From the NCBI GenBank assembly GCA_016870155.1, contig VGCE01000001.1, forward strand, positions 332,001-396,000: a stretch of DNA of 64,000 bases, given 5' to 3'. The notes beneath the pieces were generated by a model. It had not been told where the DNA came from. It saw only the letters and a program-made list of their open reading frames with translations, and ran no database searches. Source of the DNA: Actinomycetota bacterium. Lineage in GTDB: Bacteria; Actinomycetota; Thermoleophilia; Miltoncostaeales; Miltoncostaeaceae. Positions 1-64,000 of this stretch are shown here, one piece after another (positions within the stretch are counted from its first letter, which is position 1; every line of letters begins with the position of its first letter). Position numbers and translations under genes: made by a program.

Positions 1-580
1 TGCCGTCATCGGGCTGGCGCTGGCGATCGCCATCGGCAGCGCGCTCGCCTACCTGGTGGCCCGCAGCCGGGTGGCATGGCTCGCCGTGTACCCGTGGGTG
101 ATCGTGAGCCAGGTGATCCCCCTGGTGGCGCTGGCGCCGCTGCTGGTGCTGTGGTTCCCACCGTTCGTGGCCATCCTGGTGCTCGCGCTGCTCATGAGCA
201 TCTTCCCCGTGGTGGTGGCGGGCGTTGACGGCCTGCGCGGCACCGACCGCGACCTGCTGCGCGCCGCCCGCGGGCTGGGCGCCGACGAGGCCTGGACGTG
301 GCACCACGTGCGCATGCCCTCTGCCCTGCCCCGGCTGTTCACGGGCATGCGCCTGGCCGCGGTGTTCGTGGTGTCGGGCGCGGTGGTGGGCGAGCTCGTG
401 GCGTCCGACCGCGGGCTCGGCGCGCTCACGCGGCTCACCGCCGGGCAGTTCGAGACCCCCATCACCTTCGCCGCAGTGATCCTGCTTGGCCTCATCGGCC
501 TCGCGCTCTTCGGCCTCGTGGCGCTCGCAGAGCGCCTCGCCATTCCCTGGACCCATCGCGCCACGCGCCGCGGCTCATGA
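1..580 (+). CDS. ABC transporter permease, partial (N-terminus outside window)
   Basis: The C-terminal part of a binding-protein-dependent inner membrane permease of the BPD_transp_1 fold. The frame is open from the first bases of the window to a TGA at 578-580, so the start lies upstream. Several hydrophobic segments alternate with a cytoplasmic EAA-type loop (LLRAARGLGADEAWTW, about 80-95 residues into the visible part) that contacts the ATPase, and a VVGELVASDRGLG segment is typical of the SsuC/ThiX/TauC permease subfamily. The solute-binding protein starts 25 nt downstream, so the two form an operon; the ATPase is probably upstream and out of view. The substrate is inferred from the binding protein (pyrimidine-type thiamine precursor), not from the permease itself. 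Confidence 0.88.
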   Translation, partial: AVIGLALAIAIGSALAYLVARSRVAWLAVYPWVIVSQVIPLVALAPLLVLWFPPFVAILVLALLMSIFPVVVAGVDGLRGTDRDLLRAARGLGADEAWTWHHVRMPSALPRLFTGMRLAAVFVVSGAVVGELVASDRGLGALTRLTAGQFETPITFAAVILLGLIGLALFGLVALAERLAIPWTHRATRRGS

Positions 581-605
581 CCCGACCACCCGACCGGAGG
601 ATTCC

Positions 606-1640
606 GTGACCCATCGATCCCGCCTCGTCGCCCTGGCAGGGGCGCTCGCCCTTGTGCCGGCCGTGCTGACCGGCTGCGGCGGCGACAGCGCATCCACCGC
701 GGCATCCACCGGCCCCACGGCCGGAGGGACGCCCGAGAAGGTGTCGCTCGTTCTCGACTGGTTCCCCAACGCCGACCACGCGGGCATCGCGGTGGCGCAG
801 GAGGAGGGGCTCGACGCGAAGGCGGGCGCCGACATCGCCACCTCGGTGCCGAGCGACCCCACCACCACGCTCACGGCCGTCGCCGCGGGCAAGAAGGACC
901 TGGGCATCACCTATGCCCCCGAGCTGCTCATCGCCCGGGCGAAGGGAGTACCCGTGAAGGCGGTAGGCGCCATCGCCCAAGTGCCGCTCAATTCCATCAT
1001 CGCGCGGTCCGACCGGGGCATCACCCGGCCGCGCGACCTGGAGGGCAAGGTAGTGGGCATCGCGGGCGTGCCCAGCGACCGCGCGCTGCTCGACACCGTG
1101 GTGGCGGCCGATGGCGGCGACCCCGCGAAGGTGCAGACCAAGGTGGTGGGCTACAGCCTGGCGCCGTCGCTGGCGGCCGGGAAGGTGGACGCCGTCATCG
1201 GCGCCTACTGGAACATCGAGGGCCCGGACCTGCGGATGAAGGACGTGCCGATCGAGATCATGAGGATCGACGACCACGGGGTGCCGCGCTACGACGAGCT
1301 GGTGGTGGTGGCATCGCAGGACGCCATCCGCGACAGGCCCGCGGCAATCCGCGCCGCGCTGGCCGGCATCGCCGCCGGCACCGAGGCGGCGGCCAAGGAC
1401 CTGGGCGGCGCGGTGATGGCCCTCGAGAAGGCCAACCCGGACATCGCCAAGGCGGTGCTGCCGGCGCAGGTGAGCGACACCATCCCCGCCCTGCTTCCCG
1501 AGGGCAGCGCCCCGCTGCACATGGATGCCGCGCAGTGGGACGCCCTCGCGGCATGGATGAAGGAGAAGGGGCTCGTGAAAGGCGACGTGTCGGGGTCGGG
1601 CGCGATCGACACCTCGCTGCTGCCGGAGGGCTCGCGATGA
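606..1640 (+). CDS. ABC transporter solute-binding lipoprotein, NMT1/THI5-like (ThiY type)
   Basis: A 344-aa periplasmic-binding-type lipoprotein for the adjacent permease. The GTG at 606 is chosen because a CGGAGG ribosome site ends 5 nt before it and the encoded N-terminus is a lipoprotein signal peptide (basic THRSR, hydrophobic core, LTGC lipobox at about residues 19-22). A low-complexity Ser/Thr/Gly linker follows. The mature domain opens with LDWFPNADHAGIAVAQE, the hallmark of NMT1/THI5-like proteins, and a GAYWNIEG segment matches the region that contacts the pyrimidine in ThiY proteins. Family knowledge points to uptake of hydroxymethylpyrimidine or N-formyl-aminopyrimidine thiamine precursors; other NMT1 members bind sulfonates or riboflavin, so the ligand is inferred. 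The stop overlaps the next start (ATGA). Confidence 0.85.
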   Translation: MTHRSRLVALAGALALVPAVLTGCGGDSASTAASTGPTAGGTPEKVSLVLDWFPNADHAGIAVAQEEGLDAKAGADIATSVPSDPTTTLTAVAAGKKDLGITYAPELLIARAKGVPVKAVGAIAQVPLNSIIARSDRGITRPRDLEGKVVGIAGVPSDRALLDTVVAADGGDPAKVQTKVVGYSLAPSLAAGKVDAVIGAYWNIEGPDLRMKDVPIEIMRIDDHGVPRYDELVVVASQDAIRDRPAAIRAALAGIAAGTEAAAKDLGGAVMALEKANPDIAKAVLPAQVSDTIPALLPEGSAPLHMDAAQWDALAAWMKEKGLVKGDVSGSGAIDTSLLPEGSR

Positions 1641-2014
1641 GCGACGCCACCGCGACGGGCGACGGCGTGTTTCCGCTCATCGTCGAGACGGGTATCGGGG
1701 TGGACCTCACCGGCGATGACGCCACCAAGGCCGCGGTGCGTGCCGTGGAGGACACCATCCGCCGCGTGCTGTTCCCCGGCATGCGCGACGTCCTGCCGGG
1801 CCGCGACCGCGCCAACATGCGCGTGGAGGCCACCATCGCGGTTCCGGGCGCCGATCGCGTGGACGTGGACGACGTGCGCGGGCGCTTCCCCTACGGGAAG
1901 GTGACCGCGCGCGCCGTGGAGGGCGGCCACCGGCAGCCCAACGGGCTGATCGGCGACGACGGCACCGAGGGAGTGATCCTCGTGGCCGTGGCCGTGATCG
2001 CCGTGGGGTGGTGA
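1637..2014 (+). CDS. Lin0512 family conserved protein
   Basis: A 125-aa protein translationally coupled to the binding-protein gene by a 4-nt ATGA overlap, which fixes its start. It matches the Lin0512 family pattern: a glycine-rich start (ETGIGVDLTGDDATKAAVRA), a central VEATIAVPGADRVD strand, an FPYGKVTARAVEGGH segment, and a C-terminal hydrophobic ILVAVAVIAVG strand. The biochemical function of this family is unknown to me. Coupling to a thiamine-precursor-like importer suggests a role in handling the imported compound, but that is inference from context only. Confidence 0.8.
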   Translation: MSDATATGDGVFPLIVETGIGVDLTGDDATKAAVRAVEDTIRRVLFPGMRDVLPGRDRANMRVEATIAVPGADRVDVDDVRGRFPYGKVTARAVEGGHRQPNGLIGDDGTEGVILVAVAVIAVGW

Positions 2015-2037
2015 CCCACAGGGGATGAGCCGAAGGC

Positions 2038-2778
2038 CTAGAGCGGCGTGCCCGACTTGAGGGTCACGCCCAGATGTTCGCGCAGCATCAGGGCGATGAG
2101 CCGCTCGGCACCCTGCGCCGAGCCCGGCGCCAGGCAGTCGGGTGCCTCGGCCAAGGGCCGCGCCAAAAGGGCCACCAGGGCGTCGGCGGCGGCGGCCTCC
2201 AGCGCCTCGGCGCCCGACCCGACGTAGCAGGCGCCGCACACCGCGCCTCCCGCCGTGGCCGAGAACCCCTCGAGCGGTGGCGGCCCGCCACACGCCGCGC
2301 ACGACGCCAGGTGCGGCACCAGCCCCGATGCGGCCAACAGCTTGGCCTGGGTGCCCAGCACGTAGGGGTCGAGCCGAGGCGCCTCATCGCGCGCCGGGGC
2401 GGCCGCGATGAGCGCCAGCGCCCGGGTGATGAGGTTGTAGGCGGCTTCGGCCTCCTCGTGCTCGGGCACCACGCGCAGGGCGGCCTCGAGCACGCACCCC
2501 GCCGCCCGCAGGCGGTAGCCGTCCATCCACAGGCCGGCGCCGGCATCGATCACCTGCGTGCCGCGCAGGGTCATGAGGTCGCCGCGGCCCTCGGCCAAGG
2601 TGGCGTGCAGACGCACCCCGGGCTGCAGGCGGCCGCCCTGCTTGGAGGTGGGCTTGCGGGCGCCCTTGGCGATGGCCGACACCCGCCCGAGGCCGGGCGT
2701 GAGCAGCGCGAGAATGGCATCGCTCTCTCCGTAGCGCAGCGTGCGCAGCACCACGGCGTCGGTATCGATGGTTGCCAC
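2038..2778 (-). CDS. recO: DNA repair protein RecO
   Basis: A 246-aa RecO, which anneals single strands and, with RecR, loads RecA in the RecFOR recombination pathway. Visible features are the N-terminal OB-fold region (VVLRTLRYGESDAILALLT, then an AKGARKP basic turn) and a helical C-terminal half carrying a zinc-type cysteine pair set, CAACGG at about residue 160 and CGACY at about residue 182. Length is normal for the family. Start is GTG at 2778. The gene is convergent with the Lin0512 gene (23 nt between stops) and divergent from the glutaredoxin gene; a weak GACACT box lies 6 nt before the start codon. Confidence 0.93.
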   Translation of the reverse strand: MATIDTDAVVLRTLRYGESDAILALLTPGLGRVSAIAKGARKPTSKQGGRLQPGVRLHATLAEGRGDLMTLRGTQVIDAGAGLWMDGYRLRAAGCVLEAALRVVPEHEEAEAAYNLITRALALIAAAPARDEAPRLDPYVLGTQAKLLAASGLVPHLASCAACGGPPPLEGFSATAGGAVCGACYVGSGAEALEAAAADALVALLARPLAEAPDCLAPGSAQGAERLIALMLREHLGVTLKSGTPL

Positions 2779-2809
2779 CGCTCAAGTGTCGCACCCGCCG
2801 CGGATCGCC

Positions 2810-2815
2810 TAGCCT
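2810..2815 (+). promoter_or_regulatory. -10-like box for the glutaredoxin gene
   Basis: TAGCCT lies 7 nt before the GTG start at 2823, so transcription starting at the usual distance would begin at or beside the start codon. No convincing -35 hexamer or ribosome site is visible. It is one of about ten such arrangements in the window. Confidence 0.5.
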
Positions 2816-2822
2816 GCGCCGC

Positions 2823-3077
2823 GTGGCTGACGTCACCGTGTACACCACCGAGTCGTGCCCGTTCTGCATGCGCGCCAAGGCGTTCCTCGACCAGCGCGGC
2901 GTGCCGTACGAGGAGATCTTCATCTCGCGTACCGACCATGCAGCGCGCGAGCGCCTCGTGGCCGAGACCGGCGGCTACACCTTCCCGCAGATCATCATCG
3001 ACGGCCGCAACATCGGCGGCTGGGACCAGCTCTCAGCGCTCGACACGGCCGGCGAGCTGGACGCCCTGCTGGCCTAG
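2823..3077 (+). CDS. glutaredoxin (GrxC-type)
   Basis: An 84-aa glutaredoxin, a small cytosolic thiol-disulfide oxidoreductase. It shows the CPFC active site (residues 12-15) after a first beta strand (VTVYTTES), a TFPQIIIDG cis-proline region and a GGWDQLSALDTAG glutathione-binding loop. In high-GC actinobacteria such proteins may use mycothiol as well as glutathione; the sequence does not tell. Start at GTG 2823 gives the family-typical length and sits 7 nt after a TAGCCT box with no ribosome site. Divergent from recO, convergent with the P1 peptidase gene. Confidence 0.93.
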   Translation: MADVTVYTTESCPFCMRAKAFLDQRGVPYEEIFISRTDHAARERLVAETGGYTFPQIIIDGRNIGGWDQLSALDTAGELDALLA

Positions 3078-3092
3078 CGACCCCCCGCGGGG

Positions 3093-4049
3093 CTACCGCC
3101 CGAGCAGGTCGCTGGCCGTGGGCACTCCACGTACCGACGTAGCGCTGCGCACGGCGTCTCGGGCGGCGGCGGCCGCCATCTCCGCGGCGGCGTTGCCCGC
3201 CACCACGGGGTTCGCCTGGGACGTGCCCGTGGACACCGCGAACGCGATATCGCCATCCAGCGCCGTGCCGTAGGGGGCGATCGCCCGCGCAAGGCCCGCA
3301 TGCGCCTGGCGCGCGAGGTGGGTGCAGCCGGGCTTGTCGAAAGCGGCGTCGGTGGCCATCACGCACAGCGTGGTGTTGCCCATGTCGGCCAGCCGCGGGT
3401 GGCGGGCCTGGCCGTCCAGCATCTCGCGGCGGGAATCCACGAACCCGCGTCCATCTTCGAAGGCGCCGGCGATCACCTGGCCATCCTCGCCCAGCACGTC
3501 GCCGAAGGCGTTCACCGCCACCAGCGCGGCCACCGTGGCGCCCCCCTCCAGCCGCACGCTGGCGCTGCCGATGCCGCCCTTGCACCAGTGATCGCGGCCG
3601 TGGCACTTACCCACCGTGGCGCCGGTGCCCGCGCCCACGCTGCCCACCGCGTGCGGGCCGTCGGTGGCCGCCTCGGCCGCCAGGCGCCCCTCGGCCGCGC
3701 CGGGGCGCCGCGCGTTGCCGGTGATTCCCAGGTCGAACAGCGACGCCGCGCACACGATCGGTACCACCGCAATGCCGGTGTCCACGCCCAGGCCCTGCTC
3801 CTCGCACCAGGCCATCACGCCCGATGCGGCATCGAGCCCGAAGGCGCTGCCGCCCGAGAGCACGATGGCCGACACCACGGCGACGGTGGCCTCCGGGCGC
3901 AGCAGGTCGGTCTCGCGCGAGGCGGGGCCGCCGCCGCGCACGTCCACCCCGCCGCAGGTCCCCGGCGGCATGATGATCGCCGTGCAGCCCGTGCCGGCGT
4001 CGGCGTCGGTCCAGTGCCCCACCCGGATGCCCGGGACGTCGGTCAGCAT
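3093..4049 (-). CDS. P1 family peptidase / Ntn hydrolase (NylC/DmpA-like)
   Basis: A 318-aa member of the P1 (DmpA/NylC) family of self-processing N-terminal nucleophile hydrolases, which act as aminopeptidases or amidases. The motif DMGNTTLCV places Asn225-Thr226 at the expected autocleavage site, where the Thr becomes the nucleophile, as in NylC. A GSVGAGTGATVGK glycine loop, GGIGSAS and a C-terminal STGTSQANPVV segment also fit the family. The ATG at 4049 overlaps the fpg stop region by 7 nt, so the gene is translationally linked to fpg. The physiological substrate cannot be deduced. Its position behind a DNA glycosylase gene is probably just operon order. Confidence 0.85.
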   Translation of the reverse strand: MLTDVPGIRVGHWTDADAGTGCTAIIMPPGTCGGVDVRGGGPASRETDLLRPEATVAVVSAIVLSGGSAFGLDAASGVMAWCEEQGLGVDTGIAVVPIVCAASLFDLGITGNARRPGAAEGRLAAEAATDGPHAVGSVGAGTGATVGKCHGRDHWCKGGIGSASVRLEGGATVAALVAVNAFGDVLGEDGQVIAGAFEDGRGFVDSRREMLDGQARHPRLADMGNTTLCVMATDAAFDKPGCTHLARQAHAGLARAIAPYGTALDGDIAFAVSTGTSQANPVVAGNAAAEMAAAAARDAVRSATSVRGVPTASDLLGR

Positions 4050-4894
4050 GCAACCTCCACCTCGAGCGGCTGGCACCGCGGGCACCAGTAGGTGCCCCGC
4101 TGCGCCACCACGCCCTTCTCGATCGTGGTGCGGCAGCGAGGGCACGGCTCGCCCTGCCGCCGGTGGACGAGGAAGAGGTCCTGCATGCCGCCCCGTCCAC
4201 CATGGGCGTCACGGTAGCGATCGAACGACGCGCCCCCCACCGAGATGCCCATGCGCAGGCGGTCGCGTATGGCGCGGTGCAGGCGGCGCACCTCGGCCTG
4301 CGACAGCGATCCGCCGGGGCGCCGCGGGTGCACCCGCGCGCGGAAGAGCGCCTCGTCGGCGTAGATGTTGCCCACGCCGGCCAGGATGCGCTGGTCGAGG
4401 ATGAGCGCCTTGATGGCGGCGGTGCGCCGCTCGAGCGATGCCCCCAGGCGGCGCGCGGTGAATCCCGCCGACATGGCATCCACGCCCGTGCGCCTGCCCC
4501 ACACGCGGTTTCGCGCCGACCTGCCCGCGGGCAGGAACCACGCCCGCCCGAAGCGGCGGGAGTCGGCAAAGGTGAGCACCGATCCGTCGTCCATGCCGAG
4601 CACGGCGCGGGCGTAGGGCGTGGGGTCGTCCGGCTCGCCGGGCGTCCACAGCAGCTGGCCGGTCATGCGCAGGTGCAGCGCCAGGGCCTCGCCGTCGTCG
4701 AACTCGATGAACAGGTACTTGCCCGTGCGCCGCAGTTCGCGCACCGCGCGTCCCGACAGCCGGCGCTCGAACGACGCAGGGTCCTCCGGGTCCACCAGCA
4801 GGGGGTCGAGCACCTGCACCGTCGAGATCGTGCGCCCGTCGAGGTGATCGGACAGCTGCCGGCGGATGGTCTCCACCTCGGGGAGCTCGGGCAT
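4043..4894 (-). CDS. fpg: formamidopyrimidine-DNA glycosylase (Fpg/MutM)
   Basis: A 283-aa bifunctional glycosylase/AP lyase that removes 8-oxoguanine and formamidopyrimidines from DNA. The N-terminus is the catalytic PELPEVE sequence, with Pro2 and Glu3 as the Schiff-base and acid residues. TGKYLF carries the conserved lysine, the helix-two-turn-helix includes ILAGVGNIYADEALF, and a C-terminal zinc finger shows CPRC...CPRC. Start ATG 4894 is dictated by the need for Pro2. Its stop overlaps the P1 peptidase start, and its start abuts the stop of the upstream thymidine phosphorylase homologue (1-nt overlap), so the three genes form one minus-strand transcript. Confidence 0.96.
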   Translation of the reverse strand: MPELPEVETIRRQLSDHLDGRTISTVQVLDPLLVDPEDPASFERRLSGRAVRELRRTGKYLFIEFDDGEALALHLRMTGQLLWTPGEPDDPTPYARAVLGMDDGSVLTFADSRRFGRAWFLPAGRSARNRVWGRRTGVDAMSAGFTARRLGASLERRTAAIKALILDQRILAGVGNIYADEALFRARVHPRRPGGSLSQAEVRRLHRAIRDRLRMGISVGGASFDRYRDAHGGRGGMQDLFLVHRRQGEPCPRCRTTIEKGVVAQRGTYWCPRCQPLEVEVAC

Positions 4895-6156
4895 CAGTCG
4901 CCCACCGTGATGGCTGCGCTCACCATCTCCACCGCGCGGTCCACCAGCCACTGGTCCGACCCATGCACGATCGCCGCCACGTCTCCCTCGGTTACGGTGC
5001 TGCCCACGCGCGCCATGACCTCCACCCCGCACAGGGGATCGATGACCTGGCCGGGGTCCAGGCGGCCCGCGCCCAGCCAACGCGCTGCGGCGCCGATGCG
5101 CCCGGCATCGACCGCGATCACGGTGCCGGCTGTGCTCGCGAGCACCGTGGCGCATATCGCGGCCCGGGGGAGCAGGTCGGCATGCCCCACCACGGCCGCA
5201 TCGCCGCCCTGTCCGGCCACCCACCGCTCGGCCACGGCGGCGGCCCGGCCATCGCCCAGCATGCGGCGCACCGAATCGGCATCGCCCCCGGCCCCTGCGG
5301 CCCCCAGCGCCGCGGCGGCGAGCGCGGAGGCGGCGTCGGCCAGTCGGGCGTCGCCCTCGCCCCGGAGCACGGCGAATGCCTCGCGCACCTCCAGCACGTG
5401 CCCGGCCACCCCGCCCATGGGCTCGGAACGCTCCGACGCCACCGCGGCCACCGTGCGATTCCACTCCCCCCCGAGGCGCGTCGCGAGGTCGCAGGCGGCG
5501 CGGGCGTGATCCATGTCGGGCAGCAGCGCGCCGGAGCCCCCGGGGATCTCCACGGCGATCGCCCTGGCCCCGCCGCTGATGCCGCGGGCGGCGGCGGCGA
5601 TGGCCACCATGGCATCGCCCTCGGCAGTCGCGGTGCCGTCACGCAGGGATGCCAGGCGGCGCTCCTCGGGCACCAGCCGCTCGCCGGGCTCCGCAATCAC
5701 CATTCCGGCGTCGCGCGCCTGCAACACCCATTGCTCCACGCCCAGCTCCGCGCGCACCCCGGGGATGGCCTCGATGGCATCGAGCACCCCGCTCACGTGG
5801 GCGATCGCTCGAGCGCCCGTGGACGCCACGATCACGCCCCCCGCTGCGGCGAGGCACGACGCCGCGATCACCAAGGAGGAATCGCCCACGCCCCCTGCGC
5901 TGCGAATGTCCACCGTCGGGCCCAATCGCGCGAGCTCAAGGCGATCACCGCCTGCGAGCAGCGCCCGCACCACGGCCAGCGAGGCCTCGTACGGCACCCC
6001 GCGAAGGCCCGCCGTGGCGCACCACGCGGCCATCTGCGCGTCCGATGCGGCACCGGTTGTCCAGGCGTTGACGAGGGCGGCGACATCGGCGGGATCCACC
6101 GATTCGCCGCGCCTCGTGCGCTCCAGGACCTCGAGTGTGGGCAGCGGAACCTCCAT
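4894..6156 (-). CDS. thymidine/pyrimidine-nucleoside phosphorylase homologue lacking catalytic residues
   Basis: A 420-aa protein of the glycosyltransferase-3 (DeoA/Pdp) fold. The overall pattern is clear: N-terminal helical domain, GGVGD phosphate loop at 88-92, LRDGTATA near 171-178 and a GGSGALL turn at 206-212. But residues known to be essential in DeoA are changed. The Lys-His-Ser of DKHSTGGVGD reads Ile84-Arg85-Ser86, the loop MSGRGLGHTGGT is not preserved, and the Ser and Lys of the SxxxK motif align with Ala187 and Arg191; only the Arg (172) is kept. It may be a pseudoenzyme or a family member with another substrate. ATG 6156 is preferred over an in-frame TTG at 6174 because TAGCGT lies 8 nt upstream and the protein then begins like the family. 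Confidence 0.75.
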   Translation of the reverse strand: MEVPLPTLEVLERTRRGESVDPADVAALVNAWTTGAASDAQMAAWCATAGLRGVPYEASLAVVRALLAGGDRLELARLGPTVDIRSAGGVGDSSLVIAASCLAAAGGVIVASTGARAIAHVSGVLDAIEAIPGVRAELGVEQWVLQARDAGMVIAEPGERLVPEERRLASLRDGTATAEGDAMVAIAAAARGISGGARAIAVEIPGGSGALLPDMDHARAACDLATRLGGEWNRTVAAVASERSEPMGGVAGHVLEVREAFAVLRGEGDARLADAASALAAAALGAAGAGGDADSVRRMLGDGRAAAVAERWVAGQGGDAAVVGHADLLPRAAICATVLASTAGTVIAVDAGRIGAAARWLGAGRLDPGQVIDPLCGVEVMARVGSTVTEGDVAAIVHGSDQWLVDRAVEMVSAAITVGD

Positions 6157-6164
6157 CAGCGGCG

Positions 6165-6187
6165 ACGCTAGCAAGGGCTGATATGGT
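6165..6187. promoter_or_regulatory. divergent -10 boxes between the DeoA-like and PDZ/TPR genes
   Basis: On the minus strand TAGCGT (6170-6165) precedes ATG 6156 by 8 nt. On the plus strand TATGGT (6182-6187) precedes ATG 6195 by 7 nt. Both genes can therefore be expressed as leaderless transcripts from a 38-nt divergent intergenic region; neither start has a ribosome site. No clear -35 elements are seen. Confidence 0.55.
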
Positions 6188-6194
6188 CATTCTC

Positions 6195-7589
6195 ATGCGT
6201 CGAACAGCCCTTCTGGCTGTGCCCCTGACCATGGCCGCGCTCGTCGTGCCCCCGTGGGCCGCAGCGCAGCAGTCACAGGGCACCACGACAAGCGGCACGA
6301 CCCCCACCACCACGGGGACGACCACGCCGACCACCTCGATCCCGGCATACACGGGGCCGCCGAGGATCTCGGGCCTGCGCCTGCGCAACGTCGTCACGGC
6401 TCAGCAGGGGCACGCGCGCTTCATGCTCGGCCTCACGTCGGCGGGTCCGGCCACCTTCACCGTGAAGATCACGAGCCTGAAGGACAAGAAGGTCGTGCGC
6501 ACCATCACCAGCGCCACCGATGAGCCCGGCAGGCAGGTGTGGTTCCTCGTGCAGGCGGTCAACGACCAGGGCTACCAGCTGCCGAGCGGCCCCTACTCGG
6601 TCGTCGTGAGCGCCACCGATTCGCAGGGCCGCACCGCGAAGGTGCTCAAGAAGAGCATCAAGCTCGAGCTCACCCCGCCCCGCGGGCGCCTCGACGGCTT
6701 CACGGTGCCCAACCTGCCCGCCATCGCGCGCCAGCTGAAGATCCCCGGGGGCGGGCAGCTGGTCACGGCGCTCGGTCCCAAGGGCGTGCTCGTCACCGCC
6801 GGCCTCCGCCGCGGCGACGTCATCACCAAGCTCAACAGCCTCGACGTGACCACCCCTGGGCAGTGGACCGCCGCGCTCAAGGCCCTGCCGGCCGACACCG
6901 CGGTGCCCGTCGAGTTCCGCCGCGGCGCCGAGGTGCGCACCGGCATGATCTCGGTGCCCGCCGACTGGAACCCGGCACCGAGCTACGAGAAGACCTTCCC
7001 TGTGCTCGTCAAGCGCAACCCGGGCAAGCTGGGGTTCCTGCTCGCGGCCGCACGTGACCGCATCGACGCCGGCAAGCCCGACGACGCCCAGAAGCTGCTC
7101 GACAAGTGGCCGCAGGGACTCAGGACCACCGGCATCGGCCAGATGCTGCAGGGGGAGATCCTCCTCGACAAGGACGACCTCAAGGGTGCCCTCGCCGCGT
7201 ACAACCGCGCCGTCAAGGCCGATCCCAACCTGGCGCCGGCGCTCCTCGGCCAGGGCCTCGTGCTCTCGCGCCTCGACCGCACCGCCGAGGCCGTTCCGGC
7301 CTTCCAGGCCGCTGTCACGGGCGACATCGGCAATGCGATCGCCCAGGCGTTCCTCGCCTACGCGCTCATCGCCACCGACCAGTTCGACCCGGCTATCGCG
7401 GCCGCCACCGAGGCCGTGCGCCTCGACCCGAAGTACGAGGATGGCTACATCGCCCTCGGCCTCGCCCTCATCGCCACCGACCAGAAGGCCAAGGGCGTCG
7501 CGGAGCTCAAGAAGGGGCTCCTCCTCATGTCGGACCAGAAGCGCGCCGACCAGCTCATCGCCGAGAACCTCAAGCCGAATCACCCCTAG
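6195..7589 (+). CDS. secreted PDZ and TPR repeat protein
   Basis: A 464-aa exported protein. The signal peptide is RRTALL plus a hydrophobic core ending PPWAAAQQ (cleavage near residue 24), then a Thr/Gly/Pro linker (about 28-50). An Ig-like beta domain (about 55-140; ATFTVKITSLKDKKVVRTI) is followed by a PDZ domain (about 175-255; LVTAGLRRGDVITKLNSLDV is the ligand-loop region) and TPR units (about 275-450; KGALAAYNRAVKADPNLAPAL). This architecture suggests a periplasmic or cell-surface scaffold that binds peptides or protein partners; no catalytic domain is present. ATG 6195 is favoured over ATG 6183 because of the -10 spacing and because it starts directly with the basic signal-peptide n-region. 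Confidence 0.8.
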   Translation: MRRTALLAVPLTMAALVVPPWAAAQQSQGTTTSGTTPTTTGTTTPTTSIPAYTGPPRISGLRLRNVVTAQQGHARFMLGLTSAGPATFTVKITSLKDKKVVRTITSATDEPGRQVWFLVQAVNDQGYQLPSGPYSVVVSATDSQGRTAKVLKKSIKLELTPPRGRLDGFTVPNLPAIARQLKIPGGGQLVTALGPKGVLVTAGLRRGDVITKLNSLDVTTPGQWTAALKALPADTAVPVEFRRGAEVRTGMISVPADWNPAPSYEKTFPVLVKRNPGKLGFLLAAARDRIDAGKPDDAQKLLDKWPQGLRTTGIGQMLQGEILLDKDDLKGALAAYNRAVKADPNLAPALLGQGLVLSRLDRTAEAVPAFQAAVTGDIGNAIAQAFLAYALIATDQFDPAIAAATEAVRLDPKYEDGYIALGLALIATDQKAKGVAELKKGLLLMSDQKRADQLIAENLKPNHP

Positions 7590-7605
7590 TTAGGCCACCT
7601 CCGGA

Positions 7606-7632
7606 CCCCACGGGTGCCTGTCGGCACCGGGG
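7606..7632 (+). terminator. hairpin after the PDZ/TPR gene
   Basis: GGTGCC-TGTC-GGCACC (7613-7628) extended by CCCC/GGGG flanks, starting 17 nt after the stop codon. There is no T-tract, as is common in GC-rich genomes, so it is called as a probable intrinsic or Rho-assisted terminator. Confidence 0.5.
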
Positions 7633-7637
7633 CGCAT

Positions 7638-7746
7638 CCCGGAGCAGCGCTCCACCGGAGATCCTGGCGCATGCCGCAGGGGGCGACGAACCCCCGCGGA
7701 CTACCGCAGCGGGTCCGGGAGTGCGCTGCTCCGGGCTGCGGCCCGG
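7638..7746. repeat. long imperfect inverted repeat with nested hairpins between convergent genes
   Basis: The arms CCCGGAGCAGCGCTCC (7638-7653) and its complement (7718-7735, with a 2-nt bulge) enclose a second hairpin, GGGGG-CGACGAA-CCCCC (7679-7695). A third hairpin, CCGGGC-TGCG-GCCCGG (7731-7746), uses bases of the outer right arm, so the two folds are mutually exclusive. It may be a bidirectional terminator for the convergent genes at 7589 and 7749 or a roughly 100-nt structured RNA. It carries no recognisable SRP, tmRNA or tRNA signature. Confidence 0.5.
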
Positions 7747-7748
7747 GG

Positions 7749-8024
7749 CTACAGCTCGCCCGTGGGCTCCGCTTCCTCTTCGTCTTCCCAGCGGCGCCGG
7801 CGGGGGCCGCGGCCGCCCATCTGCACGTAGAGGACGACGCTCACGATGCCGATGATGAGCCCGACCCAGAACTGCCACATGCCGAGCGGATTGCCGCTGA
7901 AGATGCCGAACAGCAGGAGGACGGCGATGTCGATGACGAGCGCGATCAGGCGCTGGCGCGGCGGGGCGAGCTGCACCACCCACGGCGCCGCGATCGAGAT
8001 GATGAGGAGCAGAATCGAGCTCAT
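7749..8024 (-). CDS. small two-to-three-segment membrane protein
   Basis: A 91-aa protein with an N-terminal hydrophobic segment (SILLLIISIAAPWVVQL), a second (IALVIDIAVLLLFGIF), a third (FWVGLIIGIVSVVLYVQM), and a charged cytoplasmic tail with an arginine cluster followed by an acidic stretch (RRRRWEDEEEAE). No family is recognised. The ATG at 8024 has no strong ribosome site. It is a single gene between convergent and divergent neighbours, so context gives no function. Confidence 0.65.
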   Translation of the reverse strand: MSSILLLIISIAAPWVVQLAPPRQRLIALVIDIAVLLLFGIFSGNPLGMWQFWVGLIIGIVSVVLYVQMGGRGPRRRRWEDEEEAEPTGEL

Positions 8025-8125
8025 GTCTCCAACCGAATCGGGGAGGGGCGCCGGGGTGGCGCCCCATTTCCAGCGCGAGAGCGTAGCGGAGGCGCGCGAA
8101 ATCGCCCGTGCAGGACATGTGACGG

Positions 8126-8131
8126 TACTCT
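8126..8131 (+). promoter_or_regulatory. -10-like box for the DUF429 gene
   Basis: TACTCT ends 6 nt before the GTG at 8138, consistent with a leaderless transcript; there is no ribosome site. Confidence 0.5.
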
Positions 8132-8137
8132 CGCGAC

Positions 8138-8965
8138 GTGCGGGCCGTGGGCATCCATCTCGTGCAGGACACCCGGCGCGACGACGCCCCGGGGCGCTCC
8201 GCCGTGGCCGGGATCACCCCTGGCAACGCGCTGTCAGGCGTACGGATGTGCCGTTCCGATGGGGCGATCGTGGATGCCGTCGGCGATGAGCCGGCGCTGG
8301 TGCTGATTGACGCGCCGGTGGTGGTTCCCGACGTCGCGGGGCGCCGAGATGTCGAGCACGTCCTCGCCTGGCTCGACATCTCGGCGTTTCCCGTGACCGC
8401 CCCCCGCATGGACAAGGCCTTCGGCGGGGCCCGGGCCGTGGCGCTGGGTGCGGCGCTGGCGAGCGCGGGCCATGTGGTGGCCGAGGCGCTGCCGGATCAG
8501 GTGCTGAGGCAGCTCATCTGGGAGCAGGGCCATCTCCCGGGGTCACCGGCCCTGCCGCTGGCCGAGTACCGCGCGGCGTGGCTGGGGGTGAGGGCACCGG
8601 CGTTCCGGCCGCGGGGTGGCAGGGCGAGAAATGATGGTCTCGCGCCGACGCGAGCGCTGCTCGCCGGGGTGATGGACCTCGGTGCATGGCCGACGGCGGA
8701 GCGCGAGGGCGATCTCGCCGACCTCGACGAGGCTGCGGCCATCGATGCGGTCGCCTGCGCGCTGCTGGCGCGCCGCTGCCTGGATGGCCCCGGCGACCGC
8801 TGGGCACTGGTGGGCAACGCCACGGCAGGGCGCATGGCCCTCGCCGCCTGCCCCGAGATGATCCACCGTGCGCGAATCAACATCGAGCGCCTGCGCGAGG
8901 CGGGGACGATCAACATCGCGCCCGAGGTTGCGGGGGCGCGGGTCGGGCCGCCACAATCATGGTGA
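8138..8965 (+). CDS. DUF429-like protein (predicted RNase H-fold nuclease)
   Basis: A 275-aa protein that resembles DUF429 family members. The N-terminus reads as the first strands of an RNase H-like fold. LVLIDAPVVVPDV carries an acidic residue in the position usual for the family, followed by a conserved region with RxMDKAFGGARAVALG, and a C-terminal DLDEAAAIDAVACALLARR segment supplies further acidic residues. DUF429 proteins are predicted nucleases; no reaction is established. GTG 8138 is supported by the upstream TACTCT box. The dodecin gene follows after 38 nt and may be cotranscribed. Confidence 0.7.
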   Translation: MRAVGIHLVQDTRRDDAPGRSAVAGITPGNALSGVRMCRSDGAIVDAVGDEPALVLIDAPVVVPDVAGRRDVEHVLAWLDISAFPVTAPRMDKAFGGARAVALGAALASAGHVVAEALPDQVLRQLIWEQGHLPGSPALPLAEYRAAWLGVRAPAFRPRGGRARNDGLAPTRALLAGVMDLGAWPTAEREGDLADLDEAAAIDAVACALLARRCLDGPGDRWALVGNATAGRMALAACPEMIHRARINIERLREAGTINIAPEVAGARVGPPQSW

Positions 8966-9003
8966 GCCGCGGAGTGCCGCGGGAACCCGACCGGGAGACA
9001 CCC

Positions 9004-9216
9004 GTGTCCAGAGACAGCGTCTACAAGGTCATAGAGATCGTCGGCACCAGCGCCGAGTCGTGGGAGGCCGCGACCACGCTGGCCGTGGAGACCGCCTCGA
9101 GCACCCTGCGCGACCTGCGCGTGGCAGAGGTGGTGAAGCAGGACGTGACGGTGAAGGACGGCACGGTCGACCGCTACCGCGTGCGCCTTCTCATCAGCTT
9201 CAAGTACGAGCACTAG
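9004..9216 (+). CDS. dodecin
   Basis: A 70-aa dodecin, a small protein that assembles into hollow dodecamers storing or buffering flavins (and coenzyme A in some bacteria). It shows the family sequence SVYKVIEIVGTSAESWE, a central helix and a C-terminal RYRVRLLISFKYEH strand. The conserved flavin-stacking Trp sits in SAESWE. GTG 9004 gives the usual length and has GGGAG about 7 nt upstream; an in-frame ATG at 8959 would add 15 residues not seen in the family. Confidence 0.92.
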   Translation: MSRDSVYKVIEIVGTSAESWEAATTLAVETASSTLRDLRVAEVVKQDVTVKDGTVDRYRVRLLISFKYEH

Positions 9217-9255
9217 TCCGGGGCCCCACCGGGTGCCCGCGTCAGGGCCGACGGA

Positions 9256-10056
9256 TCAGGCCCGACGTGACGATGTGTGCAGCACCTCGGCCACCGCGGC
9301 CGAGAGCGCCGCTGCGAGGTCGTCTGCGCCACGGTAGGGCCGGTCGTCGATGAACCGGGCCTCGACGGGAGCCTCAACCACGTCGGCGGCGAACGGCCAG
9401 GGGTCGAGCACGCACGACAGCGACCTCGGCGCCCCGGGGCGCACGACGATGTCCACGCCGCGCTCGTCACCCGGGCGACGTGGCACGCGGCGCAGGGTCC
9501 ACTCCTCACCACCGGCGAGGCCCCTCCACGTGAGGTAGAGGCTGAGCAGGTCGATGGCCTGCAGGATGCGATAGGCCGACCACGCCCAGCCCGCGAGGGC
9601 AGCACCCTCCCCCAACCCCGATCGGAGCGCGCGGCCGGCCAGGGCGCGGTCGATCACCAGCGCGCGGGCTAGCCCCGGGCGATCGTCAAGCCGCTCCACC
9701 TCGCCGTCCAGGCCCAGGCGCCGCATCACCAGGCCCGCGCCATGCATCCCGACCAGCAGCTCCACGCGATCGCCGCGCTGCGCGCCCGCCGTGGCGCTGG
9801 CCCGGTGTATGGCCACGTGATCACCGACCTCCATGGCGGCGAAGCCCTGCGGCTCGCCACCGGGCAGCACCTGCGGGTGCATATCCCACTCGCGCCATCC
9901 CTCGTCGTGGCACGCCGTGGCCTCCACCACCGGGTCCCAGGGCTCGGGCCGCGCGAAGTCGTCGTTGCCCCATGCGGCCACGAGCAGGCCGCACTGCTGC
10001 TGGTGCGCCACCTGGGTGACGAGGCGCAGCCTGCCGCCGACCCGCGCGACGATCAT
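9256..10056 (-). CDS. DUF3891 family protein
   Basis: A 266-aa protein of the DUF3891 family. It starts MIVARVGGRLRLVTQ and has the characteristic ACHDEGWREWDMHP histidine/aspartate motif near residue 45-58, a possible metal-binding site reminiscent of HD-type enzymes. The function is unknown. ATG 10056 overlaps the TGA of ppgK (ATGA), so the gene is the last cistron of gnd-zwf-ppgK-DUF3891. The linkage hints at carbohydrate metabolism but does not prove it. Confidence 0.8.
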   Translation of the reverse strand: MIVARVGGRLRLVTQVAHQQQCGLLVAAWGNDDFARPEPWDPVVEATACHDEGWREWDMHPQVLPGGEPQGFAAMEVGDHVAIHRASATAGAQRGDRVELLVGMHGAGLVMRRLGLDGEVERLDDRPGLARALVIDRALAGRALRSGLGEGAALAGWAWSAYRILQAIDLLSLYLTWRGLAGGEEWTLRRVPRRPGDERGVDIVVRPGAPRSLSCVLDPWPFAADVVEAPVEARFIDDRPYRGADDLAAALSAAVAEVLHTSSRRA

Positions 10057-10793
10057 CGGGCCGCGTCGGCCGCCAGGCACGCAGCCCCGATGATGCCGGC
10101 CTGGTTGCGCAGCGCCGCCGCGCGCACGGGCGGGCGCACGTGGAGCAGGGGGATGAACTTCTCGGACTTGCGCGACACCCCGCCGCCCAGCAGCACGAGG
10201 TCGGGCCAGAGCAGGGCGTCAATGGCGCCGATGACCTCCGACAGCCGCTCGGCCCAGTGGTCCCACGAGAGGTCCTCGTGCTCGCGCACCGCGGCCGACG
10301 CCAGGTGCTCCGCGTCGTGACCGCGCACCTGCAGGTGCCCCAGCTCGGTGTTGGGCACGAGCACGCCGTCGCTCAGCAGCGCCGAGCCGATGCCGGTGCC
10401 CAGGGTGAGAAGCAGCACCACCCCGGCCTCGCCGCGCGCCGCGCCATGCCGGGCCTCCCCGACCCCCGCCGCGTCGGCGTCGTTCACCACCACCGCGGCC
10501 CGCCCGAGGCCCTTGGTGAACAGGTCACGGGCGGGGGCGCCCACCCATCCGGCGTCCACGTTGGCCGCCGTGGTGGTGACGCCATCGATCACCGGCGCGG
10601 GAAAGCCGATGCCCACGGGCAGGTGAGCCGGGAAGCCCGCGATGAGATCTCGGGCGGCGACCACCACGGCATCGGGGGTCGCGGGCTGCGGGGTGTCCAC
10701 GCGCACGCGATCACCCACGAACTCACCCGCGGCGATATCCACCAGGGCGGCCTTGACGCCGCTGCCGCCGACGTCGATGCCGATCGCCTGCAT
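10053..10793 (-). CDS. ppgK: polyphosphate glucokinase (ROK family)
   Basis: A 246-aa ROK-fold kinase that phosphorylates glucose with polyphosphate (and often ATP). Seen are the N-terminal phosphate loop GIDVGGSGVKAALVD, the PpgK-typical GIGFPAPVIDG and TTAANVDAGWVG (glucose site), VVNDADAAGVGE with the catalytic Asp, and LLLTLGTGIGSALL. The spacing matches mycobacterial polyphosphate glucokinases better than generic ROK sugar kinases. ATG 10793 overlaps the zwf TGA. Its place directly behind zwf indicates that the glucose-6-phosphate it makes is meant for the pentose phosphate route. Cofactor choice (polyphosphate or ATP) is inferred from similarity. Confidence 0.88.
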   Translation of the reverse strand: MQAIGIDVGGSGVKAALVDIAAGEFVGDRVRVDTPQPATPDAVVVAARDLIAGFPAHLPVGIGFPAPVIDGVTTTAANVDAGWVGAPARDLFTKGLGRAAVVVNDADAAGVGEARHGAARGEAGVVLLLTLGTGIGSALLSDGVLVPNTELGHLQVRGHDAEHLASAAVREHEDLSWDHWAERLSEVIGAIDALLWPDLVLLGGGVSRKSEKFIPLLHVRPPVRAAALRNQAGIIGAACLAADAAR

Positions 10794-12196
10794 CAGGCCG
10801 TCGCAGGCACGTGCGGGCTGCTCAGCATGTCGTCGAGGTCCGATGGAAGCAAGCGCGCCGCGCCCGCCGGCCCCATGCTGCCGCGCCAGTAGGGCTCCAC
10901 GGGCGGCGGGTCCTCCAGCAGCGGGCCGATCACCCGCCACTGCTCCTCCACCAGGTCGTCGCGCGCGAACAGGCGCCGCTCGCCGGCGATGGCGTCGCCC
11001 AGCAGGCGCTCGTAGGCCGCGGGGCCCGGCAGGCCGAGGCGCGTGGAGTAGTGCACCGAGAGATCAACGGTCTCCATCACCACGCGGTCGCCCGGCTGCT
11101 TCACCTGCATGCTGAGCTCGATGAGGTCGTCGGGCTTCATCCGGAACCGCATGCGGTTGGGCTCGAAGGTACCGTCGACATCAGGGAACAGCTGCCGCGG
11201 CGGGGCCACGTACTCCACCACCGCCTCGGTGAGGGTGCGGGCCATGCCCTTGCCCGCCCGGATGGTGAATGGCACGCCGGCCCAGCGCCAGGAGTCGATC
11301 TCGAACCTGAGCGCGCAGTAGGTGTCCACGTCGCTGTCCGGGGCCACGCCGTCCTCCCGGTTGTAGCCCTCGTACTGGCCCCGAACGATGTCGGTCGCCT
11401 CGAGCGGCCGGATGGATCGCAGGACCTTCATCTTCTCGTCGTTGATGCTGTCGGCGTCCATCGATACCGGCGGGTCCATGGCGAGGATGCACACCAGCTG
11501 CAGCAGGTGGTTCTGCACCACATCACGCAGGCACCCCACCGTCTCGTAGAACGCCCCGCGCCCGTCCACGCCGAACGACTCGGCCATCTCGATGTGCACG
11601 TGGCTCACGTAGCGCCGGTTCCACAGGGGCTCGAGCATGGTGTTGCCGAAGCGGGCCACCAGCAGGTTCTGCACCTGCTCGTAGCCCAGGAAGTGATCGA
11701 TGCGGAAGATCTGGTCCTCGCGCAGCTCGGTGGAGAGCATGTGGTTGAGCGCGATCGCCGACTCCAGGTCGCGCCCGAGCGGCTTCTCCACCACGACGCG
11801 GCAGTTGGCGGTGAGGTCGTGGTGCGCGAGCGAGTCGACGACGTCGCCGAACAGCCCCGGGGGGATCGCCAGGTAGAACACCGGCAGCGACACATCGCTG
11901 AGCACCGCGGCGAGGTCGTCGAACGTGGTGGGGTCGGCGTACTCGCCGTGCACGTAGCGCATTGATGTGATGAGCGCGCGGCCGGCATCGTCATCGGGGT
12001 CGAGCCCCGCGTCCCTGAGCGAATCGCGGATGCGCTCGCATAGGCGATCGAGCGTCCAGCCCTCGCGGGCGATCCCCACGACGGGGATTCCCAGCTGCCC
12101 CCGGGCCTCGAGCTCGTGCAGCGCCGGGAAGAGCTTCTTGTAGGCAAGGTCGCCCGTTGCCCCGAACAGCACCACGCAGTCCGCGCGCTCGCTCAT
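10793..12196 (-). CDS. zwf: glucose-6-phosphate 1-dehydrogenase with altered active-site lysine
   Basis: A 467-aa enzyme that oxidises glucose-6-phosphate to 6-phosphogluconolactone. The Rossmann nucleotide site is LFGATGDLAYKKLFPAL (10-26); EKPLG (137-141) and FRIDHFLGYEQVQN (164-177) form the substrate site; the catalytic-base His is in VVQNHLLQ (His230). The lysine of the RIDHYLGKE signature, important for substrate binding and turnover in characterised enzymes, is Tyr172 here (codon TAC), while His168 and the rest of the site are kept. ATG 12196 overlaps the gnd TGA. The protein is slightly shorter than typical (about 480-510 aa). Identity is sure; normal activity is less so. Confidence 0.92.
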   Translation of the reverse strand: MSERADCVVLFGATGDLAYKKLFPALHELEARGQLGIPVVGIAREGWTLDRLCERIRDSLRDAGLDPDDDAGRALITSMRYVHGEYADPTTFDDLAAVLSDVSLPVFYLAIPPGLFGDVVDSLAHHDLTANCRVVVEKPLGRDLESAIALNHMLSTELREDQIFRIDHFLGYEQVQNLLVARFGNTMLEPLWNRRYVSHVHIEMAESFGVDGRGAFYETVGCLRDVVQNHLLQLVCILAMDPPVSMDADSINDEKMKVLRSIRPLEATDIVRGQYEGYNREDGVAPDSDVDTYCALRFEIDSWRWAGVPFTIRAGKGMARTLTEAVVEYVAPPRQLFPDVDGTFEPNRMRFRMKPDDLIELSMQVKQPGDRVVMETVDLSVHYSTRLGLPGPAAYERLLGDAIAGERRLFARDDLVEEQWRVIGPLLEDPPPVEPYWRGSMGPAGAARLLPSDLDDMLSSPHVPATA

Positions 12197-13206
12197 GACG
12201 ATGCCTCCGCATGTCCACCGAAGCCCCGGCGCATGGCCGAGAGCACCTTGTTGGCGTACTCATCATCGCCGCGACTGGCGAAGCGGCTGAACAGCGCCGC
12301 CGAGAGCACCGGCACGGGCACGCCCTCGTCAACGGCCGCCTGCACCGTCCACCGCCCCTCGCCCGAGTCGGACACCCGGCCCGAGAAGCCGTCGAGGCGC
12401 GGATCGCGCGCAAGCTCGTCGGCCATGAGGTCGAGCAGCCAGGACTCCACCACGCTCCCCCGCCTCCAGAGCTCGGCCACGGCCGGGATATCGATGTCAT
12501 ACCGGTAGAGCGCCGGATGGGCCAGCGGCGCTGTCTCGGCGTCCGCCGCGCGCTCGTCCGAGCCCGCGTTGGCGTGGTGCAGCAGGTTGAACCCCTCGGC
12601 GTAGGCCGCCATCAGCCCGTACTCGATGCCGTTGTGCACCATCTTCACGAAGTGGCCCGCGCCGGCGGGGCCGCAGTGCAGCCAGCCGCGCTCATACGGG
12701 GGCGGGTCGCCGTGGCGGGCCGGGGTGCGCGGGGCGGCACCCAGCCCGGGAGCGAGGGCCTCGAGCACCGGCTCGAGCACGCCCACCGCGGCGGGGGCGC
12801 CCCCCAGCATCAGGCAGTAGCCCCGCTCGAGGCCCCACACGCCGCCGCTCACGCCGGCGTCCACGTAGTGGATTCCCTGGGCGGCAAGGGCATCGGCCCG
12901 GCGGATGTCCTCGTGGTAGCGCCCGTTGCCGCCGTCCACCACGATGTCGCCCGGCTCGAGGTGCACGGCCACCTCATCGATGGCCGCGGTGGTGACCGCG
13001 GCGGGCAGCATGAACCACACCACGCGCGAAGCGTCGAGGGCCGCCACCAGCCCGGCTGGTCCGTCGGCGCCCTCGGCGCCACGGGCCACCATGGCAGCCA
13101 CCGCCGCGCTATCGCGGTCGTACCCCACCACCTCGTGCCCGGCGCGCACGAGGCGCTCCGACATGTTGGCCCCCATCCTGCCGAGCCCGATCATCCCGAT
13201 CCGCAT
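12193..13206 (-). CDS. gnd: 6-phosphogluconate dehydrogenase, decarboxylating (short GndA type)
   Basis: A 337-aa enzyme producing ribulose-5-phosphate, CO2 and NAD(P)H. The N-terminal Rossmann motif is RIGMIGLGRMGANM (3-16); the substrate site includes VDAGVSGGVWGLERGY and the catalytic GHFVKMVHNGIEYG lysine/asparagine motif. A tail with DSGEGRWTVQAAVDEGVP marks the short, tetrameric subfamily. Loop 165-180 (GAAPRTPARHGDPPPYERG) is somewhat longer than usual. ATG 13206 is preceded at 6-7 nt by GGAGGG, a good ribosome site. It is the first gene of the gnd-zwf-ppgK-DUF3891 operon. Confidence 0.94.
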   Translation of the reverse strand: MRIGMIGLGRMGANMSERLVRAGHEVVGYDRDSAAVAAMVARGAEGADGPAGLVAALDASRVVWFMLPAAVTTAAIDEVAVHLEPGDIVVDGGNGRYHEDIRRADALAAQGIHYVDAGVSGGVWGLERGYCLMLGGAPAAVGVLEPVLEALAPGLGAAPRTPARHGDPPPYERGWLHCGPAGAGHFVKMVHNGIEYGLMAAYAEGFNLLHHANAGSDERAADAETAPLAHPALYRYDIDIPAVAELWRRGSVVESWLLDLMADELARDPRLDGFSGRVSDSGEGRWTVQAAVDEGVPVPVLSAALFSRFASRGDDEYANKVLSAMRRGFGGHAEASS

Positions 13207-13252
13207 GCACGCCCTCCGGTGCCGCGGCGCGCCGGTGGCGCCGCTCGGCCCA

Positions 13253-13262
13253 AGGCTACCCT
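13253..13262. promoter_or_regulatory. overlapping divergent -10 boxes for gnd and pgl
   Basis: Plus strand TACCCT (13257-13262) lies 7 nt before the pgl ATG. Minus strand TAGCCT (13258-13253) faces gnd, whose mRNA would have a leader of about 40 nt with a GGAGGG site. The two hexamers overlap by 2 nt, so the polymerases probably compete, linking expression of pgl with the gnd operon. Confidence 0.5.
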
Positions 13263-13269
13263 CCCGCAC

Positions 13270-13950
13270 ATGCGCGAACGCGTGGTACTACCGGATGACC
13301 TGACGGCGGCCGACTGGGCCGCAGGGCGAATCGCCGACCTGCTTGCGGTGGCGGTGCGCGGACGCGGACGGGCCTCGTTGGCCCTCTCGGGTGGCCGGTC
13401 GCCGTGGGCCATGATGGCCGCTCTCTTCGCCCGCGACCTGCCGTGGACCGATGTGGACGTGCTGCAGGTGGACGAGCGCGTGGCGCCCGACGGGGATGAG
13501 CAGCGCAACTGGACCCGTATCGCCCCGCTGCTCGCGGGCTCGCCTGCCGCCGCGGCGCGTGCCCACCCCATGCGCGTCGCCGATGGGGCCGAGGCGGCCG
13601 TGAATGACTACCTCGGGGTGCTCGCGGCGCTTGGTGGCCCGATCGACGTGGTGCAGCTGGGCCTGGGAGACGACGGCCATACGGCCAGCCTGGCCCCCGG
13701 TGACCCGGTGCTCGAGGTGACCGAAGCGCCGGTGGCCGCCATGGCGCGTCCCTTCAACGGCACCGAGCGGGTGACCCTCACCTACCCCGCGCTCGATGCC
13801 GCGCGGGAGGTGCTGTGGCTCGTCACCGGTGACGCCAAGCGCACGATGGCCGCGCGGCTGGAGGCCGGCGACGCGTCGATCCCCGCCGGCCGCGTCACGA
13901 CGCCGTCACAGGTGCTGGTCCTCGACCGCGCCGCTGCCGGCGACGGATGA
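13270..13950 (+). CDS. pgl: 6-phosphogluconolactonase
   Basis: A 226-aa enzyme that hydrolyses 6-phosphogluconolactone, the Zwf product. Family features are SLALSGGRSPWAMM (phosphate-binding region near residue 40), VDVLQVDERVAPDGDEQRNW (active-site D-E-R and N), and VVQLGLGDDGHTASLAPG (GDDGHTASL motif with the catalytic His). Start ATG 13270 lies 7 nt after a TACCCT box and has no ribosome site. It is divergent from gnd, completing the oxidative pentose phosphate set within 4 kb. Confidence 0.95.
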   Translation: MRERVVLPDDLTAADWAAGRIADLLAVAVRGRGRASLALSGGRSPWAMMAALFARDLPWTDVDVLQVDERVAPDGDEQRNWTRIAPLLAGSPAAAARAHPMRVADGAEAAVNDYLGVLAALGGPIDVVQLGLGDDGHTASLAPGDPVLEVTEAPVAAMARPFNGTERVTLTYPALDAAREVLWLVTGDAKRTMAARLEAGDASIPAGRVTTPSQVLVLDRAAAGDG

Positions 13951-14010
13951 GGGGCCGCACTGGGCGCATGCGGCGGCACGGCATCCTGCGTCCCCAGCGC
14001 GATGCTGTCC

Positions 14011-14232
14011 TCACCGTGGGGGCCACGGGGTGACCGTGGATGCCGGCACGCGCTGGCGATGCTCGCCATCCGGCCCGGCGATCACGGCGTGCGCGCCGTC
14101 GAGGCCCACGAGCACCCCGAAGCGCCAGCCGCGGCGATGCGGGTAGCGCACCTGGTCGCCGGGGACGAGATCCGGGTAGGCGAGGCTCATCTGTGCGTGG
14201 GCGGGGTCGGGTGCGGGTGCCATGTCCGTCAT
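14011..14232 (-). CDS. hypothetical small protein, possible SH3-like barrel
   Basis: A 73-aa reading frame from ATG 14232. The second half (LVPGDQVRYPHRRGWRFG, then VLVGLDGAHAVIAGPDGE) alternates beta-strand-like stretches with turns, as in SH3/KOW-type barrels; no family is recognised. A CCGTGG-GGG-CCACGG hairpin (14014-14028) overlaps its stop and could terminate transcription. Overlapping frames on both strands exist here, so its reality rests on composition and this pattern alone. It may be cotranscribed with cbiX, whose stop lies 108 nt upstream. Confidence 0.4.
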   Translation of the reverse strand: MTDMAPAPDPAHAQMSLAYPDLVPGDQVRYPHRRGWRFGVLVGLDGAHAVIAGPDGEHRQRVPASTVTPWPPR

Positions 14233-14340
14233 CACGTTTCGGCGCCGCCGTGACATCCCCTGCGCCCCCGTGCGCGCCGGCCCGGTAGTGGCGCCGCGCG
14301 CCTCGGCCGGGGCGCGTGCCCCGGCCCCCACGGGCCTGCC

Positions 14341-14826
14341 TCAGCCCGCCGCGGCCTCCACGGGCGCGCCGGTGCGCAGGTGGCACGCGCCGGTGCCGGC
14401 ACAGGCCTCGCACTCGGGCACCTCTCCGCGCACGTGCGCGAGGCAGTACTCCACGCGGGCGCGTACCACGTCGGCCATCAGCGGATGCACGCCGAACGGC
14501 GCGGCCACCAGGTACTCCACGCCCGGGTGATGCGAGGCGGCCTCGGCCGCCAGCTCGGGAATGTCCTGCTTCCAGTGCTTGCCCGGAAGCAGGAAGTACG
14601 GCTGGATCACCACCATCGTGGCCCCACGCGCGACGCAGCGGTCGAAGGCGGTCGCAATGGAGGGCTCGGCGAGCTCCATGTGGGCGGGCTCGACGATGTC
14701 ATATTCCAGGCGCTCGCTGATGGATCTGCGGGTGAGCTCCTCGAGCATCTCGTTGCTCTCCGCGCGGCGGCTGCCGTGGTCAACCACGATCACGCCGATG
14801 CGGTGGGTGTTCAGTGAGTCGGACAT
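14341..14826 (-). CDS. CbiX-type sirohydrochlorin chelatase with cysteine tail
   Basis: A 161-aa single-domain class II chelatase that inserts cobalt or iron into sirohydrochlorin (cobalamin or siroheme synthesis). The metal-binding VVDHGSRRAESNE (His17) and IQPYFLLPGKHWKQDIP (second His) motifs are present, as are the FGVHPLMADVVRAR helix and a C-terminal tail CEACAGTGACHLR. A cysteine-containing tail that binds an Fe-S cluster is known in some CbiX proteins; here four potential Cys ligands lie within about 25 residues. No other tetrapyrrole genes are in the window. ATG 14826 is 7 nt from a TATCAT box. Confidence 0.85.
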   Translation of the reverse strand: MSDSLNTHRIGVIVVDHGSRRAESNEMLEELTRRSISERLEYDIVEPAHMELAEPSIATAFDRCVARGATMVVIQPYFLLPGKHWKQDIPELAAEAASHHPGVEYLVAAPFGVHPLMADVVRARVEYCLAHVRGEVPECEACAGTGACHLRTGAPVEAAAG

Positions 14827-14833
14827 GCCCGCG

Positions 14834-14839
14834 ATGATA
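14834..14839 (-). promoter_or_regulatory. -10-like box for the CbiX gene
   Basis: TATCAT on the minus strand ends 7 nt before the ATG at 14826; no ribosome site is visible, so a leaderless transcript is likely. Confidence 0.5.
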
Positions 14840-14907
14840 GGACCATCCCGCCAAACCGGGGCGGAGAACCAACATCACATCCCCGAGCCCGCGCTACCCC
14901 GCGTCGC

Positions 14908-17583
14908 TCAGGCCACCTCGCCGGCGGATGCGTCGTGCTCCAAGCCCTGCGACGGGTCCATTCGCCGCACCACGGCGTCGCCAACCGTGCTGTAGCGGCC
15001 CGGGGCGCAGGTGAGCACGATCACCTGTCCCTGCGACCCGGCCGCTGCCAATGCCGCGCCGAGGCCCTCCAGGCGCACCGAGTCGGAATAGCCGAGGGCG
15101 TCGTCGATGATCACCGGCGCGCCGCCATCACCCGACACCAGCCGGGCGGCGGCCAATCGGCCGAGCAGCGCGATCTGCTCGCGTGCGCCGCCCGAGAGGG
15201 AGTCGAAGGGCACCGTGACCGCGTCACGGCTGCGGGCGGTCACCTGCAGCGTGGCGTGATCCACCTCGAGGGCGGTGTCGGCCCCGAACACCAGGCGCGC
15301 GAGGCGCTCGAGCTCGGCGCGAAATGGCGCCACGTAGGCGCGGCGGGCCTCGTCGCGGTGGCGCGTCATCACCTGGTGCAGCAGCTCGGCGGATGCCGCA
15401 CGGCGCTCGGCCGCCGCCAGGTCCTCCGCGACGCGCTGAGCCGCGTCGGTGGCGCGACCGAGCCGGTCGGCAAGGCCTTCCTCCCCGGCGTGGCCGATCT
15501 CGCCCAGCAGCCGCTCGGCGGCCAGCTCCATGTCCGAGCGATCGCGTGCGGCGCGGTCGAGGGCGGTCACGGCATTTCGCGCGCGATCGCGCAGCGACTC
15601 CGGGTCGTCGCGCTCGAGCGCCGCGGCTTCGGCGGCATGGCGCGCGCAGGCGTCCTCGGCGGCGGCCGCCAGCGCGCCCGCGCGGGTCTCGAGCTCGTCA
15701 TCCGCGCACTCGTCGCGCGCGGTGGCAAGGGCCTGCCGGTCGGCTGCGAGCCGCGTGGCATCGCCCTTCAGCGCCGCCTCGGCCCCCGCGAGTCCTGCGC
15801 GCAGGTCGGTGACGGCCTCCTCGGCTGCCGCGTGGGCCGCGCGGGCGGCATCCTCGCCGCGACGGGCCGCGTCACGGTAATCTGCGGCCCGCGTCGCCGC
15901 CGCGGCGGCATCGTCCAGCGACATCGCCTCGGCGCCACCGGCTTCATGCAGCGCGGCGCGCAGGCGGGCGCGGGCGATCTTCCCGTCGAGCTCCTCGGGG
16001 GTGAGGTCGCGCAACTCGCGCGAGCGCGACCCGCGCGCGGCGGAGAGCCGGGAATCCTCAGCCTGTCGACGTCTCTCGAGCGCCCGCGCGGCGTCCACGC
16101 CGTCGTCCGGCCCGAGGCCCGCGCGCCCGAGGAGCTCACCGAGGTGCTGCTCCGCCGCCCGCTGGGCATCGAGGGCCGCCTCGCCATCGCCCTCCACCCC
16201 GATGCGCGCGATGCCGGGGAGGTGCACCTGGTCGCCCGACGGCACCTCGAGGGTGACCTCCTCCCCGGCGGCGAGAGCGGCGTCGCCGTCGCCATGTCGC
16301 AGGGTGAGGTCGGCCTCGGCCCGCACCACCAGGCGTGCCCCGGTCGCTCGTGCGCGCTCCCGGGCCACCGCCAGGTCGAGCACCGCCTGCTCGATGCGGG
16401 CCATGAGGTCGGCATCGATCGCGCAGGCGGCGAGGAACTCCTCGGCCTCGGCGATCTCGCCCTCCGCATGGGCCACCAGTCGGTTCCTCTCCTCGAGGAA
16501 CTCCAGCGCCGAGGCGTCCCGCATGCCCTGGGCCACCTCCACGGCACGGTCGCGGGCCCGGTCGGCGTCGCGGGCGGCGTCCACGGCGGTGGCGAGGGCC
16601 GCCGCGGTGGCTGCGGCGCCGTCGGATGCCGTGCCCAGGCGGTGCCGCAGCGCCTGTGCCCGCTCGGTGGCGGCGGCCACGCCCTGACCGCCATCCTCCA
16701 CGGCGCGCACCAGCGCCTGCCGCTGGTCCTGCGCCGCGGCGGCGAGCCGCGCGCGCTCGGCGGCGTCCCCGGCCGCACGCGCCAGGTCGGCTACGCGCTC
16801 CACGCGCTGGTCCATCGCCGCGAGTTCCGCGGCCAGGGCGTTCCGGCGCTCGCGCATCTGCGGCTCGCGCTCATCGGCCTGTGCCATCTCGCGCGTGAGG
16901 CGGCGATGCTCATCGATGCGGCCCTCCTGCCGCGCGAGTGCGTCGCGGGCAACCGCGGCATCGGCCTCGGCCACCTCGGCGGCGTCGCGCAGTTGCTGCA
17001 ACGCCTTGTTCGGCTGGCCGCCCGGGGTGGTCCATTCCTCCCGGGCCTCCTCGATGCGCGCCATCAGCGGCGCGGCGTCGTCATCGCCGGCGGCCCGCAC
17101 CCCCGCGGCATCATCGAGCGCCCGCGCCAGCGTGGCGCTCGCGCCGAAGTCGCCCTGGGTGAGGGGCGACCCCTGCTGCTGCCGCAGGGCCGCGAACAGC
17201 GCGGCGTCGAGCGTGGTGCCGAGGATCTCCTCCACGCGGTCGTGCGCGGCGCGCCCGGTGTGCTGCTCGGGCACCGGGGCATGGATGCGCAGCTCGGTGG
17301 AGGCGTCCCTCACCCACCGCTTGGCGTAGGTCATGTGGAAACCACCGGTCTCGAACTCCATCTCGGCCCACGGACCCACGTCGCGGCCCGCCGGCTGCGC
17401 GGCCTTCACCCGGGCCCTGCCCGACGACGAGGGGTCGGCCAGCAGCATGTCGATGGCATCGGCCAGCGTTGACTTGCCGGCCTCGTTCGGGCCCTCGACG
17501 ATGGTGACGCCCTCGGGGGCGAACTCCACGTCCGCCACAGCGACGCCGCGGAAGTCGCGAAGCGATACCCGGAGGATCCTCAT
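14908..17583 (-). CDS. SbcC-like/AAA ATPase of an SMC-type nuclease complex
   Basis: An 891-aa SMC-like ATPase. The Walker A (VEGPNEAGKSTL, residues 33-44) is near the N-terminus, followed by a long Ala/Glu/Arg-rich coiled coil, a central globular insert (ARLVVRAEADLTLRHGDG and a VTLEVPSGDQVHLPG beta segment), a second coiled coil, and the C-terminal ABC signature SLSGGAREQIALLGRL with Walker B PVIIDDALGYSD. No CxxC zinc hook is evident at the coil apex, unlike Rad50/SbcC; this and IDDALGYSD resemble the YhaN-type branch. Its ATG overlaps the stop of the metallophosphoesterase gene (ATGA), so the two probably form an SbcCD-like DNA end-processing complex in the cytosol. Confidence 0.87.
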   Translation of the reverse strand: MRILRVSLRDFRGVAVADVEFAPEGVTIVEGPNEAGKSTLADAIDMLLADPSSSGRARVKAAQPAGRDVGPWAEMEFETGGFHMTYAKRWVRDASTELRIHAPVPEQHTGRAAHDRVEEILGTTLDAALFAALRQQQGSPLTQGDFGASATLARALDDAAGVRAAGDDDAAPLMARIEEAREEWTTPGGQPNKALQQLRDAAEVAEADAAVARDALARQEGRIDEHRRLTREMAQADEREPQMRERRNALAAELAAMDQRVERVADLARAAGDAAERARLAAAAQDQRQALVRAVEDGGQGVAAATERAQALRHRLGTASDGAAATAAALATAVDAARDADRARDRAVEVAQGMRDASALEFLEERNRLVAHAEGEIAEAEEFLAACAIDADLMARIEQAVLDLAVARERARATGARLVVRAEADLTLRHGDGDAALAAGEEVTLEVPSGDQVHLPGIARIGVEGDGEAALDAQRAAEQHLGELLGRAGLGPDDGVDAARALERRRQAEDSRLSAARGSRSRELRDLTPEELDGKIARARLRAALHEAGGAEAMSLDDAAAAATRAADYRDAARRGEDAARAAHAAAEEAVTDLRAGLAGAEAALKGDATRLAADRQALATARDECADDELETRAGALAAAAEDACARHAAEAAALERDDPESLRDRARNAVTALDRAARDRSDMELAAERLLGEIGHAGEEGLADRLGRATDAAQRVAEDLAAAERRAASAELLHQVMTRHRDEARRAYVAPFRAELERLARLVFGADTALEVDHATLQVTARSRDAVTVPFDSLSGGAREQIALLGRLAAARLVSGDGGAPVIIDDALGYSDSVRLEGLGAALAAAGSQGQVIVLTCAPGRYSTVGDAVVRRMDPSQGLEHDASAGEVA

Positions 17584-18707
17584 GACGCCGCCGCCAGTCG
17601 GTGCAGCAACCTCAGGGCGTCGCGCGCGGTGTCGCGCTGCGGCCCCTCGGCCATCGCCAGCGCGGCGATCTCGGCCGCGGCGTCCCGCGCGTAGCCCTGC
17701 AGGCCCAGGGCCTCGATGTCGGCCTCGTCGATGATCACCGCGAGGTCGCTGCGGCCGTCGGACACCGAGAGGCTGCCCAGCACCTCGCCGTGGCGGTCGA
17801 GCACCTGCTGCAGCCGGGCGTCCTCGGCCACCCCGATCGATCCCGTCAGCGCCAGTCGCACCACCGCACGCGACTTGCCCTGCACGGCCTCGAGCCCGGC
17901 GTCGAGCCGGTCGATGTTGTCCATGCCGTCGAGCCGGGCGGCGATGCGCGTGAAGGTCCAGCGGCCGATGGCATGCTCGGTCACCTGCGCGCCCGCGGCA
18001 TCGAGCTGCACCACCAGCGCCATTCCGGGCCGCAGCTCATCGTGGCCGGTGGCCACCGGCGACCCCGGGTACCGGATGCGCGGGTCATCGGCCACCTCCA
18101 GCGCCGAGTGGCGATCACCCAGCGCCACGTACGAGACCGCGCCCGAGAAGAGCGCGTGGCGAAGCGGCTCGAGCCGGATGAGCGCGGGGTCGTCGGCATC
18201 GGGCGACAGCACGTCCACCGCCCCGTGCGCCGCCAGCACCCGCAGCGCGCCGTCCTGCGGCGCGAGCCCCTCGAGCGCGGCCGCGGCGAGGTCGCGCCCC
18301 GGGCGCCGGGTGTGCCACGGGGCACCCACCACCTGCACGCCCGGCACCGGGGTGATGAGCCGGGAGTCGCTGATGACCTCGACGTGCGCGGGCAGCCGCT
18401 CGGCCACCGCGGGCGACGTGTAGATGGATGCCGCGTCGAGGGGGTCGTGATTCCCGGGAAGGACCAGCACGGGCATGGTGAAGGCCGTCAGGGCATCGAG
18501 GGCGCGGGCGACCACCTGGCGGTCGACATGGTTGGAATGGAAGAGGTCACCACACGCCAGCACGAATTCACAGCCCTCGTCGGCGGCGAGCCGGGCCATG
18601 TCGCGCACGGCCTCGATGCGGTCGTCGGCGAACCGCGCCTGGGCCTCCTGCGAGAGGAATCGCCGGGTCATGCCCAGGTGCCAGTCGGCGGTGTGCAGGA
18701 AGCGCAT
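17580..18707 (-). CDS. SbcD-like DNA repair exonuclease (metallophosphoesterase)
   Basis: A 375-aa calcineurin-like phosphoesterase, the nuclease partner of the adjacent ATPase. Metal-binding motifs in order are FLHTADWHLG (Asp/His), ACGDLFHSNHVD (Asp, with Asn/His), LPGNHDPLD (Asn-His), LAAHGAVDV and LGDRHSAL (GDxH). A capping C-terminal domain follows. The ATG at 18707 starts MRFLHTADWH, as in relatives; a GTG three codons upstream (18716) is an alternative and both have weak translation signals. It is the first gene of the pair. Confidence 0.88.
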   Translation of the reverse strand: MRFLHTADWHLGMTRRFLSQEAQARFADDRIEAVRDMARLAADEGCEFVLACGDLFHSNHVDRQVVARALDALTAFTMPVLVLPGNHDPLDAASIYTSPAVAERLPAHVEVISDSRLITPVPGVQVVGAPWHTRRPGRDLAAAALEGLAPQDGALRVLAAHGAVDVLSPDADDPALIRLEPLRHALFSGAVSYVALGDRHSALEVADDPRIRYPGSPVATGHDELRPGMALVVQLDAAGAQVTEHAIGRWTFTRIAARLDGMDNIDRLDAGLEAVQGKSRAVVRLALTGSIGVAEDARLQQVLDRHGEVLGSLSVSDGRSDLAVIIDEADIEALGLQGYARDAAAEIAALAMAEGPQRDTARDALRLLHRLAAAS

Positions 18708-18776
18708 CGGACTCACGAGGTTAGGTCGCGGGCCGGACGCGCGGGCATTACGCCGGGGCCCTGGGGCAGCCCGCCG

Positions 18777-19607
18777 TCAGGCGGCCGTGAGCCCGGCGCG
18801 CATGGCGTCCACTGGCGGCTCGGTGCCCGTCCACTGGGCGAATGCCGCGGCGCCCTGGTGCAGCAGCATGCCGAGGCCGTCCACGGTGCGCGCGCCGCGC
18901 CCCGCGGCCGCGATGAGCCACGGCGTGGGCTCCTGCCGGTACACGATGTCGTAGGCCACGGTGCCGGGCCCCAGCGCGTCGAGCGGCAACTCGGGCGGCA
19001 CGTCATCACTGCCCATTCCCAGGCTGGTGGCGTTCACGACCAGCGCGCAACCCGCGGCGGCGGCCTCGATGGCCTCGCGCGTGAAGTGCACCGGCTCGCC
19101 CAGCGCGGCGGCGCGCTCGATGGTGCGATTGGCCACGCGCAGCCGGGCCCCGCGCCCCTCGAGCGCGAAAGCGATGGCCTTTGCCGCGCCGCCCGCGCCG
19201 ACCATCAGCACGTCCCGTCCCTGCAGGGCCACCGGGGCCGCCTCGTCGAGCGCCCGCAGGAATCCCTCGGCGTCGGTGTTGTCACCGCGCACGCGGCCGT
19301 CACCCAGGGGAACCAGGGTGTTGGCGGCGCCAATGGCCTGCACCGCCGGGGTGAGCTCATCGCAGCACGCGAGCACGGCCTGCTTGTGCGGAATGGTGAC
19401 GCTGAGGCCGGAGCAGCCGGCGTCGAACAGCCCGCGCACCGAGGCCTCGAGGTGCTGTGGCGCGATGGGGAACGCCAGGTAGGCCCAGTCGAGGCCGAGC
19501 GCCCGGAGGGCGGCGTTGTGCATGGCGGGCGACAGCGAATGCGCCACAGGCCAGCCGATGACCCCCGCGAAGCGCGTGGACGACGTGGGCCAGGGGGCGC
19601 CCATCAT
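18777..19607 (-). CDS. aroE: shikimate dehydrogenase
   Basis: A 276-aa NADP-dependent dehydrogenase of the shikimate pathway (3-dehydroshikimate to shikimate). The substrate site is seen in HSLSPAMHNAAL, SVTIPHKQAV (catalytic Lys) and NTDAEGFLRAL (Asp); the dinucleotide site is LMVGAGGAAKAIAFAL, then RVANRT, where the Arg of an NRT motif favours NADP. A C-terminal GMLLHQGAAAFAQW helix is typical. The start overlaps the mltG stop by 4 nt. It is the final gene of the mnmA...alaS-ruvX-mltG-aroE run. Confidence 0.95.
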   Translation of the reverse strand: MMGAPWPTSSTRFAGVIGWPVAHSLSPAMHNAALRALGLDWAYLAFPIAPQHLEASVRGLFDAGCSGLSVTIPHKQAVLACCDELTPAVQAIGAANTLVPLGDGRVRGDNTDAEGFLRALDEAAPVALQGRDVLMVGAGGAAKAIAFALEGRGARLRVANRTIERAAALGEPVHFTREAIEAAAAGCALVVNATSLGMGSDDVPPELPLDALGPGTVAYDIVYRQEPTPWLIAAAGRGARTVDGLGMLLHQGAAAFAQWTGTEPPVDAMRAGLTAA

Positions 19608-20488
19608 CGCCCGCCGTTCGCCGCGGCGCGCTTGATGTTGGCGATGTGCGCCGCCTCGGTGGTGGAGAAGTAGTGCAGGTCGGTGCCGTCGTTCTTCGAC
19701 ACGTAGTAGAGGTACTTCGACGGGATGGGGTTGGCGGCGGCGCGGATGGAGTCCTCACCCGGGTTGCAGATGGGGCCGGGCGGCAGTCCGAAGTACTTGC
19801 GGGTGTTGTACGGCGACGCGATGGCGAGGTCATCCTTGGTGAGGTCGGCCTTCCATGATCCCACCGCGTACTGCACCGTGGCGTCGATGTCGAGGCGCAT
19901 GCGGGCGCGCAGGCGGTTCTCGATGACGCCCGCGATGAGGCGCCGCTCCTTCGTGGTGCTGGCCTCGCGCTCCACCAGTGACGCGATGATGAGCACGTCG
20001 TACTTCGTGAGGTTCTTGCGCCCGGCCGCCGCGTAGCGGATGCCCTCGGTGCGCTGCGCGAAGGTGTCGAGCTGGTAGTTCACGAGGTCGGTCACCGGCT
20101 TCTTCGGGTCCACCGGGTAGGTGGCCGGGAAGAGGAAGCCCTCGAGCGACGTGGGCTTCTTCGTGCCCGCGAGGCGGCGCCCGAGGGCCGACGCGTCGGT
20201 GGCCTTCATGTAGTCGGCGGCGGGGATGCCGGTCTTCTCCTGCACGATCTCCGCCATCTCGCTGCGGCGCAGCCCCTCGATGAACAGCACGTCGATGGTG
20301 GTGGGCGTGGTCTGGGTAGTCTCGCCGCCGCCATCCCCGCCCCAGGTCATCCACAGGCCGATGACGATCACCAGCAACGCGGTGATGGGGATGACGATGG
20401 CCAGCACCTTGCGGCCCGCTGGCGTGGCGCGCTGGGGCCGGCGGCGCCCGGGTGGACGCGCCCCGGGCGGGGGGGCGCCGGGGCTCAT
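19604..20488 (-). CDS. mltG: endolytic murein transglycosylase MltG
   Basis: A 294-aa membrane-anchored lytic transglycosylase that cleaves nascent glycan strands. A Pro/Arg-rich cytoplasmic tail (1-35) precedes one transmembrane segment (VLAIVIPITALLVIVIGLWM), a shortened LysM-like region (FIEGLRRSEMAEIV) and the YceG domain with hallmark LEGFLFPATYPV, the catalytic Glu in ASLVEREAST, and YNTRKYFGLPPGPICNPG. ATG 20488 overlaps the ruvX TGA. The order alaS-ruvX-mltG-aroE is widely conserved in Gram-positive bacteria, which supports the calls. Confidence 0.95.
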   Translation of the reverse strand: MSPGAPPPGARPPGRRRPQRATPAGRKVLAIVIPITALLVIVIGLWMTWGGDGGGETTQTTPTTIDVLFIEGLRRSEMAEIVQEKTGIPAADYMKATDASALGRRLAGTKKPTSLEGFLFPATYPVDPKKPVTDLVNYQLDTFAQRTEGIRYAAAGRKNLTKYDVLIIASLVEREASTTKERRLIAGVIENRLRARMRLDIDATVQYAVGSWKADLTKDDLAIASPYNTRKYFGLPPGPICNPGEDSIRAAANPIPSKYLYYVSKNDGTDLHYFSTTEAAHIANIKRAAANGGR

Positions 20489-20889
20489 GCGGCCTCCCGC
20501 TGGGCTGCGAGCCACGACTCGAGGATCACGCAGGCAGCGATGCTGTCGATGTCCGCGGCCGAGCCGGTCTCGCGCGCCCGGCGCTCGGCCTCGGCGGTGG
20601 ACATGCGCTCGTCCACCAGCACCACGCGGGCGTCCACCCGCGACCGAAGGCGGCCGGCGAACGACGACGCGTGGTGCGCCTGCTCCCCCGCCTCGCCGGA
20701 CATGAGCAGGGGCTGGCCGATCACGATCACCGCCGGCGCCTCGCGGGCGATGAGCGCGTCGAGCTCGGCCGCGCCGTCGGGCCGGTCGACCTCGCGGATC
20801 ACCGCCAGGGGCCTGACGAGCGTGCCCGTCGGGTCGCTCACCGCCACCCCGGTGCGCGCGCGCCCGAGGTCGAGCGCCAGCGCCTTCAT
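20485..20889 (-). CDS. ruvX: RuvX/YqgF Holliday junction resolvase-like nuclease
   Basis: A 134-aa RNase H-fold nuclease; the family acts in pre-16S rRNA 5' end processing in E. coli and has been proposed as a Holliday junction resolvase. Motifs are ALDLGRARTGVAVSDP (first Asp), VIVIGQPLLMSGEAG, VVLVDERMSTAEAE (Asp-Glu-Arg) and DIDSIAACVILESWL (C-terminal Asp). Its start overlaps the alaS stop and its stop overlaps mltG, giving tight translational coupling. Confidence 0.94.
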   Translation of the reverse strand: MKALALDLGRARTGVAVSDPTGTLVRPLAVIREVDRPDGAAELDALIAREAPAVIVIGQPLLMSGEAGEQAHHASSFAGRLRSRVDARVVLVDERMSTAEAERRARETGSAADIDSIAACVILESWLAAQREAA

Positions 20890-23444
20890 CCGGCTGGCTG
20901 CCTCAGCACGCCCCAGGCGCGCTCGATGGCCTGGGCCATCCTCGAGGGATCCTTCCCTCCGGCACGCGCCATTCCGGGCTTGCCGCCCCCGCCTCCCCCC
21001 ACCACGGGCGCCACCTCGCGCATCACGTCGGACGCCGACAGGCCTGCCGCCTGGGCGGCATCGTCGAAGTTGGCCACCAGCAGGGCCTTTCCGTCGGCCA
21101 CGGCGCCGAGTACCACGGCGGCACCAGGCCCCACCGCCTGCTTCACCCGATCGGTGAGCTGCAGCAGCTCGTCCATCTCGGCGGCCTCCACCTCGGCGGC
21201 CAGCACGCGGGCGCCTCCCAGGTCCTCGGCGGCGGCGGCCACCGAGGCCACGTCCACCCGGCCCGAGCGGGCACGCCTGAGGTCGGCCTCGAGCGCGTGG
21301 ATGCGCTCGTCGCGCTGCGCCACCTCGGCCGCCAGCGCCGCCTCGCGGGCGCGCAGGTGCTTCACGGCAGCGAGCCCGGTGACGGCCTCGATGCGGCGCG
21401 TGGCGGCCCCCGTGCTGCCCTCCGACACGATCACCATGGGGCCGATCTCACCCGTGCGCGTCACGTGGCAGCCGCCGCAGAGCTCGGTGGAGAACTCCCC
21501 GGCCTGCACCACGCGCACCACCTCGCCGTACTTTTCCTCGAACAGGCCGATGGCCCCGAGGGAGTCGGCATCGGCGCGCGGCATGACCGTTGCGAGTACG
21601 GGGGAGTCCTCGGCCACGCGGTCGTTCACGCGCCGCTCGATCTCGGCCAGGTCGTCGGGCTCGATGCGCCCGCGGTGGGTGAAGTCGAAGCGCAGCTTGT
21701 CGGGGCCCACGTACGAGCCGGCCTGGCGCACGCCGTCGCCCAGCACTGCGCGCAGCGCCCAGCCCAGCACGTGCGTGCCGGTGTGGTTGGCCTGCGTGGC
21801 GTGGCGCGCGGCGGCATCCACGCGGGCGGTCACCTCGGCGCCCTCGGGCAGGTCGCCGTCCACCGCGATGCGCAGCACCTGGTCGTCGCCCAGGCGAAGC
21901 ACGTCGAGCACCTCGGCCGTGCCGGAGTTGCCGGTGATCCACCCGTGGTCGGGCACCTGGCCGCCGCCCTCGGCGTAGAACGGCGAGGTGGCCAGCTTTG
22001 CCAGGGCCTCTGTCCCTCCCAGGTCCTGCACGGCGGTGACCGTGGTGACCACCTCGAGCTGGTCGTAGCCCACGAACTGCGCCACCGGGCTGCGGGCGGC
22101 CAGGGCCTCGGCAGCCTGGCGGTCGACGCCCGTGCCCCTGCGACCGGCCGCGCGGGCGCGATCGCGCTGGTCGCCCATGAGGCGATCGAATCCCTCCTCG
22201 TCCACCGCGAGGCCGTGCTCCTCGGCTGCGTCGCGGGTGAGGTCGAGCGGGAAGCCGTAGGTGTCGTGAAGGCGGAAGGCGTCGTCGCCCGAGATCACGC
22301 CGCCGCCCCGCGAGCGACCCAGCACCTCCTCCAGCAGGCGCGTGCCCTGCTCGAGCGTGCGCGCGAACTGCTCGGCCTCGGCGCCCACGGTGTCGATCAC
22401 CTCCGAGCGCTCGCTGAGCAGCTCGGGGTAGGCATCGCCGTAGCCGTCTGCCACCGCGTCCACCAGGCCGGTGATGCGCGCGGGCTCGAGGCCCAGGTAC
22501 GCGCCCTCGCTCACTGCCCGGCGGATGATGCGGCGCAGGATGTAGTCGCGACCCTCGTTGCCGGGGCGCACACCGTCGGCGGCCAGGAAGGCCATCGCCC
22601 GGCCGTGGTCGGCCAGTACGCGCATGGCGCGATCAACCCGGGGGTCGGTGGCGTACGCGCGGCCCGATGCCTGCTCGGCCCATGCCACCAGCGGGCGGAA
22701 GCCGTCGGTCTCGAACACCGTCTGCTTGTCCTGCAGGATCGCCGCCAGGCGCTCAAGCCCCGCCCCGGTGTCGATGTTCTTCGCCGGGAGCGTGGTGAGC
22801 GTGCCGTCCTCGGCGCGGTCGTACTGCATGAACACCAGGTTCCAGAACTCCAAGAAGCGGTCGGTGCCGGTGACCGGCCCGCCGTCGGGACCGAAGTCGG
22901 GCCCGCGGTCGAGGTAGAGCTCGGTGTTGGGGCCGCACGGCCCGGTGGGGCCGGCCTTCCAGAAGTTATCGGCCTCGCCCAGGCGCTGGATGCGATCCCG
23001 GGGGATTCCCATCTCCACCCACTTCTCGAGCGCCTCGTCATCGGCGGGCACGCCGTCCATGCCCTCGAACACGGTGATCCAAATCTGCTCCGGGTCGAAG
23101 CCCAGCACCTCGGTGGACAGCTCGAACCCGAAGCGGATGGCGTCGTCCTTGAAGTAATCGCCGATCGAGAAGTTGCCGAGCATCTCGAAGAAGGTCAGGT
23201 GACGCGCGGTGCGGCCCACTTGGTCGATGTCCAGCGTGCGGAAGCACTTCTGCGAGCTGGTCATGCGCGGCGCGGGCGGCTGCGACTGGCCCAGGAAGTA
23301 CGACTTCAGGGGCTGCATGCCGGCGATGGTGAGCAGCACGGATGGGTCATCCTCGAACGGGACGAGAGAGGCGGAGGGGATCCTGAGATGGCCCTCCCGC
23401 TCGAAGTAGCGGAGGAAGCCCTCCCGGATCTCAGCGGTCGTCAC
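20886..23444 (-). CDS. alaS: alanyl-tRNA synthetase
   Basis: An 852-aa class II synthetase. The catalytic core opens with motif 1 region LRYFEREGHLRIPSASLVP, motif 2 with SSQKCFRTLDIDQVG, and GNFSIGDYFKDDAI. The editing domain shows the zinc ligands in NHTGTHVLGWAL and CGGCHVTRTGEIGP, and the C-terminal DHHA1-type region ends VVGGGGGGKPGMARAGG. Length is normal. GTG 23444 lies 7 nt downstream of a TACATT box within the short gap after the upstream gene, so alaS can be expressed independently as well as from the mnmA transcript. Confidence 0.97.
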   Translation of the reverse strand: MTTAEIREGFLRYFEREGHLRIPSASLVPFEDDPSVLLTIAGMQPLKSYFLGQSQPPAPRMTSSQKCFRTLDIDQVGRTARHLTFFEMLGNFSIGDYFKDDAIRFGFELSTEVLGFDPEQIWITVFEGMDGVPADDEALEKWVEMGIPRDRIQRLGEADNFWKAGPTGPCGPNTELYLDRGPDFGPDGGPVTGTDRFLEFWNLVFMQYDRAEDGTLTTLPAKNIDTGAGLERLAAILQDKQTVFETDGFRPLVAWAEQASGRAYATDPRVDRAMRVLADHGRAMAFLAADGVRPGNEGRDYILRRIIRRAVSEGAYLGLEPARITGLVDAVADGYGDAYPELLSERSEVIDTVGAEAEQFARTLEQGTRLLEEVLGRSRGGGVISGDDAFRLHDTYGFPLDLTRDAAEEHGLAVDEEGFDRLMGDQRDRARAAGRRGTGVDRQAAEALAARSPVAQFVGYDQLEVVTTVTAVQDLGGTEALAKLATSPFYAEGGGQVPDHGWITGNSGTAEVLDVLRLGDDQVLRIAVDGDLPEGAEVTARVDAAARHATQANHTGTHVLGWALRAVLGDGVRQAGSYVGPDKLRFDFTHRGRIEPDDLAEIERRVNDRVAEDSPVLATVMPRADADSLGAIGLFEEKYGEVVRVVQAGEFSTELCGGCHVTRTGEIGPMVIVSEGSTGAATRRIEAVTGLAAVKHLRAREAALAAEVAQRDERIHALEADLRRARSGRVDVASVAAAAEDLGGARVLAAEVEAAEMDELLQLTDRVKQAVGPGAAVVLGAVADGKALLVANFDDAAQAAGLSASDVMREVAPVVGGGGGGKPGMARAGGKDPSRMAQAIERAWGVLRQPAG

Positions 23445-23451
23445 GCGGGGA

Positions 23452-23457
23452 AATGTA
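23452..23457 (-). promoter_or_regulatory. internal -10-like box for alaS
   Basis: TACATT on the minus strand ends 7 nt before the GTG at 23444, suggesting an internal leaderless promoter inside the mnmA-to-aroE run. Confidence 0.5.
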
Positions 23458-23462
23458 CCGCG

Positions 23463-23690
23463 CTACCAGGTGCGGGCGCGCTGCCTGGCCTCCGCCAGGT
23501 CGTCGTCGAACGCCTTTTCGGCGCGCACGCCGGCCTGGGCGCCGTCCACCAGCGCCTCGCGGGCGTCACTCACCGCCTCACGCGCCTCGCGGCGGATGAG
23601 CTCGGGCCACTTGCGGGGGTCGCGCTCCCTCACCGCGAGCCAGGCGACGGCTCCGGCCACCATGATGAGCGGTGTGGGGATGCGCCTCAA
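23463..23690 (-). CDS. small YtxH-like membrane-anchored protein
   Basis: A 75-aa protein with a short N-terminal hydrophobic segment (TPLIMVAGAVAWLAV) followed by an amphipathic, charged helix (REAREAVSDAREALVDGAQAG). It starts at TTG 23690, which overlaps the DUF948 TGA as TTGA; no ATG is available. Its place between a DUF948 gene and alaS is seen in many Gram-positive genomes and suggests a cell-envelope role; the function is unknown. Confidence 0.65.
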   Translation of the reverse strand: MRRIPTPLIMVAGAVAWLAVRERDPRKWPELIRREAREAVSDAREALVDGAQAGVRAEKAFDDDLAEARQRARTW

Positions 23691-24088
23691 TACGGGCTCT
23701 CGTGGCGCGGGGGATCGGATGGCCGCCCCGCGGCGCGGCGGGCCTTGAACGACCGCAGGGCCTCGCTGGCCGAGGCCGTGACGCCGCTGAGGGCGCGCGC
23801 CGGGGCGGTGACGGCCTTCGACACGGTGCTGGCGGCCTGCTCGGCGCTCTTGGTGGCGCTCACGGCCGTGGTCATGATCTCGTCCACGTGGCCGAGCTGG
23901 GCGTTGACCTCGTCTACGGTCACCTGCACGCGGGTGAGGATCGGCACGGTCTCATCGGTGATCTCCTCCACCGAGTTGTCGAGCTGTCCGAACAGCCCGC
24001 CCAGGCGGAAGAACAGGTAGAACAGGCCCATTCCCACGACGACCAGGAAGATGGCCAGCGCGAGGCTGGCGACGTCCGACCAACTCAT
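23687..24088 (-). CDS. DUF948 membrane protein
   Basis: A 133-aa protein with one N-terminal transmembrane segment (SLALAIFLVVVGMGLFYLFF) and a long amphipathic helical region (LFGQLDNSVEEITDETVPIL, then VQVTVDEVNAQLGHVDEIM) as in DUF948 proteins, ending in a basic tail. It begins one base after the mnmA stop. Possibly an envelope-associated coiled-coil protein; the function is not established. Confidence 0.82.
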   Translation of the reverse strand: MSWSDVASLALAIFLVVVGMGLFYLFFRLGGLFGQLDNSVEEITDETVPILTRVQVTVDEVNAQLGHVDEIMTTAVSATKSAEQAASTVSKAVTAPARALSGVTASASEALRSFKARRAAGRPSDPPRHESPY

Positions 24089-25606
24089 TCAGTCCTCCGT
24101 GCAGTGCCCGGACCCCGCCCGGGCGATGGTTCCTGCGGCGACGAGACGCCCCCCGTCGTAGAGGGCCGCGGTCTGCCCCGGGGCAACGGCCTCGGCGGCG
24201 TCCTCGAGCACCACCTCCCCGGTTCCATCGCCCGTGACGAGCAGATGGCCCCGGAGGGGTCGCCCATGATGCCGGATTCGCACGTCGAGTGCGCGATCGG
24301 GCACGTCGTGGATGATGAGCTGCTCGAGCGCGAACGCCGTGCGGCCCAAGCGAGGCCGCGGACCCACCACCACCTCGTTGCGCGCGGCGTCCGTGGCCAG
24401 CACGTAGACGGGATCCCCCGCCGCCACGCCGAGTCCGCGGCGCTGGCCCACCGTGTAGCGCCAGAAGCCCTCATGCGTGCCCACCTCGTTGCCCTGCTGG
24501 TCAACGATGCGCCCGGGCCGCGGCGCCAGCCCCGAGTAGCGCTCGAGGAACGGCCCGTAGCCCCCCTGGCCCACGAAGCAGACGTCCTGGCTCTCCACGG
24601 CGTCAGCCGCGGGAAGCCCCCGATGGGCCGCGATGGCGCGAACCTCGTCCTTGGTGAGCTCGCCCAGCGGCAGCAGGAGCCGGTCGAGCATGCCCGGGTC
24701 GAGCCGCGCGAGCATGTACGACTGATCCTTGGATGCATCGCGCGCCGCGCCGAGGACGCGGGTGAGTGTCACCGAAGGGTGACTGTCACCGGGCTTCGGG
24801 TGACTGTCACCGGGGTCGAGCACCCGCGCATAGTGCCCGGTGGCAAGCCACCGGGCACCGAGCAGCGCGGCGGCTTCGGAGAGGATCCGGAAGCGCACCT
24901 CGCCGTTGCAGGTGATGCACGGGTTCGGGGTGAGCCCCTCGGCGTAGCCGCGTGCGAAGGAATCCACCACCTCGCGGCGGAAGCGCTCGGCGGCATCGAT
25001 GGTGAGGTGCGGAATGCCCAGCACCGCGCAGGTCTCGCGCGCCAGGCGCACGGTCTCGGGAGCGCAGCACGACCGCTCGGCGCGTGCGGCCACGGGGTCA
25101 TGCCATAGGCGCATGGTCACGCCCACCACGTCGAGCCCCTGCTCGGCCAGCAGCAGCGCCGCCACGGCGCTGTCCACCCCGCCGCTCATGGCCACTGCCA
25201 CCCGGTCGGCGCGCAGGGCGATGCCCCCGTCGCCGAGGCGCGCCCCGAACCACTGCTCGAGCGCGCCTGCCGCGGCGTCGGCGACGATCTCGGCGCCGTG
25301 GCGCCGCTCGGGGCCCAGGCCTCCGAGCTCTCGATCGAGCGATGTCGCCGACACCCGCAGGGCATCATCCAGCGACGCGCCGACGAGCGCCGCGCAGGCG
25401 GCGGATGCCGCCGCGGTGGTGGCACCGCAACCGCGCACCCGGAAGCCCGCATCGGCGACATGGCCGTCGTGGACGCGGATCTCGATCACCGCGACGTCGC
25501 CGCAGTCCTCGGCGCCGGCCTCGCCGCGGACGTCGGGCGCGGACAGCCCGCCCGCCCCCACGGGGGCGGCAAGATGGCGCATCACCTCAGGCGGATACGG
25601 CGGCAT
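24089..25606 (-). CDS. mnmA: tRNA 2-thiouridine(34) synthase MnmA with N-terminal IscU/NifU-like domain
   Basis: A 505-aa fusion. Residues 1-120 match the IscU/NifU_N scaffold fold, with Cys35 (EDCGDV) and Cys60 (VRGCGATTAAA) in place. The third ligand, normally Cys after His in KxHCS, is Gly104 (RRHGAE), so classical Fe-S assembly is doubtful. Residues 131-505 are MnmA: PP-loop AMSGGVDSAV (139-148), catalytic cysteines in TPNPCITCNGEVRF and ESQDVCFVG, GHYARV, KDQSYML, then the C-terminal beta barrel. It thiolates U34 of Lys, Glu and Gln tRNAs. Residues about 266-282 are encoded by a palindromic repeat (see separate entry). ATG 25606 lies 6 nt from a TAGCGT box (25618-25613). It is the first gene of the run to aroE. 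Confidence 0.92.
   Translation of the reverse strand: MPPYPPEVMRHLAAPVGAGGLSAPDVRGEAGAEDCGDVAVIEIRVHDGHVADAGFRVRGCGATTAAASAACAALVGASLDDALRVSATSLDRELGGLGPERRHGAEIVADAAAGALEQWFGARLGDGGIALRADRVAVAMSGGVDSAVAALLLAEQGLDVVGVTMRLWHDPVAARAERSCCAPETVRLARETCAVLGIPHLTIDAAERFRREVVDSFARGYAEGLTPNPCITCNGEVRFRILSEAAALLGARWLATGHYARVLDPGDSHPKPGDSHPSVTLTRVLGAARDASKDQSYMLARLDPGMLDRLLLPLGELTKDEVRAIAAHRGLPAADAVESQDVCFVGQGGYGPFLERYSGLAPRPGRIVDQQGNEVGTHEGFWRYTVGQRRGLGVAAGDPVYVLATDAARNEVVVGPRPRLGRTAFALEQLIIHDVPDRALDVRIRHHGRPLRGHLLVTGDGTGEVVLEDAAEAVAPGQTAALYDGGRLVAAGTIARAGSGHCTED
24761..24811. repeat. three tandem 13-bp palindromes inside mnmA
   Basis: GGTGAGTGTCACC (24761-24773), GGTGACTGTCACC (24778-24790) and GGTGACTGTCACC (24799-24811), separated by 4 and 8 nt. 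Copies 2 and 3 are perfect palindromes around a central T. The array stays in frame and encodes PGDSHPKPGDSHPS in a surface-loop position of MnmA between GHYARV and the KDQSYM motif. Confidence 0.85.
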
Positions 25607-25982
25607 GGCCTGACGCTAGCGCGAAAGCAAGGTTCCTCAGGAACCCGTCTCTTGAGGAAAACTTGAGGTATTCCGAATGAAAACGCAATACTCTCGTCTC
25701 ACCGAGGCCCCCGGATCCGGTGTCCCGCTCCCCCGGGCGGGACACCGAAGATCCTCTCCCCGAGAGTACGTCGGCCCCCACCGTGCCGCTCCGGGCGTGA
25801 TCCGAACCTGTTTCACACAGGTCGGGCGACGGGCGGGACCTCGCGTTATGCGGCCCCGACTCCACCACCCTCATCACGAAATACGGCTCGGAACTAAGTC
25901 CGGTCGCGCACACGGTCGGGTGCTGCACCAACCCTAGACCCCGCCCCGGCCCCACGCAACGGGGCCGGGATGGTCATCGGGG
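25607..25982. other. gene-poor structured stretch upstream of mnmA
   Basis: No convincing coding frame in 376 nt; GC content dips around 25670-25695. Visible structures are GGTTCCT-C-AGGAACC (25631-25645); direct repeats CTTGAGG (25651, 25662); an 8-bp stem TACTCTCG/CGAGAGTA (25689-25696, 25761-25768) enclosing an 11-bp perfect hairpin CGGTGTCCCGC/GCGGGACACCG (25718-25728, 25737-25747); and ACCTGT-TTCAC-ACAGGT (25806-25822). The mnmA -10 box (25613-25618) is at its left end, so most of it is not mnmA leader. It could be terminators after the upstream run, an operator region, or an unannotated RNA. No tRNA, tmRNA or RNase P core motif is seen. Confidence 0.5.
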
Positions 25983-26678
25983 TCACTTCCCGTAACTCGC
26001 CCTGCTGGCCGCGATGAAGGCATTGAACGCCTTGACAAGTCCCGCGTCGGCGGTGCGCACGGGGTACGGGAAGGGCTCGCTGCCGAGGCCGCCGCCGCAG
26101 GCGAACACCTTCCCCTGCGACACCATCTTCACCGCGGCGCCCTCGTTGTTGGTGTACCGCACCGTGACGTCCTTCACGTGATGCTGGCGGATCTGCTGCT
26201 GGATGTCCTGGTCCGCCGTGGACCCCCTGGTGACGATGACCACCTTGCCGGCCAGATCCTGCGGGCCGCTGGGCGTGCTGCCCTTGCGCACCGCGAAGGC
26301 GCGCCTTACCACGTAGTAGGTGATCGACCATGTGGTGCCGGGGCTCTCGGCGCGGCGCGCGGGCTCGTTGCCGATGCCCGCGGCGGCGATGTCGCACTGG
26401 TCCTCGCCCGGGCGCTTTCACATGCCATCGAAGGGGTCGACGGGCACGGGCTTGACGGTGAGCCCCCGCTGCGCCGCGAACTTCGTGAGCAACGAGGCGT
26501 CCCACCCCACCCATGCGCCGTTGCTGGCGGAGCTGGTGAACGGCGCGAAGCCCGGATAGGTGCAGATGGTCAGGGTGCCGGGGGTGATCGTGACGGGCGC
26601 CGCGACGGCGGACGCGGCCGTGAGCGCCCCTTCGACGAGGCCCGCGGCCACGGCCGCGTGCAGGGAGGTCCTGGTCAT
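25983..26678 (-). pseudogene. amino-acid-type ABC solute-binding protein interrupted by an in-frame TGA
   Basis: A 231-codon frame for a periplasmic solute-binding protein (SBP_bac_3 type). It has a signal peptide ([20 protein letters not shown]...SAVAA), LTICTYPGFAPFTS, GWDASLLTKFA and, later, QCDIAAAGIGNEPA, TYYVVRRAFAVRKG, DLAGKVVIVTRGST and a C-terminal LVKAFNAFIAA helix. Codon 87 (26420-26418) is TGA in the middle of PFDGM-stop-KRPGEDQCD. Relatives usually carry Trp just before KRPG/RPG, so a single TGG-to-TGA change is the simplest reading. The frame is otherwise intact. ATG 26678 overlaps the aspS TGA. No permease or ATPase genes are adjacent. Confidence 0.8.
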
Positions 26679-28459
26679 TTCTCTCTCTCCTCCGGGGAAG
26701 GGGCGGTGCTCCTGACCGCGAGTTCGCGCAGTTGGGTGCCATCCACCCCGGCCGGGGCCCCGGTGAGGGGGTCCGCGCCCGTGGCGGTCTTGGGGAAGGC
26801 GATGACGTCGCGGATCGACCTCTCGCCCGCGAGCAGCATGACGAGGCGGTCGAGGCCCAATGCGATGCCGCCGTGCGGCGGGGCTCCGAGCCGCAGGGCC
26901 CGAAGCAGGAACCCGAAGCGGTCCTCCGCCTCGTCGGCGCCCAGGCCGATGCACGCGAACACGGCCTTCTGGATGTCGTGGTCGTGGATGCGGATGCTGC
27001 CGCCGCCGATCTCGAGGCCGTTCAGCACCACGTCGTAGGCCAGGCTGCGCACGGCGCCGGGGTCGGTGGCGATGAGGCCCACGTCATCCGGGTGCGGCGC
27101 GGTGAAGGGGTGGTGCAGGGCGTCCCAGCGCTTCTCGTCGGCGTTCCAGCCCACCAGCGGGAAGTCCTCCACCCACAGGGGTGCCCACGCACCCTCGGGG
27201 ACGAGCCCCCACCGATCGGCGAAGCGCACGCGCAGGGTGCCCAGCACATCCGATGCCACCGGCTCGTCGTCGGCGACGAGGGTGATGAGGTCGCCCGGCG
27301 CCGCGCCGAAGTCGGCGGCGAGCCCGTCGAGGAACTTCGCCACGGGCGATCGCAGAGTGCCGTCGTCCTGCACGATCGCCCACACCAGCCCCTTGGCGCC
27401 GAGCGCCTGGGCCTCGGCCATGAGCTCGTCGCCGTCCTTGCGCGAGGTTCCCTCGCCGGCGCCGGGCACCACGAGGCCGCGCACCACGCCACCGCCGTCC
27501 ACGACGCCCCTGAAGACGGCGAAGTCGGTGCGACCGGCGGCCTCGGTCCAGTCCTGGATCTCCATGCCGAACCGCAGGTCGGGCCGGTCGGTGCCGAACC
27601 GGCGCATGGCCTCGGCGTACCCCATGCGGGGGAACGGCGTGGGGATGTCGATGCCGGCCTCGGCGAAGCACGCCACCAGCACCCGCTCGGTGAGGTCCTC
27701 GATGTCCGTCGGCTCCACGAACGACGCCTCGACATCGAGCTGCGTGAACTCCGGCTGGCGATCGGCGCGAAGATCCTCGTCGCGGAAGCAGCGGGCGATC
27801 TGGTAGTAGCGCTCGAGCCCGCCGACCATCAGCAGCTGCTTGAACAACTGGGGGCTCTGGGGCAGGGCGTACCACTCGCCTGGGCTCAGGCGCGAGGGCA
27901 CGAGGAAATCGCGCGCGCCCTCGGGCGTCGACCGCGTGAGCACCGGGGTCTCAACCTCGAGGAAACCGGCGTCGTCGAGCACCCGGCGCATGGCCCGCAC
28001 CACCCGGGCACGCAGCTCGAGCGCTGCGAGCCGCCGCGGCCGGCGCATGTCGATGTAGCGGTAGGTGAGGCGCAGCTCCTCGGACGGCTCGGTGCTCTCG
28101 TCCTCCACCGAGAACGGCACCGGCTCGGTCTCGGCCAGGCGCTCCATGGCGGTGACGGCCACCTCCACCTCGCCGGTGGGGATGCGCAGGTTGATGGTCT
28201 CCTCGCTACGGCGCACCACCTGCCCGTCCACGCAGATGACGTCCTCGAGGTGCAGGCGCTCGGCGCCCGCGTGGGCATCGGGCGCCCGCTCCGGGTGGAA
28301 CACCAGCTGCACGATGCCGCTGCGGTCGCGCAGGTCGATGAAGATCACCCCGCCGTGGTCGCGCCGGCGGTGGACCCACCCCGACACCCGCACGGCCTCG
28401 CCCACGGCATCGGCAGCACCCGCGGCGGCATGCGTGCGGTACCGGCCAGCGCCGATCAC
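26675..28459 (-). CDS. aspS: aspartyl-tRNA(Asp/Asn) synthetase
   Basis: A 594-aa class IIb synthetase. The N-terminal OB anticodon-binding fold ([23 protein letters not shown] as a run) is followed by motif 1 ([20 protein letters not shown]), [14 protein letters not shown], motif 2 ([25 protein letters not shown] region), the bacterial GAD insertion (about residues 285-420) and motif 3 ([13 protein letters not shown]). Bacterial-type length. Whether it is discriminating or also charges tRNA-Asn cannot be told. GTG 28459 overlaps the hisS TGA (GTGA), which fixes the start. Confidence 0.96.
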
Positions 28460-29715
28460 AGGCCCTGCCCCGCAGCCGTGATGCGGCTGGCGATCTCGCC
28501 CACCGGCACCTCCACCTGGTTTCCCGTCGTCATGTCCCTGATGGTCGCGAGGCCTTCGGCGTGCTCGCGCGGGCCGACGATGATCACGTGCCTTGCACCC
28601 AGCCCCGAGGCGTGGCGCATCATCGCCTTGAGGCCCTTGCCCGCGGGGCCGGCCTCCGCGCGCACGCCCGACCGGCGAAGGTCGCGCAGCAGCGGCATGA
28701 GCTGCATGCGGATGCCGGCATCGGGCACTGCCAGGTAGGCGTCCACCACGGGCTCCTCGGCCGCGGCGTCGCCCAGCGCGAGGGTGATGCGCTCCACCCC
28801 CGTACCGAACCCCACGCCGGGCACGGCCGGGCCGCCCAGCGACTTCACCAGGCCGTCGTAGCGCCCGCCGCCCCCGATGCCGCTCTGGGCGCCCAGGCGA
28901 TCGCACGTGAACTCGAAGACCGTGCGGGTGTAGTAGTCGAGCCCCCGCACGAGCGAGGGGTCCTCCTCGTAGGGGATGCCCATCAGCCGCAGCGCCGCGA
29001 GCACCCTCTGGTGGTGCTCGCGGGCATCGTCGGTGAGGTTGTCCACCAGCCGGGGCGCGTCGGCCATGACGGCCTGCACAGCGTCGTCCTTCATGTCGAA
29101 CAGCCGCAGCGGGTTCTCGTCCATGCGCTCGCGGGCGTCGCGCGGCAGGGAGTCGGCCTTCGGCGCCAGGTAGGCGAGCAGCTTCTCGCGGTAGGGCCCG
29201 CGGCCCTCGGGGTCGCCCATGCTCGATATGCGCAGTCGCACCTCGGGCACGTCGAGCCGCGCGTAGATGTCGGCCAGCAGGACGATCATCTCGGCGTCGA
29301 GCAGCGGGTCGTCGCTGCCGAAGGCCTCGGCCCCCACCTGCCAGTGCTCGCGAAAGCGCCCGCTCTGGGGCGCCTCGTACCGGAACATCGGCGCTAGGTA
29401 CCAGAGCTTCACCGGCTGCGGCAGCTTGTGCATGCCGTGCTCCACGTATGCGCGCGCAACCGGCGCGGTGCCCTCGGGGCGCAGGGTGATGCTGCGCCCG
29501 CCGCGATCATCGAATGTGTACATCTCCCTGCGCACGATGTCGGTGGCCGTGCCCACGCCGCGCACGAACACCTCGGTCTCCTCGAAGGTGGGAGTGACCA
29601 CGCGGCCGAAGCCGTTGGCGGCCATCACGTCGGCGGCCACGGCCTCCACCCGGGCGCGCACGCGCCCCTCGGCCGGCAGCACGTCACGGGTGCCCTTCGG
29701 GGCGCGGGGCGCCAT
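28456..29715 (-). CDS. hisS: histidyl-tRNA synthetase
   Basis: A 419-aa class II synthetase. Motif 1 is [12 protein letters not shown]; motif 2 [15 protein letters not shown], then [20 protein letters not shown]; His-specific segments [15 protein letters not shown] (His A) and [12 protein letters not shown] (His B); motif 3 [11 protein letters not shown]-terminal anticodon-binding domain begins near [11 protein letters not shown] 29715. Stop overlaps aspS, as in many actinobacteria and Firmicutes where hisS-aspS is a conserved pair. Confidence 0.97.
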
Positions 29716-29718
29716 GGG

Positions 29719-30027
29719 CTAGCGCCCGCCCGTCTGCCTCTGCCACCGGCGCACGGCCATGCGATGCGCCAGGCGGTCGAGCAGCATGCCGAGCGGGATC
29801 ATGATGATGCCCATGACGATGGCGAAGCCCGCCGCCACCTGCGGGCTGTCGCCGTTGATGAAGTAGAGGAAGGCGTAGAAGATGAGCGCGGCCAGTCCGG
29901 CGCGGATGAGCACGCTCTTGAACCCGGCGCGCTTGGGCGCGCCCTTGGGCAGGCCGTCCTTGCGGCCCGCGGCGGGCTCGCCGGCCTCCTCGGACCGCAC
30001 CTTGGCCTCGTACCGCGGGTTCTTCAC
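29719..30027 (-). CDS. small membrane protein
   Basis: A 102-aa protein with a basic, hydrophilic N-terminal tail (about 40 residues), one or two transmembrane segments (LIRAGLAALIFYAFLYFI and VAAGFAIVMGIIMIPLGMLL) and a basic C-terminus (RLAHRMAVRRWQRQ). The start at GTG 30027 is tentative; the frame is open upstream to the FTCD stop, and this stretch encodes basic residues (KRRRRPK), but offers no ATG/GTG/TTG. It ends 3 nt before hisS, so it is cotranscribed. No family recognised. Confidence 0.6.
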   Translation of the reverse strand: MKNPRYEAKVRSEEAGEPAAGRKDGLPKGAPKRAGFKSVLIRAGLAALIFYAFLYFINGDSPQVAAGFAIVMGIIMIPLGMLLDRLAHRMAVRRWQRQTGGR

Positions 30028-30075
30028 CGGCGGAGGTCCGGCCTTGGGCCGACGGCGGCGCTTGGGGGCGATGGG

Positions 30076-30993
30076 TCAGTCCTCCGTTGTGTCGATGATC
30101 TTCGCGGGCGGTAAGCCGGGCAGCCCCAGGTCACGGGGGCATTTACCCCCGAGGGCGGCACGGGGAACCATGCCCACGAGCTCGGACTCCCCGGCGACGA
30201 GGCCCCGAGCGGCGGCCTCGCGCCGCACCCTCCCGACCACCGCCATCAGCGGCGTGCGGCGGTAATCCTCCACGTTGAGCGAGACCTGCGCAAGCCCCGT
30301 CCGGGTGCACATCAGCCCGAGGGCCCGCACCGACGGCAGGCCGCCGCCCCCGCCCCCCTCGCGCACCGCCGCTGCCACGGCGCGGGCGTCGTCCACCGTG
30401 GCCCCCGGCAACCAGATATTCCAGGCCACCAGCGGCTCGCGCGCGCCCACCAGCACCACCCCGGCGCCGGGGTGCGGCAGCGCGGGGCCCGCATCGGCAA
30501 TCACCTCGCCCGACTGCATGCGCGCGGCCAGGGCGGGCAGGCCCCCGGCGCGAAGGCGCGCGGGTCGCTCGCGCCCCTCGCCCGCCGCGATCCCGTAGAG
30601 GACGCAGGGCACCTCGGCCTCCGCGCCGATGCGACCCGCTGCGGTGCGGGCCGCCGCGACGGCATCGGGCACCGCCGACGGGCGCAGCGCCACGAATGGC
30701 AGCACGTCGAGCGCGCCCACGAACGGGTGCACGCCGTCATGCGCGCGCAGATCGATGAGGTCGCGCGCCTCGATGGCCAGGGCCACGCCGGCGTCCACCA
30801 GCGCGCGCGTCGGGCCGCCCAGCGTGATGACCGTGCGGTGGTGGTCGGGGTCGGAGTGGACATCGAGCACTGTGGCTGCGCTGCGGTCCGCAGCGGCCAC
30901 GAGACGCGCAATGCGGTGGGGGTCGCGCCCCTCACTACAGTTGGGCACCGCGAGAAGGCCGCTGTCCGACCGATGGGATCCGCCTCTGCGCAC
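30076..30993 (-). CDS. glutamate formimidoyltransferase-like protein (FTCD N-terminal domain type)
   Basis: A 305-aa protein corresponding to the formiminotransferase N- and C-subdomains without cyclodeaminase. The family start AVPNCSEGRDPHRIARLV, the folate/formimino site HDGVHPFVGALDVLPFVAL (with the catalytic-type His), VLYGIAAGE and a C-terminal LMAVVGRVRREAAARG region are visible. The enzyme moves a formimino group from formiminoglutamate to tetrahydrofolate in histidine breakdown; standalone homologues can have other folate roles. GTG 30993 is favoured because TAGCCG lies 7 nt upstream; GTG 30948 is an alternative that would start right at VPNCSEG. It overlaps the start region of the divergent ABC transporter. 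Confidence 0.75.
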   Translation of the reverse strand: MRRGGSHRSDSGLLAVPNCSEGRDPHRIARLVAAADRSAATVLDVHSDPDHHRTVITLGGPTRALVDAGVALAIEARDLIDLRAHDGVHPFVGALDVLPFVALRPSAVPDAVAAARTAAGRIGAEAEVPCVLYGIAAGEGRERPARLRAGGLPALAARMQSGEVIADAGPALPHPGAGVVLVGAREPLVAWNIWLPGATVDDARAVAAAVREGGGGGGLPSVRALGLMCTRTGLAQVSLNVEDYRRTPLMAVVGRVRREAAARGLVAGESELVGMVPRAALGGKCPRDLGLPGLPPAKIIDTTED

Positions 30994-32734
30994 GCTGCTC
31001 CGGCTACTCACATTTCTCCGGCCATACACGTGGTCGGTGGTCATCACGGCCTTCTCGGCCCTGGCGCTGATGGCCTGCACGATCACCCTGCCATACCTCA
31101 CGCGGCGGGTGATCGACGACGTCCTGAACGGCCAGCAGGAGGACGCCCTGCTGCCGCTGGTGATCATCGTGATCGTGGTGGGAGTCATCCGGGCGCTGTT
31201 CGCGCTGATGCGGCGCATCCTCGCCGGCCGTGTGAGCCTCGCGGTGGAGTTCGACCTGAGGGACAGGGTCTTCGCGCACCTGCAGCAGCTGTCGTTCGGA
31301 TACTTCGACCGCATGCCCGTGGGCCAGCTGATGTCGCGGGCCACCAGCGACCTGCAGACCGTGCGGTTCTTCCTGGGCTACGGGCTGATCTTCCTCTTCA
31401 TGCACGCCTTCACGCTGGTGTTCGTGACGGTGGTGCTGCTGTTCATCAACGTGCCGCTCACGCTGTTGGCGCTGCTCATGGGCCCGGCGCTCGTGCTGGT
31501 GGCCGCCCGCGCCAGCAAGCGGTCGCACCCGGTGCTGGTGGACGTGCAGCAGAAGGTGGCCGACGTGACGCAGATGGCTGAGGAGAGCCTCGCGGGAATC
31601 CGGGTGGTGAAGGCCTTCGGGCAGGAGACCGCCCAGGACGAGCGCTTCGGCCTGCGCGCGCACGACGCCTTCTCGCGCAGCATGGACGCCGCGCGCCTGC
31701 AGAGCTTCTATCAGTCGCTCATGGGGTTCCTGCCCGTGCTGGGGGTGGCGGTGGTCATCGCCGTCGGCGGCGTGATGACCATCAACGGAGTGCTCACCCT
31801 CGGGGAGTTCGTGCAGTTCTACCTCTACCTGGCGATCCTCACCTGGCCGTTCCGGTCGATCGGCATGCTCATCGGCAGCGCCCAGCGCGCGGCGGCCAGC
31901 GGGCAGCGGGTGTTCGAGATCCTCGACACCGCCCCGCAGGTGCCCGAGCCCGCGCACCCGCTGCCGCTGCCCGCCGGCGGTGGGCACGTGCGCCTCGAGG
32001 ATGTCACCTTCGGGTACGAGGCCGACCGCCCCGTACTGCACGACCTCCACCTGGATATCCCGGCAGGCCGCACCGTGGCCATCATCGGCCCCACCGGGTC
32101 GGGCAAGAGCACCATCACGCAGTTGATCCCCCGCTTCTACGACCCGCAGCGGGGCCGGGTGCGGGTGGACGGCGCCGACGTGCGCGACGTGGCGCTCGAC
32201 GACATCCGCCGCGCGATCGGCATGGTCACCCAGGACCCGTTCCTGTTCTCGGACAGCGTGCGCGCCAACATCGCGTTCGGCCGCCCCGAGGCCACCGACC
32301 CGGAGATCGAGCGGGCCGCCCGCATGGCGCAGGCCGACACCTTCATCCGCGCGCTTCCCGAGGGCTACGACACCGTGGTGGGCGAGCGCGGGTTCACGTT
32401 GTCGGGTGGGCAGCGCCAGCGCGTGGCGATCGCCCGGGCGATCCTCATGGATCCGCGCATCCTGGTGCTCGACGAGGCCACGGCATCGGTGGACGCGTCC
32501 ACCGAGCGCGAGATCTCCCGTGCCCTGGCCGCGGTCATGGAGGGGCGCACCACGATCATCATCGCCCACCGGCTGTCCACCATCAGCCTGGCCGACGAGA
32601 TCGTGCTCATCGACGACGGCCGCGTAGCGGCGCGCGGAACGCACGACGACCTCTACGCCGACAGCGCGCTGTACCGGGAGATCCACGATCAGGGCCTCGC
32701 ACGGCCCGACGAACTCGTGGCGAGGGAGGGCTGA
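30941..32734 (+). CDS. ABC exporter half-transporter (ABC_membrane + ATPase), first of a pair
   Basis: A 597-aa type IV exporter subunit: six transmembrane helices (about 35-320, beginning LLRLLTFLRPYTWSV) then an ATPase with Walker A IIGPTGSGKST, Q-loop VTQDPFLFS, signature TLSGGQRQR, Walker B ILVLDEATASVD and H-loop IIAHRLST. The catalytic Glu is present. The start is uncertain: TTG 30941 is the only standard start codon that keeps the conserved pre-TM1 region; GTG 31037 would remove it. It overlaps the next ABC gene (TGATG), indicating a heterodimer. Substrates of such pairs range from drugs to lipids and cannot be deduced. Confidence 0.85.
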   Translation: MGTARRPLSDRWDPPLRTLLRLLTFLRPYTWSVVITAFSALALMACTITLPYLTRRVIDDVLNGQQEDALLPLVIIVIVVGVIRALFALMRRILAGRVSLAVEFDLRDRVFAHLQQLSFGYFDRMPVGQLMSRATSDLQTVRFFLGYGLIFLFMHAFTLVFVTVVLLFINVPLTLLALLMGPALVLVAARASKRSHPVLVDVQQKVADVTQMAEESLAGIRVVKAFGQETAQDERFGLRAHDAFSRSMDAARLQSFYQSLMGFLPVLGVAVVIAVGGVMTINGVLTLGEFVQFYLYLAILTWPFRSIGMLIGSAQRAAASGQRVFEILDTAPQVPEPAHPLPLPAGGGHVRLEDVTFGYEADRPVLHDLHLDIPAGRTVAIIGPTGSGKSTITQLIPRFYDPQRGRVRVDGADVRDVALDDIRRAIGMVTQDPFLFSDSVRANIAFGRPEATDPEIERAARMAQADTFIRALPEGYDTVVGERGFTLSGGQRQRVAIARAILMDPRILVLDEATASVDASTEREISRALAAVMEGRTTIIIAHRLSTISLADEIVLIDDGRVAARGTHDDLYADSALYREIHDQGLARPDELVAREG

Positions 32735-34554
32735 TGGGCACGCGCCCCGTGGGCCACGGCCACGCCGGCGGAATGCTCGGCCCGCTGTCGGAGGAAAACG
32801 AGGAGCGCGTGGTGAAGCGCCCTCGGCGCAACATGCGCCGGCTGCTTCCCTACTTCCGCCCCTACCGCAGGCGCGTGCTGGTGACCATCGTGCTCATGCT
32901 GCTGGTCACGGGCGCCACGCTGGCCGGACCCGCGCTGGCCCAGGTGGCGATCGACGACGGCATCGACGCCGGCAGCGTCACGGCCCTGATCGTGATCGTG
33001 TCGATCTTCGTGGTGATCGGCCTCATCGGCTGGGCCGCGCAGTACTGGCAGTCGTATCTGTCGTCGTGGGTGGGCGAGCGCGTGCTGCTCGATCTTCGCC
33101 GGCAGGTGTTCCGCCACATGATGCGGCTCGAGTTGGGGCACCACGAGCGCACGCCCACCGGGCGGAGCGTCAGCCGCCTCACGGCCGACATCGAGGCCGT
33201 CAACCAGCTCGTGGTGGAGGGCGCCACGTCGCTGGTGATCAACGGCCTCACGCTCATCGGCGTGGTGATCATCCTGTTGTTCTATGACTGGCGCCTGGCG
33301 CTGGCGGCGTTCGTGATCTTCCCGTTCCTGGCCGTGGGCACCTGGTGGTTCCGCAGCCGCGCCACGCGCGCCTACCGCGCCACCCGCGAGCGCGTGGCCG
33401 TGGTGCTCTCGGTGCTGCAGGAGAACCTCTCGGGCATCCGCGTGGTGCAGGCGCATGGGCGCGAGGAGGACGCCCGGCGCCGGTTCCGCGACGCCAACCG
33501 CGAGTACCGCAGGGCGAACATGCGCACCGTCACCATCAGCGGCATCTACTTCCCGGGCGTGGAGCTGCTGGCGGCGCTCGGCACCGCGCTGATCCTGTGG
33601 TTCGGCGGCACCCTGGTGCTCAACGAGGCGCTCACCGTGGGCGTGATGGTGGCGTTCATCGGCTACCTGTCGTCGTTCTTCGACCCCATCCAGCAGCTCT
33701 CGCAGCTGTACAACACCTTCCAGGCCGCCATGGCGGCGCTCGAGAAGATCTTCGGGGTGCTCGAGACCGACCCGCGCATCTCAGATGCCCCCGATGCCCG
33801 CGACCTGCCCGAGGTGGCCGGGCGCATCGACCTCGACCACGTGTCGTTCGGATACGGCCGTGAGTACGTGATCCGTGATGTGGACCTGCACGTGCCGCCC
33901 GGCACCACGGTGGCGCTGGTGGGTCCCACCGGCGCCGGCAAGTCCACCCTGGCCAAGCTGATCGCTCGGCTGTACGACCCCGACGAGGGCGCGGTGTGCA
34001 TCGACGGCGTCGACCTGCGCGAGGTGCGCGAGGACTCCCTGCGCGCGGCCATGGGCATCGTGCCGCAAGAGGGCCACCTGTTCAGCGGCACCATCGCCGA
34101 CAACGTGCGCTTCGCGTACCCGCTGGCCGGCGACGAGGACGTGCGCCGTGCGCTCGACGCGGTGGGCGCCCTGCGGTTCGTGGAGGACCTTCCGGAGGGC
34201 ATCCACACCGACGTGCAGGAGCGCGGCGCCCGGCTGTCGGCCGGCCAGCGACAGCTCATCTGCTTCGCGCGGGCCCTGGTGCCCGACCCGCGCCTGGTGA
34301 TCCTCGACGAGGCCACCTCATCTATCGACATCGGCACCGAGAAGCGCATCGAGGATGCCCTCGACCGCCTGCTGGCCGGGCGGACGGCGGTGGTGATCGC
34401 CCACCGGCTCTCCACCATCCGCCGCGCCGACCTCATCGTGGTGGTGGAAGATGGCCGCATCGCCGAGCAGGGCACGCACGACGATCTCATGCGCATGGGC
34501 GGCCGCTACGCGGGGCTCTATTCCGACTGGGAGCAGGCTGGGGGCGTAGGCTGA
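32734..34554 (+). CDS. ABC exporter half-transporter, second of a pair
   Basis: A 606-aa partner of the preceding subunit. An N-terminal extension (about 45 residues) contains PLSEENEERVVKRPRRNMRRL; six transmembrane helices follow, then the ATPase with Walker A LVGPTGAGKSTLAKL, Q-loop VPQEGHLFSG, signature RLSAGQRQL (Ala for the usual Gly), Walker B LVILDEATSSID and H-loop VIAHRLST. Both nucleotide sites keep the catalytic Glu, so the dimer is not obviously asymmetric. ATG 32734 overlaps the TGA of the upstream gene. Confidence 0.9.
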   Translation: MGTRPVGHGHAGGMLGPLSEENEERVVKRPRRNMRRLLPYFRPYRRRVLVTIVLMLLVTGATLAGPALAQVAIDDGIDAGSVTALIVIVSIFVVIGLIGWAAQYWQSYLSSWVGERVLLDLRRQVFRHMMRLELGHHERTPTGRSVSRLTADIEAVNQLVVEGATSLVINGLTLIGVVIILLFYDWRLALAAFVIFPFLAVGTWWFRSRATRAYRATRERVAVVLSVLQENLSGIRVVQAHGREEDARRRFRDANREYRRANMRTVTISGIYFPGVELLAALGTALILWFGGTLVLNEALTVGVMVAFIGYLSSFFDPIQQLSQLYNTFQAAMAALEKIFGVLETDPRISDAPDARDLPEVAGRIDLDHVSFGYGREYVIRDVDLHVPPGTTVALVGPTGAGKSTLAKLIARLYDPDEGAVCIDGVDLREVREDSLRAAMGIVPQEGHLFSGTIADNVRFAYPLAGDEDVRRALDAVGALRFVEDLPEGIHTDVQERGARLSAGQRQLICFARALVPDPRLVILDEATSSIDIGTEKRIEDALDRLLAGRTAVVIAHRLSTIRRADLIVVVEDGRIAEQGTHDDLMRMGGRYAGLYSDWEQAGGVG

Positions 34555-34587
34555 GGTCGTAACCCCTTTCTCCGCGGAGCCGGCCCC

Positions 34588-36234
34588 ATGCCCAACAAGA
34601 CGACCAACCTCTCGGTGGGTGAGTACCTCATCGACGCCCTTGGCAACCGCGGCGTGAACCACGTGTTCGGCGTGCCCGGCGACTTCATCCTCGGCCTGCA
34701 CGTGATCGGCGACGAGCGCGGCATGCGCATGGTCAACTGCACGCGCGAGGAGGCCGCCACCTATGCGGCGGACGGCTACGCCCGCGAGAAGGGCCTGGGC
34801 GCCGTGGCGGTGACCTACGGCGTGGGGATCCTCGCCACCCTGGCCGCGGTGGGCAGCGCCAACGCGGAGCGCGTGCCGCTGGTGGTGATCGGCGGTGCGC
34901 CCGGCATGGCCGAGCGCGACGGCCGGCGAATCCACCACATGCCGTCGGCCGACATGGACTCCCCCTACCGCATGATGTCCGAGATCGCGCCGTACCACGT
35001 GCTGCTGGACGACCCGGACGAGGCCTACGACCAGATCGACTGGCTGCTGCTGAACGTGCAGGGGAACCTCATGCCGGGTTACATCGAGCTGCCCCGCGAC
35101 ATGATCGGCACGGTGCCCGAGCACCCGCGCTCGGTCACGCGCCCCGCTGAGACGCTCGTGCCGATGGCCCGCCTCTCGGCCGCGGTGGACGACGTGATCG
35201 CCCGGATCAACAAGGCGAAGCGCCCCATCATGTGGGTAGGCCACGGCGTGCGCACCCTGCAGTACGGCGACCGCGTGCTGGCGTTCGCCGAGGCCACGGG
35301 AGTCCCCATCGTGGAGTCGGTGATGGGCAAGGCCGCCGTGGACGAGTCCCACCCGCTCGTGATGGGGGTGTACGTAGGGGCCGGATCCACGCCGGAGCTG
35401 CGCGAGTACGTGGAGTCGGTGGACCTCGTGATCCAGGTCGGGGTGAACATCAACGACATCACCACGGGTGCCTTCACCGCGGATATCGCGCCCGAGAACC
35501 GCATCCACTTCAGCGCCACGGGCACCAGCGTGGAGCATCGCTTCTACGAGGGCGTGGACCTGGCGGGCATCGCCCACGTGCTGGAGCGCCGCGTGGATGA
35601 GATCAAGCCCAACAAGGTGCCGAAGAAGCTGCCGCATGCCTGGGCCAGCGAGGTGACCGAAGGCGACCGCATCACCACCGCCGTGGTGGCCGACCGCCTG
35701 CAGCGGTTCGTGGAGAGGTCGGACATCGTGCTGTGCGACGTGGGCGTGGGTGCGCACCTGTCGATGGACGCCCGGCTCAACCGCAGCGGCCAGTTGCATA
35801 TCGCGCGCCTCTACGTGGGGATGGGCTTCGCCGTTCCGGCGGCCTACGGTGCCGCGCTGGCACGCGGCAAGGGCCGCCCCATCGTGCTGGTGGGCGACGG
35901 CTCGTTCCAGATGACCGGCTTCGACCTCTCCACGGCGGTGCGCGAGGGCGTGGCCCCGATCGTGCTGGTGCTCGACAACCACGGCTACGGCGCGGAGCGC
36001 AGCATCCACGACGGCGACTTCAACGACATCGCCCAGTGGGACTACGCGGCGGTGGGGGCGGTGGTGGGCGCCATAGGCCTGCAGGCCTACACGCCCGAGC
36101 AACTCGACCAGGCCCTGGCCCGTGCGCGGGCCGACCGCGACACGGCGTACATCATCCAGGTCGACCTCGACAAGCTCGACACTCCCCGCGGCCTCAGGGC
36201 GCTGGGCGAGGGCCTTGCCGACCTCATGGGGTAG
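34588..36234 (+). CDS. thiamine-diphosphate-dependent 2-oxo acid decarboxylase (indolepyruvate/pyruvate decarboxylase type)
   Basis: A 548-aa ThDP enzyme. The N-terminal PYR domain shows VFGVPGDFILGLH and the catalytic Glu in CTREEAATYAADGYAR (residue about 55). The HH pair of pyruvate/indolepyruvate decarboxylases is seen in RRIHHMPSADM (about 113-114). The central domain is followed by the C-terminal PP domain with the metal/ThDP motif VGDGSFQMTGFDLST and NHGYGAER. It decarboxylates an aryl or alkyl 2-oxo acid to an aldehyde; the exact substrate is not settled. ATG 34588 follows a GCGGAG ribosome-like site; TAGGCT (34547-34552) could be a -10 box. It lies 33 nt after the ABC pair. Confidence 0.88.
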   Translation: MPNKTTNLSVGEYLIDALGNRGVNHVFGVPGDFILGLHVIGDERGMRMVNCTREEAATYAADGYAREKGLGAVAVTYGVGILATLAAVGSANAERVPLVVIGGAPGMAERDGRRIHHMPSADMDSPYRMMSEIAPYHVLLDDPDEAYDQIDWLLLNVQGNLMPGYIELPRDMIGTVPEHPRSVTRPAETLVPMARLSAAVDDVIARINKAKRPIMWVGHGVRTLQYGDRVLAFAEATGVPIVESVMGKAAVDESHPLVMGVYVGAGSTPELREYVESVDLVIQVGVNINDITTGAFTADIAPENRIHFSATGTSVEHRFYEGVDLAGIAHVLERRVDEIKPNKVPKKLPHAWASEVTEGDRITTAVVADRLQRFVERSDIVLCDVGVGAHLSMDARLNRSGQLHIARLYVGMGFAVPAAYGAALARGKGRPIVLVGDGSFQMTGFDLSTAVREGVAPIVLVLDNHGYGAERSIHDGDFNDIAQWDYAAVGAVVGAIGLQAYTPEQLDQALARARADRDTAYIIQVDLDKLDTPRGLRALGEGLADLMG

Positions 36235-36274
36235 CGGCGGGGCCTTTGCTACCTTCCCGGCGGCGTTGAGGCGG

Positions 36275-36346
36275 TGGGGGATCGTCTAGCTGGTAGGACA
36301 CTGGGTTCTGGTCCCAGGAGCGGGGGTTCGAGTCCTCCTCCCCCAG
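36275..36346 (+). tRNA. tRNA-Gln (anticodon CTG)
   Basis: 72-nt cloverleaf: acceptor TGGGGGA/TCCCCCA, a D-arm with GTCTAGCTGGTAGGAC, anticodon stem CTGGG/CCCAG with loop TTCTGGT (anticodon CTG, reading CAG) and T-arm GGGGT-TCGAGTC-CTCC with a wobble or mismatch at its end. The discriminator base is G and CCA is not encoded. A TACCTT box (36250-36255) lies 19 nt upstream. Confidence 0.95.
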
Positions 36347-36421
36347 TCACTTCACGACCGGCGGCGCATTCGCAATAATGCCCGCACGCAGTACTCGTGC
36401 AGTACCTCGCAGGGCTCACGC

Positions 36422-36494
36422 GGCGCATTCGTCTAGGGGCCTAGGACGCCGCCCTCTCACGGCGGTAACACGGGTTCAAATCCCGTATGCGCTA
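36422..36494 (+). tRNA. tRNA-Glu (anticodon CTC)
   Basis: 73-nt cloverleaf: acceptor GGCGCAT/ATGCGCT with a G-U first pair, D-arm GTCTAGGGGCCTAGGAC, anticodon stem CCGCC/GGCGG with loop CTCTCAC (anticodon CTC, reading GAG) and T-arm ACGGG-TTCAAAT-CCCGT. Discriminator A; CCA not encoded. The first 10 nt plus one upstream base are repeated at 36362-36372. Confidence 0.95.
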
Positions 36495-36500
36495 CCTCAC

Positions 36501-36531
36501 GCGAAGGGTCGCCCGGAGGGCGGCCCTTCGC
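36501..36531 (+). terminator. terminator hairpin after tRNA-Glu
   Basis: Stem GCGAAGGG/CCCTTCGC with an inner GCCC/GGGC around a short loop, starting 7 nt after the tRNA and followed by GCTTTG. It probably ends the two-tRNA transcript. Confidence 0.7.
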
Positions 36532-36557
36532 CGCTTTGCACCTGACACCCTAGCCGG

Positions 36558-37832
36558 GTGAACGCCCGCGCGCTGCTGCGCAACCCCGACGTGGCGCGCC
36601 TGCTGGGCGCGCAGTTGCTGAGCACCCTCACCTTCGGCGTGGTGGCCGCCGCGCTGGGGTGGCAGGCGTTCCAGCGCACGGGCAGCCCGCTGACCCTGGG
36701 GCTCATCGGGCTCGCGGAGTTCCTCCCGGCGCTCATCTTCGCTCTGCCCGCAGGGCAGATGGCCGATCGGCTCGACCGCCGGGTAGTGACGGCCCTCGGC
36801 ATGGGCATCGTGGTTCTGATGGCGCTCGGGCTGCTGGCCGACGCCGCGGCGGGCGACGACTCGGCCCTTCCGCTGTACTTCCTCGCCGCCGGCCTGGGAG
36901 TGGGGAGGTCGTTCTCGAACGCCGCCTTCACCCCCATGCTGGCGGCGGCGGTGACGGCAGCCGACCTGCCACGCACCATGGCGCTCTCGTCGTCCACGTG
37001 GCAGGGCGCGCTCATCTTCGGGCCCTTCCTGGGCGGCCTCCTCCAGGCCTGGGGCAACGTGCCGCCGTATGCATTCGCCGCGCTGCTCGATGTCGTGGCC
37101 GTGCTGCTGATCGTGGGCGTCACCCGACGAGTGGGCACCGAGCATCGCCTCGAGCTCACAGGGCCGCCCACCATGCGCGACGCCACCGCGGGCCTGCGGC
37201 TCATCCGCCACACGCCGGCACTGCTCGGGGCCATCAGTCTCGACCTCGTGGCCGTGCTGTTCGGCGGTGCCACGGCGCTGCTGCCCATCATCGCGAGCGA
37301 GATACTCGACGTGGGGGCCGTGGGCTACGGCGTGCTGCGCGCCGCGCCGGGAATCGGAGCGGTGGCCGTGGGGCTGGCGCTGGCCAGCCGGCCCATACGA
37401 CGCCGCGTAGGGCCGGTGCTGCTCGTCGCCGTGGCCGGGTTCGGGGTGTTCACGATCGTGCTCGGCATCTCCACGGCCTACTGGCTCACGTTCGTGGCCC
37501 TGCTGCTGCTCTCGGGCAGCGACATGGTGAGCGTGTACATCAGGTCCACCCTCACGCCGCTGCTCACGCCGGCCAAGCTGCGAGGCCGCGTGGTGGCCGT
37601 AGAGCGGGTCTTCGTAGGTGCCTCCAACGAGCTCGGCGCCTTCGAAAGCGGAGTGCTCGCCCAGTTCATCGGCACGGTTGGGGCCATCGTGGTGGGCGGC
37701 GCGATGTCCATCGCGGCCGCCGGCCTCTGGGCGATGTTCTTCCCGGGGCTCCGGAGCATCAACCGCTTCGAGGACATCACCCCGGGCAAGGACCCGGACG
37801 CGGGCAGGAGAACCCCGGTGTCAGGCACTTAA
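36558..37832 (+). CDS. MFS transporter (EntS-like)
   Basis: A 424-aa major facilitator with about 10-12 hydrophobic segments. The N-terminal half has the loop motif GQMADRLDRRVV (MFS motif A variant) and FLPALIFALPAG; the second half resembles enterobactin-exporter-type MFS proteins (SSSTWQGALIFGPFLGG, RSTLTPLLTPAKLRGRVVAVERVF). The likely role is export of a small molecule; substrate unknown. GTG 36558 is assigned because the hydrophobic core follows directly; TAGCCG is adjacent but too close to be a normal -10. The last codons (PVSGT and stop) come from the left arm of a large palindrome. Confidence 0.85.
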   Translation: MNARALLRNPDVARLLGAQLLSTLTFGVVAAALGWQAFQRTGSPLTLGLIGLAEFLPALIFALPAGQMADRLDRRVVTALGMGIVVLMALGLLADAAAGDDSALPLYFLAAGLGVGRSFSNAAFTPMLAAAVTAADLPRTMALSSSTWQGALIFGPFLGGLLQAWGNVPPYAFAALLDVVAVLLIVGVTRRVGTEHRLELTGPPTMRDATAGLRLIRHTPALLGAISLDLVAVLFGGATALLPIIASEILDVGAVGYGVLRAAPGIGAVAVGLALASRPIRRRVGPVLLVAVAGFGVFTIVLGISTAYWLTFVALLLLSGSDMVSVYIRSTLTPLLTPAKLRGRVVAVERVFVGASNELGAFESGVLAQFIGTVGAIVVGGAMSIAAAGLWAMFFPGLRSINRFEDITPGKDPDAGRRTPVSGT

Positions 37833-37892
37833 CCGTTCGGGGCCGTAACCGTCCGTGGCCGCGCCCGAACGGTTAAGTGCCTGACACCGGGG
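37813..37892. repeat. 29-bp perfect inverted repeat shared with dnaE2, supplying stop codons
   Basis: The arms 37813-37841 and 37864-37892 are perfect complements (29 bp) around a 22-nt GC-rich spacer. The core GGTGTCAGGCACTTAACCG recurs at 47566-47584 inside dnaE2. The left arm provides the TAA of the MFS gene (37830-37832) and the right arm the TAA of the minus-strand remnant (37875-37873); both proteins therefore end in TPVSGT. The structure would also be a strong bidirectional terminator. Confidence 0.92.
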
Positions 37893-38190
37893 TGAGGGCC
37901 GGTCGGATGAGCGCGGCCGTGCGCGCAGGGTCCTCGCGCAGGAAGAAGTGCCCACCCTGGTCCACGCGCACGATCTCGAAGCGGTGCCCACAGGCCTCCA
38001 CCAGCTCGGGTGCCAAAAGGCAGCGCGCGGCACACGCGGTGACCGAGAGCCCAGGCCCTCTGCGCGCCCTAGCGCGGCGGCCATGTCCCACGCCAGCCGG
38101 CCCGCCGCATCGGGCGCGATGCGCGGGTGCGTGTGCATGAACGTGAGCCCGTCGAGCGCCACCACCCTGCAGACCCGCATGCCCACCGCA
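37873..38190 (-). pseudogene. alpha/beta-hydrolase or thioesterase C-terminal remnant
   Basis: A degenerate C-terminal fragment spread over two frames. The upper part (about 38190-38060) reads VCRVVALDGLTFMHTHPRIA, then DAAGRLAWDMAAALGRAEGLG. After a frameshift near 38060 it continues LSVTACAARCLLAPELVEA, then RFEIVRVDQGGHFFLREDPA. The GGHFFL and following helix look like the C-terminal histidine region of thioesterases or alpha/beta hydrolases. The end (TPVSGT, stop) is created by the palindrome. No intact start or nucleophile elbow is present. The family assignment is weak. Confidence 0.5.
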
Positions 38191-39300
38191 CCGGCCCCAC
38201 GCCCGCGGCCTGGTTCCACGCCGGCTCCTCCGCATGGCGCAGGAAGCCCGGCCACATGGTGCCGCCCACGGCGGTGACGCCCGGCGACGCGGCCAGCCAG
38301 TTGACCGACGCCTGCCCCGGCAGCCCGTAGCTCGGGAACAGGGCGGGGCATGTCGTGGCCGGCGGGCCCATCGACCCCATGTCGCCGCTTGCAACGATCG
38401 CGATGGGCCCCGACGCCGCCAGCACGGCCATTCCATGCTGGTACCGGACCTACCCGGCCGGTGGGGGTGTCGCATCACCCGGGGCCTGCACCTCGCTCCC
38501 GGCGTGGCTGATGCCCACCGCTGACAGGCAGGGCAGGGCGACCGCCTATTCGAGGAAGTCCACGATCCACATGGCGGACATCGGCGACACGTTGATGACC
38601 ACCGCGCGCGTGCCCGCCGGCGCCAGCGTCGACAGCCACTGGGCGTCGAGGTGGGCCTCCCCGTTGGCCGTGGTGCCCTCCAGCGTAGGCGCACCCGGCA
38701 GGTTCACCTGGTCCGCCTCGATGGTGCCGGGCGGGAACCGGCAATCAGCCTGATAGCGCGCGACGTCGGCGGGCAGGTAGTTCTCGCCCATCTCGGGCAC
38801 GGCGATCGACTGCTGCGGGTACGCCGTGCCGGACCCGATTCGATCGAACCCATACGCCTGCGCCACGCCGAGCGGCGTGACGGGCTCGCCGCACCCCAGG
38901 GCGCGCATGTCCATCGCAGGACCGCCGGCGCAGCCCTGCAGCACGGGCACCGCATCCACCTGCGACTCGCGCGCCGCCCGCGCCGCGGGGCGCCGCGTGC
39001 TGGTGCCGCGCACAGGCGGAGACACACGGCTGAGCCCTGCGATCGACGTGGCCTACCGGCGCAGCGCCGGCGGAACGCGCAGCGGCCGCGACCCCGCGGT
39101 GGTCGTGCCGCAGACCGATCGACACGCTCACGCCGCGGGCAGCATCGGCGGGGCGCAACCGCGTGGCGCCGGTCCGGTGCGGGTCGGCCGTCGGCACTCC
39201 GGCGCCCACGCCGCCCGCCGCGGCGGTGCCCGCCCCCACCCACAGCGCTGCGCCCGCGAGGGCAGTGACCGGGGCTGCGGCGAGGCGTCGGGGCTCGTCT
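38191..39300 (-). pseudogene. sedolisin (S53) serine-carboxyl peptidase pseudogene
   Basis: A decayed secreted S53 protease. A signal-like stretch (RRLAAAPVTALAGAALWVGA, about 39290-39230) and prodomain (GVSVSIGLRHDH) are in one frame. The catalytic domain start (TPLGVAQAYGFDRIG, QQSIAVPEMGENYLPADVARY, then the Glu/Asp pair in NGEAHLDAQWL) is in another. It then meets TAG at 38548-38546 and a second TAG at 38452-38450 in the same frame, and goes on with IAIVASGDMGS (oxyanion Asp) and PALFPSYGLPG, then VTAVGGTMW. The part with the catalytic Ser (GTSxxxP) is missing. At least one frameshift, two stops and a C-terminal deletion make it non-functional. Exact ends are approximate. Confidence 0.78.
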
Positions 39301-39338
39301 TCCCGCCGGGGCAGATTTCGCCTGACCCCAACACGGGG

Positions 39339-39368
39339 TTGCCCGTCCCCCGCGGGGCCGGGTAGCGT
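39339..39368 (+). promoter_or_regulatory. promoter for the phosphofructokinase gene
   Basis: TTGCCC (39339-39344), an 18-nt spacer and TAGCGT (39363-39368), which ends 6 nt before ATG 39375, giving a leaderless start. It is one of the few places here where a plausible -35 accompanies the -10. Confidence 0.55.
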
Positions 39369-39374
39369 CAGCGC

Positions 39375-40403
39375 ATGCGCGTGGGGATCCTTACCGGCGG
39401 GGGTGACTGCCCCGGGCTCAACGCCGTCATCCGCGCCGTGGTGAAGGTCGGCGCGCGCCGGTTCGGGCATGAGCACGTGGGAATCCTGCGCGGATGGAAG
39501 GGGCTCATCGAGGCCGACGCACAGCCCCTCACGCCCGCCGACGTGAGCGGCATCCTCGGCCGCGGCGGCACGATCCTCAAGAGCTCGCGCACCAACCCTT
39601 TCCGCGACGACGCCGCCACCAAGGCGGCGCTCGACGGCTTCTCGCGCCTCGGCATCAACGCCCTCGTGGCCATCGGCGGCGAGGACACCCTGGGCGCGGC
39701 CAACCGCCTTCATGCCGAGCACGGCGTGCCCGTGGTGGGCGTGCCCAAGACCATCGACAACGACCTCTCGGGTACCGACTTCACCTTCGGGTTCGACACC
39801 GCGGTGCAGATCGCGACGGAGGCCATCGACCGCCTGCACACCACGGCCGAGAGCCACGACCGCGTGATGGTGGTGGAGGTCATGGGCCGGCACGCCGGCT
39901 GGATCGCCCTCTACTCGGGCATCGCGGGGGGCGCCGACTACATATTGATCCCCGAGGAGAAGCCCGACATCGACGCGCTGCTTGCGGCCATCAACCAGCG
40001 GCACGCCCGCGATGTGGACTACTCGATCGTCGTGGTGAGCGAGGGCGTCGGCCCGGTCGACGCAGGCGCGCAGGGCGAGCTTGACGAGTTCGGCCACGCG
40101 CGGCTGGCGCAGCAGGGCGTGGGCGGCCGCCTGAGCGTGGTGCTGCGCGAGGCCACCGGGTACGACACCCGCGTGACCGTGCTGGGGCACGTCCAGCGGG
40201 GCGGATCGCCCACTGCGCGCGACCGCGTGCTGGCCACGCGCTTCGGCACCCGCGCGGCCGAGATGGTGCAGGAGGGCCTGTTCGGGCGCATGGCCGCGCT
40301 GCACGGCGACACGGTCACGGACGTGCCCCTGGCCGAGGCGGTCGGCACGCTCAAGACCGTGCCGGAGTCCTACTACGACCTCGCCACGCCCTTCTTCGGA
40401 TAG
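39375..40403 (+). CDS. 6-phosphofructokinase, probably pyrophosphate-dependent
   Basis: A 342-aa PfkA-family enzyme that converts fructose-6-phosphate to the 1,6-bisphosphate. The N-terminal phosphoryl-donor loop is ILTGGGDCPGLNAVIR, the second donor motif AIGGEDTLGAA (101-109), the catalytic PKTIDNDLSGTD (124-135), the fructose site VMGRHAGWIAL and GHVQRGGSPTARDR. Asp104 and Lys125 occupy positions where bulky or charged residues favour PPi over ATP in the family (Gly in ATP enzymes), so PPi use is inferred. Some actinobacterial ATP enzymes have similar motifs, so this needs an assay. Leaderless ATG 39375 after TAGCGT. Confidence 0.9.
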   Translation: MRVGILTGGGDCPGLNAVIRAVVKVGARRFGHEHVGILRGWKGLIEADAQPLTPADVSGILGRGGTILKSSRTNPFRDDAATKAALDGFSRLGINALVAIGGEDTLGAANRLHAEHGVPVVGVPKTIDNDLSGTDFTFGFDTAVQIATEAIDRLHTTAESHDRVMVVEVMGRHAGWIALYSGIAGGADYILIPEEKPDIDALLAAINQRHARDVDYSIVVVSEGVGPVDAGAQGELDEFGHARLAQQGVGGRLSVVLREATGYDTRVTVLGHVQRGGSPTARDRVLATRFGTRAAEMVQEGLFGRMAALHGDTVTDVPLAEAVGTLKTVPESYYDLATPFFG

Positions 40404-40459
40404 CCGCCCCGGCGGCCGGGCGCCGACGCAGGTCCACGCCGAAGGCGTGACAGGGCGGC

Positions 40460-40490
40460 TTGATTTGCGCGGCAGGGCCGGTGCTATGGT
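40460..40490 (+). promoter_or_regulatory. promoter for topB
   Basis: TTGATT (40460-40465), a 19-nt spacer and TATGGT (40485-40490), 9 nt before GTG 40500. This implies a very short or absent leader; no ribosome site is present. Confidence 0.55.
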
Positions 40491-40499
40491 GCCCGCCCC

Positions 40500-43445
40500 G
40501 TGAGCAAGAAACTCATCATCTGCGAGAAGCCGTCGGTGGCCAAGGACGTCGCCACCGCCCTCCCCGAGACCTTCACGCAGAAGGGTGAGGCCTACGAGAG
40601 CGACCACTGGGTCATCTCCTACGCGGTGGGTCACCTGCTCGAGCAGGTGGACCCCGACGTTTACGACGCCCGCTTCCGCAAGTGGACGTACGAGGACCTC
40701 CCCATCATCCCCGAGCACTTCCGCTACCAGGCCCGCGACTCGCGGGCCGCCAAGCAACTGGGCACCCTCCACAAGCTCATGGCGCGGCCGGACGTGACGG
40801 GCATCGTCAATGCCTGCGACGCCGGGCGCGAGGGCGAGCTCATCTTCAAGCTCATCCTCGAGAGCGCCCCCGAGAAGGCCAAGGGCAAGCCCGTGGAGCG
40901 CGCGTGGTTCTCGTCGATGACCAGGGTGGCGATCCTGGACGCCTTCAGCACCCTGCGCCCCGATTCGGACATGCGCACCCTCGAAGACGCCGCCCGCGCC
41001 CGCAGCGAGGCCGACTGGCTGGTGGGCATGAACGGCACCCGCGCCGCCACCACCAAGGCCGGGTCGATCCGCCGCGTGCTGTCGCTGGGTCGTGTGCAGA
41101 CCCCCACGCTGGCCATGATCGTGCGCCGCGACCTCGAGATCACCGCCTTCACCCCCCTCGACTACTGGCAGGTGGACGCCATGTTCACCGGGGCGGAGTA
41201 TGACCTTCCGGGTATGTGGAACGACGTCGCGGGCACCCACCGCGACCTGCTGTTCATCGACGGCGACGGCAAGGCATTCAGGGACCGCATCAACGCCGCG
41301 GATGTCGCGCAGGCGATCGTCGATGCCGTGAGCGGGGCCCAGGGCACCGTGACCTCCGTCGAGAAGAAGCCGCGCACCGAGAACCCGCAGCTGCTCTATG
41401 ACCTCACCGCGCTGCAGCGCGACGCCAACCAGCGGCACGGCTTCTCGGCCTCGCGCACGCTGGCCGCGGCGCAGAGCTGCTACGACGAGCACAAGGTGCT
41501 CACCTACCCGCGCACCAACAGCCGCTACCTGAGCGGGGACATGGTGGGCAGCCTCAAGGGCGTAGTGTCGCGCGTGGGATCAGCCGACCCGCAGTACGCC
41601 GACGCCGCCCGCCAGGTGCTGGCGCTCGATGCCCTGCCGCTCGGCCGCGTGGTGAACGACGAGAAGGTCACCGACCACCACGCCATCATCCCCACCGACG
41701 GCGACCACGACCTCAGCCGCCTGGGCAACGACGCACGCCGCATCTATGACATGGTGGCCCGCAGGTTCCTCTCGGTGTTCCTGCCGCCCGCGCGGCTCGA
41801 GGACACCACCATCATCACCGACGTCCAAAGCCACACCTTCCGCAGCAGCGGCACGGTCATCATCGAGCCGGGCTGGTACGCGGTGGACGCCATGCGCCGC
41901 CACCGCGTCGAGAAGCAGGCCCAGGCCGAGCAGGCCGTGAACGAGGACGGCGAGGCCGAGCAGAAGGACCGCACGCTGCCGTCGGTGACCGTGGGCCAGG
42001 TGCTCACCTGCGCCCGCGCGGAGTCGCTGGCCAAGAGCACCAAGCCGCCCGCGCGCTTCAACGAGGGCAGCCTGCTCAAGGCCATGGAGACCGCCGGCAA
42101 GCTGGTGGACGACGACGAGGCCGCCGAGGCCATGAAGGACGGCGGCCTGGGCACCCCGGCCACGCGGGCCAACATCATCGAGAGCCTCATCGACCGCGAG
42201 TACGTGGAGCGCGAGGGCAAGCAGCTTCGCGCCACCGACAAGGCGATCGGCCTCATCACCATGCTGGGCGACCACCTGCTCACCAGCCCCGAGCTCACCG
42301 GCCGGTGGGAGCAGAGGCTCAACGAGATACAGGGCGGCGGCGAGACCCGCGCGGAGTTCGAGCGCGAGATCAAGGACTTCACGCGCCAGGTGGTGGACTG
42401 GTTCGCCGACAAGAGCCAGGACGACCTGCGGGTGCAGCGCACCGTCATCGCGCCCTGCCCCATAAACCTGCCCGATGGCACCAAGTGCAAGGGCAACATC
42501 GTGGAGCAGCGCAAGAGCTATTCGTGCGACAGCTACCACGGCAAGGACGACCCGGGCTGCGGCTACACGCTGTGGAAGCAGATGGACAACCGCACAATCA
42601 CGCTCGACGAGGCGAAGGAGTACATCGCCCAGGGCCTGCAGTCGAAGGACCTGGCACCCGAGCGCGAGGTGCTGGGCCCCTGCCCCACCGACGGCTGCGA
42701 CGGCGAGATCGTCGAGCGCGGGCGCTCGTACGGGTGCACCTCGTGGAAGAGCAAGACCGAGACCGGCTGCGGATACGTCATCTGGAAGCGCATGCGCGGC
42801 CGCCCGGATGAGGTGTCCATCGAGGAGGCCCGCCGCATGGTGGCGCGCGGCGAGACCAACGCCACGCCGCCCCGCGAGCCGGTGGCCGAGTGCCCGGTGC
42901 CGGGCTGCGGCGGCATGGTGGTGGAGCGCCCCAAGACCTACGGCTGCAACTCGTGGAAGAGCCCGCGCAACCGCGGCTGCGGGTACGTCATCTGGAAGCG
43001 CCCGCGTGGCTCGGAGCATGACATCACGGTTGAGGAGGCCAGGGCGAAGATCGAGGCCGATCGCGCCGATCCCGATGCCGTGGGGCTCGAGCCCGTGGTG
43101 GGCGGCCGCACGGCCAAGGGCACCAGCCGCACCAAGCGGGGCTCGGTGGATGCCGACGGGGCGATCGTGGCCCACCTGCTGCGCAAGGCCGTATGGACCG
43201 GCCTCGATGGCGGCGACAAGGTGACGCTCGAGATACCCAAGGGCGCCCACCGTGGGCTCGACTCCGAGGTGGTGGCGGGCCTCGGCCACGGCCTCGGGCT
43301 GCGCTCGAAGCCCCTCAAGCTGTGGTGCAAGGTGACCGATGGCGGCCCCGAGGCCGCCCGCGCGACGCTGGAATCACGCCTGCAGGACCGCATCCGCAAG
43401 GCCCTCGCGCCGACATCACATGCTGCAGTCGCCGCCACGGCCTGA
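40500..43445 (+). CDS. topB: DNA topoisomerase III-like type IA enzyme with three C-terminal zinc-finger-like repeats
   Basis: A 981-aa type IA topoisomerase. The TOPRIM domain has IICEKPSVAKDVA (catalytic Glu at residue 9) and NACDAGREGELIFKL (DxGRE). The active-site Tyr336 is in VLTYPRTNSRYLS, and RRVLSLGRVQTPTLAMIVRR and GLGTPATRANIIESLI are signature helices. The C-terminal third has three related repeats (about 650-695, 725-770, 805-850), each with paired cysteines and a CGYxxWK ending (for example CPTDGCDGEIVERGRSYGC), then a basic region and a last domain (VTLEIPKGAHRGLDSEV). It relaxes or decatenates DNA in replication and recombination. GTG 40500; no ribosome site, promoter just upstream. 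Confidence 0.93.
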   Translation: MSKKLIICEKPSVAKDVATALPETFTQKGEAYESDHWVISYAVGHLLEQVDPDVYDARFRKWTYEDLPIIPEHFRYQARDSRAAKQLGTLHKLMARPDVTGIVNACDAGREGELIFKLILESAPEKAKGKPVERAWFSSMTRVAILDAFSTLRPDSDMRTLEDAARARSEADWLVGMNGTRAATTKAGSIRRVLSLGRVQTPTLAMIVRRDLEITAFTPLDYWQVDAMFTGAEYDLPGMWNDVAGTHRDLLFIDGDGKAFRDRINAADVAQAIVDAVSGAQGTVTSVEKKPRTENPQLLYDLTALQRDANQRHGFSASRTLAAAQSCYDEHKVLTYPRTNSRYLSGDMVGSLKGVVSRVGSADPQYADAARQVLALDALPLGRVVNDEKVTDHHAIIPTDGDHDLSRLGNDARRIYDMVARRFLSVFLPPARLEDTTIITDVQSHTFRSSGTVIIEPGWYAVDAMRRHRVEKQAQAEQAVNEDGEAEQKDRTLPSVTVGQVLTCARAESLAKSTKPPARFNEGSLLKAMETAGKLVDDDEAAEAMKDGGLGTPATRANIIESLIDREYVEREGKQLRATDKAIGLITMLGDHLLTSPELTGRWEQRLNEIQGGGETRAEFEREIKDFTRQVVDWFADKSQDDLRVQRTVIAPCPINLPDGTKCKGNIVEQRKSYSCDSYHGKDDPGCGYTLWKQMDNRTITLDEAKEYIAQGLQSKDLAPEREVLGPCPTDGCDGEIVERGRSYGCTSWKSKTETGCGYVIWKRMRGRPDEVSIEEARRMVARGETNATPPREPVAECPVPGCGGMVVERPKTYGCNSWKSPRNRGCGYVIWKRPRGSEHDITVEEARAKIEADRADPDAVGLEPVVGGRTAKGTSRTKRGSVDADGAIVAHLLRKAVWTGLDGGDKVTLEIPKGAHRGLDSEVVAGLGHGLGLRSKPLKLWCKVTDGGPEAARATLESRLQDRIRKALAPTSHAAVAATA

Positions 43446-43458
43446 CATATTCCCGAGG

Positions 43459-43480
43459 TCGGGGGCGATGGGTCCCCCGA
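43459..43480 (+). terminator. hairpin between topB and nitroreductase genes
   Basis: TCGGGGG-CGATGGGT-CCCCCGA, a perfect 7-bp stem 13 nt after the topB stop. A terminator is likely; it lies 4 nt before the ribosome site of the next gene, so it could also affect that gene's leader. Confidence 0.5.
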
Positions 43481-43495
43481 GCTGAGGAGGGTGCA

Positions 43496-44152
43496 ATGGA
43501 TGCCGATGACGCAATCCGCCTGAGGCGCAGCGTGCGGTCGTACACCGACCAGCCGGTGAGCGACACGGACATCGACGCCATCCTCCGGCTCGCGCTGCTC
43601 GCCCCCACCGGCGGCATGGCGCAGGCCTGGAGCTTCATCGTGGTGCGCGACAAGGAGTTGCGCGAAGCCGTGGCCGAGATCGTCATCCGCGGTGGCGCGA
43701 AGTACTTCGAGACCGTGCGCCCGGCAGGCCCGGATGTCAGCGCCGACGAACACGCCGAGTGGGCGCGCGGGTACGCCGAGCAGGTGCTCGGCAACTACCG
43801 CCACGTTCCGGTGTGGCTCGTCGGGATGGTGGTGCCACGGCATGCCTTCCCCGACGACCAGGCCGAATGGGAGCGCGTGGCCGACCTGGTGTCGGTGGGC
43901 TTCGCCATGGAGAACCTCTTCGTGGCGGCCCGTGCCCGCGGGCTCGGCACCGTGCCGACGGTGTTCCACTGGTACGCGGAGGACGACTTCCGCGCGCTGC
44001 TGGACATCCCCGCCGGCTTCGAGATCCCCGTCATCACCCCGCTGGGATACCCCACCGAGTTCCCGGTGGGCCTCCCGCCCGCCATGGCGGCCAAGCGCCG
44101 GCCGTGGCGCACGCTCGTGCACGACGACCATTGGGATAACCCGCGGGCCTGA
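43496..44152 (+). CDS. nitroreductase family protein
   Basis: A 218-aa FMN-dependent oxidoreductase. The family start AIRLRRSVRSYTDQPVSD (FMN-phosphate Arg residues) is followed by LLAPTGGMAQAWSFIVVRD, and a C-terminal SVGFAMENLFVAARARGLGT helix and LGYPTEFPVG loop complete the FMN site. Substrates of such enzymes (nitro compounds, quinones, flavin) cannot be told from sequence. ATG 43496 has GAGGAGG 5 nt upstream, a strong ribosome site and unlike most starts here. A downstream HDDHWDNPR tail is basic and unremarkable. Confidence 0.9.
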   Translation: MDADDAIRLRRSVRSYTDQPVSDTDIDAILRLALLAPTGGMAQAWSFIVVRDKELREAVAEIVIRGGAKYFETVRPAGPDVSADEHAEWARGYAEQVLGNYRHVPVWLVGMVVPRHAFPDDQAEWERVADLVSVGFAMENLFVAARARGLGTVPTVFHWYAEDDFRALLDIPAGFEIPVITPLGYPTEFPVGLPPAMAAKRRPWRTLVHDDHWDNPRA

Positions 44153-44189
44153 GTGCCCGCTAAACCATCACGAAGGGACGCTGATCCAC

Positions 44190-44993
44190 ATGCACCGCAT
44201 CACCACCCGCAGGATCGCCGCCGGCGCCGCGGCGCTGGCGCTCATCACGGGCGGCGGCGTGCTCGCCGGCTGCGGCGGCAGCTCCGACTCCTCATCGGGC
44301 GGAGCCACCACCGCGGCGGCCACCAGCGCGGCGCCCAACGGCATCGAGGGCAAGTCGGCCGAGGAGATCCTCGACGCCTCGCTGGCCGCGGCCAACAAGG
44401 CGTCGTCGGTCACCGCAAAGGGCGCCATCACCCAGAGCGGGCAGGAGATCAAGCTCGACCTCCAGGTGGGACAGGAGGCCGCGCAGGGGTCCATCACCGC
44501 GCAGGGCGTGAACGTGGAAATCAAGGTCCTGGCCGGCAAGACGTACTTCAAGCTGAGCGGTGACGCCTTCGCGAAGATCGCGGGCCAGGGCGACAGCCCA
44601 GAGGTGGCCGAGGCCATCTCCGCGCTGCTGGGCGACAAGTGGCTGGTGGCGCCCGACGAGGCATCGGCCGGCCAGCTCGGCTCGCTGGGCCAGTTCGCAC
44701 AGAAGGACGAGCTGCTCAAGGGCATCCTGACCCCCGACGGCGACGCGACGGTCACAGGTACCGGCGAGGTGAACGGTCAGCCGGTGGTGCTGCTCGAGAG
44801 CAGCGACGGCACGGGCACGCTGGCCATCGCCACCACCGGCGAGCCGTACCCACTGCAGATCAAGGGCAGCGAGGGCGCCGATGGAGGCCAGATCGACTTC
44901 ACCGGCTGGAACGCGCCGGTGAACGTGACCGCGCCCACCGACGTGGTGGACATCGGCCAGCTGGCCGCGCTGGGCGGGTCGTCCAATGGATGA
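44190..44993 (+). CDS. LppX/LprG-like lipoprotein, first tandem copy
   Basis: A 267-aa lipoprotein. Basic RITTRRIA, a hydrophobic core and the lipobox VLAGC (about residue 28) are followed by a Ser/Gly/Thr linker and a domain with SAEEILDASLAAANKASSVT, DKWLVAPDEA and IDFTGWNAPVNVTAP, the pattern of LppX_LprAFG-type lipid-binding lipoproteins. Such proteins carry lipids in the cell envelope; the ligand is not known here. AAGGGA lies about 15 nt before ATG 44190 (loose spacing). The next gene encodes a paralogue. Confidence 0.78.
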   Translation: MHRITTRRIAAGAAALALITGGGVLAGCGGSSDSSSGGATTAAATSAAPNGIEGKSAEEILDASLAAANKASSVTAKGAITQSGQEIKLDLQVGQEAAQGSITAQGVNVEIKVLAGKTYFKLSGDAFAKIAGQGDSPEVAEAISALLGDKWLVAPDEASAGQLGSLGQFAQKDELLKGILTPDGDATVTGTGEVNGQPVVLLESSDGTGTLAIATTGEPYPLQIKGSEGADGGQIDFTGWNAPVNVTAPTDVVDIGQLAALGGSSNG

Positions 44994-45816
44994 CCCGGGG
45001 TATCGCCCCTTCAACCACGAATACGGAGTTCGCAGGAACCGCACGATCACGCGCAGGATGGCCGTATCGGCCGCCGCCCTGGCATTGGTCGGCGGCGTGA
45101 TGGCGGGCTGCGGCGGCGGGTACGACGCACAATCCGGCGCGGCCACCTCCGATGAGCCCAACGGCGTGGAGAAGCTTCCGGCCAAGGAGATACTCACCAC
45201 GAGCGCGGCCGCCATGGGCACCGCATCGTCGGTGACCGTATCCGGATCGGCGCAGGATGATGGCAGCGGCCCCGAGTTGTCCCTCGACCTCGTGCTGGGC
45301 ACGGGCGTCGGCGAGGGCACCACGTCGCTGGGCGGCACTCCCCTCATGGAGTTCCGCGAGACCGGCGGCAAGATGTACTGGAAGATCACCCGCGAGGGCG
45401 CCGAGGCGATCCTGGGTCCGGGCGAGGCCAGCACGCTCATCGGGGGCCGATGGCTGGTCGCCCCGGCCGACGCCGACAGCGATGAGGGCCTGGGCCCGGG
45501 CGCCTTCGGCGACAAGGACGAGCTGCTGGCGTCGCTGGTGCAGGAGGGAGCCACGGCAACCGTCACGGGCACCGGCGAGGTGAAGGGCACCCCCGTGGTG
45601 TTCGTCAGGACCAAGGGCAGCGATGGCGCGTCCACCCTGGCGATCCAGACCGTGGGCGAGCCCTACGTGGTGCAGGTGAAGGGCAAGGAGGCCGGGAACA
45701 TCGAGTTCACCAACTGGAACGCCCCGGTCACCGTGACCGCCCCCACCGGCGCGGTGAGCCCGGATGAGCTCATGAAGGACGCCGACCCGAGCAGCTCGGG
45801 GTCATCCTCGGGCTGA
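44986..45816 (+). CDS. LppX/LprG-like lipoprotein, second tandem copy
   Basis: A 276-aa paralogue of the preceding lipoprotein, with the same order: signal peptide, lipobox VMAGC, linker, LPAKEILTTSAAAMGTASSVT, GGRWLVAPADAD, VTGTGEVKGTPVVFV and FTNWNAPVTVTAPTGAV. Shared segments such as VTGTGEV and NAPVxVTAPT indicate a tandem duplication. ATG 44986 overlaps the stop of the first copy by 8 nt and leaves about 24 residues before the hydrophobic core; ATG 45058 would remove the basic n-region, so 44986 is used though the N-terminus is unsure. A strong terminator follows. Confidence 0.75.
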   Translation: MDDPGYRPFNHEYGVRRNRTITRRMAVSAAALALVGGVMAGCGGGYDAQSGAATSDEPNGVEKLPAKEILTTSAAAMGTASSVTVSGSAQDDGSGPELSLDLVLGTGVGEGTTSLGGTPLMEFRETGGKMYWKITREGAEAILGPGEASTLIGGRWLVAPADADSDEGLGPGAFGDKDELLASLVQEGATATVTGTGEVKGTPVVFVRTKGSDGASTLAIQTVGEPYVVQVKGKEAGNIEFTNWNAPVTVTAPTGAVSPDELMKDADPSSSGSSSG

Positions 45817-45844
45817 TCGCCTGATGTGAGCAGGTGACGCGTCG

Positions 45845-45871
45845 GGGCCCGTGCGCATCACGCACGGGCCC
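45845..45871 (+). terminator. strong terminator hairpin after the lipoprotein genes
   Basis: GGGCCCGTGCG-CATCA-CGCACGGGCCC, an 11-bp perfect stem starting 28 nt after the stop, followed by TTGATGT. It insulates the SOS-controlled imuB transcript downstream. Confidence 0.8.
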
Positions 45872-45893
45872 TTGATGTGCGTCGTCACCACAT

Positions 45894-45909
45894 GCGAACA
45901 TATGTTCGC
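45894..45909 (+). promoter_or_regulatory. LexA/SOS box upstream of imuB
   Basis: GCGAACATATGTTCGC, a perfect palindrome containing CGAAC-N4-GTTCG, the LexA operator consensus of Gram-positive bacteria and actinobacteria. It directly abuts ATG 45910, so a bound repressor would cover the promoter -10 region (TATGTT overlaps its right half). Damage-inducible control of imuB, DUF6504 and dnaE2 is thus expected. Confidence 0.92.
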
Positions 45910-47079
45910 ATGATCGTGACGGCACGCATACCGCTCTTCCCCCTCCGCATCGCGGTGCTCGAGGCCCGCGTGGCGTGGGATGACCCCATCGCGCTGGGTC
46001 CGGCGCCGGGCGAGGCGCAGGTGGTCGGGGAGTGCACGCCGGCCGCGTGGGCGCAGGGCGTGCGCCCGGGGCTGCGCGTGGGCGAGGCCATGGCGCGATG
46101 CCCGGAACTCGACCTGGTTGTGCCCCATCCCGACGCCGCCCGCGTGGCGGCCGACCGGATGAGCGCGCGCCTCGAGGACCTGGGCGCGGCGGTGCAGCCC
46201 ATGGACGGCGGCATGTGGTCGTTCATGGCCGGCGGGCTCATGCGCCTGCACGGCGGGCTCGATCCCCTCATGCGCCGGGCACGCGCCGCGTTGCCGGTGG
46301 GCTGCGATGGCCGCGTGGGCGCGGCGCCCACGCCGTTCGCATCATGCGAGGCCGCGCGCCACGGCGTGGTGATTGGCGCCCACGAGGTGGCGGGGTTCCT
46401 CTCCCCCCTCCCCGCCACGCGGCTTCCCCTGCCCCCGCGCACGCACCGGCTGCTGTCGTCGCTGGGCATCCGCACCATCGGGCATCTGGCCGCGCTGCCG
46501 CACGCATCGGTGCTCGACGCCCTCGGCCGGGACGGCCAGCGCGCATGGCGCATGGCCCGGGGCGAGGATGAGCCGCGCCTGCAGCCCAGGGTTCCGCCCG
46601 AGCCCCTGGGGGAGCACATGGACTTCCCCGACTCCCTGGGCGCGCTGCCCGCGCTGGAGGCGGCCATGCGCATGCTCATCACGCGGGCATGCGACCGGGT
46701 GATCGCCCGTGGCCGATCGGCGCGGTCGGTGGTGCTGCGCGCCCGGCTGGAGGACGGCGGGTCGTGGACCAGTTCCGTGGCGCTGCGCGAGGCCACGGCC
46801 GATGCCGGGCGCATCGGCCTGGCGTGCATCCCGCGGCTATCGGGAATCGGCGCGCCGGTATCGCACCTGGCAATCGAGGTGGACGCCGGCGGCCCGGCGG
46901 ATGCCGGGCAGATGACGCTGGTGGCGCGCCCCGATGACGAGCGGCGCAGGCGCGCAGCCGCTGCGCTCGACCAGGTGCGCGCCGCCGAGGGCGACGCCAC
47001 GGTGATGAGGCTGGTGGAGATCGAGCCCTGGAGCAGGCTCCCGGAGCGCCGATGGGCACTCGGTCCATACGAGGCCTAG
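45910..47079 (+). CDS. imuB: ImuB-like Y-family polymerase homologue
   Basis: A 389-aa Y-family polymerase relative that lacks the catalytic acidic residues: the first motif, DxD in active enzymes, reads ARIPLFPLRIAVLE, and the second acidic pair is replaced by MDGGMWSFMAGG. ImuB proteins are inactive adaptors that link DnaE2 to the sliding clamp in SOS mutagenesis. Other features are the palm and fingers (GVRPGLRVGEAMARCPEL), LPLPPRTHRLLSSLGIRTIGHLAAL (helix-hairpin-helix) and a little-finger domain. The start is immediately after the LexA box; leaderless translation is likely. The downstream DUF6504 gene overlaps its end by 28 nt. Confidence 0.88.
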   Translation: MIVTARIPLFPLRIAVLEARVAWDDPIALGPAPGEAQVVGECTPAAWAQGVRPGLRVGEAMARCPELDLVVPHPDAARVAADRMSARLEDLGAAVQPMDGGMWSFMAGGLMRLHGGLDPLMRRARAALPVGCDGRVGAAPTPFASCEAARHGVVIGAHEVAGFLSPLPATRLPLPPRTHRLLSSLGIRTIGHLAALPHASVLDALGRDGQRAWRMARGEDEPRLQPRVPPEPLGEHMDFPDSLGALPALEAAMRMLITRACDRVIARGRSARSVVLRARLEDGGSWTSSVALREATADAGRIGLACIPRLSGIGAPVSHLAIEVDAGGPADAGQMTLVARPDDERRRRAAAALDQVRAAEGDATVMRLVEIEPWSRLPERRWALGPYEA

Positions 47080-47309
47080 GCGGCCCGGAGCCCGCCCGCG
47101 TGATCGCCTCGCCCGGGGGTGCGCCGCATGCCGTGATCACGGGCGGCAGGCGACGCCTGGTGGTGGCCGTGCGCGACTCCTGGCGCGTGCAGGACCGCTG
47201 GTGGACCGACGACCCGGTGGACCGCGCGTACTTCGACGTGGTCATCGAGCCGGGCCGGGTGGCCCTGGTGTACCGCGAGGCGTCCGGTGACTGGTTCATA
47301 CATGGCTAG
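47052..47309 (+). CDS. DUF6504-like small protein of the mutasome cluster
   Basis: An 85-aa protein with SWRVQDRWWTDDPVDRAYFDVVIEP and a last segment VALVYREASGDWFIHG, characteristic of the small actinobacterial protein coded between imuB and dnaE2 or fused to imuB. The role is unknown; context suggests part of the SOS translesion complex. ATG 47052 overlaps the end of imuB and its stop overlaps dnaE2 by 8 nt. Confidence 0.8.
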   Translation: MGTRSIRGLGGPEPARVIASPGGAPHAVITGGRRRLVVAVRDSWRVQDRWWTDDPVDRAYFDVVIEPGRVALVYREASGDWFIHG

Positions 47310-50300
47310 CCCGCCCTACGTGGAGCTGCACGCCCATTCGGCGTTCAGCTTCCTCGACGGCGCGTCGCTGCCCGCCGAGATGGCCGAGCGCGCCGCCCAG
47401 CTGGACCACGAGGCGCTGGCCCTCACCGACCACGACGGCCTCTGCGGATCGCTGGAGTTCGCCCACGCCGCAGCGGCGGCGGGAGTGCGCCCGATAACGG
47501 GAGCGGAACTGACGGTGACCGCGGCGGCGGGATCGGGAGCGGGAGCGGGAGCGGATCCCTACCCCGGTGTCAGGCACTTAACCGACAGTGCCAGACACCT
47601 GGCCCCGCTGCACCTGCCCCCGCTGGCCATCAGGCACCTGACCCTGCTGGCAATGGATGCGCGGGGGTACGCCAACCTCTGCCGGCTCATCACCATGGCC
47701 CATGCGCACACGCGCGATGCGCCCGACCGGCGGGCCGGTGATCCCCTGCTGCCGCTGGACGCCCTCGAGGTGCACAGCGAGGGGCTCGCATGCCTGTCGG
47801 GGTGCGCGCGCCACGGGCTGGTGGCGGCACCGCTCGCGGCGGGCAGGCGCGCCGAGGCCGAGGCCATGCTCAGGCGTCTGGTGGGAATCTTCGGGCCCGG
47901 CCGCACGTGGGTGGAGATCCAGCGCCCGGGGCTGCGCGGCGACCTGGCGCTGGCCCGGGGGCTGGAGCAGCTGGCCGACCACGTGGGCGTGCCCGCGGTG
48001 GCCACCGGCGACGTGCACGCCCACGTGCCGCGCCGGGCATTCCTGCAGGACGCCCTGGTGGCCGTGCGGCACCGGCTCACCCTCGACGCATCGGAGGAGA
48101 TGCGCCGCGGCAACCGACAGGCGGTGCTGGTGCCGCCGCACGAGATGGCCCGCCGCCTGCGCGATCACCCCGCGGCCGTGGCCGAGACCCTGCGCCTGGC
48201 CGAGATGATCGGGTTCGACCTCACCCGCGACATGGGCTACCGCTTCCCCGACTTCGCATCGGGGCACCCCGGCGAGGACGCCGACGGCGCGCTGGCGCGC
48301 ATCTGCGCGGCCGAGGCCCGTCGCCGCTACCCCGACGGCCCGCAGCGGCACGAGGCCCTGGCGCGGCTCGACGAGGAACTCGGGCTCATCCGCTACCACG
48401 GCCTCTCGGGGTTCTTCCTGCTGCACCGGGACATCCTCGAGATCGCCCGCGAGGTGGCGCTGCGGGTGCGGCCCGAGGGATCGGCCCGCCGCGCCCTTCC
48501 GCCGGGCCGCGGCCGCGGGTCATCCGTGGGATCGATCGTCTGCTACCTCACCGGGCTCTCGCACATCGACCCCATCGAGAGCGGGCTGTTCCTCGGGCGC
48601 TTCCTCAACCGGGACATCCGATCGGTGCCCGACATCGACCTGGACTTCCCCCGGGATGTGCGCGCGGGCCTCATCGAGGAGGTCGTGCGCCGCTACGGCT
48701 CAGACCACGCGGCGCTGGTGGCGGCATTCCCCACCTTCCGCGCCCGCATGGCGATACGCGAGATCGGCGGCGCCCTGGCCCTGCCCCCCGCCGACATCGA
48801 GCGCCTCTCGCGCCTGGCCGACGGCTGGTCGTCGGCGGAGGCGGTGGAGGACGAGATACGCCGCATGCCGGGGGGTGAGGACCGCCTGCGCTCACGCCGG
48901 TGGCGGGCGCTGGCCATGCTGGCCAAGGAGGCCGCCGGGCTGCCCCGCCACCTCTCGCAGCACCCGGGCGGCATGATCGTGAGCGCCACGCCGCTGGTGG
49001 AGCTGGTGCCCGTGGTGCCCGCGGCGTTCCCCGGTCGGCAGATCTGCCAGTGGGACAAGGACTCCTGCGCGGACGCCGGCTTCGTGAAGATCGACCTGCT
49101 CGGGCTGGGGATGCTGAGCGCCGTGGAGGACTGCCTCGACCTCATCGCCCGCGAGCACGGCAGCGCGCCCGACCTCTCGCGCATCGGGTTCGACGACCCC
49201 GCGGTGTACGCGGAGATCCAGGATGCCGACACCGTGGGCGTGTTCCAGATCGAGAGCCGCGCGCAGATGCAGAGCCTGCTGCAGACCCGGCCCGAGAACC
49301 TCGACGACCTCACGGTGCAGGTGGCGCTGATCCGCCCGGGCCCGGTGAGCGGCGGCGCCGTGCACCCCTACGTGCGCCATCGCCGCGCGCGGCGCCACGA
49401 CCCGGCGTTCCGGCCGCCATACGACCACCCCCTGCTGGAGCCCGCGCTCGAGGAAACCCTGGGCGTGGTGGTGTTCCAGGAGCAGGTGCTCGAGGTGTCG
49501 ATGGCGCTGGCGGGATTCAGCGCCGGCGAGGCCGAGGACCTGCGCCGGGCCATGAGCCGCAAGCGCAGCCGCGACGCCATGCTGCGCATGTGGCAGCGCT
49601 TCCTCGCCGGGGCGCGCGAGCGAGGCGTGCCCGACGAGGTCACCCGCACGGTGTTCACCAAGCTCATCGGGTTCTCCAACTTCGGCTTCCCCAAGGCGCA
49701 CTCGGCCGCGTTCGCCGTGCTGGCCTACCAGAGCGCGTGGCTGAGGAGGCACCACCCCGCGGAGTTCCTGGCCGCGCTCATCAACGCCCAGCCCATGGGC
49801 TTCTACCCCCCGGCCAGCCTGGTGAGGGACGCCGGGAGGCGCGGCGTGCGCACCCTGCGCGCGTGCATCCGGCTGTCAGGCGTGCAGTGCACGGTCGACG
49901 CCGGCCGGGTGCGACTGGGGCTCGGCATGGTGCGCGGGCTGGGGGACGGCGGCGCGGCGCGCCTGGTGGCCGAGCGCGACGTCCACGGGCACTTCACGGG
50001 CGCGGCCGACCTGGTGGCGCGCACCGGCCTTCGCCCCGAGCAGGTGGCGTGGCTCGCGCGCGCCGGCGCGCTGGACGCCTTCGGGGTTCCCGAGCGCGAG
50101 CTGCTGTGGCAGGCCGGCACCCTCGCCCGCCCGCGGCGGGTGGCCGGCGGCGCGGGGGAGCAGATGCCCCTGCCCATCGACCCGGCCATGGCCCCGGCGC
50201 TGCCCGAGCCCGACCGCATCGATCGGGTCATCGCCGAGTACGAGGCCACGGGGGTATCCACCGGGTGGCACCTGATGACCCTCGTGCGGCCGGCCCTGCC

Positions 50301-50682
50301 CACGGGAACCCTCACCGCCCAGGCCCTGCGCGAGGCCCGGCACGGCCGCGAGGTGACCGTGGCCGGAATGGTGGTGGCCCGCCAGCGCCCCGCCACCGCC
50401 GGGGGCATCGTGTTCCTGCTGCTCGAGGACGAGACCGGCCCCGTGAACGTGATCGTGCGCCCCGACCTCTACGAGCAGCACCGCGCGCTGGTGCGCGCCG
50501 ACCCCCTGCTCATCATCACGGGGCGCCTCGAGCGCCGCGACCGCGTGGTGAACGTGCTGGCCCGCCACATCGAGGCCGCGCGGCTTCCGGCCCGCGACCC
50601 CATCCCCCTCGAAGAGCCCGACGACGCCCGCGTGCGGGGTGCCGTCCCGGCCGCCCAGAACTTCGCGCAGGGGCGGCGGTGA
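47302..50682 (+). CDS. dnaE2: error-prone DNA polymerase DnaE2
   Basis: A 1126-aa C-family polymerase alpha subunit of the DnaE2 (ImuC) type. An N-terminal PHP domain (PYVELHAHSAFSFLDGAS, LTDHDGLCG) leads to the polymerase domain with GRGRGSSVGSIVCYLTGLSHIDP as a run and catalytic PDIDLDFPRD (about 443-452), then FVKIDLLGLGML, GVVVFQEQVLEVSM, SNFGFPKAHSAAF, helix-hairpin-helix and an OB domain (VTVAGMVVARQRPATAGG). It performs translesion synthesis with ImuB. Residues about 77-115 hold a Gly/Ala repeat and a palindromic element not expected in the family (see the repeat entry). ATG 47302 has the family-typical start. Confidence 0.95.
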   Translation: MASPPYVELHAHSAFSFLDGASLPAEMAERAAQLDHEALALTDHDGLCGSLEFAHAAAAAGVRPITGAELTVTAAAGSGAGAGADPYPGVRHLTDSARHLAPLHLPPLAIRHLTLLAMDARGYANLCRLITMAHAHTRDAPDRRAGDPLLPLDALEVHSEGLACLSGCARHGLVAAPLAAGRRAEAEAMLRRLVGIFGPGRTWVEIQRPGLRGDLALARGLEQLADHVGVPAVATGDVHAHVPRRAFLQDALVAVRHRLTLDASEEMRRGNRQAVLVPPHEMARRLRDHPAAVAETLRLAEMIGFDLTRDMGYRFPDFASGHPGEDADGALARICAAEARRRYPDGPQRHEALARLDEELGLIRYHGLSGFFLLHRDILEIAREVALRVRPEGSARRALPPGRGRGSSVGSIVCYLTGLSHIDPIESGLFLGRFLNRDIRSVPDIDLDFPRDVRAGLIEEVVRRYGSDHAALVAAFPTFRARMAIREIGGALALPPADIERLSRLADGWSSAEAVEDEIRRMPGGEDRLRSRRWRALAMLAKEAAGLPRHLSQHPGGMIVSATPLVELVPVVPAAFPGRQICQWDKDSCADAGFVKIDLLGLGMLSAVEDCLDLIAREHGSAPDLSRIGFDDPAVYAEIQDADTVGVFQIESRAQMQSLLQTRPENLDDLTVQVALIRPGPVSGGAVHPYVRHRRARRHDPAFRPPYDHPLLEPALEETLGVVVFQEQVLEVSMALAGFSAGEAEDLRRAMSRKRSRDAMLRMWQRFLAGARERGVPDEVTRTVFTKLIGFSNFGFPKAHSAAFAVLAYQSAWLRRHHPAEFLAALINAQPMGFYPPASLVRDAGRRGVRTLRACIRLSGVQCTVDAGRVRLGLGMVRGLGDGGAARLVAERDVHGHFTGAADLVARTGLRPEQVAWLARAGALDAFGVPERELLWQAGTLARPRRVAGGAGEQMPLPIDPAMAPALPEPDRIDRVIAEYEATGVSTGWHLMTLVRPALPTGTLTAQALREARHGREVTVAGMVVARQRPATAGGIVFLLLEDETGPVNVIVRPDLYEQHRALVRADPLLIITGRLERRDRVVNVLARHIEAARLPARDPIPLEEPDDARVRGAVPAAQNFAQGRR
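47531..47640. repeat. GGGAGC tandem repeat and REP-like palindrome inside dnaE2
   Basis: GGGATC/GGGAGC hexamers (47531-47556, coding GSGAGAGAD) are followed by a 23-bp match (47562-47584) to the arms of the palindrome at 37813-37892, here forming an imperfect hairpin: GGTGTCAGGCACT, an 8-nt loop, AGTGCCAGACACC (47566-47599). A weaker related sequence, CAGGCACCTGACC, is at 47631-47643. All stays in frame, adding roughly 35 residues between the PHP strand ELTVTAA and HLTLLAMD. Confidence 0.85.
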
Positions 50683-50707
50683 CGCGCGTCGCTCGCTGAG
50701 ACGGGCA

Positions 50708-51373
50708 TCAGCCCGGCCCGCTCGCCAACCCGGACACCAGCCGCTGCACCCCGCTACGCACGCGCGCGGCCGCCGCCTGCACGCGCTGGGATCGCGAGCC
50801 GGTGAGGTCGTCCATGGCCAACGCCCGCCCGAAGGCCACGCGCACAGGCCCGTGCCCCACGGGGAGTCCGGCGCGCATCACGCGGTGGCTTCCCCAGATG
50901 GCGGTCGGCAGCACATCAATACCCGGCGTGAGCGCCAGCCATGCCGCGCCCGGCGCGAATGGCTGAACACGCGCCGAGTAGCCCGGAACCCCCTCGGGGT
51001 AGATCACCACGATTCCGCCCTGCTGCATCGCCCGGCGCGCGTGCCTGAGCGCGGAGATCTCGGTGCCGTCGGTACGCACCGGCTCAAGGCCAAGGCGCAG
51101 CAGCAGCTCGCGCACCAGCGATGACGATTCGTGATGCCGCGCGGTCACCAGGTGCTGCACCGTGCGGGGCGGCGGGGGCAGCGCCGCCCCCACGTACATG
51201 CCGTCCGGATCGGCCAGGTGGTTGCACACCACCAGGCAACCCCTGGCATCGGGGACATTCCCCCGCCCTGCCACCTCGAACCCGTTCAGCGCCCGTGCCC
51301 AGGCGGTGACCGCTGCATGCCCCGCCCGGTACAGGGGCGCCCACGGCTCGGCGTGGCGCAGCGGCCGCGCCAT
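50708..51373 (-). CDS. 1-acylglycerol-3-phosphate acyltransferase-like protein (PlsC family)
   Basis: A 221-aa membrane-associated acyltransferase. Motif I is CNHLADPDGMY (H-x4-D), motif II RELLLRLGLEPVRTDG, motif III VIYPEGVPGYS (EGT/V variant) and motif IV LPTAIWGSHRVM. It transfers acyl chains to lysophosphatidate or related acceptors. ATG 51373 begins 2 nt after the thiolase stop, so it is cotranscribed with thiolase and the Fe-S carrier gene. An upstream GTG-type extension is possible but would overlap thiolase. Confidence 0.85.
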   Translation of the reverse strand: MARPLRHAEPWAPLYRAGHAAVTAWARALNGFEVAGRGNVPDARGCLVVCNHLADPDGMYVGAALPPPPRTVQHLVTARHHESSSLVRELLLRLGLEPVRTDGTEISALRHARRAMQQGGIVVIYPEGVPGYSARVQPFAPGAAWLALTPGIDVLPTAIWGSHRVMRAGLPVGHGPVRVAFGRALAMDDLTGSRSQRVQAAAARVRSGVQRLVSGLASGPG

Positions 51374-51375
51374 CG

Positions 51376-52557
51376 TCAGGCGAGCGACTCCACGATCATC
51401 GCCACGCCCTGCCCTCCACCCACGCATAGGGCGGCCACGCCAATGCGCGCCTCGCGGTGCGCCATCTCGTGCAGCAGCGTCACGAGGATTCGCGCACCGG
51501 ACGCTCCCACGGGGTGCCCCAGCGCGATGGCGCCGCCGTTGACGTTGAGGATCTCACGTCGGATGCCGAGCTCGCGCTGCACCGCCACGGCCTGCGCGGC
51601 GAAGGCCTCATTCACCTCGAACAGCTCCACGCGGTCAATTCCGATGCCCGCGCGATCAAGGGCCTTCCTCACGGCCTCTACGGGCGCAAAGCCCATCATC
51701 TCGGGCGCGATGCCCGTCCAGGCATACCCGAGGATGCGCGCCATGGGCTGCACGCCCAGCGCCGCGGCCCTGTCCTCGGCGAGCACCACCATGGCGGCGG
51801 CCCCGTCGTTGATGCCCGACGCATTCCCGGCGGTGACCGTGCCGCCCTCGCGGAATGCCGGCCGAAGGCCCGCGAGATCATCCGCCGTGGTTCCCGGGCG
51901 CGGATGCTCATCATGCTCCACCAGCACCGGGTCGCCCCGGCGCTGCGCAACGGGCACGGGCACCACCTGGGCGCGGAAGTGATCGCGCTCTATCGCCAGC
52001 GCCGCGAGGCGCTGGCTCTCGGCTGCGAAGGCGTCCTGGTCCTCGCGGCCCACGCCGAAGCGCTCGGCCACCACCTCGGCCGTTGCGCCCATGTGCTGGT
52101 CGGTGAGCGCACACCACAGGCCATCGGCCATGAGGGTGTCGCGCAGCGCCAGGTCTCCGAGTCGCTGGCCCTCGCGCACGTGGACCACGTGCGGCGCGCG
52201 GCTCATGCTCTCCATGCCGCCGGCCACCACCACCTCGGCGTCGCCGGCACGGATCTCCTGCGCCGCCATGCCCACGGCGCGCAGCCCCGACCCGCACAAC
52301 TGGTTGATGGTGGTGGCGGGCACGCTGTCGGGGATTCCCGCGGCGATCGCGCTCTGGCGCGCCGGCCCCTGCCCCAGCCCCGCCTGCAGGATGCACCCCA
52401 TCAGCACGTCGTCCACCTGATCGGCCGGCACGCCCGCGCGGGCCAGCGCCTCGCGAATGGCAATGGCCCCGAGCTCGGTGGCCGGCACCGACGAGAGCGC
52501 GCCCATCAATGCGCCGATGGGCGTCCGGACCGCCCCGGCGATGACGGGCGTGCTCAC
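51376..52557 (-). CDS. acetyl-CoA acetyltransferase (thiolase)
   Basis: A 393-aa thiolase II-type enzyme condensing two acetyl-CoA to acetoacetyl-CoA or cleaving 3-ketoacyl-CoA. The catalytic Cys is in TINQLCGSGLRA (about residue 88), His in NGGAIALGHPVGASGAR (about 349), and the second Cys in ALCVGGGQGVAM (about 379). GMESMSRAP and NASGINDGAAA are family signatures. Length is typical. Start ATG 52557 lies 4 nt after the erpA-like stop, so it is the second gene of the erpA-thiolase-plsC run. Confidence 0.95.
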   Translation of the reverse strand: MSTPVIAGAVRTPIGALMGALSSVPATELGAIAIREALARAGVPADQVDDVLMGCILQAGLGQGPARQSAIAAGIPDSVPATTINQLCGSGLRAVGMAAQEIRAGDAEVVVAGGMESMSRAPHVVHVREGQRLGDLALRDTLMADGLWCALTDQHMGATAEVVAERFGVGREDQDAFAAESQRLAALAIERDHFRAQVVPVPVAQRRGDPVLVEHDEHPRPGTTADDLAGLRPAFREGGTVTAGNASGINDGAAAMVVLAEDRAAALGVQPMARILGYAWTGIAPEMMGFAPVEAVRKALDRAGIGIDRVELFEVNEAFAAQAVAVQRELGIRREILNVNGGAIALGHPVGASGARILVTLLHEMAHREARIGVAALCVGGGQGVAMIVESLA

Positions 52558-52561
52558 CCCG

Positions 52562-52882
52562 TCAGGCGGTGAATGACTTGCCGCATCCGCACGACCCCGT
52601 TGAGTTGGGGTTGTTGATGCGGAAGCCCGCGCCCTGGAAGCCCTCTTCGTAGTCGAACTCCGACCCGAGGAGGTACGGCACGCTCATGCGGTCGATGATC
52701 ACGCGCACGCCGTGCTGCTCCACGACCTCGTCGCCGTCACCGGGCTTGTCGAAGGTCATCGCGTACTCGAACCCCGAGCAGCCCCCCGGCACGACCTTCA
52801 CGCGAAGGCCCGAGCCCGGCTCGGCCTCGTTCGCGATGAGTTCCTTGAGCTTGTCCCCGGCGACGGGTGTGAGCGTGATCAT
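52562..52882 (-). CDS. A-type iron-sulfur carrier (ErpA/IscA/HesB family)
   Basis: A 106-aa A-type carrier that hands Fe-S clusters to target proteins. The three conserved cysteines are in VPGGCSGFEY (Cys35) and GSCGCGKSF near the C-terminus. ATG 52882 is used: GGAGGA lies 6 nt upstream and TAGAAT (52921-52916) gives a leader of about 30 nt. The TTG just before it is not needed. Context: with thiolase and acyltransferase. Confidence 0.93.
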   Translation of the reverse strand: MITLTPVAGDKLKELIANEAEPGSGLRVKVVPGGCSGFEYAMTFDKPGDGDEVVEQHGVRVIIDRMSVPYLLGSEFDYEEGFQGAGFRINNPNSTGSCGCGKSFTA

Positions 52883-52915
52883 CAAGCGTCCTCCGCTGTC
52901 GTGCTCAACGACCCT

Positions 52916-52921
52916 ATTCTA
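52916..52921 (-). promoter_or_regulatory. -10 box for the Fe-S carrier operon
   Basis: TAGAAT on the minus strand, about 34 nt before ATG 52882, with a GGAGGA ribosome site between. This transcript has a conventional leader, unlike many others in the window. Confidence 0.6.
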
Positions 52922-54127
52922 GCCGCTTCCCACCACGCTCCACTCCGACCGCGTCGCGTGGCCCGCGCGGTCGCGCACCAGCACGCTCACGGAGAGCGTG
53001 CCCAAGGGCAGCGCCGACTGGCGCACCTGCAGCGTGAAGGGCGTGACGCGCGTCGTGCGCGTGATGTCGGCGCCGTTCACCATGATGGTCGTGCGCGAGG
53101 GGTCGATGCCCGTGCCCCCGCGCTCGTCCTCGTAGCGCACCGACAGCACGCCGCGCACCACATCACCGCTGGCAGGGCTGCGGCGCACCACGCGCGGTGC
53201 GCGATCGGGCGTGCGCGCCGTGCCGGGCGACACCGGCAAAAGGCCCCGCGAGAATGCCAGCGCCGCCACTGCCGTGGCGAACACCGACGCACCGCTGGAC
53301 GGGGTGGCCCGCACCCCGCCGTCGTCCTGCTGGAACCGCTGCAGCGCCGCCACGGGGCTGCCGCCTCTGGCCCACGGGCCCGCGCCCGGGCGCTCGCCCA
53401 GCGACCGGATGGCCATGATCGCCCACGCCGTGGGCACGGGCGCGCGCCCGAAGGTGCCGTCGGGGTCGCGCAGTGCCAGCAGGCGGGCGCGCGCGCTCGC
53501 CAGCACCGGGTCGCCCACCGGCATGCGGGCGGCGCGAAGCGCCTGTATCGCCGTTGCCGTGGCCACCGCATCGGACGCCGCCGCGCCCGGAGTGGCGGCC
53601 CACCCCCCGTCGGGCGCGCGCTGCGCCGCCAGCGCGGCCACGGCAGCCGTCAGCGCCGGGTCCCCCGCATTCCGGCCCACGGCCCTGACGGCCAAGATCC
53701 CCCATGCGGTGGCGATGGGGCCGCCCGGGAACGACCCGTCGGCCGACTGCTGCGCCCCCACCCGGGCGGCCAGGTCGGCATCCACGAGCCCCGCCGCCCT
53801 GCGCGCTACCGCGACGCGCAGCAGGTCGCTCGTGGCGTCCATGGGCAGTGCCCCCACGGCCGATGCCAAGGTGCCCGTGCCGCGCGTCCACGCCACGGGC
53901 GACTCCGCCGCGCCTGCCGCGGCCATGGCCGTCCAAGCGGTATCGGCCGCGCGGCCGACCTCGGGGCCCACGGCCCCGGTGGCGGGATCCTGCCGGGCCG
54001 ACAGGTAGTCAAGCGCGCGCTCGAGCGGCGACGCCGAGGCCCCGCCCGCGAGCGTGCCGAGTGCTCCGAGCGCGCAGAGCGTCGTCACCACGGCGTGCGT
54101 GCGTGCCGCGCCACCAGCGCGACTCAT
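52919..54127 (-). CDS. secreted alpha-toroid (prenyltransferase/squalene-cyclase-like) repeat protein
   Basis: A 402-aa exported protein. A signal peptide (HAVVTTLCALGALGTLAGGASAS) is followed by about six alpha-alpha repeats of the terpene-cyclase/prenyltransferase toroid type, each with a QxxDGxF/W-like turn (AQQSADGSFPGG, AQRAPDGGWAA, ALRDPDGTFG, RFQQDDGGVRA). A final Ig-like beta domain (SVRYEDERGGTGIDPSRT, LPLGTLSVSVLVRDRAGH) ends the chain. No DxDD or metal-binding catalytic motif is evident, so a binding role at the cell surface is more likely. ATG 54127 overlaps the DUF72 TGA. It is the last gene of the run starting at deoC. Confidence 0.78.
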   Translation of the reverse strand: MSRAGGAARTHAVVTTLCALGALGTLAGGASASPLERALDYLSARQDPATGAVGPEVGRAADTAWTAMAAAGAAESPVAWTRGTGTLASAVGALPMDATSDLLRVAVARRAAGLVDADLAARVGAQQSADGSFPGGPIATAWGILAVRAVGRNAGDPALTAAVAALAAQRAPDGGWAATPGAAASDAVATATAIQALRAARMPVGDPVLASARARLLALRDPDGTFGRAPVPTAWAIMAIRSLGERPGAGPWARGGSPVAALQRFQQDDGGVRATPSSGASVFATAVAALAFSRGLLPVSPGTARTPDRAPRVVRRSPASGDVVRGVLSVRYEDERGGTGIDPSRTTIMVNGADITRTTRVTPFTLQVRQSALPLGTLSVSVLVRDRAGHATRSEWSVVGSG

Positions 54128-55035
54128 GCGGAATCCCTGCGGTCGCGCAGCAACTCACCAAACCGCGCGGCGCTCCTCAGCGCGAAGTCACCGTGGTTGT
54201 TGTTGAACACCACCGCCACCTCCTGCGCGCGCTCGGCCATGTCGATGACCGGGCCGATCCACTCTCCGAGCTCCTCATCGGAGTACTGCCAGTCGAAGCG
54301 CTCGGCCACGGTGCGGCTGCCCTGCCATGTGGCGGCGTTGCGCCCATGCAGGCGCACGTACGCGAGATCCGGACAGGTGACCTCCGCCACCGGGGGCATG
54401 GCGCTGTCGGCGTCCACGCGCGGGGCGTCCACGCACACCCAGGCCGCATCGCGCTCGGCGAGCATGTGCACGCTGGCCTCGCGCTCGCCCGGCGCCACCC
54501 ACGACACGTTGCGGAACTCCACGGAGGTTCGCAGCGGCTGGATGCGCTCGATGATGCGGCCGATCTCGGCCCGGGCGTCGGGGCCGGCGACCACGTGGGG
54601 CGGCATCTGCAGCAGGATCGATCCCAGCTTGTCGCCGAGCGGCGCCACGGTTTCCACGAGGGCGTCGATCACAGCGTCGCGAAGCTCGCGTGACGGCTTG
54701 CGGATGCGCCCTCGCCGGTCGGCCTCGTAGGGCAGCTCGCGGAGGGGCTCCGGCAGGCGGGCGGGGTCGCTCGCGTGCCCGGAGATCACCTGATGCGCCT
54801 TCACATGGAACCGGAAGCCGTCGGGCGTGCGGTCCGCCCAGGCCTCCACCGTGCCCCGGCGCGGGATCGCGTAGAAAGTGGCGTTCACCTCCACCATCGG
54901 GAAGTGCCCGGCGTAATAGCGCAGCCGGCCCTCGGCGTCGTTCTTCACGTCATCCGGGTACCACCCCGCCTTGATGAACTCGGGGTCGGTCCACGAGGCG
55001 GTTCCCACCCTCACCCTGTCCACGCCGTCGGCCAC
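54124..55035 (-). CDS. DUF72 family protein
   Basis: A 303-aa TIM-barrel-like DUF72 protein. It shows RVGTASWTDPEF near the N-terminus, LRYYAGHFPMVEVNATFYAIP, GFRFHVKAHQVISGH, SILLQMPP, VEFRNVSW and a C-terminal VAVVFNNNHGDFAL, all typical. The function of this widespread family is not established to me. GTG 55035 is the only reasonable start in the right region. It begins 44 nt after the ccmH-like stop and overlaps the toroid gene. Confidence 0.88.
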   Translation of the reverse strand: MADGVDRVRVGTASWTDPEFIKAGWYPDDVKNDAEGRLRYYAGHFPMVEVNATFYAIPRRGTVEAWADRTPDGFRFHVKAHQVISGHASDPARLPEPLRELPYEADRRGRIRKPSRELRDAVIDALVETVAPLGDKLGSILLQMPPHVVAGPDARAEIGRIIERIQPLRTSVEFRNVSWVAPGEREASVHMLAERDAAWVCVDAPRVDADSAMPPVAEVTCPDLAYVRLHGRNAATWQGSRTVAERFDWQYSDEELGEWIGPVIDMAERAQEVAVVFNNNHGDFALRSAARFGELLRDRRDSA

Positions 55036-55079
55036 GCATGAATCATGCCGCAGCGCCCGGCGTGCGCTGCATGCGCGGG

Positions 55080-55523
55080 TCACGCGTCGCGGCGGCGGAG
55101 CTCCTCGTCCAGGCGCGCGGCGTCCTCGGGGGTGATCTCGGGGGCCGACTCCGCGCTGCGCCGCCGCGCCCATGCCCGCGTGACGAACGGGATGGCCGCG
55201 AGGCCCCCCACCACCAGCACGATGGGAACGATCCACGCCACCAGGTCGAATCCCGACTTCGGCGGGGTGGCCAGCACCCCACGCCCGAACTCCACCACCA
55301 GCGCGTCGATGATCTCCTGCTTGTCGTCGCCCTTGGCGATGCGGTCGGCGATGAAGATCTTCATGCGGTCGGACGCGGGTGAGTTCGACACATCGAGCGG
55401 GGTATTGCACGTGGGGCAGCGCACCTCGCGCGCCACCTCGTTGACGGTGAGCGACAGGGCCGGCACCGCCATGGCCAGCGCGGCCAGCAGCACCGCGAGC
55501 GCGGCGGTGAGGCGGCGTGCCAT
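55080..55523 (-). CDS. CcmH/CycL-like cytochrome c biogenesis protein
   Basis: A 147-aa exported thiol-reductase-like protein of heme-lyase assembly (system I). A signal peptide (LTAALAVLLAALAMAVPALS) leads to the conserved segment EVAREVRCPTCNTPLDVSNS, where CPTC is the redox motif that reduces apocytochrome c. DALVVEFGRGVLATPP precedes a transmembrane helix (FDLVAWIVPIVLVVGGLAAI) and a charged tail. ATG 55523 is preferred (TGATG with the upstream stop); GTG 55526 is possible. Other Ccm genes (CcmA-F) are not in the window. Confidence 0.88.
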   Translation of the reverse strand: MARRLTAALAVLLAALAMAVPALSLTVNEVAREVRCPTCNTPLDVSNSPASDRMKIFIADRIAKGDDKQEIIDALVVEFGRGVLATPPKSGFDLVAWIVPIVLVVGGLAAIPFVTRAWARRRSAESAPEITPEDAARLDEELRRRDA

Positions 55524-56131
55524 CACTTCTCTGCCAGCACCTGGTCGATGGGGCCCTGCAGCTGCGCGGCGCTGCTCACCGGACCGGCCACATGCAGCGC
55601 GATGCGCCCCTTCCGGTCGATGATGTAGGTCTCTGGCACGCCCGTGGCCTCCAGGGCGCTCTTGGCGTCATCCGTGCCATCGCGGAGCGACGGATAGGTG
55701 AGCCCGTGCTCACGGATGAACGCCAGGGCGTCCGACGACAGATCTTGGATGTCCACGCCCAGCACCACCACGCCCCGGTCGCGGTTGGCCTTCCACAGCT
55801 GTTCGAGCACCGGCGACTCCTCCTTGCAAGGGTCGCACCATGAGGCCCATAGGTTCAGCACCACCGCCTTGCCCTTCAGATCGGACAGCGAGGCATTCTT
55901 GCCCACGGGCGGGAGGCCCGGCCCCGACACCAGCACGGGCAGGGTGAGCGCGGGCGCGGGCGGGCGCGACCCGGTCTCGAGCGCGTCGTCGATGGTGGTG
56001 GGCGTGCCGCGGTTCATCAGCCCCACCACCAGCAGCACGATGATGAGCGCCGCCACGACGGCGCCGATGATGAGCCCGATCAGCCGGCGGCGGTCGCCCC
56101 CGGCCTCGTCGGGATCAGCCGAAGGGGGCAT
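55523..56131 (-). CDS. TlpA/ResA/CcmG-like membrane-anchored thioredoxin
   Basis: A 202-aa thiol-disulfide oxidoreductase with one N-terminal transmembrane helix (LIGLIIGAVVAALIIVLLVV) and an extracytoplasmic thioredoxin fold: LNLWASWCDPCKEESP carries the active-site CDPC, and GVPETYIIDRKG the cis-Pro. It keeps apocytochrome c or other secreted proteins reduced. It pairs with the CcmH-like gene, whose start it overlaps. Its own start (ATG 56131) lies 17 nt inside the end of the upstream beta-helix gene. Confidence 0.9.
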   Translation of the reverse strand: MPPSADPDEAGGDRRRLIGLIIGAVVAALIIVLLVVGLMNRGTPTTIDDALETGSRPPAPALTLPVLVSGPGLPPVGKNASLSDLKGKAVVLNLWASWCDPCKEESPVLEQLWKANRDRGVVVLGVDIQDLSSDALAFIREHGLTYPSLRDGTDDAKSALEATGVPETYIIDRKGRIALHVAGPVSSAAQLQGPIDQVLAEK

Positions 56132-57401
56132 ACGCGGTGCTGGCCGTGCCGAGCAGCGACGTGCCCAGCGCCACCTGGAGCTGCCCCCGCACGCGCCTGC
56201 TGCCGGGAAGGGCGGTCCACGACGCCCCCGACTTGCGATACACCGAGCGCCCGCCCGGGTACCTCAGCACCACGCGGCGGGTGTTCACCCGCGTGGTGGC
56301 CCCCACCAGCAGCGCAGCGCCCGCGCGCGAGTAGCGGGCCGGGCCGCCGGACGCCACGGCCGCGCGTGCCGGGGAGACCCCCGAGATACGCACCGCGTTG
56401 GGCTCGGACCCGAGCGAGAACGTGCCATCAGGGGCCCTGAGGCCCTCGTAGGTTCCGCCCGTGCGGATGTCGGAGTCGAAGATGAGGTCGCCGTCGGCAT
56501 TCGACCCGTCAACGGGGATGTCGGTGATCCGCAGGCCCGAGGCATCTCCCAGCCGCACGCCGGCGCCGGTGCTGCCCGTCACCGTGGATGAGGCCAGCGT
56601 GGCGCGCAGCGTGCCGCCCGAGAGCAGCACGCCATCCTTGCCGCTGCCCGTGACGGTCATGCCGGTGAACGACACGTCGCTGTTGCCGGCGTCGTTGCTG
56701 GCGATGCCGTAGCCCTTCGCGCCCGTGATGGTGACTCCGCTCGCGGTGAGCGCGCGGACGTCGTCGGCCAGCCGCAGGCCATCGCGGCCCGCGCCGGTGA
56801 CCGAGCCTCCGGTGAGCGTCACCGGCTGGCGGCTGGCGAGCATGGTGAGGCGGATGCCGTCGCGGACGGGCGAGGTGATGACCGGCGAGGTGATGCTGAG
56901 GCCCTTCCCTCCGGTGACGCTGATGCCATCCACACCCGGGCGCTCGATGGTGAGCGAGGCGAGCGACACCCCGCCCTCGCTGGTGCGCAGCGCCACGTTC
57001 ACGCCGGTGCGTGAGGGCGCCGTGCACGTGAAGCCGGTCACCGATACCGCGCCGCGCGAGATGTCCACGCATCCGCCGCCGGTGTCGTCACGCACGCCCA
57101 CGCCGCTGATCACCACGGCGGCGCCCGCCTCGGGACCGATCGCGAGGTTCGGCGACTTCACTGCGAAGTCGCCGTAGGTGCCCGCACCCGCCACCACGCT
57201 CCACGGGCGCGACTCCGGTGCGCGCGTGGTGAGCACCGAGGCCACGGCATCCTGCACCGCGTCGGTGCCGGTAAACGGCGTGCCCACCACCGCGCCGTTC
57301 TCGTCGCGCACCTCCACCGTGCCCGGCGCCGCCGCGCCGAGGGCGACGGGGGCGAAGGCGATGAGGAGAGCCGGGATCGCCAGTCCGGCGCCGCGGATCA
57401 C
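56115..57401 (-). CDS. secreted right-handed beta-helix repeat protein
   Basis: A 428-aa exported protein. The signal peptide is IRGAGLAIPALLIAFAPVALGAAAP. It is followed by about ten beta-helix coils of 22-25 residues with repeated G-x-S/T-I-T or V-T-G-x-G patterns (VTLTGGSVTGAGRDGLRL, VTITGAKGYGIAS, FTGMTVTGSGKDGVLLS) and a C-terminal basic beta domain (TRVNTRRVVLRYPGGRSVYR). It looks like a pectate-lyase-fold surface protein, but no catalytic residues are evident. GTG 57401 overlaps the trpC TGA, so it sits inside the tryptophan run. Similar small proteins elsewhere bind polysaccharide. Confidence 0.75.
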   Translation of the reverse strand: MIRGAGLAIPALLIAFAPVALGAAAPGTVEVRDENGAVVGTPFTGTDAVQDAVASVLTTRAPESRPWSVVAGAGTYGDFAVKSPNLAIGPEAGAAVVISGVGVRDDTGGGCVDISRGAVSVTGFTCTAPSRTGVNVALRTSEGGVSLASLTIERPGVDGISVTGGKGLSITSPVITSPVRDGIRLTMLASRQPVTLTGGSVTGAGRDGLRLADDVRALTASGVTITGAKGYGIASNDAGNSDVSFTGMTVTGSGKDGVLLSGGTLRATLASSTVTGSTGAGVRLGDASGLRITDIPVDGSNADGDLIFDSDIRTGGTYEGLRAPDGTFSLGSEPNAVRISGVSPARAAVASGGPARYSRAGAALLVGATTRVNTRRVVLRYPGGRSVYRKSGASWTALPGSRRVRGQLQVALGTSLLGTASTAYAPFG

Positions 57402-58189
57402 GTATCGGACCTCGTGCCGAGCAGGGCGTGCACGGCAGCGGCCGGGTCGTCCTCGCGCATGAGGGCCTCGCCCACGAGGATGGCGTCCACGCCGGCATCC
57501 TCCAGGCGCTGCACGTCGGCGTTCGAGGTGATGCCCGACTCGGCGACCACGATCGTGCCCGCGGGGGCGTCCGCCAGCAGCCGCAGGGCGGTCTCGGGGT
57601 CCACGTCGAGTGTCTGGAGGTTGCGGTTGTTCACGCCGATGATCTCCGCGCCGCATTCGAGCGCTGTTTCCATCTCGTCCTCATCGTGTACCTCTACCAA
57701 GCAGTCGAGCCCGATCTCATCGGCCTGGTCCTGCAGCGACGTCAGCTCGGCGGGGTCGAGCGCCGCGACGATGAGCAGTACGGCGTCGGCCCCCGCCAGG
57801 CGCGCCTCAGCCAGCTGGTAGGGATCGACGATGAAGTCCTTGCGCAGCAGGGGCAACTCGCACGCCGCACGGGCCTCCACCAGATCGTCGAGGGATCCAC
57901 CGAACCAGTGCGGCTCGGTGAGCACCGAGCAGGCCGATGCCCCGGACGACTCATACGCGCGCACGATGTCGGTGACGGTGGCGTCGGGACGGATGGGCCC
58001 CTTCGACGGGCTGGCGCGCTTCATCTCGGCGATGAGCGAGATGCCCTCCTGCACGAGCCGCTCCGAGAACGGGCGGCTGCGCGGCGGGGGCGCGAGGCGA
58101 TCCTGCAGGGCCCCCAGCGGCACCAGCTCGCGCCGCGCGGCCACCTCGGCCCGCGTGCGCTCCACGACCTCCTCGAGGAAGCTGCTCAC
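57398..58189 (-). CDS. trpC: indole-3-glycerol phosphate synthase
   Basis: A 263-aa (beta/alpha)8 enzyme of tryptophan synthesis that decarboxylates and closes CdRP to indole-3-glycerol phosphate. LIAEMKRASPSKGPI carries the catalytic Lys and substrate residues. SVLTEPHWFGGSLDDL, LLRKDFIVDPYQL (Lys/Asp), VEVHDEDEMETAL, IGVNNRNLQTL and VAESGI complete the active-site loops. GTG 58189 overlaps the trpD stop (GTGA); stop overlaps the beta-helix gene start. Confidence 0.96.
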   Translation of the reverse strand: MSSFLEEVVERTRAEVAARRELVPLGALQDRLAPPPRSRPFSERLVQEGISLIAEMKRASPSKGPIRPDATVTDIVRAYESSGASACSVLTEPHWFGGSLDDLVEARAACELPLLRKDFIVDPYQLAEARLAGADAVLLIVAALDPAELTSLQDQADEIGLDCLVEVHDEDEMETALECGAEIIGVNNRNLQTLDVDPETALRLLADAPAGTIVVAESGITSNADVQRLEDAGVDAILVGEALMREDDPAAAVHALLGTRSDT

Positions 58190-59234
58190 GTGGCGGCCTC
58201 CCCGGCCGGCGCCAGTGCGTTGGTGAGGGCGGCGAAGCGGTCGAGCACGTCGAGCGCGGCGCCTGAGGTGACGGCGTCCTCTGCCATCCCCATGCCCTTC
58301 TCCAGCGAGTGCGCGAGGCCCGCCATCCACACGGCCGCGCCGGCGTTGAGCACGAGGATGTCCCGCACCGCGCCGGGATCGCCGCCGATCGCCCTGCGCA
58401 GCGCGGCGGCGTTGGCAGCGGGGTCGCCGCCGTCCAGCGCGCCGCCGGCGGGGGCGTCGACCCCCAGGCCACGCGGGTCGATCTGCAGGCTGCGGAAGCC
58501 GTCGTGGTCCCACAGCACGGCGTCGGTCACGGCCACCGTGCTGATCTCGTCGAGGCCGTCGCGGCCGGCCACCACCAGCGCGCGGCGCGACCCCAGCATC
58601 GAGAGGGCCTCGGCCACGGTGTCGAGGTAGCCCGGGTCGAAGACGCCGATCACCTGGTGCGTGGCGCCCGCGGGGTTGGCAAGCGGCCCGATGATATTGA
58701 ACGCCGTGCGGATCCCCAGCTCGCGGCGCACGTTACCCACGTGGCGGAATGCCGGGTGGTGCGACGGGGCGAACATGAACCCCACCCCCACCTCGTCGAT
58801 GCACTGCCCGATCGCATCGGGCGCAAGGTCGACCCGCGCGCCCAGCGCCTCGAGCACGTCGGCGCTGCCGCAGCCAGAGGTGACCGCCCGGTTGCCGTGC
58901 TTGGCAACCTTGACGCCCGCCCCCGCGGCGATGAAGGCCGCGCCGGTGGAGATGTTCACGGTAGACGGGCCGCCGCCGGTCCCGCAGGTGTCCACCAGCA
59001 GGTGGGTCTCGTCCACGTGCACGTGCTCCGCGCGCTGACGCACCGCCTGCGCCAGGCCCGAGAGCTCGGTGGCCGTGACGCCCTTGGCGCGGAGCGCCGT
59101 GAGGAACGCCGCTACCTGCACCTCGCTGGCCTGGCCGTCCATGATCACGCCCACGGCGCGCTCCACGAGGTCACGCGAGAGGTCGTCGCCCGCCACCAGG
59201 CGCCCGAGGCACTCGGTCAGCACCGGGTCGGGCG

Positions 59235-59238
<4 letters not shown>
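58186..59238 (-). CDS. trpD: anthranilate phosphoribosyltransferase
   Basis: A 350-aa enzyme that adds ribose-5-phosphate from PRPP to anthranilate. Signature loop VDTCGTGGGPSTVNISTGA, KHGNRAVTSGCGSADVLE, FAPSHHPAFRHVGNVRREL and RTAFNIIGPLANPA are all intact. It shares its fold with the DeoA-like protein at 4894-6156, but here the catalytic loops are canonical. GTG 59238 overlaps the trpG TGA (GTGA). Confidence 0.96.
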
Positions 59239-59821
<583 letters not shown>

Positions 59822-59825
<4 letters not shown>

Positions 59826-61354
59826 CAGTCCTCCTGCTGCGCCGCCACCTCGATGGCGCGGAACATCCCCGCCGCCTTGCGCTGGGTCTCCTCGAACTCC
59901 GACTCCGGGTTGGAATCGGCCACCACGCCCGCGCCGGCCTGCACGTGGCAGCGGCCGTCACGGCACACGATCGTGCGGATGGTGATGCAGGTGTCGAGGT
60001 TGCCGTCGAAGCCGATGTAGCCCACCGCGCCGCCGTACGGGCCGCGCTTGGTGGGCTCGAGCTCGTCGATGATCTCCATCGCCCGCACCTTGGGGGCGCC
60101 CGAGAGCGTGCCCGCGGGGAACGTGGACCGCAGCGCATCCACGGCGCGCCGGCCGTCGGCCAGCTGCCCCACCACGCTGCTCTCGATGTGCATGACGTGG
60201 CTGTAGTACTCCACGACCATGAGGTCCTTCACGCGCACCGACCCCGGGGCGCACACGCGGCCCACGTCGTTGCGCCCCAGGTCCACCAGCATCACGTGCT
60301 CGGCGCGCTCCTTGGGGTCGCCGAGCAACTCCTCGGCCAGCGCGAGGTCCTCGGCGCGGTCGGCGCCGCGCTGGCGCGTGCCGGCGATGGGACGGGTCTC
60401 CACCACGCCCTCGGTCACCTTCACCAGCATCTCGGGTGAGGATCCCGCCAGTTGCACGTCGCCGCAGTCGATGAAGAACATGTACGGGGAGGGATTCACG
60501 GTGCGAAGGCCCCGGTACACCGCGAAGGGCTCCAGGCCCACGGTGGCCGAGAACCGCTGCGAGGGCACCACCTGGAAGGCGTCACCCGCGAACACGTACT
60601 CGCGCACCGCCTGCACCGCGTCGCAAAAACGATCATGCCCGATGTTGCTCTCCACCGGCCCCACCTGCACCGGGCCGTGCGGCGCCGGGTGCGGCACCGG
60701 GCCCTGAAGGCGCTGCTTGATCGACCGGATGGCCTCCACGGCCGCGGCGTAGGCCACCGAGGGGTCCACGCCCTCATCCACCGGGCACGGCACGATGATG
60801 GTGGTCGAGCGCCGCAGGTGGTCGAACAGCACCACGGGCCCGGTGAGCATCATCACCATGTCGGGTATGCCGAGGTCGTCATCGGGCACGTCGGGGAGGT
60901 GCTCCACCGCGCGCACCAGGTCGTAGCCGAAGAAGCCCACGGCGCCGCCCCAGAACGCCAGCGGCTCGGCCGGGGGCGCCATGGCCACCTCATCCACCAG
61001 CGACTGCATCACCCCGAAGGGGTCGTCGGCGTCAAGCTGCTCCTCGGATCCGTCGGGGCGGCGCAGGGTGATGCACCCGCCCTCGGCGCGGACGACCGCC
61101 TGCGGGTCGATGCCGATCATCGAGTACCGGCCGAGCCGCTGGCCTTGCTCGGCGCTCTCGAGCAGGAAGCATGGACCGCCGTCGCGCAGCTTGAGCATGG
61201 CGCTCACGGGGGTCTCGCAGTCGTCGAGGTAGGTGTGGGCCAAGGGCACCTGGCGGTAGGTGCCGGCCGCGGCGAGCACGCCGTCAAGCGCGGGCGTGAC
61301 GGGCAGATCATCGCCGGCCGCGCGCGCGGGCACGTCGATGCGCAGGGTGGTCAC
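59822..61354 (-). CDS. trpE: anthranilate synthase component I
   Basis: A 510-aa chorismate-using enzyme. The N-terminal domain holds the tryptophan feedback site ([18 protein letters not shown]), and the catalytic domain has [51 protein letters not shown] and [16 protein letters not shown]. Its motifs fit TrpE better than PabB. GTG 61354 overlaps the hisIE stop (GTGA). No leader peptide rich in Trp codons is visible upstream, so attenuation of the classical kind is not evident. Confidence 0.95.
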
Positions 61355-62013
61355 CCCGCCGCCCGCCTCCGCGACGCCAGCTCCTCGGCCACCTCGGCCA
61401 CGCTCACGCCCTGCGACTCCCACAGCACCACCAGGTGGTACAGCAGGTCGGCGCTCTCGTACACCAGCTCGTCGTGCTCCCCGCCCTTGGCGGCGATGGC
61501 CACCTCGGTGGCCTCCTCGCCCACCTTCTTGCACACGGTATCGATGCCCTTGGCCAGCAGCGACGCCGTGTACGACGACGCCGGGTCGGCGTCGGCGGCA
61601 CGCGCAGTGACGATGGCCGCGAGGTCCGGCAGCATCGCGAACGGCGCGTTGTCGGCCCCAACGTCGCCCTGCAGGGGGTCGTGGAAGCAGGAGGTCTCGC
61701 CGGTGTGGCACGCCGGCCCCGCGGGCACCACCGACACCACGATGGCGTCCCGGTCGCAGTCGGTGGCGATGCCCGCGACCTCCTGCGTGTTGCCGCTGGT
61801 CGCGCCCTTGTGCCAGAGCTCATCGCGCGACCTGCTCCAGAACCATGTCTCGCCGGTCTCCAGGGTCTTCGCCAGCGATTCGGCGTTCATCCACGCCAGC
61901 GTGAGCACGCGGCCTGTCCCGGCGTCCTGCACGATGGCCGGCACCAGCCCGTCCTCGCCGAAGCGCACGCGCAGCGGCGCCTCGTCATCCTGCCCGTCGG
62001 CGGCCGCGCTCAC
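61351..62013 (-). CDS. hisI: bifunctional phosphoribosyl-AMP cyclohydrolase / phosphoribosyl-ATP pyrophosphohydrolase
   Basis: A 220-aa HisI-HisE fusion for steps 2 and 3 of histidine synthesis. His[39 protein letters not shown] (Cys/His/Asp zinc and Mg sites with DCDRDA) and CHTGETSCF. HisE (about 125-215): [19 protein letters not shown] and [14 protein letters not shown], with the acidic metal residues. GTG 62013 overlaps the DeoC-like stop (GTGA). No other his biosynthesis gene is in the window. Confidence 0.95.
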
Positions 62014-62690
62014 GCCGCCACGCCCATGAGCGAAGCCACCATGTCGGCCGCGCCGGCCGTGGCCACGCGCTGGGCTCCGGCATCGAGCAGCATGACGGCG
62101 GCGTCAATGCTCGTGACCCCGCCCGCCGCCACCACGCCGATGTCGGCCGCCAGGCAGTTGCGCATCACCTCGACGTCCTGCGTGCGCGCCGGGCCGGACA
62201 GCCCCGTGGCGGTCACCACGAAGTCGGCCCCCGCGATGGACGCCACCTGGCATGCGCGGCGAAGCAGGTGCTCGCCCAGCAGCGGGGCCTCCACGACAGC
62301 GCGCACCATCACGTGCGCGCTCGTGGAATCGCGGGCGGCATCCACCACCGCGCCCAGGTCGGCGCGCGCCACCCCCGGCCGCCCCGACAGCAGGGCCGAC
62401 ACGTTCATCACCACGTCCAGCTCGCGGGCGCCCAAGGCGATGGCAGCCCGCGTGACGGCGGCCTTCGCGACGGTGTCATCGGTGCCGAACGGGTAGCTCA
62501 CCACCGTGCCCACCTTCACGTCGCCGCCCCTCAGCGTGTCGGCGGCCCATCGCACCATGGCGGGCGGCACGACCACCGATGCCATGTGCAGCCGCGCCGC
62601 GGCGGCGCAGTGCGCCGCCAGGTCGTCGGCGGTCACGCCAGCGCGAAGCAGCGTGAAATCGCAGCTCTTGGCGAGCTCACGGGCCCTCAC
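62010..62690 (-). CDS. deoxyribose-phosphate aldolase (DeoC) homologue lacking both catalytic lysines
   Basis: A 226-aa TIM-barrel protein of the DeoC family: [15 protein letters not shown] (family: IDHTLL), [13 protein letters not shown] (VCTVIGFPxG), [14 protein letters not shown] with the conserved Asp92, and [10 protein letters not shown]. The Schiff-base Lys of DFVKTSTGF is Val159 (DFVVTATGL), and the second active-site Lys of VKAAGG is Val187 (GVVAAGGV). Both are encoded by GTG codons, clear on the nucleotide level. The barrel is complete, so it is probably not a simple wreck. GTG 62690 overlaps the stop of a 10-codon ORF. It is the first sizeable gene of the his/trp run. Confidence 0.85.
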
Positions 62691-62719
62691 GACGGGCGCT
62701 CTGCTGGGGCGTTCGGCAT
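62687..62719 (-). CDS. 10-codon leader ORF ([10 protein letters not shown]) coupled to the DeoC homologue
   Basis: ATG 62719 lies 8 nt after a TATACT box, so it would be the first codon of the transcript. The ORF ends TGA at 62689-62687, overlapping the GTG at 62690 (GTGA). It contains neither Trp nor His codons. It may serve only for translational coupling, or be the true N-terminus of the DeoC homologue separated by a single-base indel near 62690. Confidence 0.5.
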   Translation of the reverse strand: MPNAPAERPS

Positions 62720-62727
62720 GGCGCGGA

Positions 62728-62733
62728 AGTATA
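62728..62733 (-). promoter_or_regulatory. -10 box at the head of the his/trp run
   Basis: TATACT on the minus strand, the best -10 match in the window. It is in the 48-nt gap after era and ends 8 nt before ATG 62719. No TTGACA-like -35 is visible. Confidence 0.6.
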
Positions 62734-62767
62734 GGCGGGCACGGTCGGTGCCCGGCGGGCGCGGCCC

Positions 62768-63658
62768 CTACAGCCCCAGGCGGTCGAGCATGGCGTCGTC
62801 GCGACGCCACCTGGGCCTCACCTTCACCTGCAGGTCGAGGTGCACGGGCTCTCCCCATGCGCGCGAGAGCACCTCGCGTGCCTGCGTGCCGATGTCGCGG
62901 ATCATGCCGCCGCCCTTCCCCACCACGATGCCTTTCTGGCTCTCGGTCTCGACGAAGATCCAGGCCTCCACGCGCCGGCCGCTGCGGGCGGGTGTGATCT
63001 CCTCCACCTGCACGGCGAGCGCGTGCGGCACCTCATCGCGAAGTCGCTGGATGGCCGCCTCGCGGATCATCTCGGCGGCCATCTCGTCGTCGGTCTGGTC
63101 GGTGCTCACCCCGTCGGGGAAGTACGGAGGGCCCTCCGGCAGCAGCGCGGGGAATTCCTCGCGCAGCGCCGCGAGGCCCTCCCCCGTGAGCGCGCTCACC
63201 GGGTGGATGGCGCGGAACGTGGGCACCAGGTCCGCGGCCTGCGCGATCACCTGCGCCACCCGGTCGCGGTCGACGCGGTCCACCTGGTTCACCACCACGA
63301 CCACGGGGAGGTCGGTGGACGCCAGGCGGTCGGCGATGAAGCGATCGCCCCTGCCCACCTCCTCCGCGGCATTCAGCACGAACAGCACGGCATCGGTGTC
63401 GGCCACGGTGCGGTCGACGGTGTCCTGCATTCGCTCGGTCAGCCGGTCGGCGGGGCGCTGGAACCCCGGCAGGTCAAGCAGCACCGCCTGCCAGCCGTCC
63501 CCGCGCGCCACGGCCAGCACGCGGCGGCGCGTGGTCTGCGGCCGGGCGGAAACCGCGGCCACATGCGCCCCGGCAAGCGCATTGGCCAGCGTCGACTTGC
63601 CCACGTTGGGGCGGCCGGCCAGGGCCAACAGGCCCGACCGCAGCGTGCCGGGCGCCAT
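62768..63658 (-). CDS. era: GTPase Era
   Basis: A 296-aa GTPase that binds 16S rRNA in 30S assembly. G1 GRPNVGKSTLANAL, G2 PQTTRRRVL, G3 LLDLPGF (DxPG with Leu for the usual Thr), G4 VVNQVDRVD (usual NKxD, Lys replaced by Gln) and G5 HPVSALTGEG. The C-terminal KH domain reads VETESQKGIVVGKGGGMIRD. The G4 substitution may alter guanine affinity but the rest is typical. ATG 63658 begins 3 nt after the upstream PAP2 stop. Confidence 0.94.
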   Translation of the reverse strand: MAPGTLRSGLLALAGRPNVGKSTLANALAGAHVAAVSARPQTTRRRVLAVARGDGWQAVLLDLPGFQRPADRLTERMQDTVDRTVADTDAVLFVLNAAEEVGRGDRFIADRLASTDLPVVVVVNQVDRVDRDRVAQVIAQAADLVPTFRAIHPVSALTGEGLAALREEFPALLPEGPPYFPDGVSTDQTDDEMAAEMIREAAIQRLRDEVPHALAVQVEEITPARSGRRVEAWIFVETESQKGIVVGKGGGMIRDIGTQAREVLSRAWGEPVHLDLQVKVRPRWRRDDAMLDRLGL

Positions 63659-63661
63659 CCG

Positions 63662-64000
63662 TCAGCCCCAGATCTGGAACAGCAGCAGGGTCAGCCCCGC
63701 GCCGAGCAGCGCGCCCGCAACCACCTCGGCCGCCGAGTGGAATCCGGCCTCCACGCGCGACTGCGCGACCAGGAGGGCGATGAGGAACGCCAGGGTGGAG
63801 ACCAGCGCCCCGTGGGTGAGGGGCAGCACGATCAGCGTGATGGCCATCCACGCGGCGAACGCCACCGCCGCGTGCCCCGACGGGAACCCCCCGCGAAGCG
63901 CCGTGCCGGCGCCCGAATACGCCTTGAGCGCCACCACGGCGATGACGGCGACCACGATGACGATCACCGCCACGTGCGTGGGGGCCTGCCGAACGCCCTG
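63662..64000 (-). CDS. PAP2 family phosphatase, partial (N-terminus outside window)
   Basis: The C-terminal 112 residues of a membrane phosphatase of the PAP2 superfamily. Conserved FPSGHAAVAFAAW (phosphatase motif 2, His) and AQSRVEAGFHSAAEVVAGALLG (motif 3: Arg, His, acidic residue Glu instead of Asp) are flanked by transmembrane helices. In many Gram-positive genomes the protein upstream of era is a diacylglycerol kinase fused to PAP2; the N-terminal half is out of view. The likely role is lipid phosphate or undecaprenyl pyrophosphate dephosphorylation. The frame continues open to the window end. Confidence 0.85.
   Translation of the reverse strand, partial: QGVRQAPTHVAVIVIVVAVIAVVALKAYSGAGTALRGGFPSGHAAVAFAAWMAITLIVLPLTHGALVSTLAFLIALLVAQSRVEAGFHSAAEVVAGALLGAGLTLLLFQIWG

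Follow-up and report, generated by a model that had tools for sequence, protein, structure and literature searches.

Earlier work has described RAYT-linked doublets of palindromic repeats, REPs that provide neighboring genes with stop codons, REPs located within genes, and TIR versions of such repeats that lack the tag (PMC2817692, PMC3116915, PMC3733652). In TIRtrons, or TIRYT elements, a RAYT-like gene lies within long inverted repeats that are not GTAG-tagged REPs, as far as the account drawn on here goes (Di Nocera et al. 2013, PMC3733652). GTAG REPs themselves, in the part of that account that deals with them, supply TAG stops to flanking genes and occur in DNA-repair genes, including dnaE2 of other bacteria (PMC3733652).

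Here, we analyzed a palindrome at the shared end of two convergent frames in a 64,000-nt stretch of an Actinomycetota genome (hereafter the window). The ends that it shares with a RAYT gene, its dispersed copies, the presence of both filled and empty sites among sister species, and a position at gene 3′ ends together point to a RAYT-linked mobile element. Most probably (about 85%), judging from sequence comparisons, it is a non-autonomous RAYT-associated element of the REPIN or TIR type without the usual GTAG tag, which acts as a stop donor at gene ends. Its two inverted arms would fold into a hairpin, the probable substrate of RAYT1, an HUH/Y1 transposase.

The palindrome and its adjoining genes

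The initial annotation had described perfect arms of 29 bp around a 22-nt spacer; the spacer and the perfection held, while each arm proved 1 base longer (Table 1). The left arm reads ACCCCGGTGTCAGGCACTTAACCGTTCGGG, and the right arm is its reverse complement. As had been annotated, both adjoining frames end in TPVSGT-TAA, and each TAA lies within the arm that the frame enters. Each arm holds the self-complementary TTAA and therefore offers TAA on both strands. A consensus element closes 2 of the 3 frames per strand when its spacer is 10 or 25 nt long, and all 3 when it is 12 nt long. The 19-mer core GGTGTCAGGCACTTAACCG has 3 exact matches in the window, with 0 expected from 100 shuffles.

The alpha/beta-hydrolase gene on the minus strand is an intact ORF in the relatives G011, G014, G016, and G005, and is broken in the genome of the window (G000). 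No Pfam domain was found in the broken minus-strand frames. One of these, at 38546-39025 within the broken stretch (37873-39025), was read by eye as a fragment of a subtilisin/S53-type peptidase; it too had no Pfam match.

Table 1. Coordinates, in the window, of the palindrome, its adjoining genes and the dnaE2 insertion.
Feature	Position	Strand	Remarks
Family-1 short element	37812..37893	.	82 bp; 2 inverted arms and spacer
Left arm	37812..37841	+	30 bp; contains the MFS stop (TAA, 37830-37832)
Spacer	37842..37863	.	22 nt; length and sequence unlike the orthologous G011 and G014 copies
Right arm	37864..37893	-	30 bp; contains the minus-strand stop (TAA, 37873-37875)
MFS transporter gene	36558..37832	+	Pfam MFS_3, MFS_1; own TGA lost, the element providing the final codons and the stop
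Frame with 3′ part of broken alpha/beta-hydrolase gene	37873..38694	-	C-terminus ALTPVSGT and stop element-encoded, as in 3 sister species
dnaE2	47287..50682	+	PHP and DNA pol III alpha domains; bears in-frame insertion
Family-1 arm, then degenerate second arm core	47561..47599	+	In-frame in dnaE2 (PGVRHLT)

Distribution of family-1 copies

The genome of the window (1.81 Mb in 16 contigs, 97.8% complete) contains 50 matches to the core at up to 2 mismatches, 25 on each strand, against 0 for the reversed core in the same 1.81 Mb. With the window shuffles, this count rules out a coincidental palindrome. The 50 arm matches make up 28 sites (21 short inverted pairs, 1 pair around a RAYT gene, 1 wide pair, and 5 single or degenerate arms), in keeping with the dispersed element that had been proposed. 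Many of the short pairs have spacers of 10, 12, or 25 nt, and the others of up to 50 nt. Family-1 arms start with ACCCCGGTG and finish with CTTAACCG; neither GTAG nor a related tetranucleotide tag was found at the palindrome base of these arms. In the wide pair (L015, 1794-2780), 2 arms lie about 1 kb apart around a 227-aa ORF that was named by eye as uracil-DNA-glycosylase-like, and this is probably not a gene capture but a chance neighborhood of 2 single arms.

The family-1 core is abundant in the sister species G005, G007, G011, G014, G015, and G016; the other species of the genus have few copies or none. Outside the genus, it matched in only 1 of 81 genomes, with 1 match per strand at 2 mismatches. 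In G015, 79 family-1 arms of the GGTGCC form were observed, often in direct tandem arrays where contigs stop, which suggests that the repeats interrupted the assembly.

For the gene context, mechanical gene calls came from a simple hexamer model applied solely to the loci around the sites, and 1 degenerate single arm (L036) was left out of the counts. By this model, 26 of the 27 assessed sites are intergenic: 14 convergent, 12 tandem, and 0 divergent, against 7, 50, and 6 among the intergenic regions of the window (P = 5e-5; P = 6e-4 with three uncertain sites dropped). A gene 3′ end lies within about 20 bp of most sites. The annotated placement near gene ends is thus borne out by these contexts; such placement behind stop codons may reflect selection against gene-breaking insertions.

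Filled and empty sites

The MFS site is empty in 9 species (G019, G012, G005, G013, G010, G004, G017, G003, and G018), and at several of these empty sites the stops of the 2 genes overlap as CTAG. It is filled in 4 species: G000, G011, G014, and G016, the copy in the last being without most of its left arm. At an empty site (G019), the hydrolase ends in EALAA-stop. At filled sites with intact frames, it ends in ALIPVSGT (G014), ALTPVPGT (G016), or ALTPVSGT (G011), followed by the stop. In G000, where the gene is broken upstream, the element-encoded end was kept, and all 4 filled species end in PV[S/P]GT-TAA. The native TGA of the MFS gene was kept in G011, G014, and G016, and the TAA of the element is used only in G000. 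There, the stretch TGATGAGGAG (G011 form) reads GGCAGGAG; the native TGA is lost, and the MFS frame therefore runs into the TAA of the element.

Comparing empty with filled orthologous sites, intact hydrolase frames included, thus demonstrates the stop donation that had been annotated. By this comparison, donation took 2 steps: the hydrolase stop was replaced at or after insertion, and the MFS back-up came into use after that gene lost its own stop. An insertion at a gene 3′ end can accordingly either replace the stop, as for the hydrolase, or back up a native stop that is later lost, as for the MFS gene.

The age of the sites was compared with the 28 sites of G000 as the starting set. Of these, 23 match an arm-bearing site in at least 1 of G007, G011, G014, and G016; most insertions therefore predate those species, and recent movement is rare. 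The initial annotation had set against mobility the prospect that only these copies exist, conserved at the same places in relatives. Half of this was found: most sites are common to the closest relatives, whereas the insertion at the MFS site is absent from 9 other species of the genus in which that site could be located. At site C6:31799, only G000 has a full element among the species compared. At site C2:149844, G005 and G015 have related elements, G001 and G006 hold remnants, and G019, G016, and G013 have no element. Gains and losses of insertions occur across the genus.

The copy within dnaE2

The 23-bp match that had been reported inside dnaE2 is real (47562-47584). Just after it comes a degenerate second arm core (47588-47599), which reads GTGCCAGACACC and is one mismatch from GTGCCTGACACC. 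The insertion point lies in the PHP domain, between GAELTV and HLTLLA (window 47515-47640 and 16 sister genomes, L176-L191). The loop at this point is family 1 in G000 and G005, in the same reading frame; it is GGTGACAGTCACC in G007, G011, G014, and G016, with related sequence in G019 and G009, and GGGGACAGTCCCC in G010 and G015, with related sequence in G001, G006, and G013. None of these palindromes was found in the loop of G012, G002, G003, or G018. The dnaE2 frame stays open in all species compared, and the PHP loop may be a recurrent landing site, or a tolerated one, for in-frame palindromes of several families.

A Y1 transposase between family-1 arms

An IS200/IS605-like (RAYT) transposase, which the initial annotation had advised looking for, was found in the same genome, bounded by the palindrome's own arms. 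RAYT1 is a 190-aa Y1 transposase (C3:216140-216712, minus strand) within the site C3:216123-216831, which has identical 23-bp family-1 arms at each end; the gene's own stop is the TAA of one of them. The protein matches Pfam Y1_Tnp (PF01797) above the cut-off and contains the motifs NHVHLL and RYIARNP. On the NCBIfam model REP_Tyr_transpos it scores 78.6 bits, just below the cut-off of 80, and at the RAYT signature NP(L/V)(R/K)xG it reads NPVEAN. No solved structure matched RAYT1 by sequence, and its nearest named record is from the uncultured actinobacterium LaPlata-b_bin-1680. Among the matches listed, no paper had RAYTs in Actinobacteria as its subject by title.

Between the same 2 genes, the RAYT1 locus is filled in G000, G011, G005, and G012. 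Identity to RAYT1 is 77% in G011, which has the same ends; 61% in G005, whose ends carry GGTGCC; and 55% in G012, where a TAG interrupts the RAYT and the ends differ. The junction is empty in G014, G009, G001, and G006. No family-1 RAYT was found in the draft assemblies of G007 and G014 despite many near-perfect copies; because the relatives are draft assemblies, the apparent lack of a RAYT in G007 and G016 may reflect incomplete sequence. RAYT1 would be the enzyme that moves the family-1 copies.

A second RAYT (RAYT2, at C2:239058) is 44% identical to RAYT1, reads NPVRAG at the signature, scores 91.8 bits on the curated model, and has a different palindrome, GGTGACTGTCACC, on its flanks. Its frame (L045 1340-2140; L061) runs into its own repeat, giving the C-terminus GPVTVTR..., with VTVTG in G015. 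The same second-family palindrome forms a cluster in the window at 24761-24811, with 5 matches at up to 1 mismatch against 0.07 expected. Many further RAYTs of the class also have flanking palindromes of their own.

Uniform arms and changing spacers

In 36 orthologous two-arm pairs, the arms differ by 4.0% (positions 3-16 by about 1%) and the flanks by 11.1%. The spacers of these pairs differ at 23% of aligned positions and contain many gaps; spacers in general are often replaced, in length and sequence, or inverted in place. In the clearest inversion, 25 of 25 bases are identical only after reverse-complementing. The arms also carry species-specific states: GGTGTC in 49 of 50 arms of G000, and GGTGCC in 15 of 17 arms of G005 and all 12 sampled in G015. 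These states hold at the sites common to G000 and G005 and at the ends of their RAYTs.

We read this uniformity as concerted evolution of the arms. It may stem from repeated transposition into old sites, from in-place rewriting, or from host conversion. Under the mobile-element reading, copies re-made from the current master may keep the arms uniform, and the same process may swap and flip the spacers. A more specific proposal, which we put forward only tentatively and consider rather doubtful, is that the RAYT or a palindrome-directed host process rewrites resident copies in place, resetting arms to the master and flipping or replacing spacers, with REPINs evolving in concert at long-inherited positions. 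As a test of such overwriting, spacer turnover was compared with arm quality, and across 57 pairs no significant correlation emerged (rho -0.17, P 0.20).

Alternative explanations

The conservation of arms could also have a cause in the host. Family-1 hairpins might be bidirectional terminators or mRNA-stabilizing structures kept under purifying selection, their mobility past and irrelevant. Convergent and tandem 3′ ends are favored to the exclusion of divergent contexts, the hairpins are very stable (-43 to -78 kcal/mol), most sites are common between species, and arms are far more conserved than flanks, all as this explanation would have it. We nevertheless consider it unlikely. At 18 sites, neither strand has a T-run within the first 12 bases beyond the hairpin, and a canonical intrinsic terminator, in which a U-tract follows a GC-rich hairpin, was rejected. 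The terminator role given in the initial annotation is only putative. A terminator, moreover, requires pairing rather than one fixed arm sequence across sites, base changes specific to a species appear at many common sites together, and the genus has many losses and empty sites. Far less probable still is a classical MITE derived from an insertion sequence of the DDE type. Its short inverted-repeat ends without coding capacity would fit, and some copies resemble internal-deletion derivatives of a transposase unit (AACCAAGCCGCGCGCC in L009, AACCAAGCAGCGCGCC in L018), but the transposase gene between family-1 ends is of the Y1 type, no DDE transposase bounded by family-1 arms was seen, and no target-site duplication was apparent by eye in flanks or empty sites.

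A contender with better prospects, though still short of even odds, leaves the RAYT as merely the founder of the family and assigns both spacer inversion and arm uniformity to host processes on palindromes, namely template switching at hairpins and gene conversion between copies. Chloroplast genomes are known to show loop inversions beside hairpins, and the spacer inversions at orthologous sites fit this pattern. Template switching evens out the 2 arms of one site, however, and does not alone make arms alike between sites, while the arms, at about 25 bp, offer little length for ordinary recombination.

Comparison with known systems

For a RAYT-associated mobile element, the locus amounts to a natural experiment in uncultured actinobacteria, with filled and empty sites, an element-derived stop in 4 species, and the subsequent loss of another native stop in 1 of them. 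With its old positions yet uniform arms, the repeat population lends itself to comparative tests of how REPINs persist, be it through repeated transposition, through rewriting in place, or through selection by the host, and the dnaE2 loop tolerates in-frame palindromes from several families.

Family 1 resembles REPINs and their RAYTs (Bertels and Rainey 2011, PMC3116915; Nunvar et al. 2010, PMC2817692) in its inverted doublets of a palindromic repeat, in a single-copy RAYT between 2 inverted repeat copies, in a RAYT held at one locus between species, and in the pairing of one RAYT with each repeat family. Unlike REPINs, it has no GTAG tag, occupies about 28 sites rather than hundreds, and forms one near-perfect long hairpin from the whole doublet. 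Where GTAG REPs supply TAG, in the description available from PMC3733652, the family-1 stop is a TAA from the TTAA in both arms, backed by an empty-site comparison. Likewise, against the dnaE2 insertions of GTAG REPs in that description, the same dnaE2 loop is here filled by different palindromes per species. The dnaE2 copy also recalls the Rickettsia palindromic elements, as cited in PMC3733652, which are in-frame palindromic inserts in likely functional genes; the likeness is one of description and not of sequence, and most family-1 copies are extragenic, with a cognate transposase present.

The description of TIRtrons fits family 1 best. In the portion of PMC3733652 used for comparison, these have long TIRs, unrelated to GTAG REPs, around a tyrosine transposase gene, repeats dispersed as dimers, and a repeat that overlaps the 3′ end of the transposase gene. 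The motif GGGGWSAS, optional and shared by some TIRs there, is matched at 7 of 8 positions by family-1 arms, which read GGTGTCAG, and is fitted by other palindromes of the genus (GGGGACAG and GGGGTCAG). No description of species-specific arm states or spacer inversion was found in that portion of the TIRtron literature. New here is a TIRtron-type family in little-studied uncultured actinobacteria, dissected with unusual clarity.
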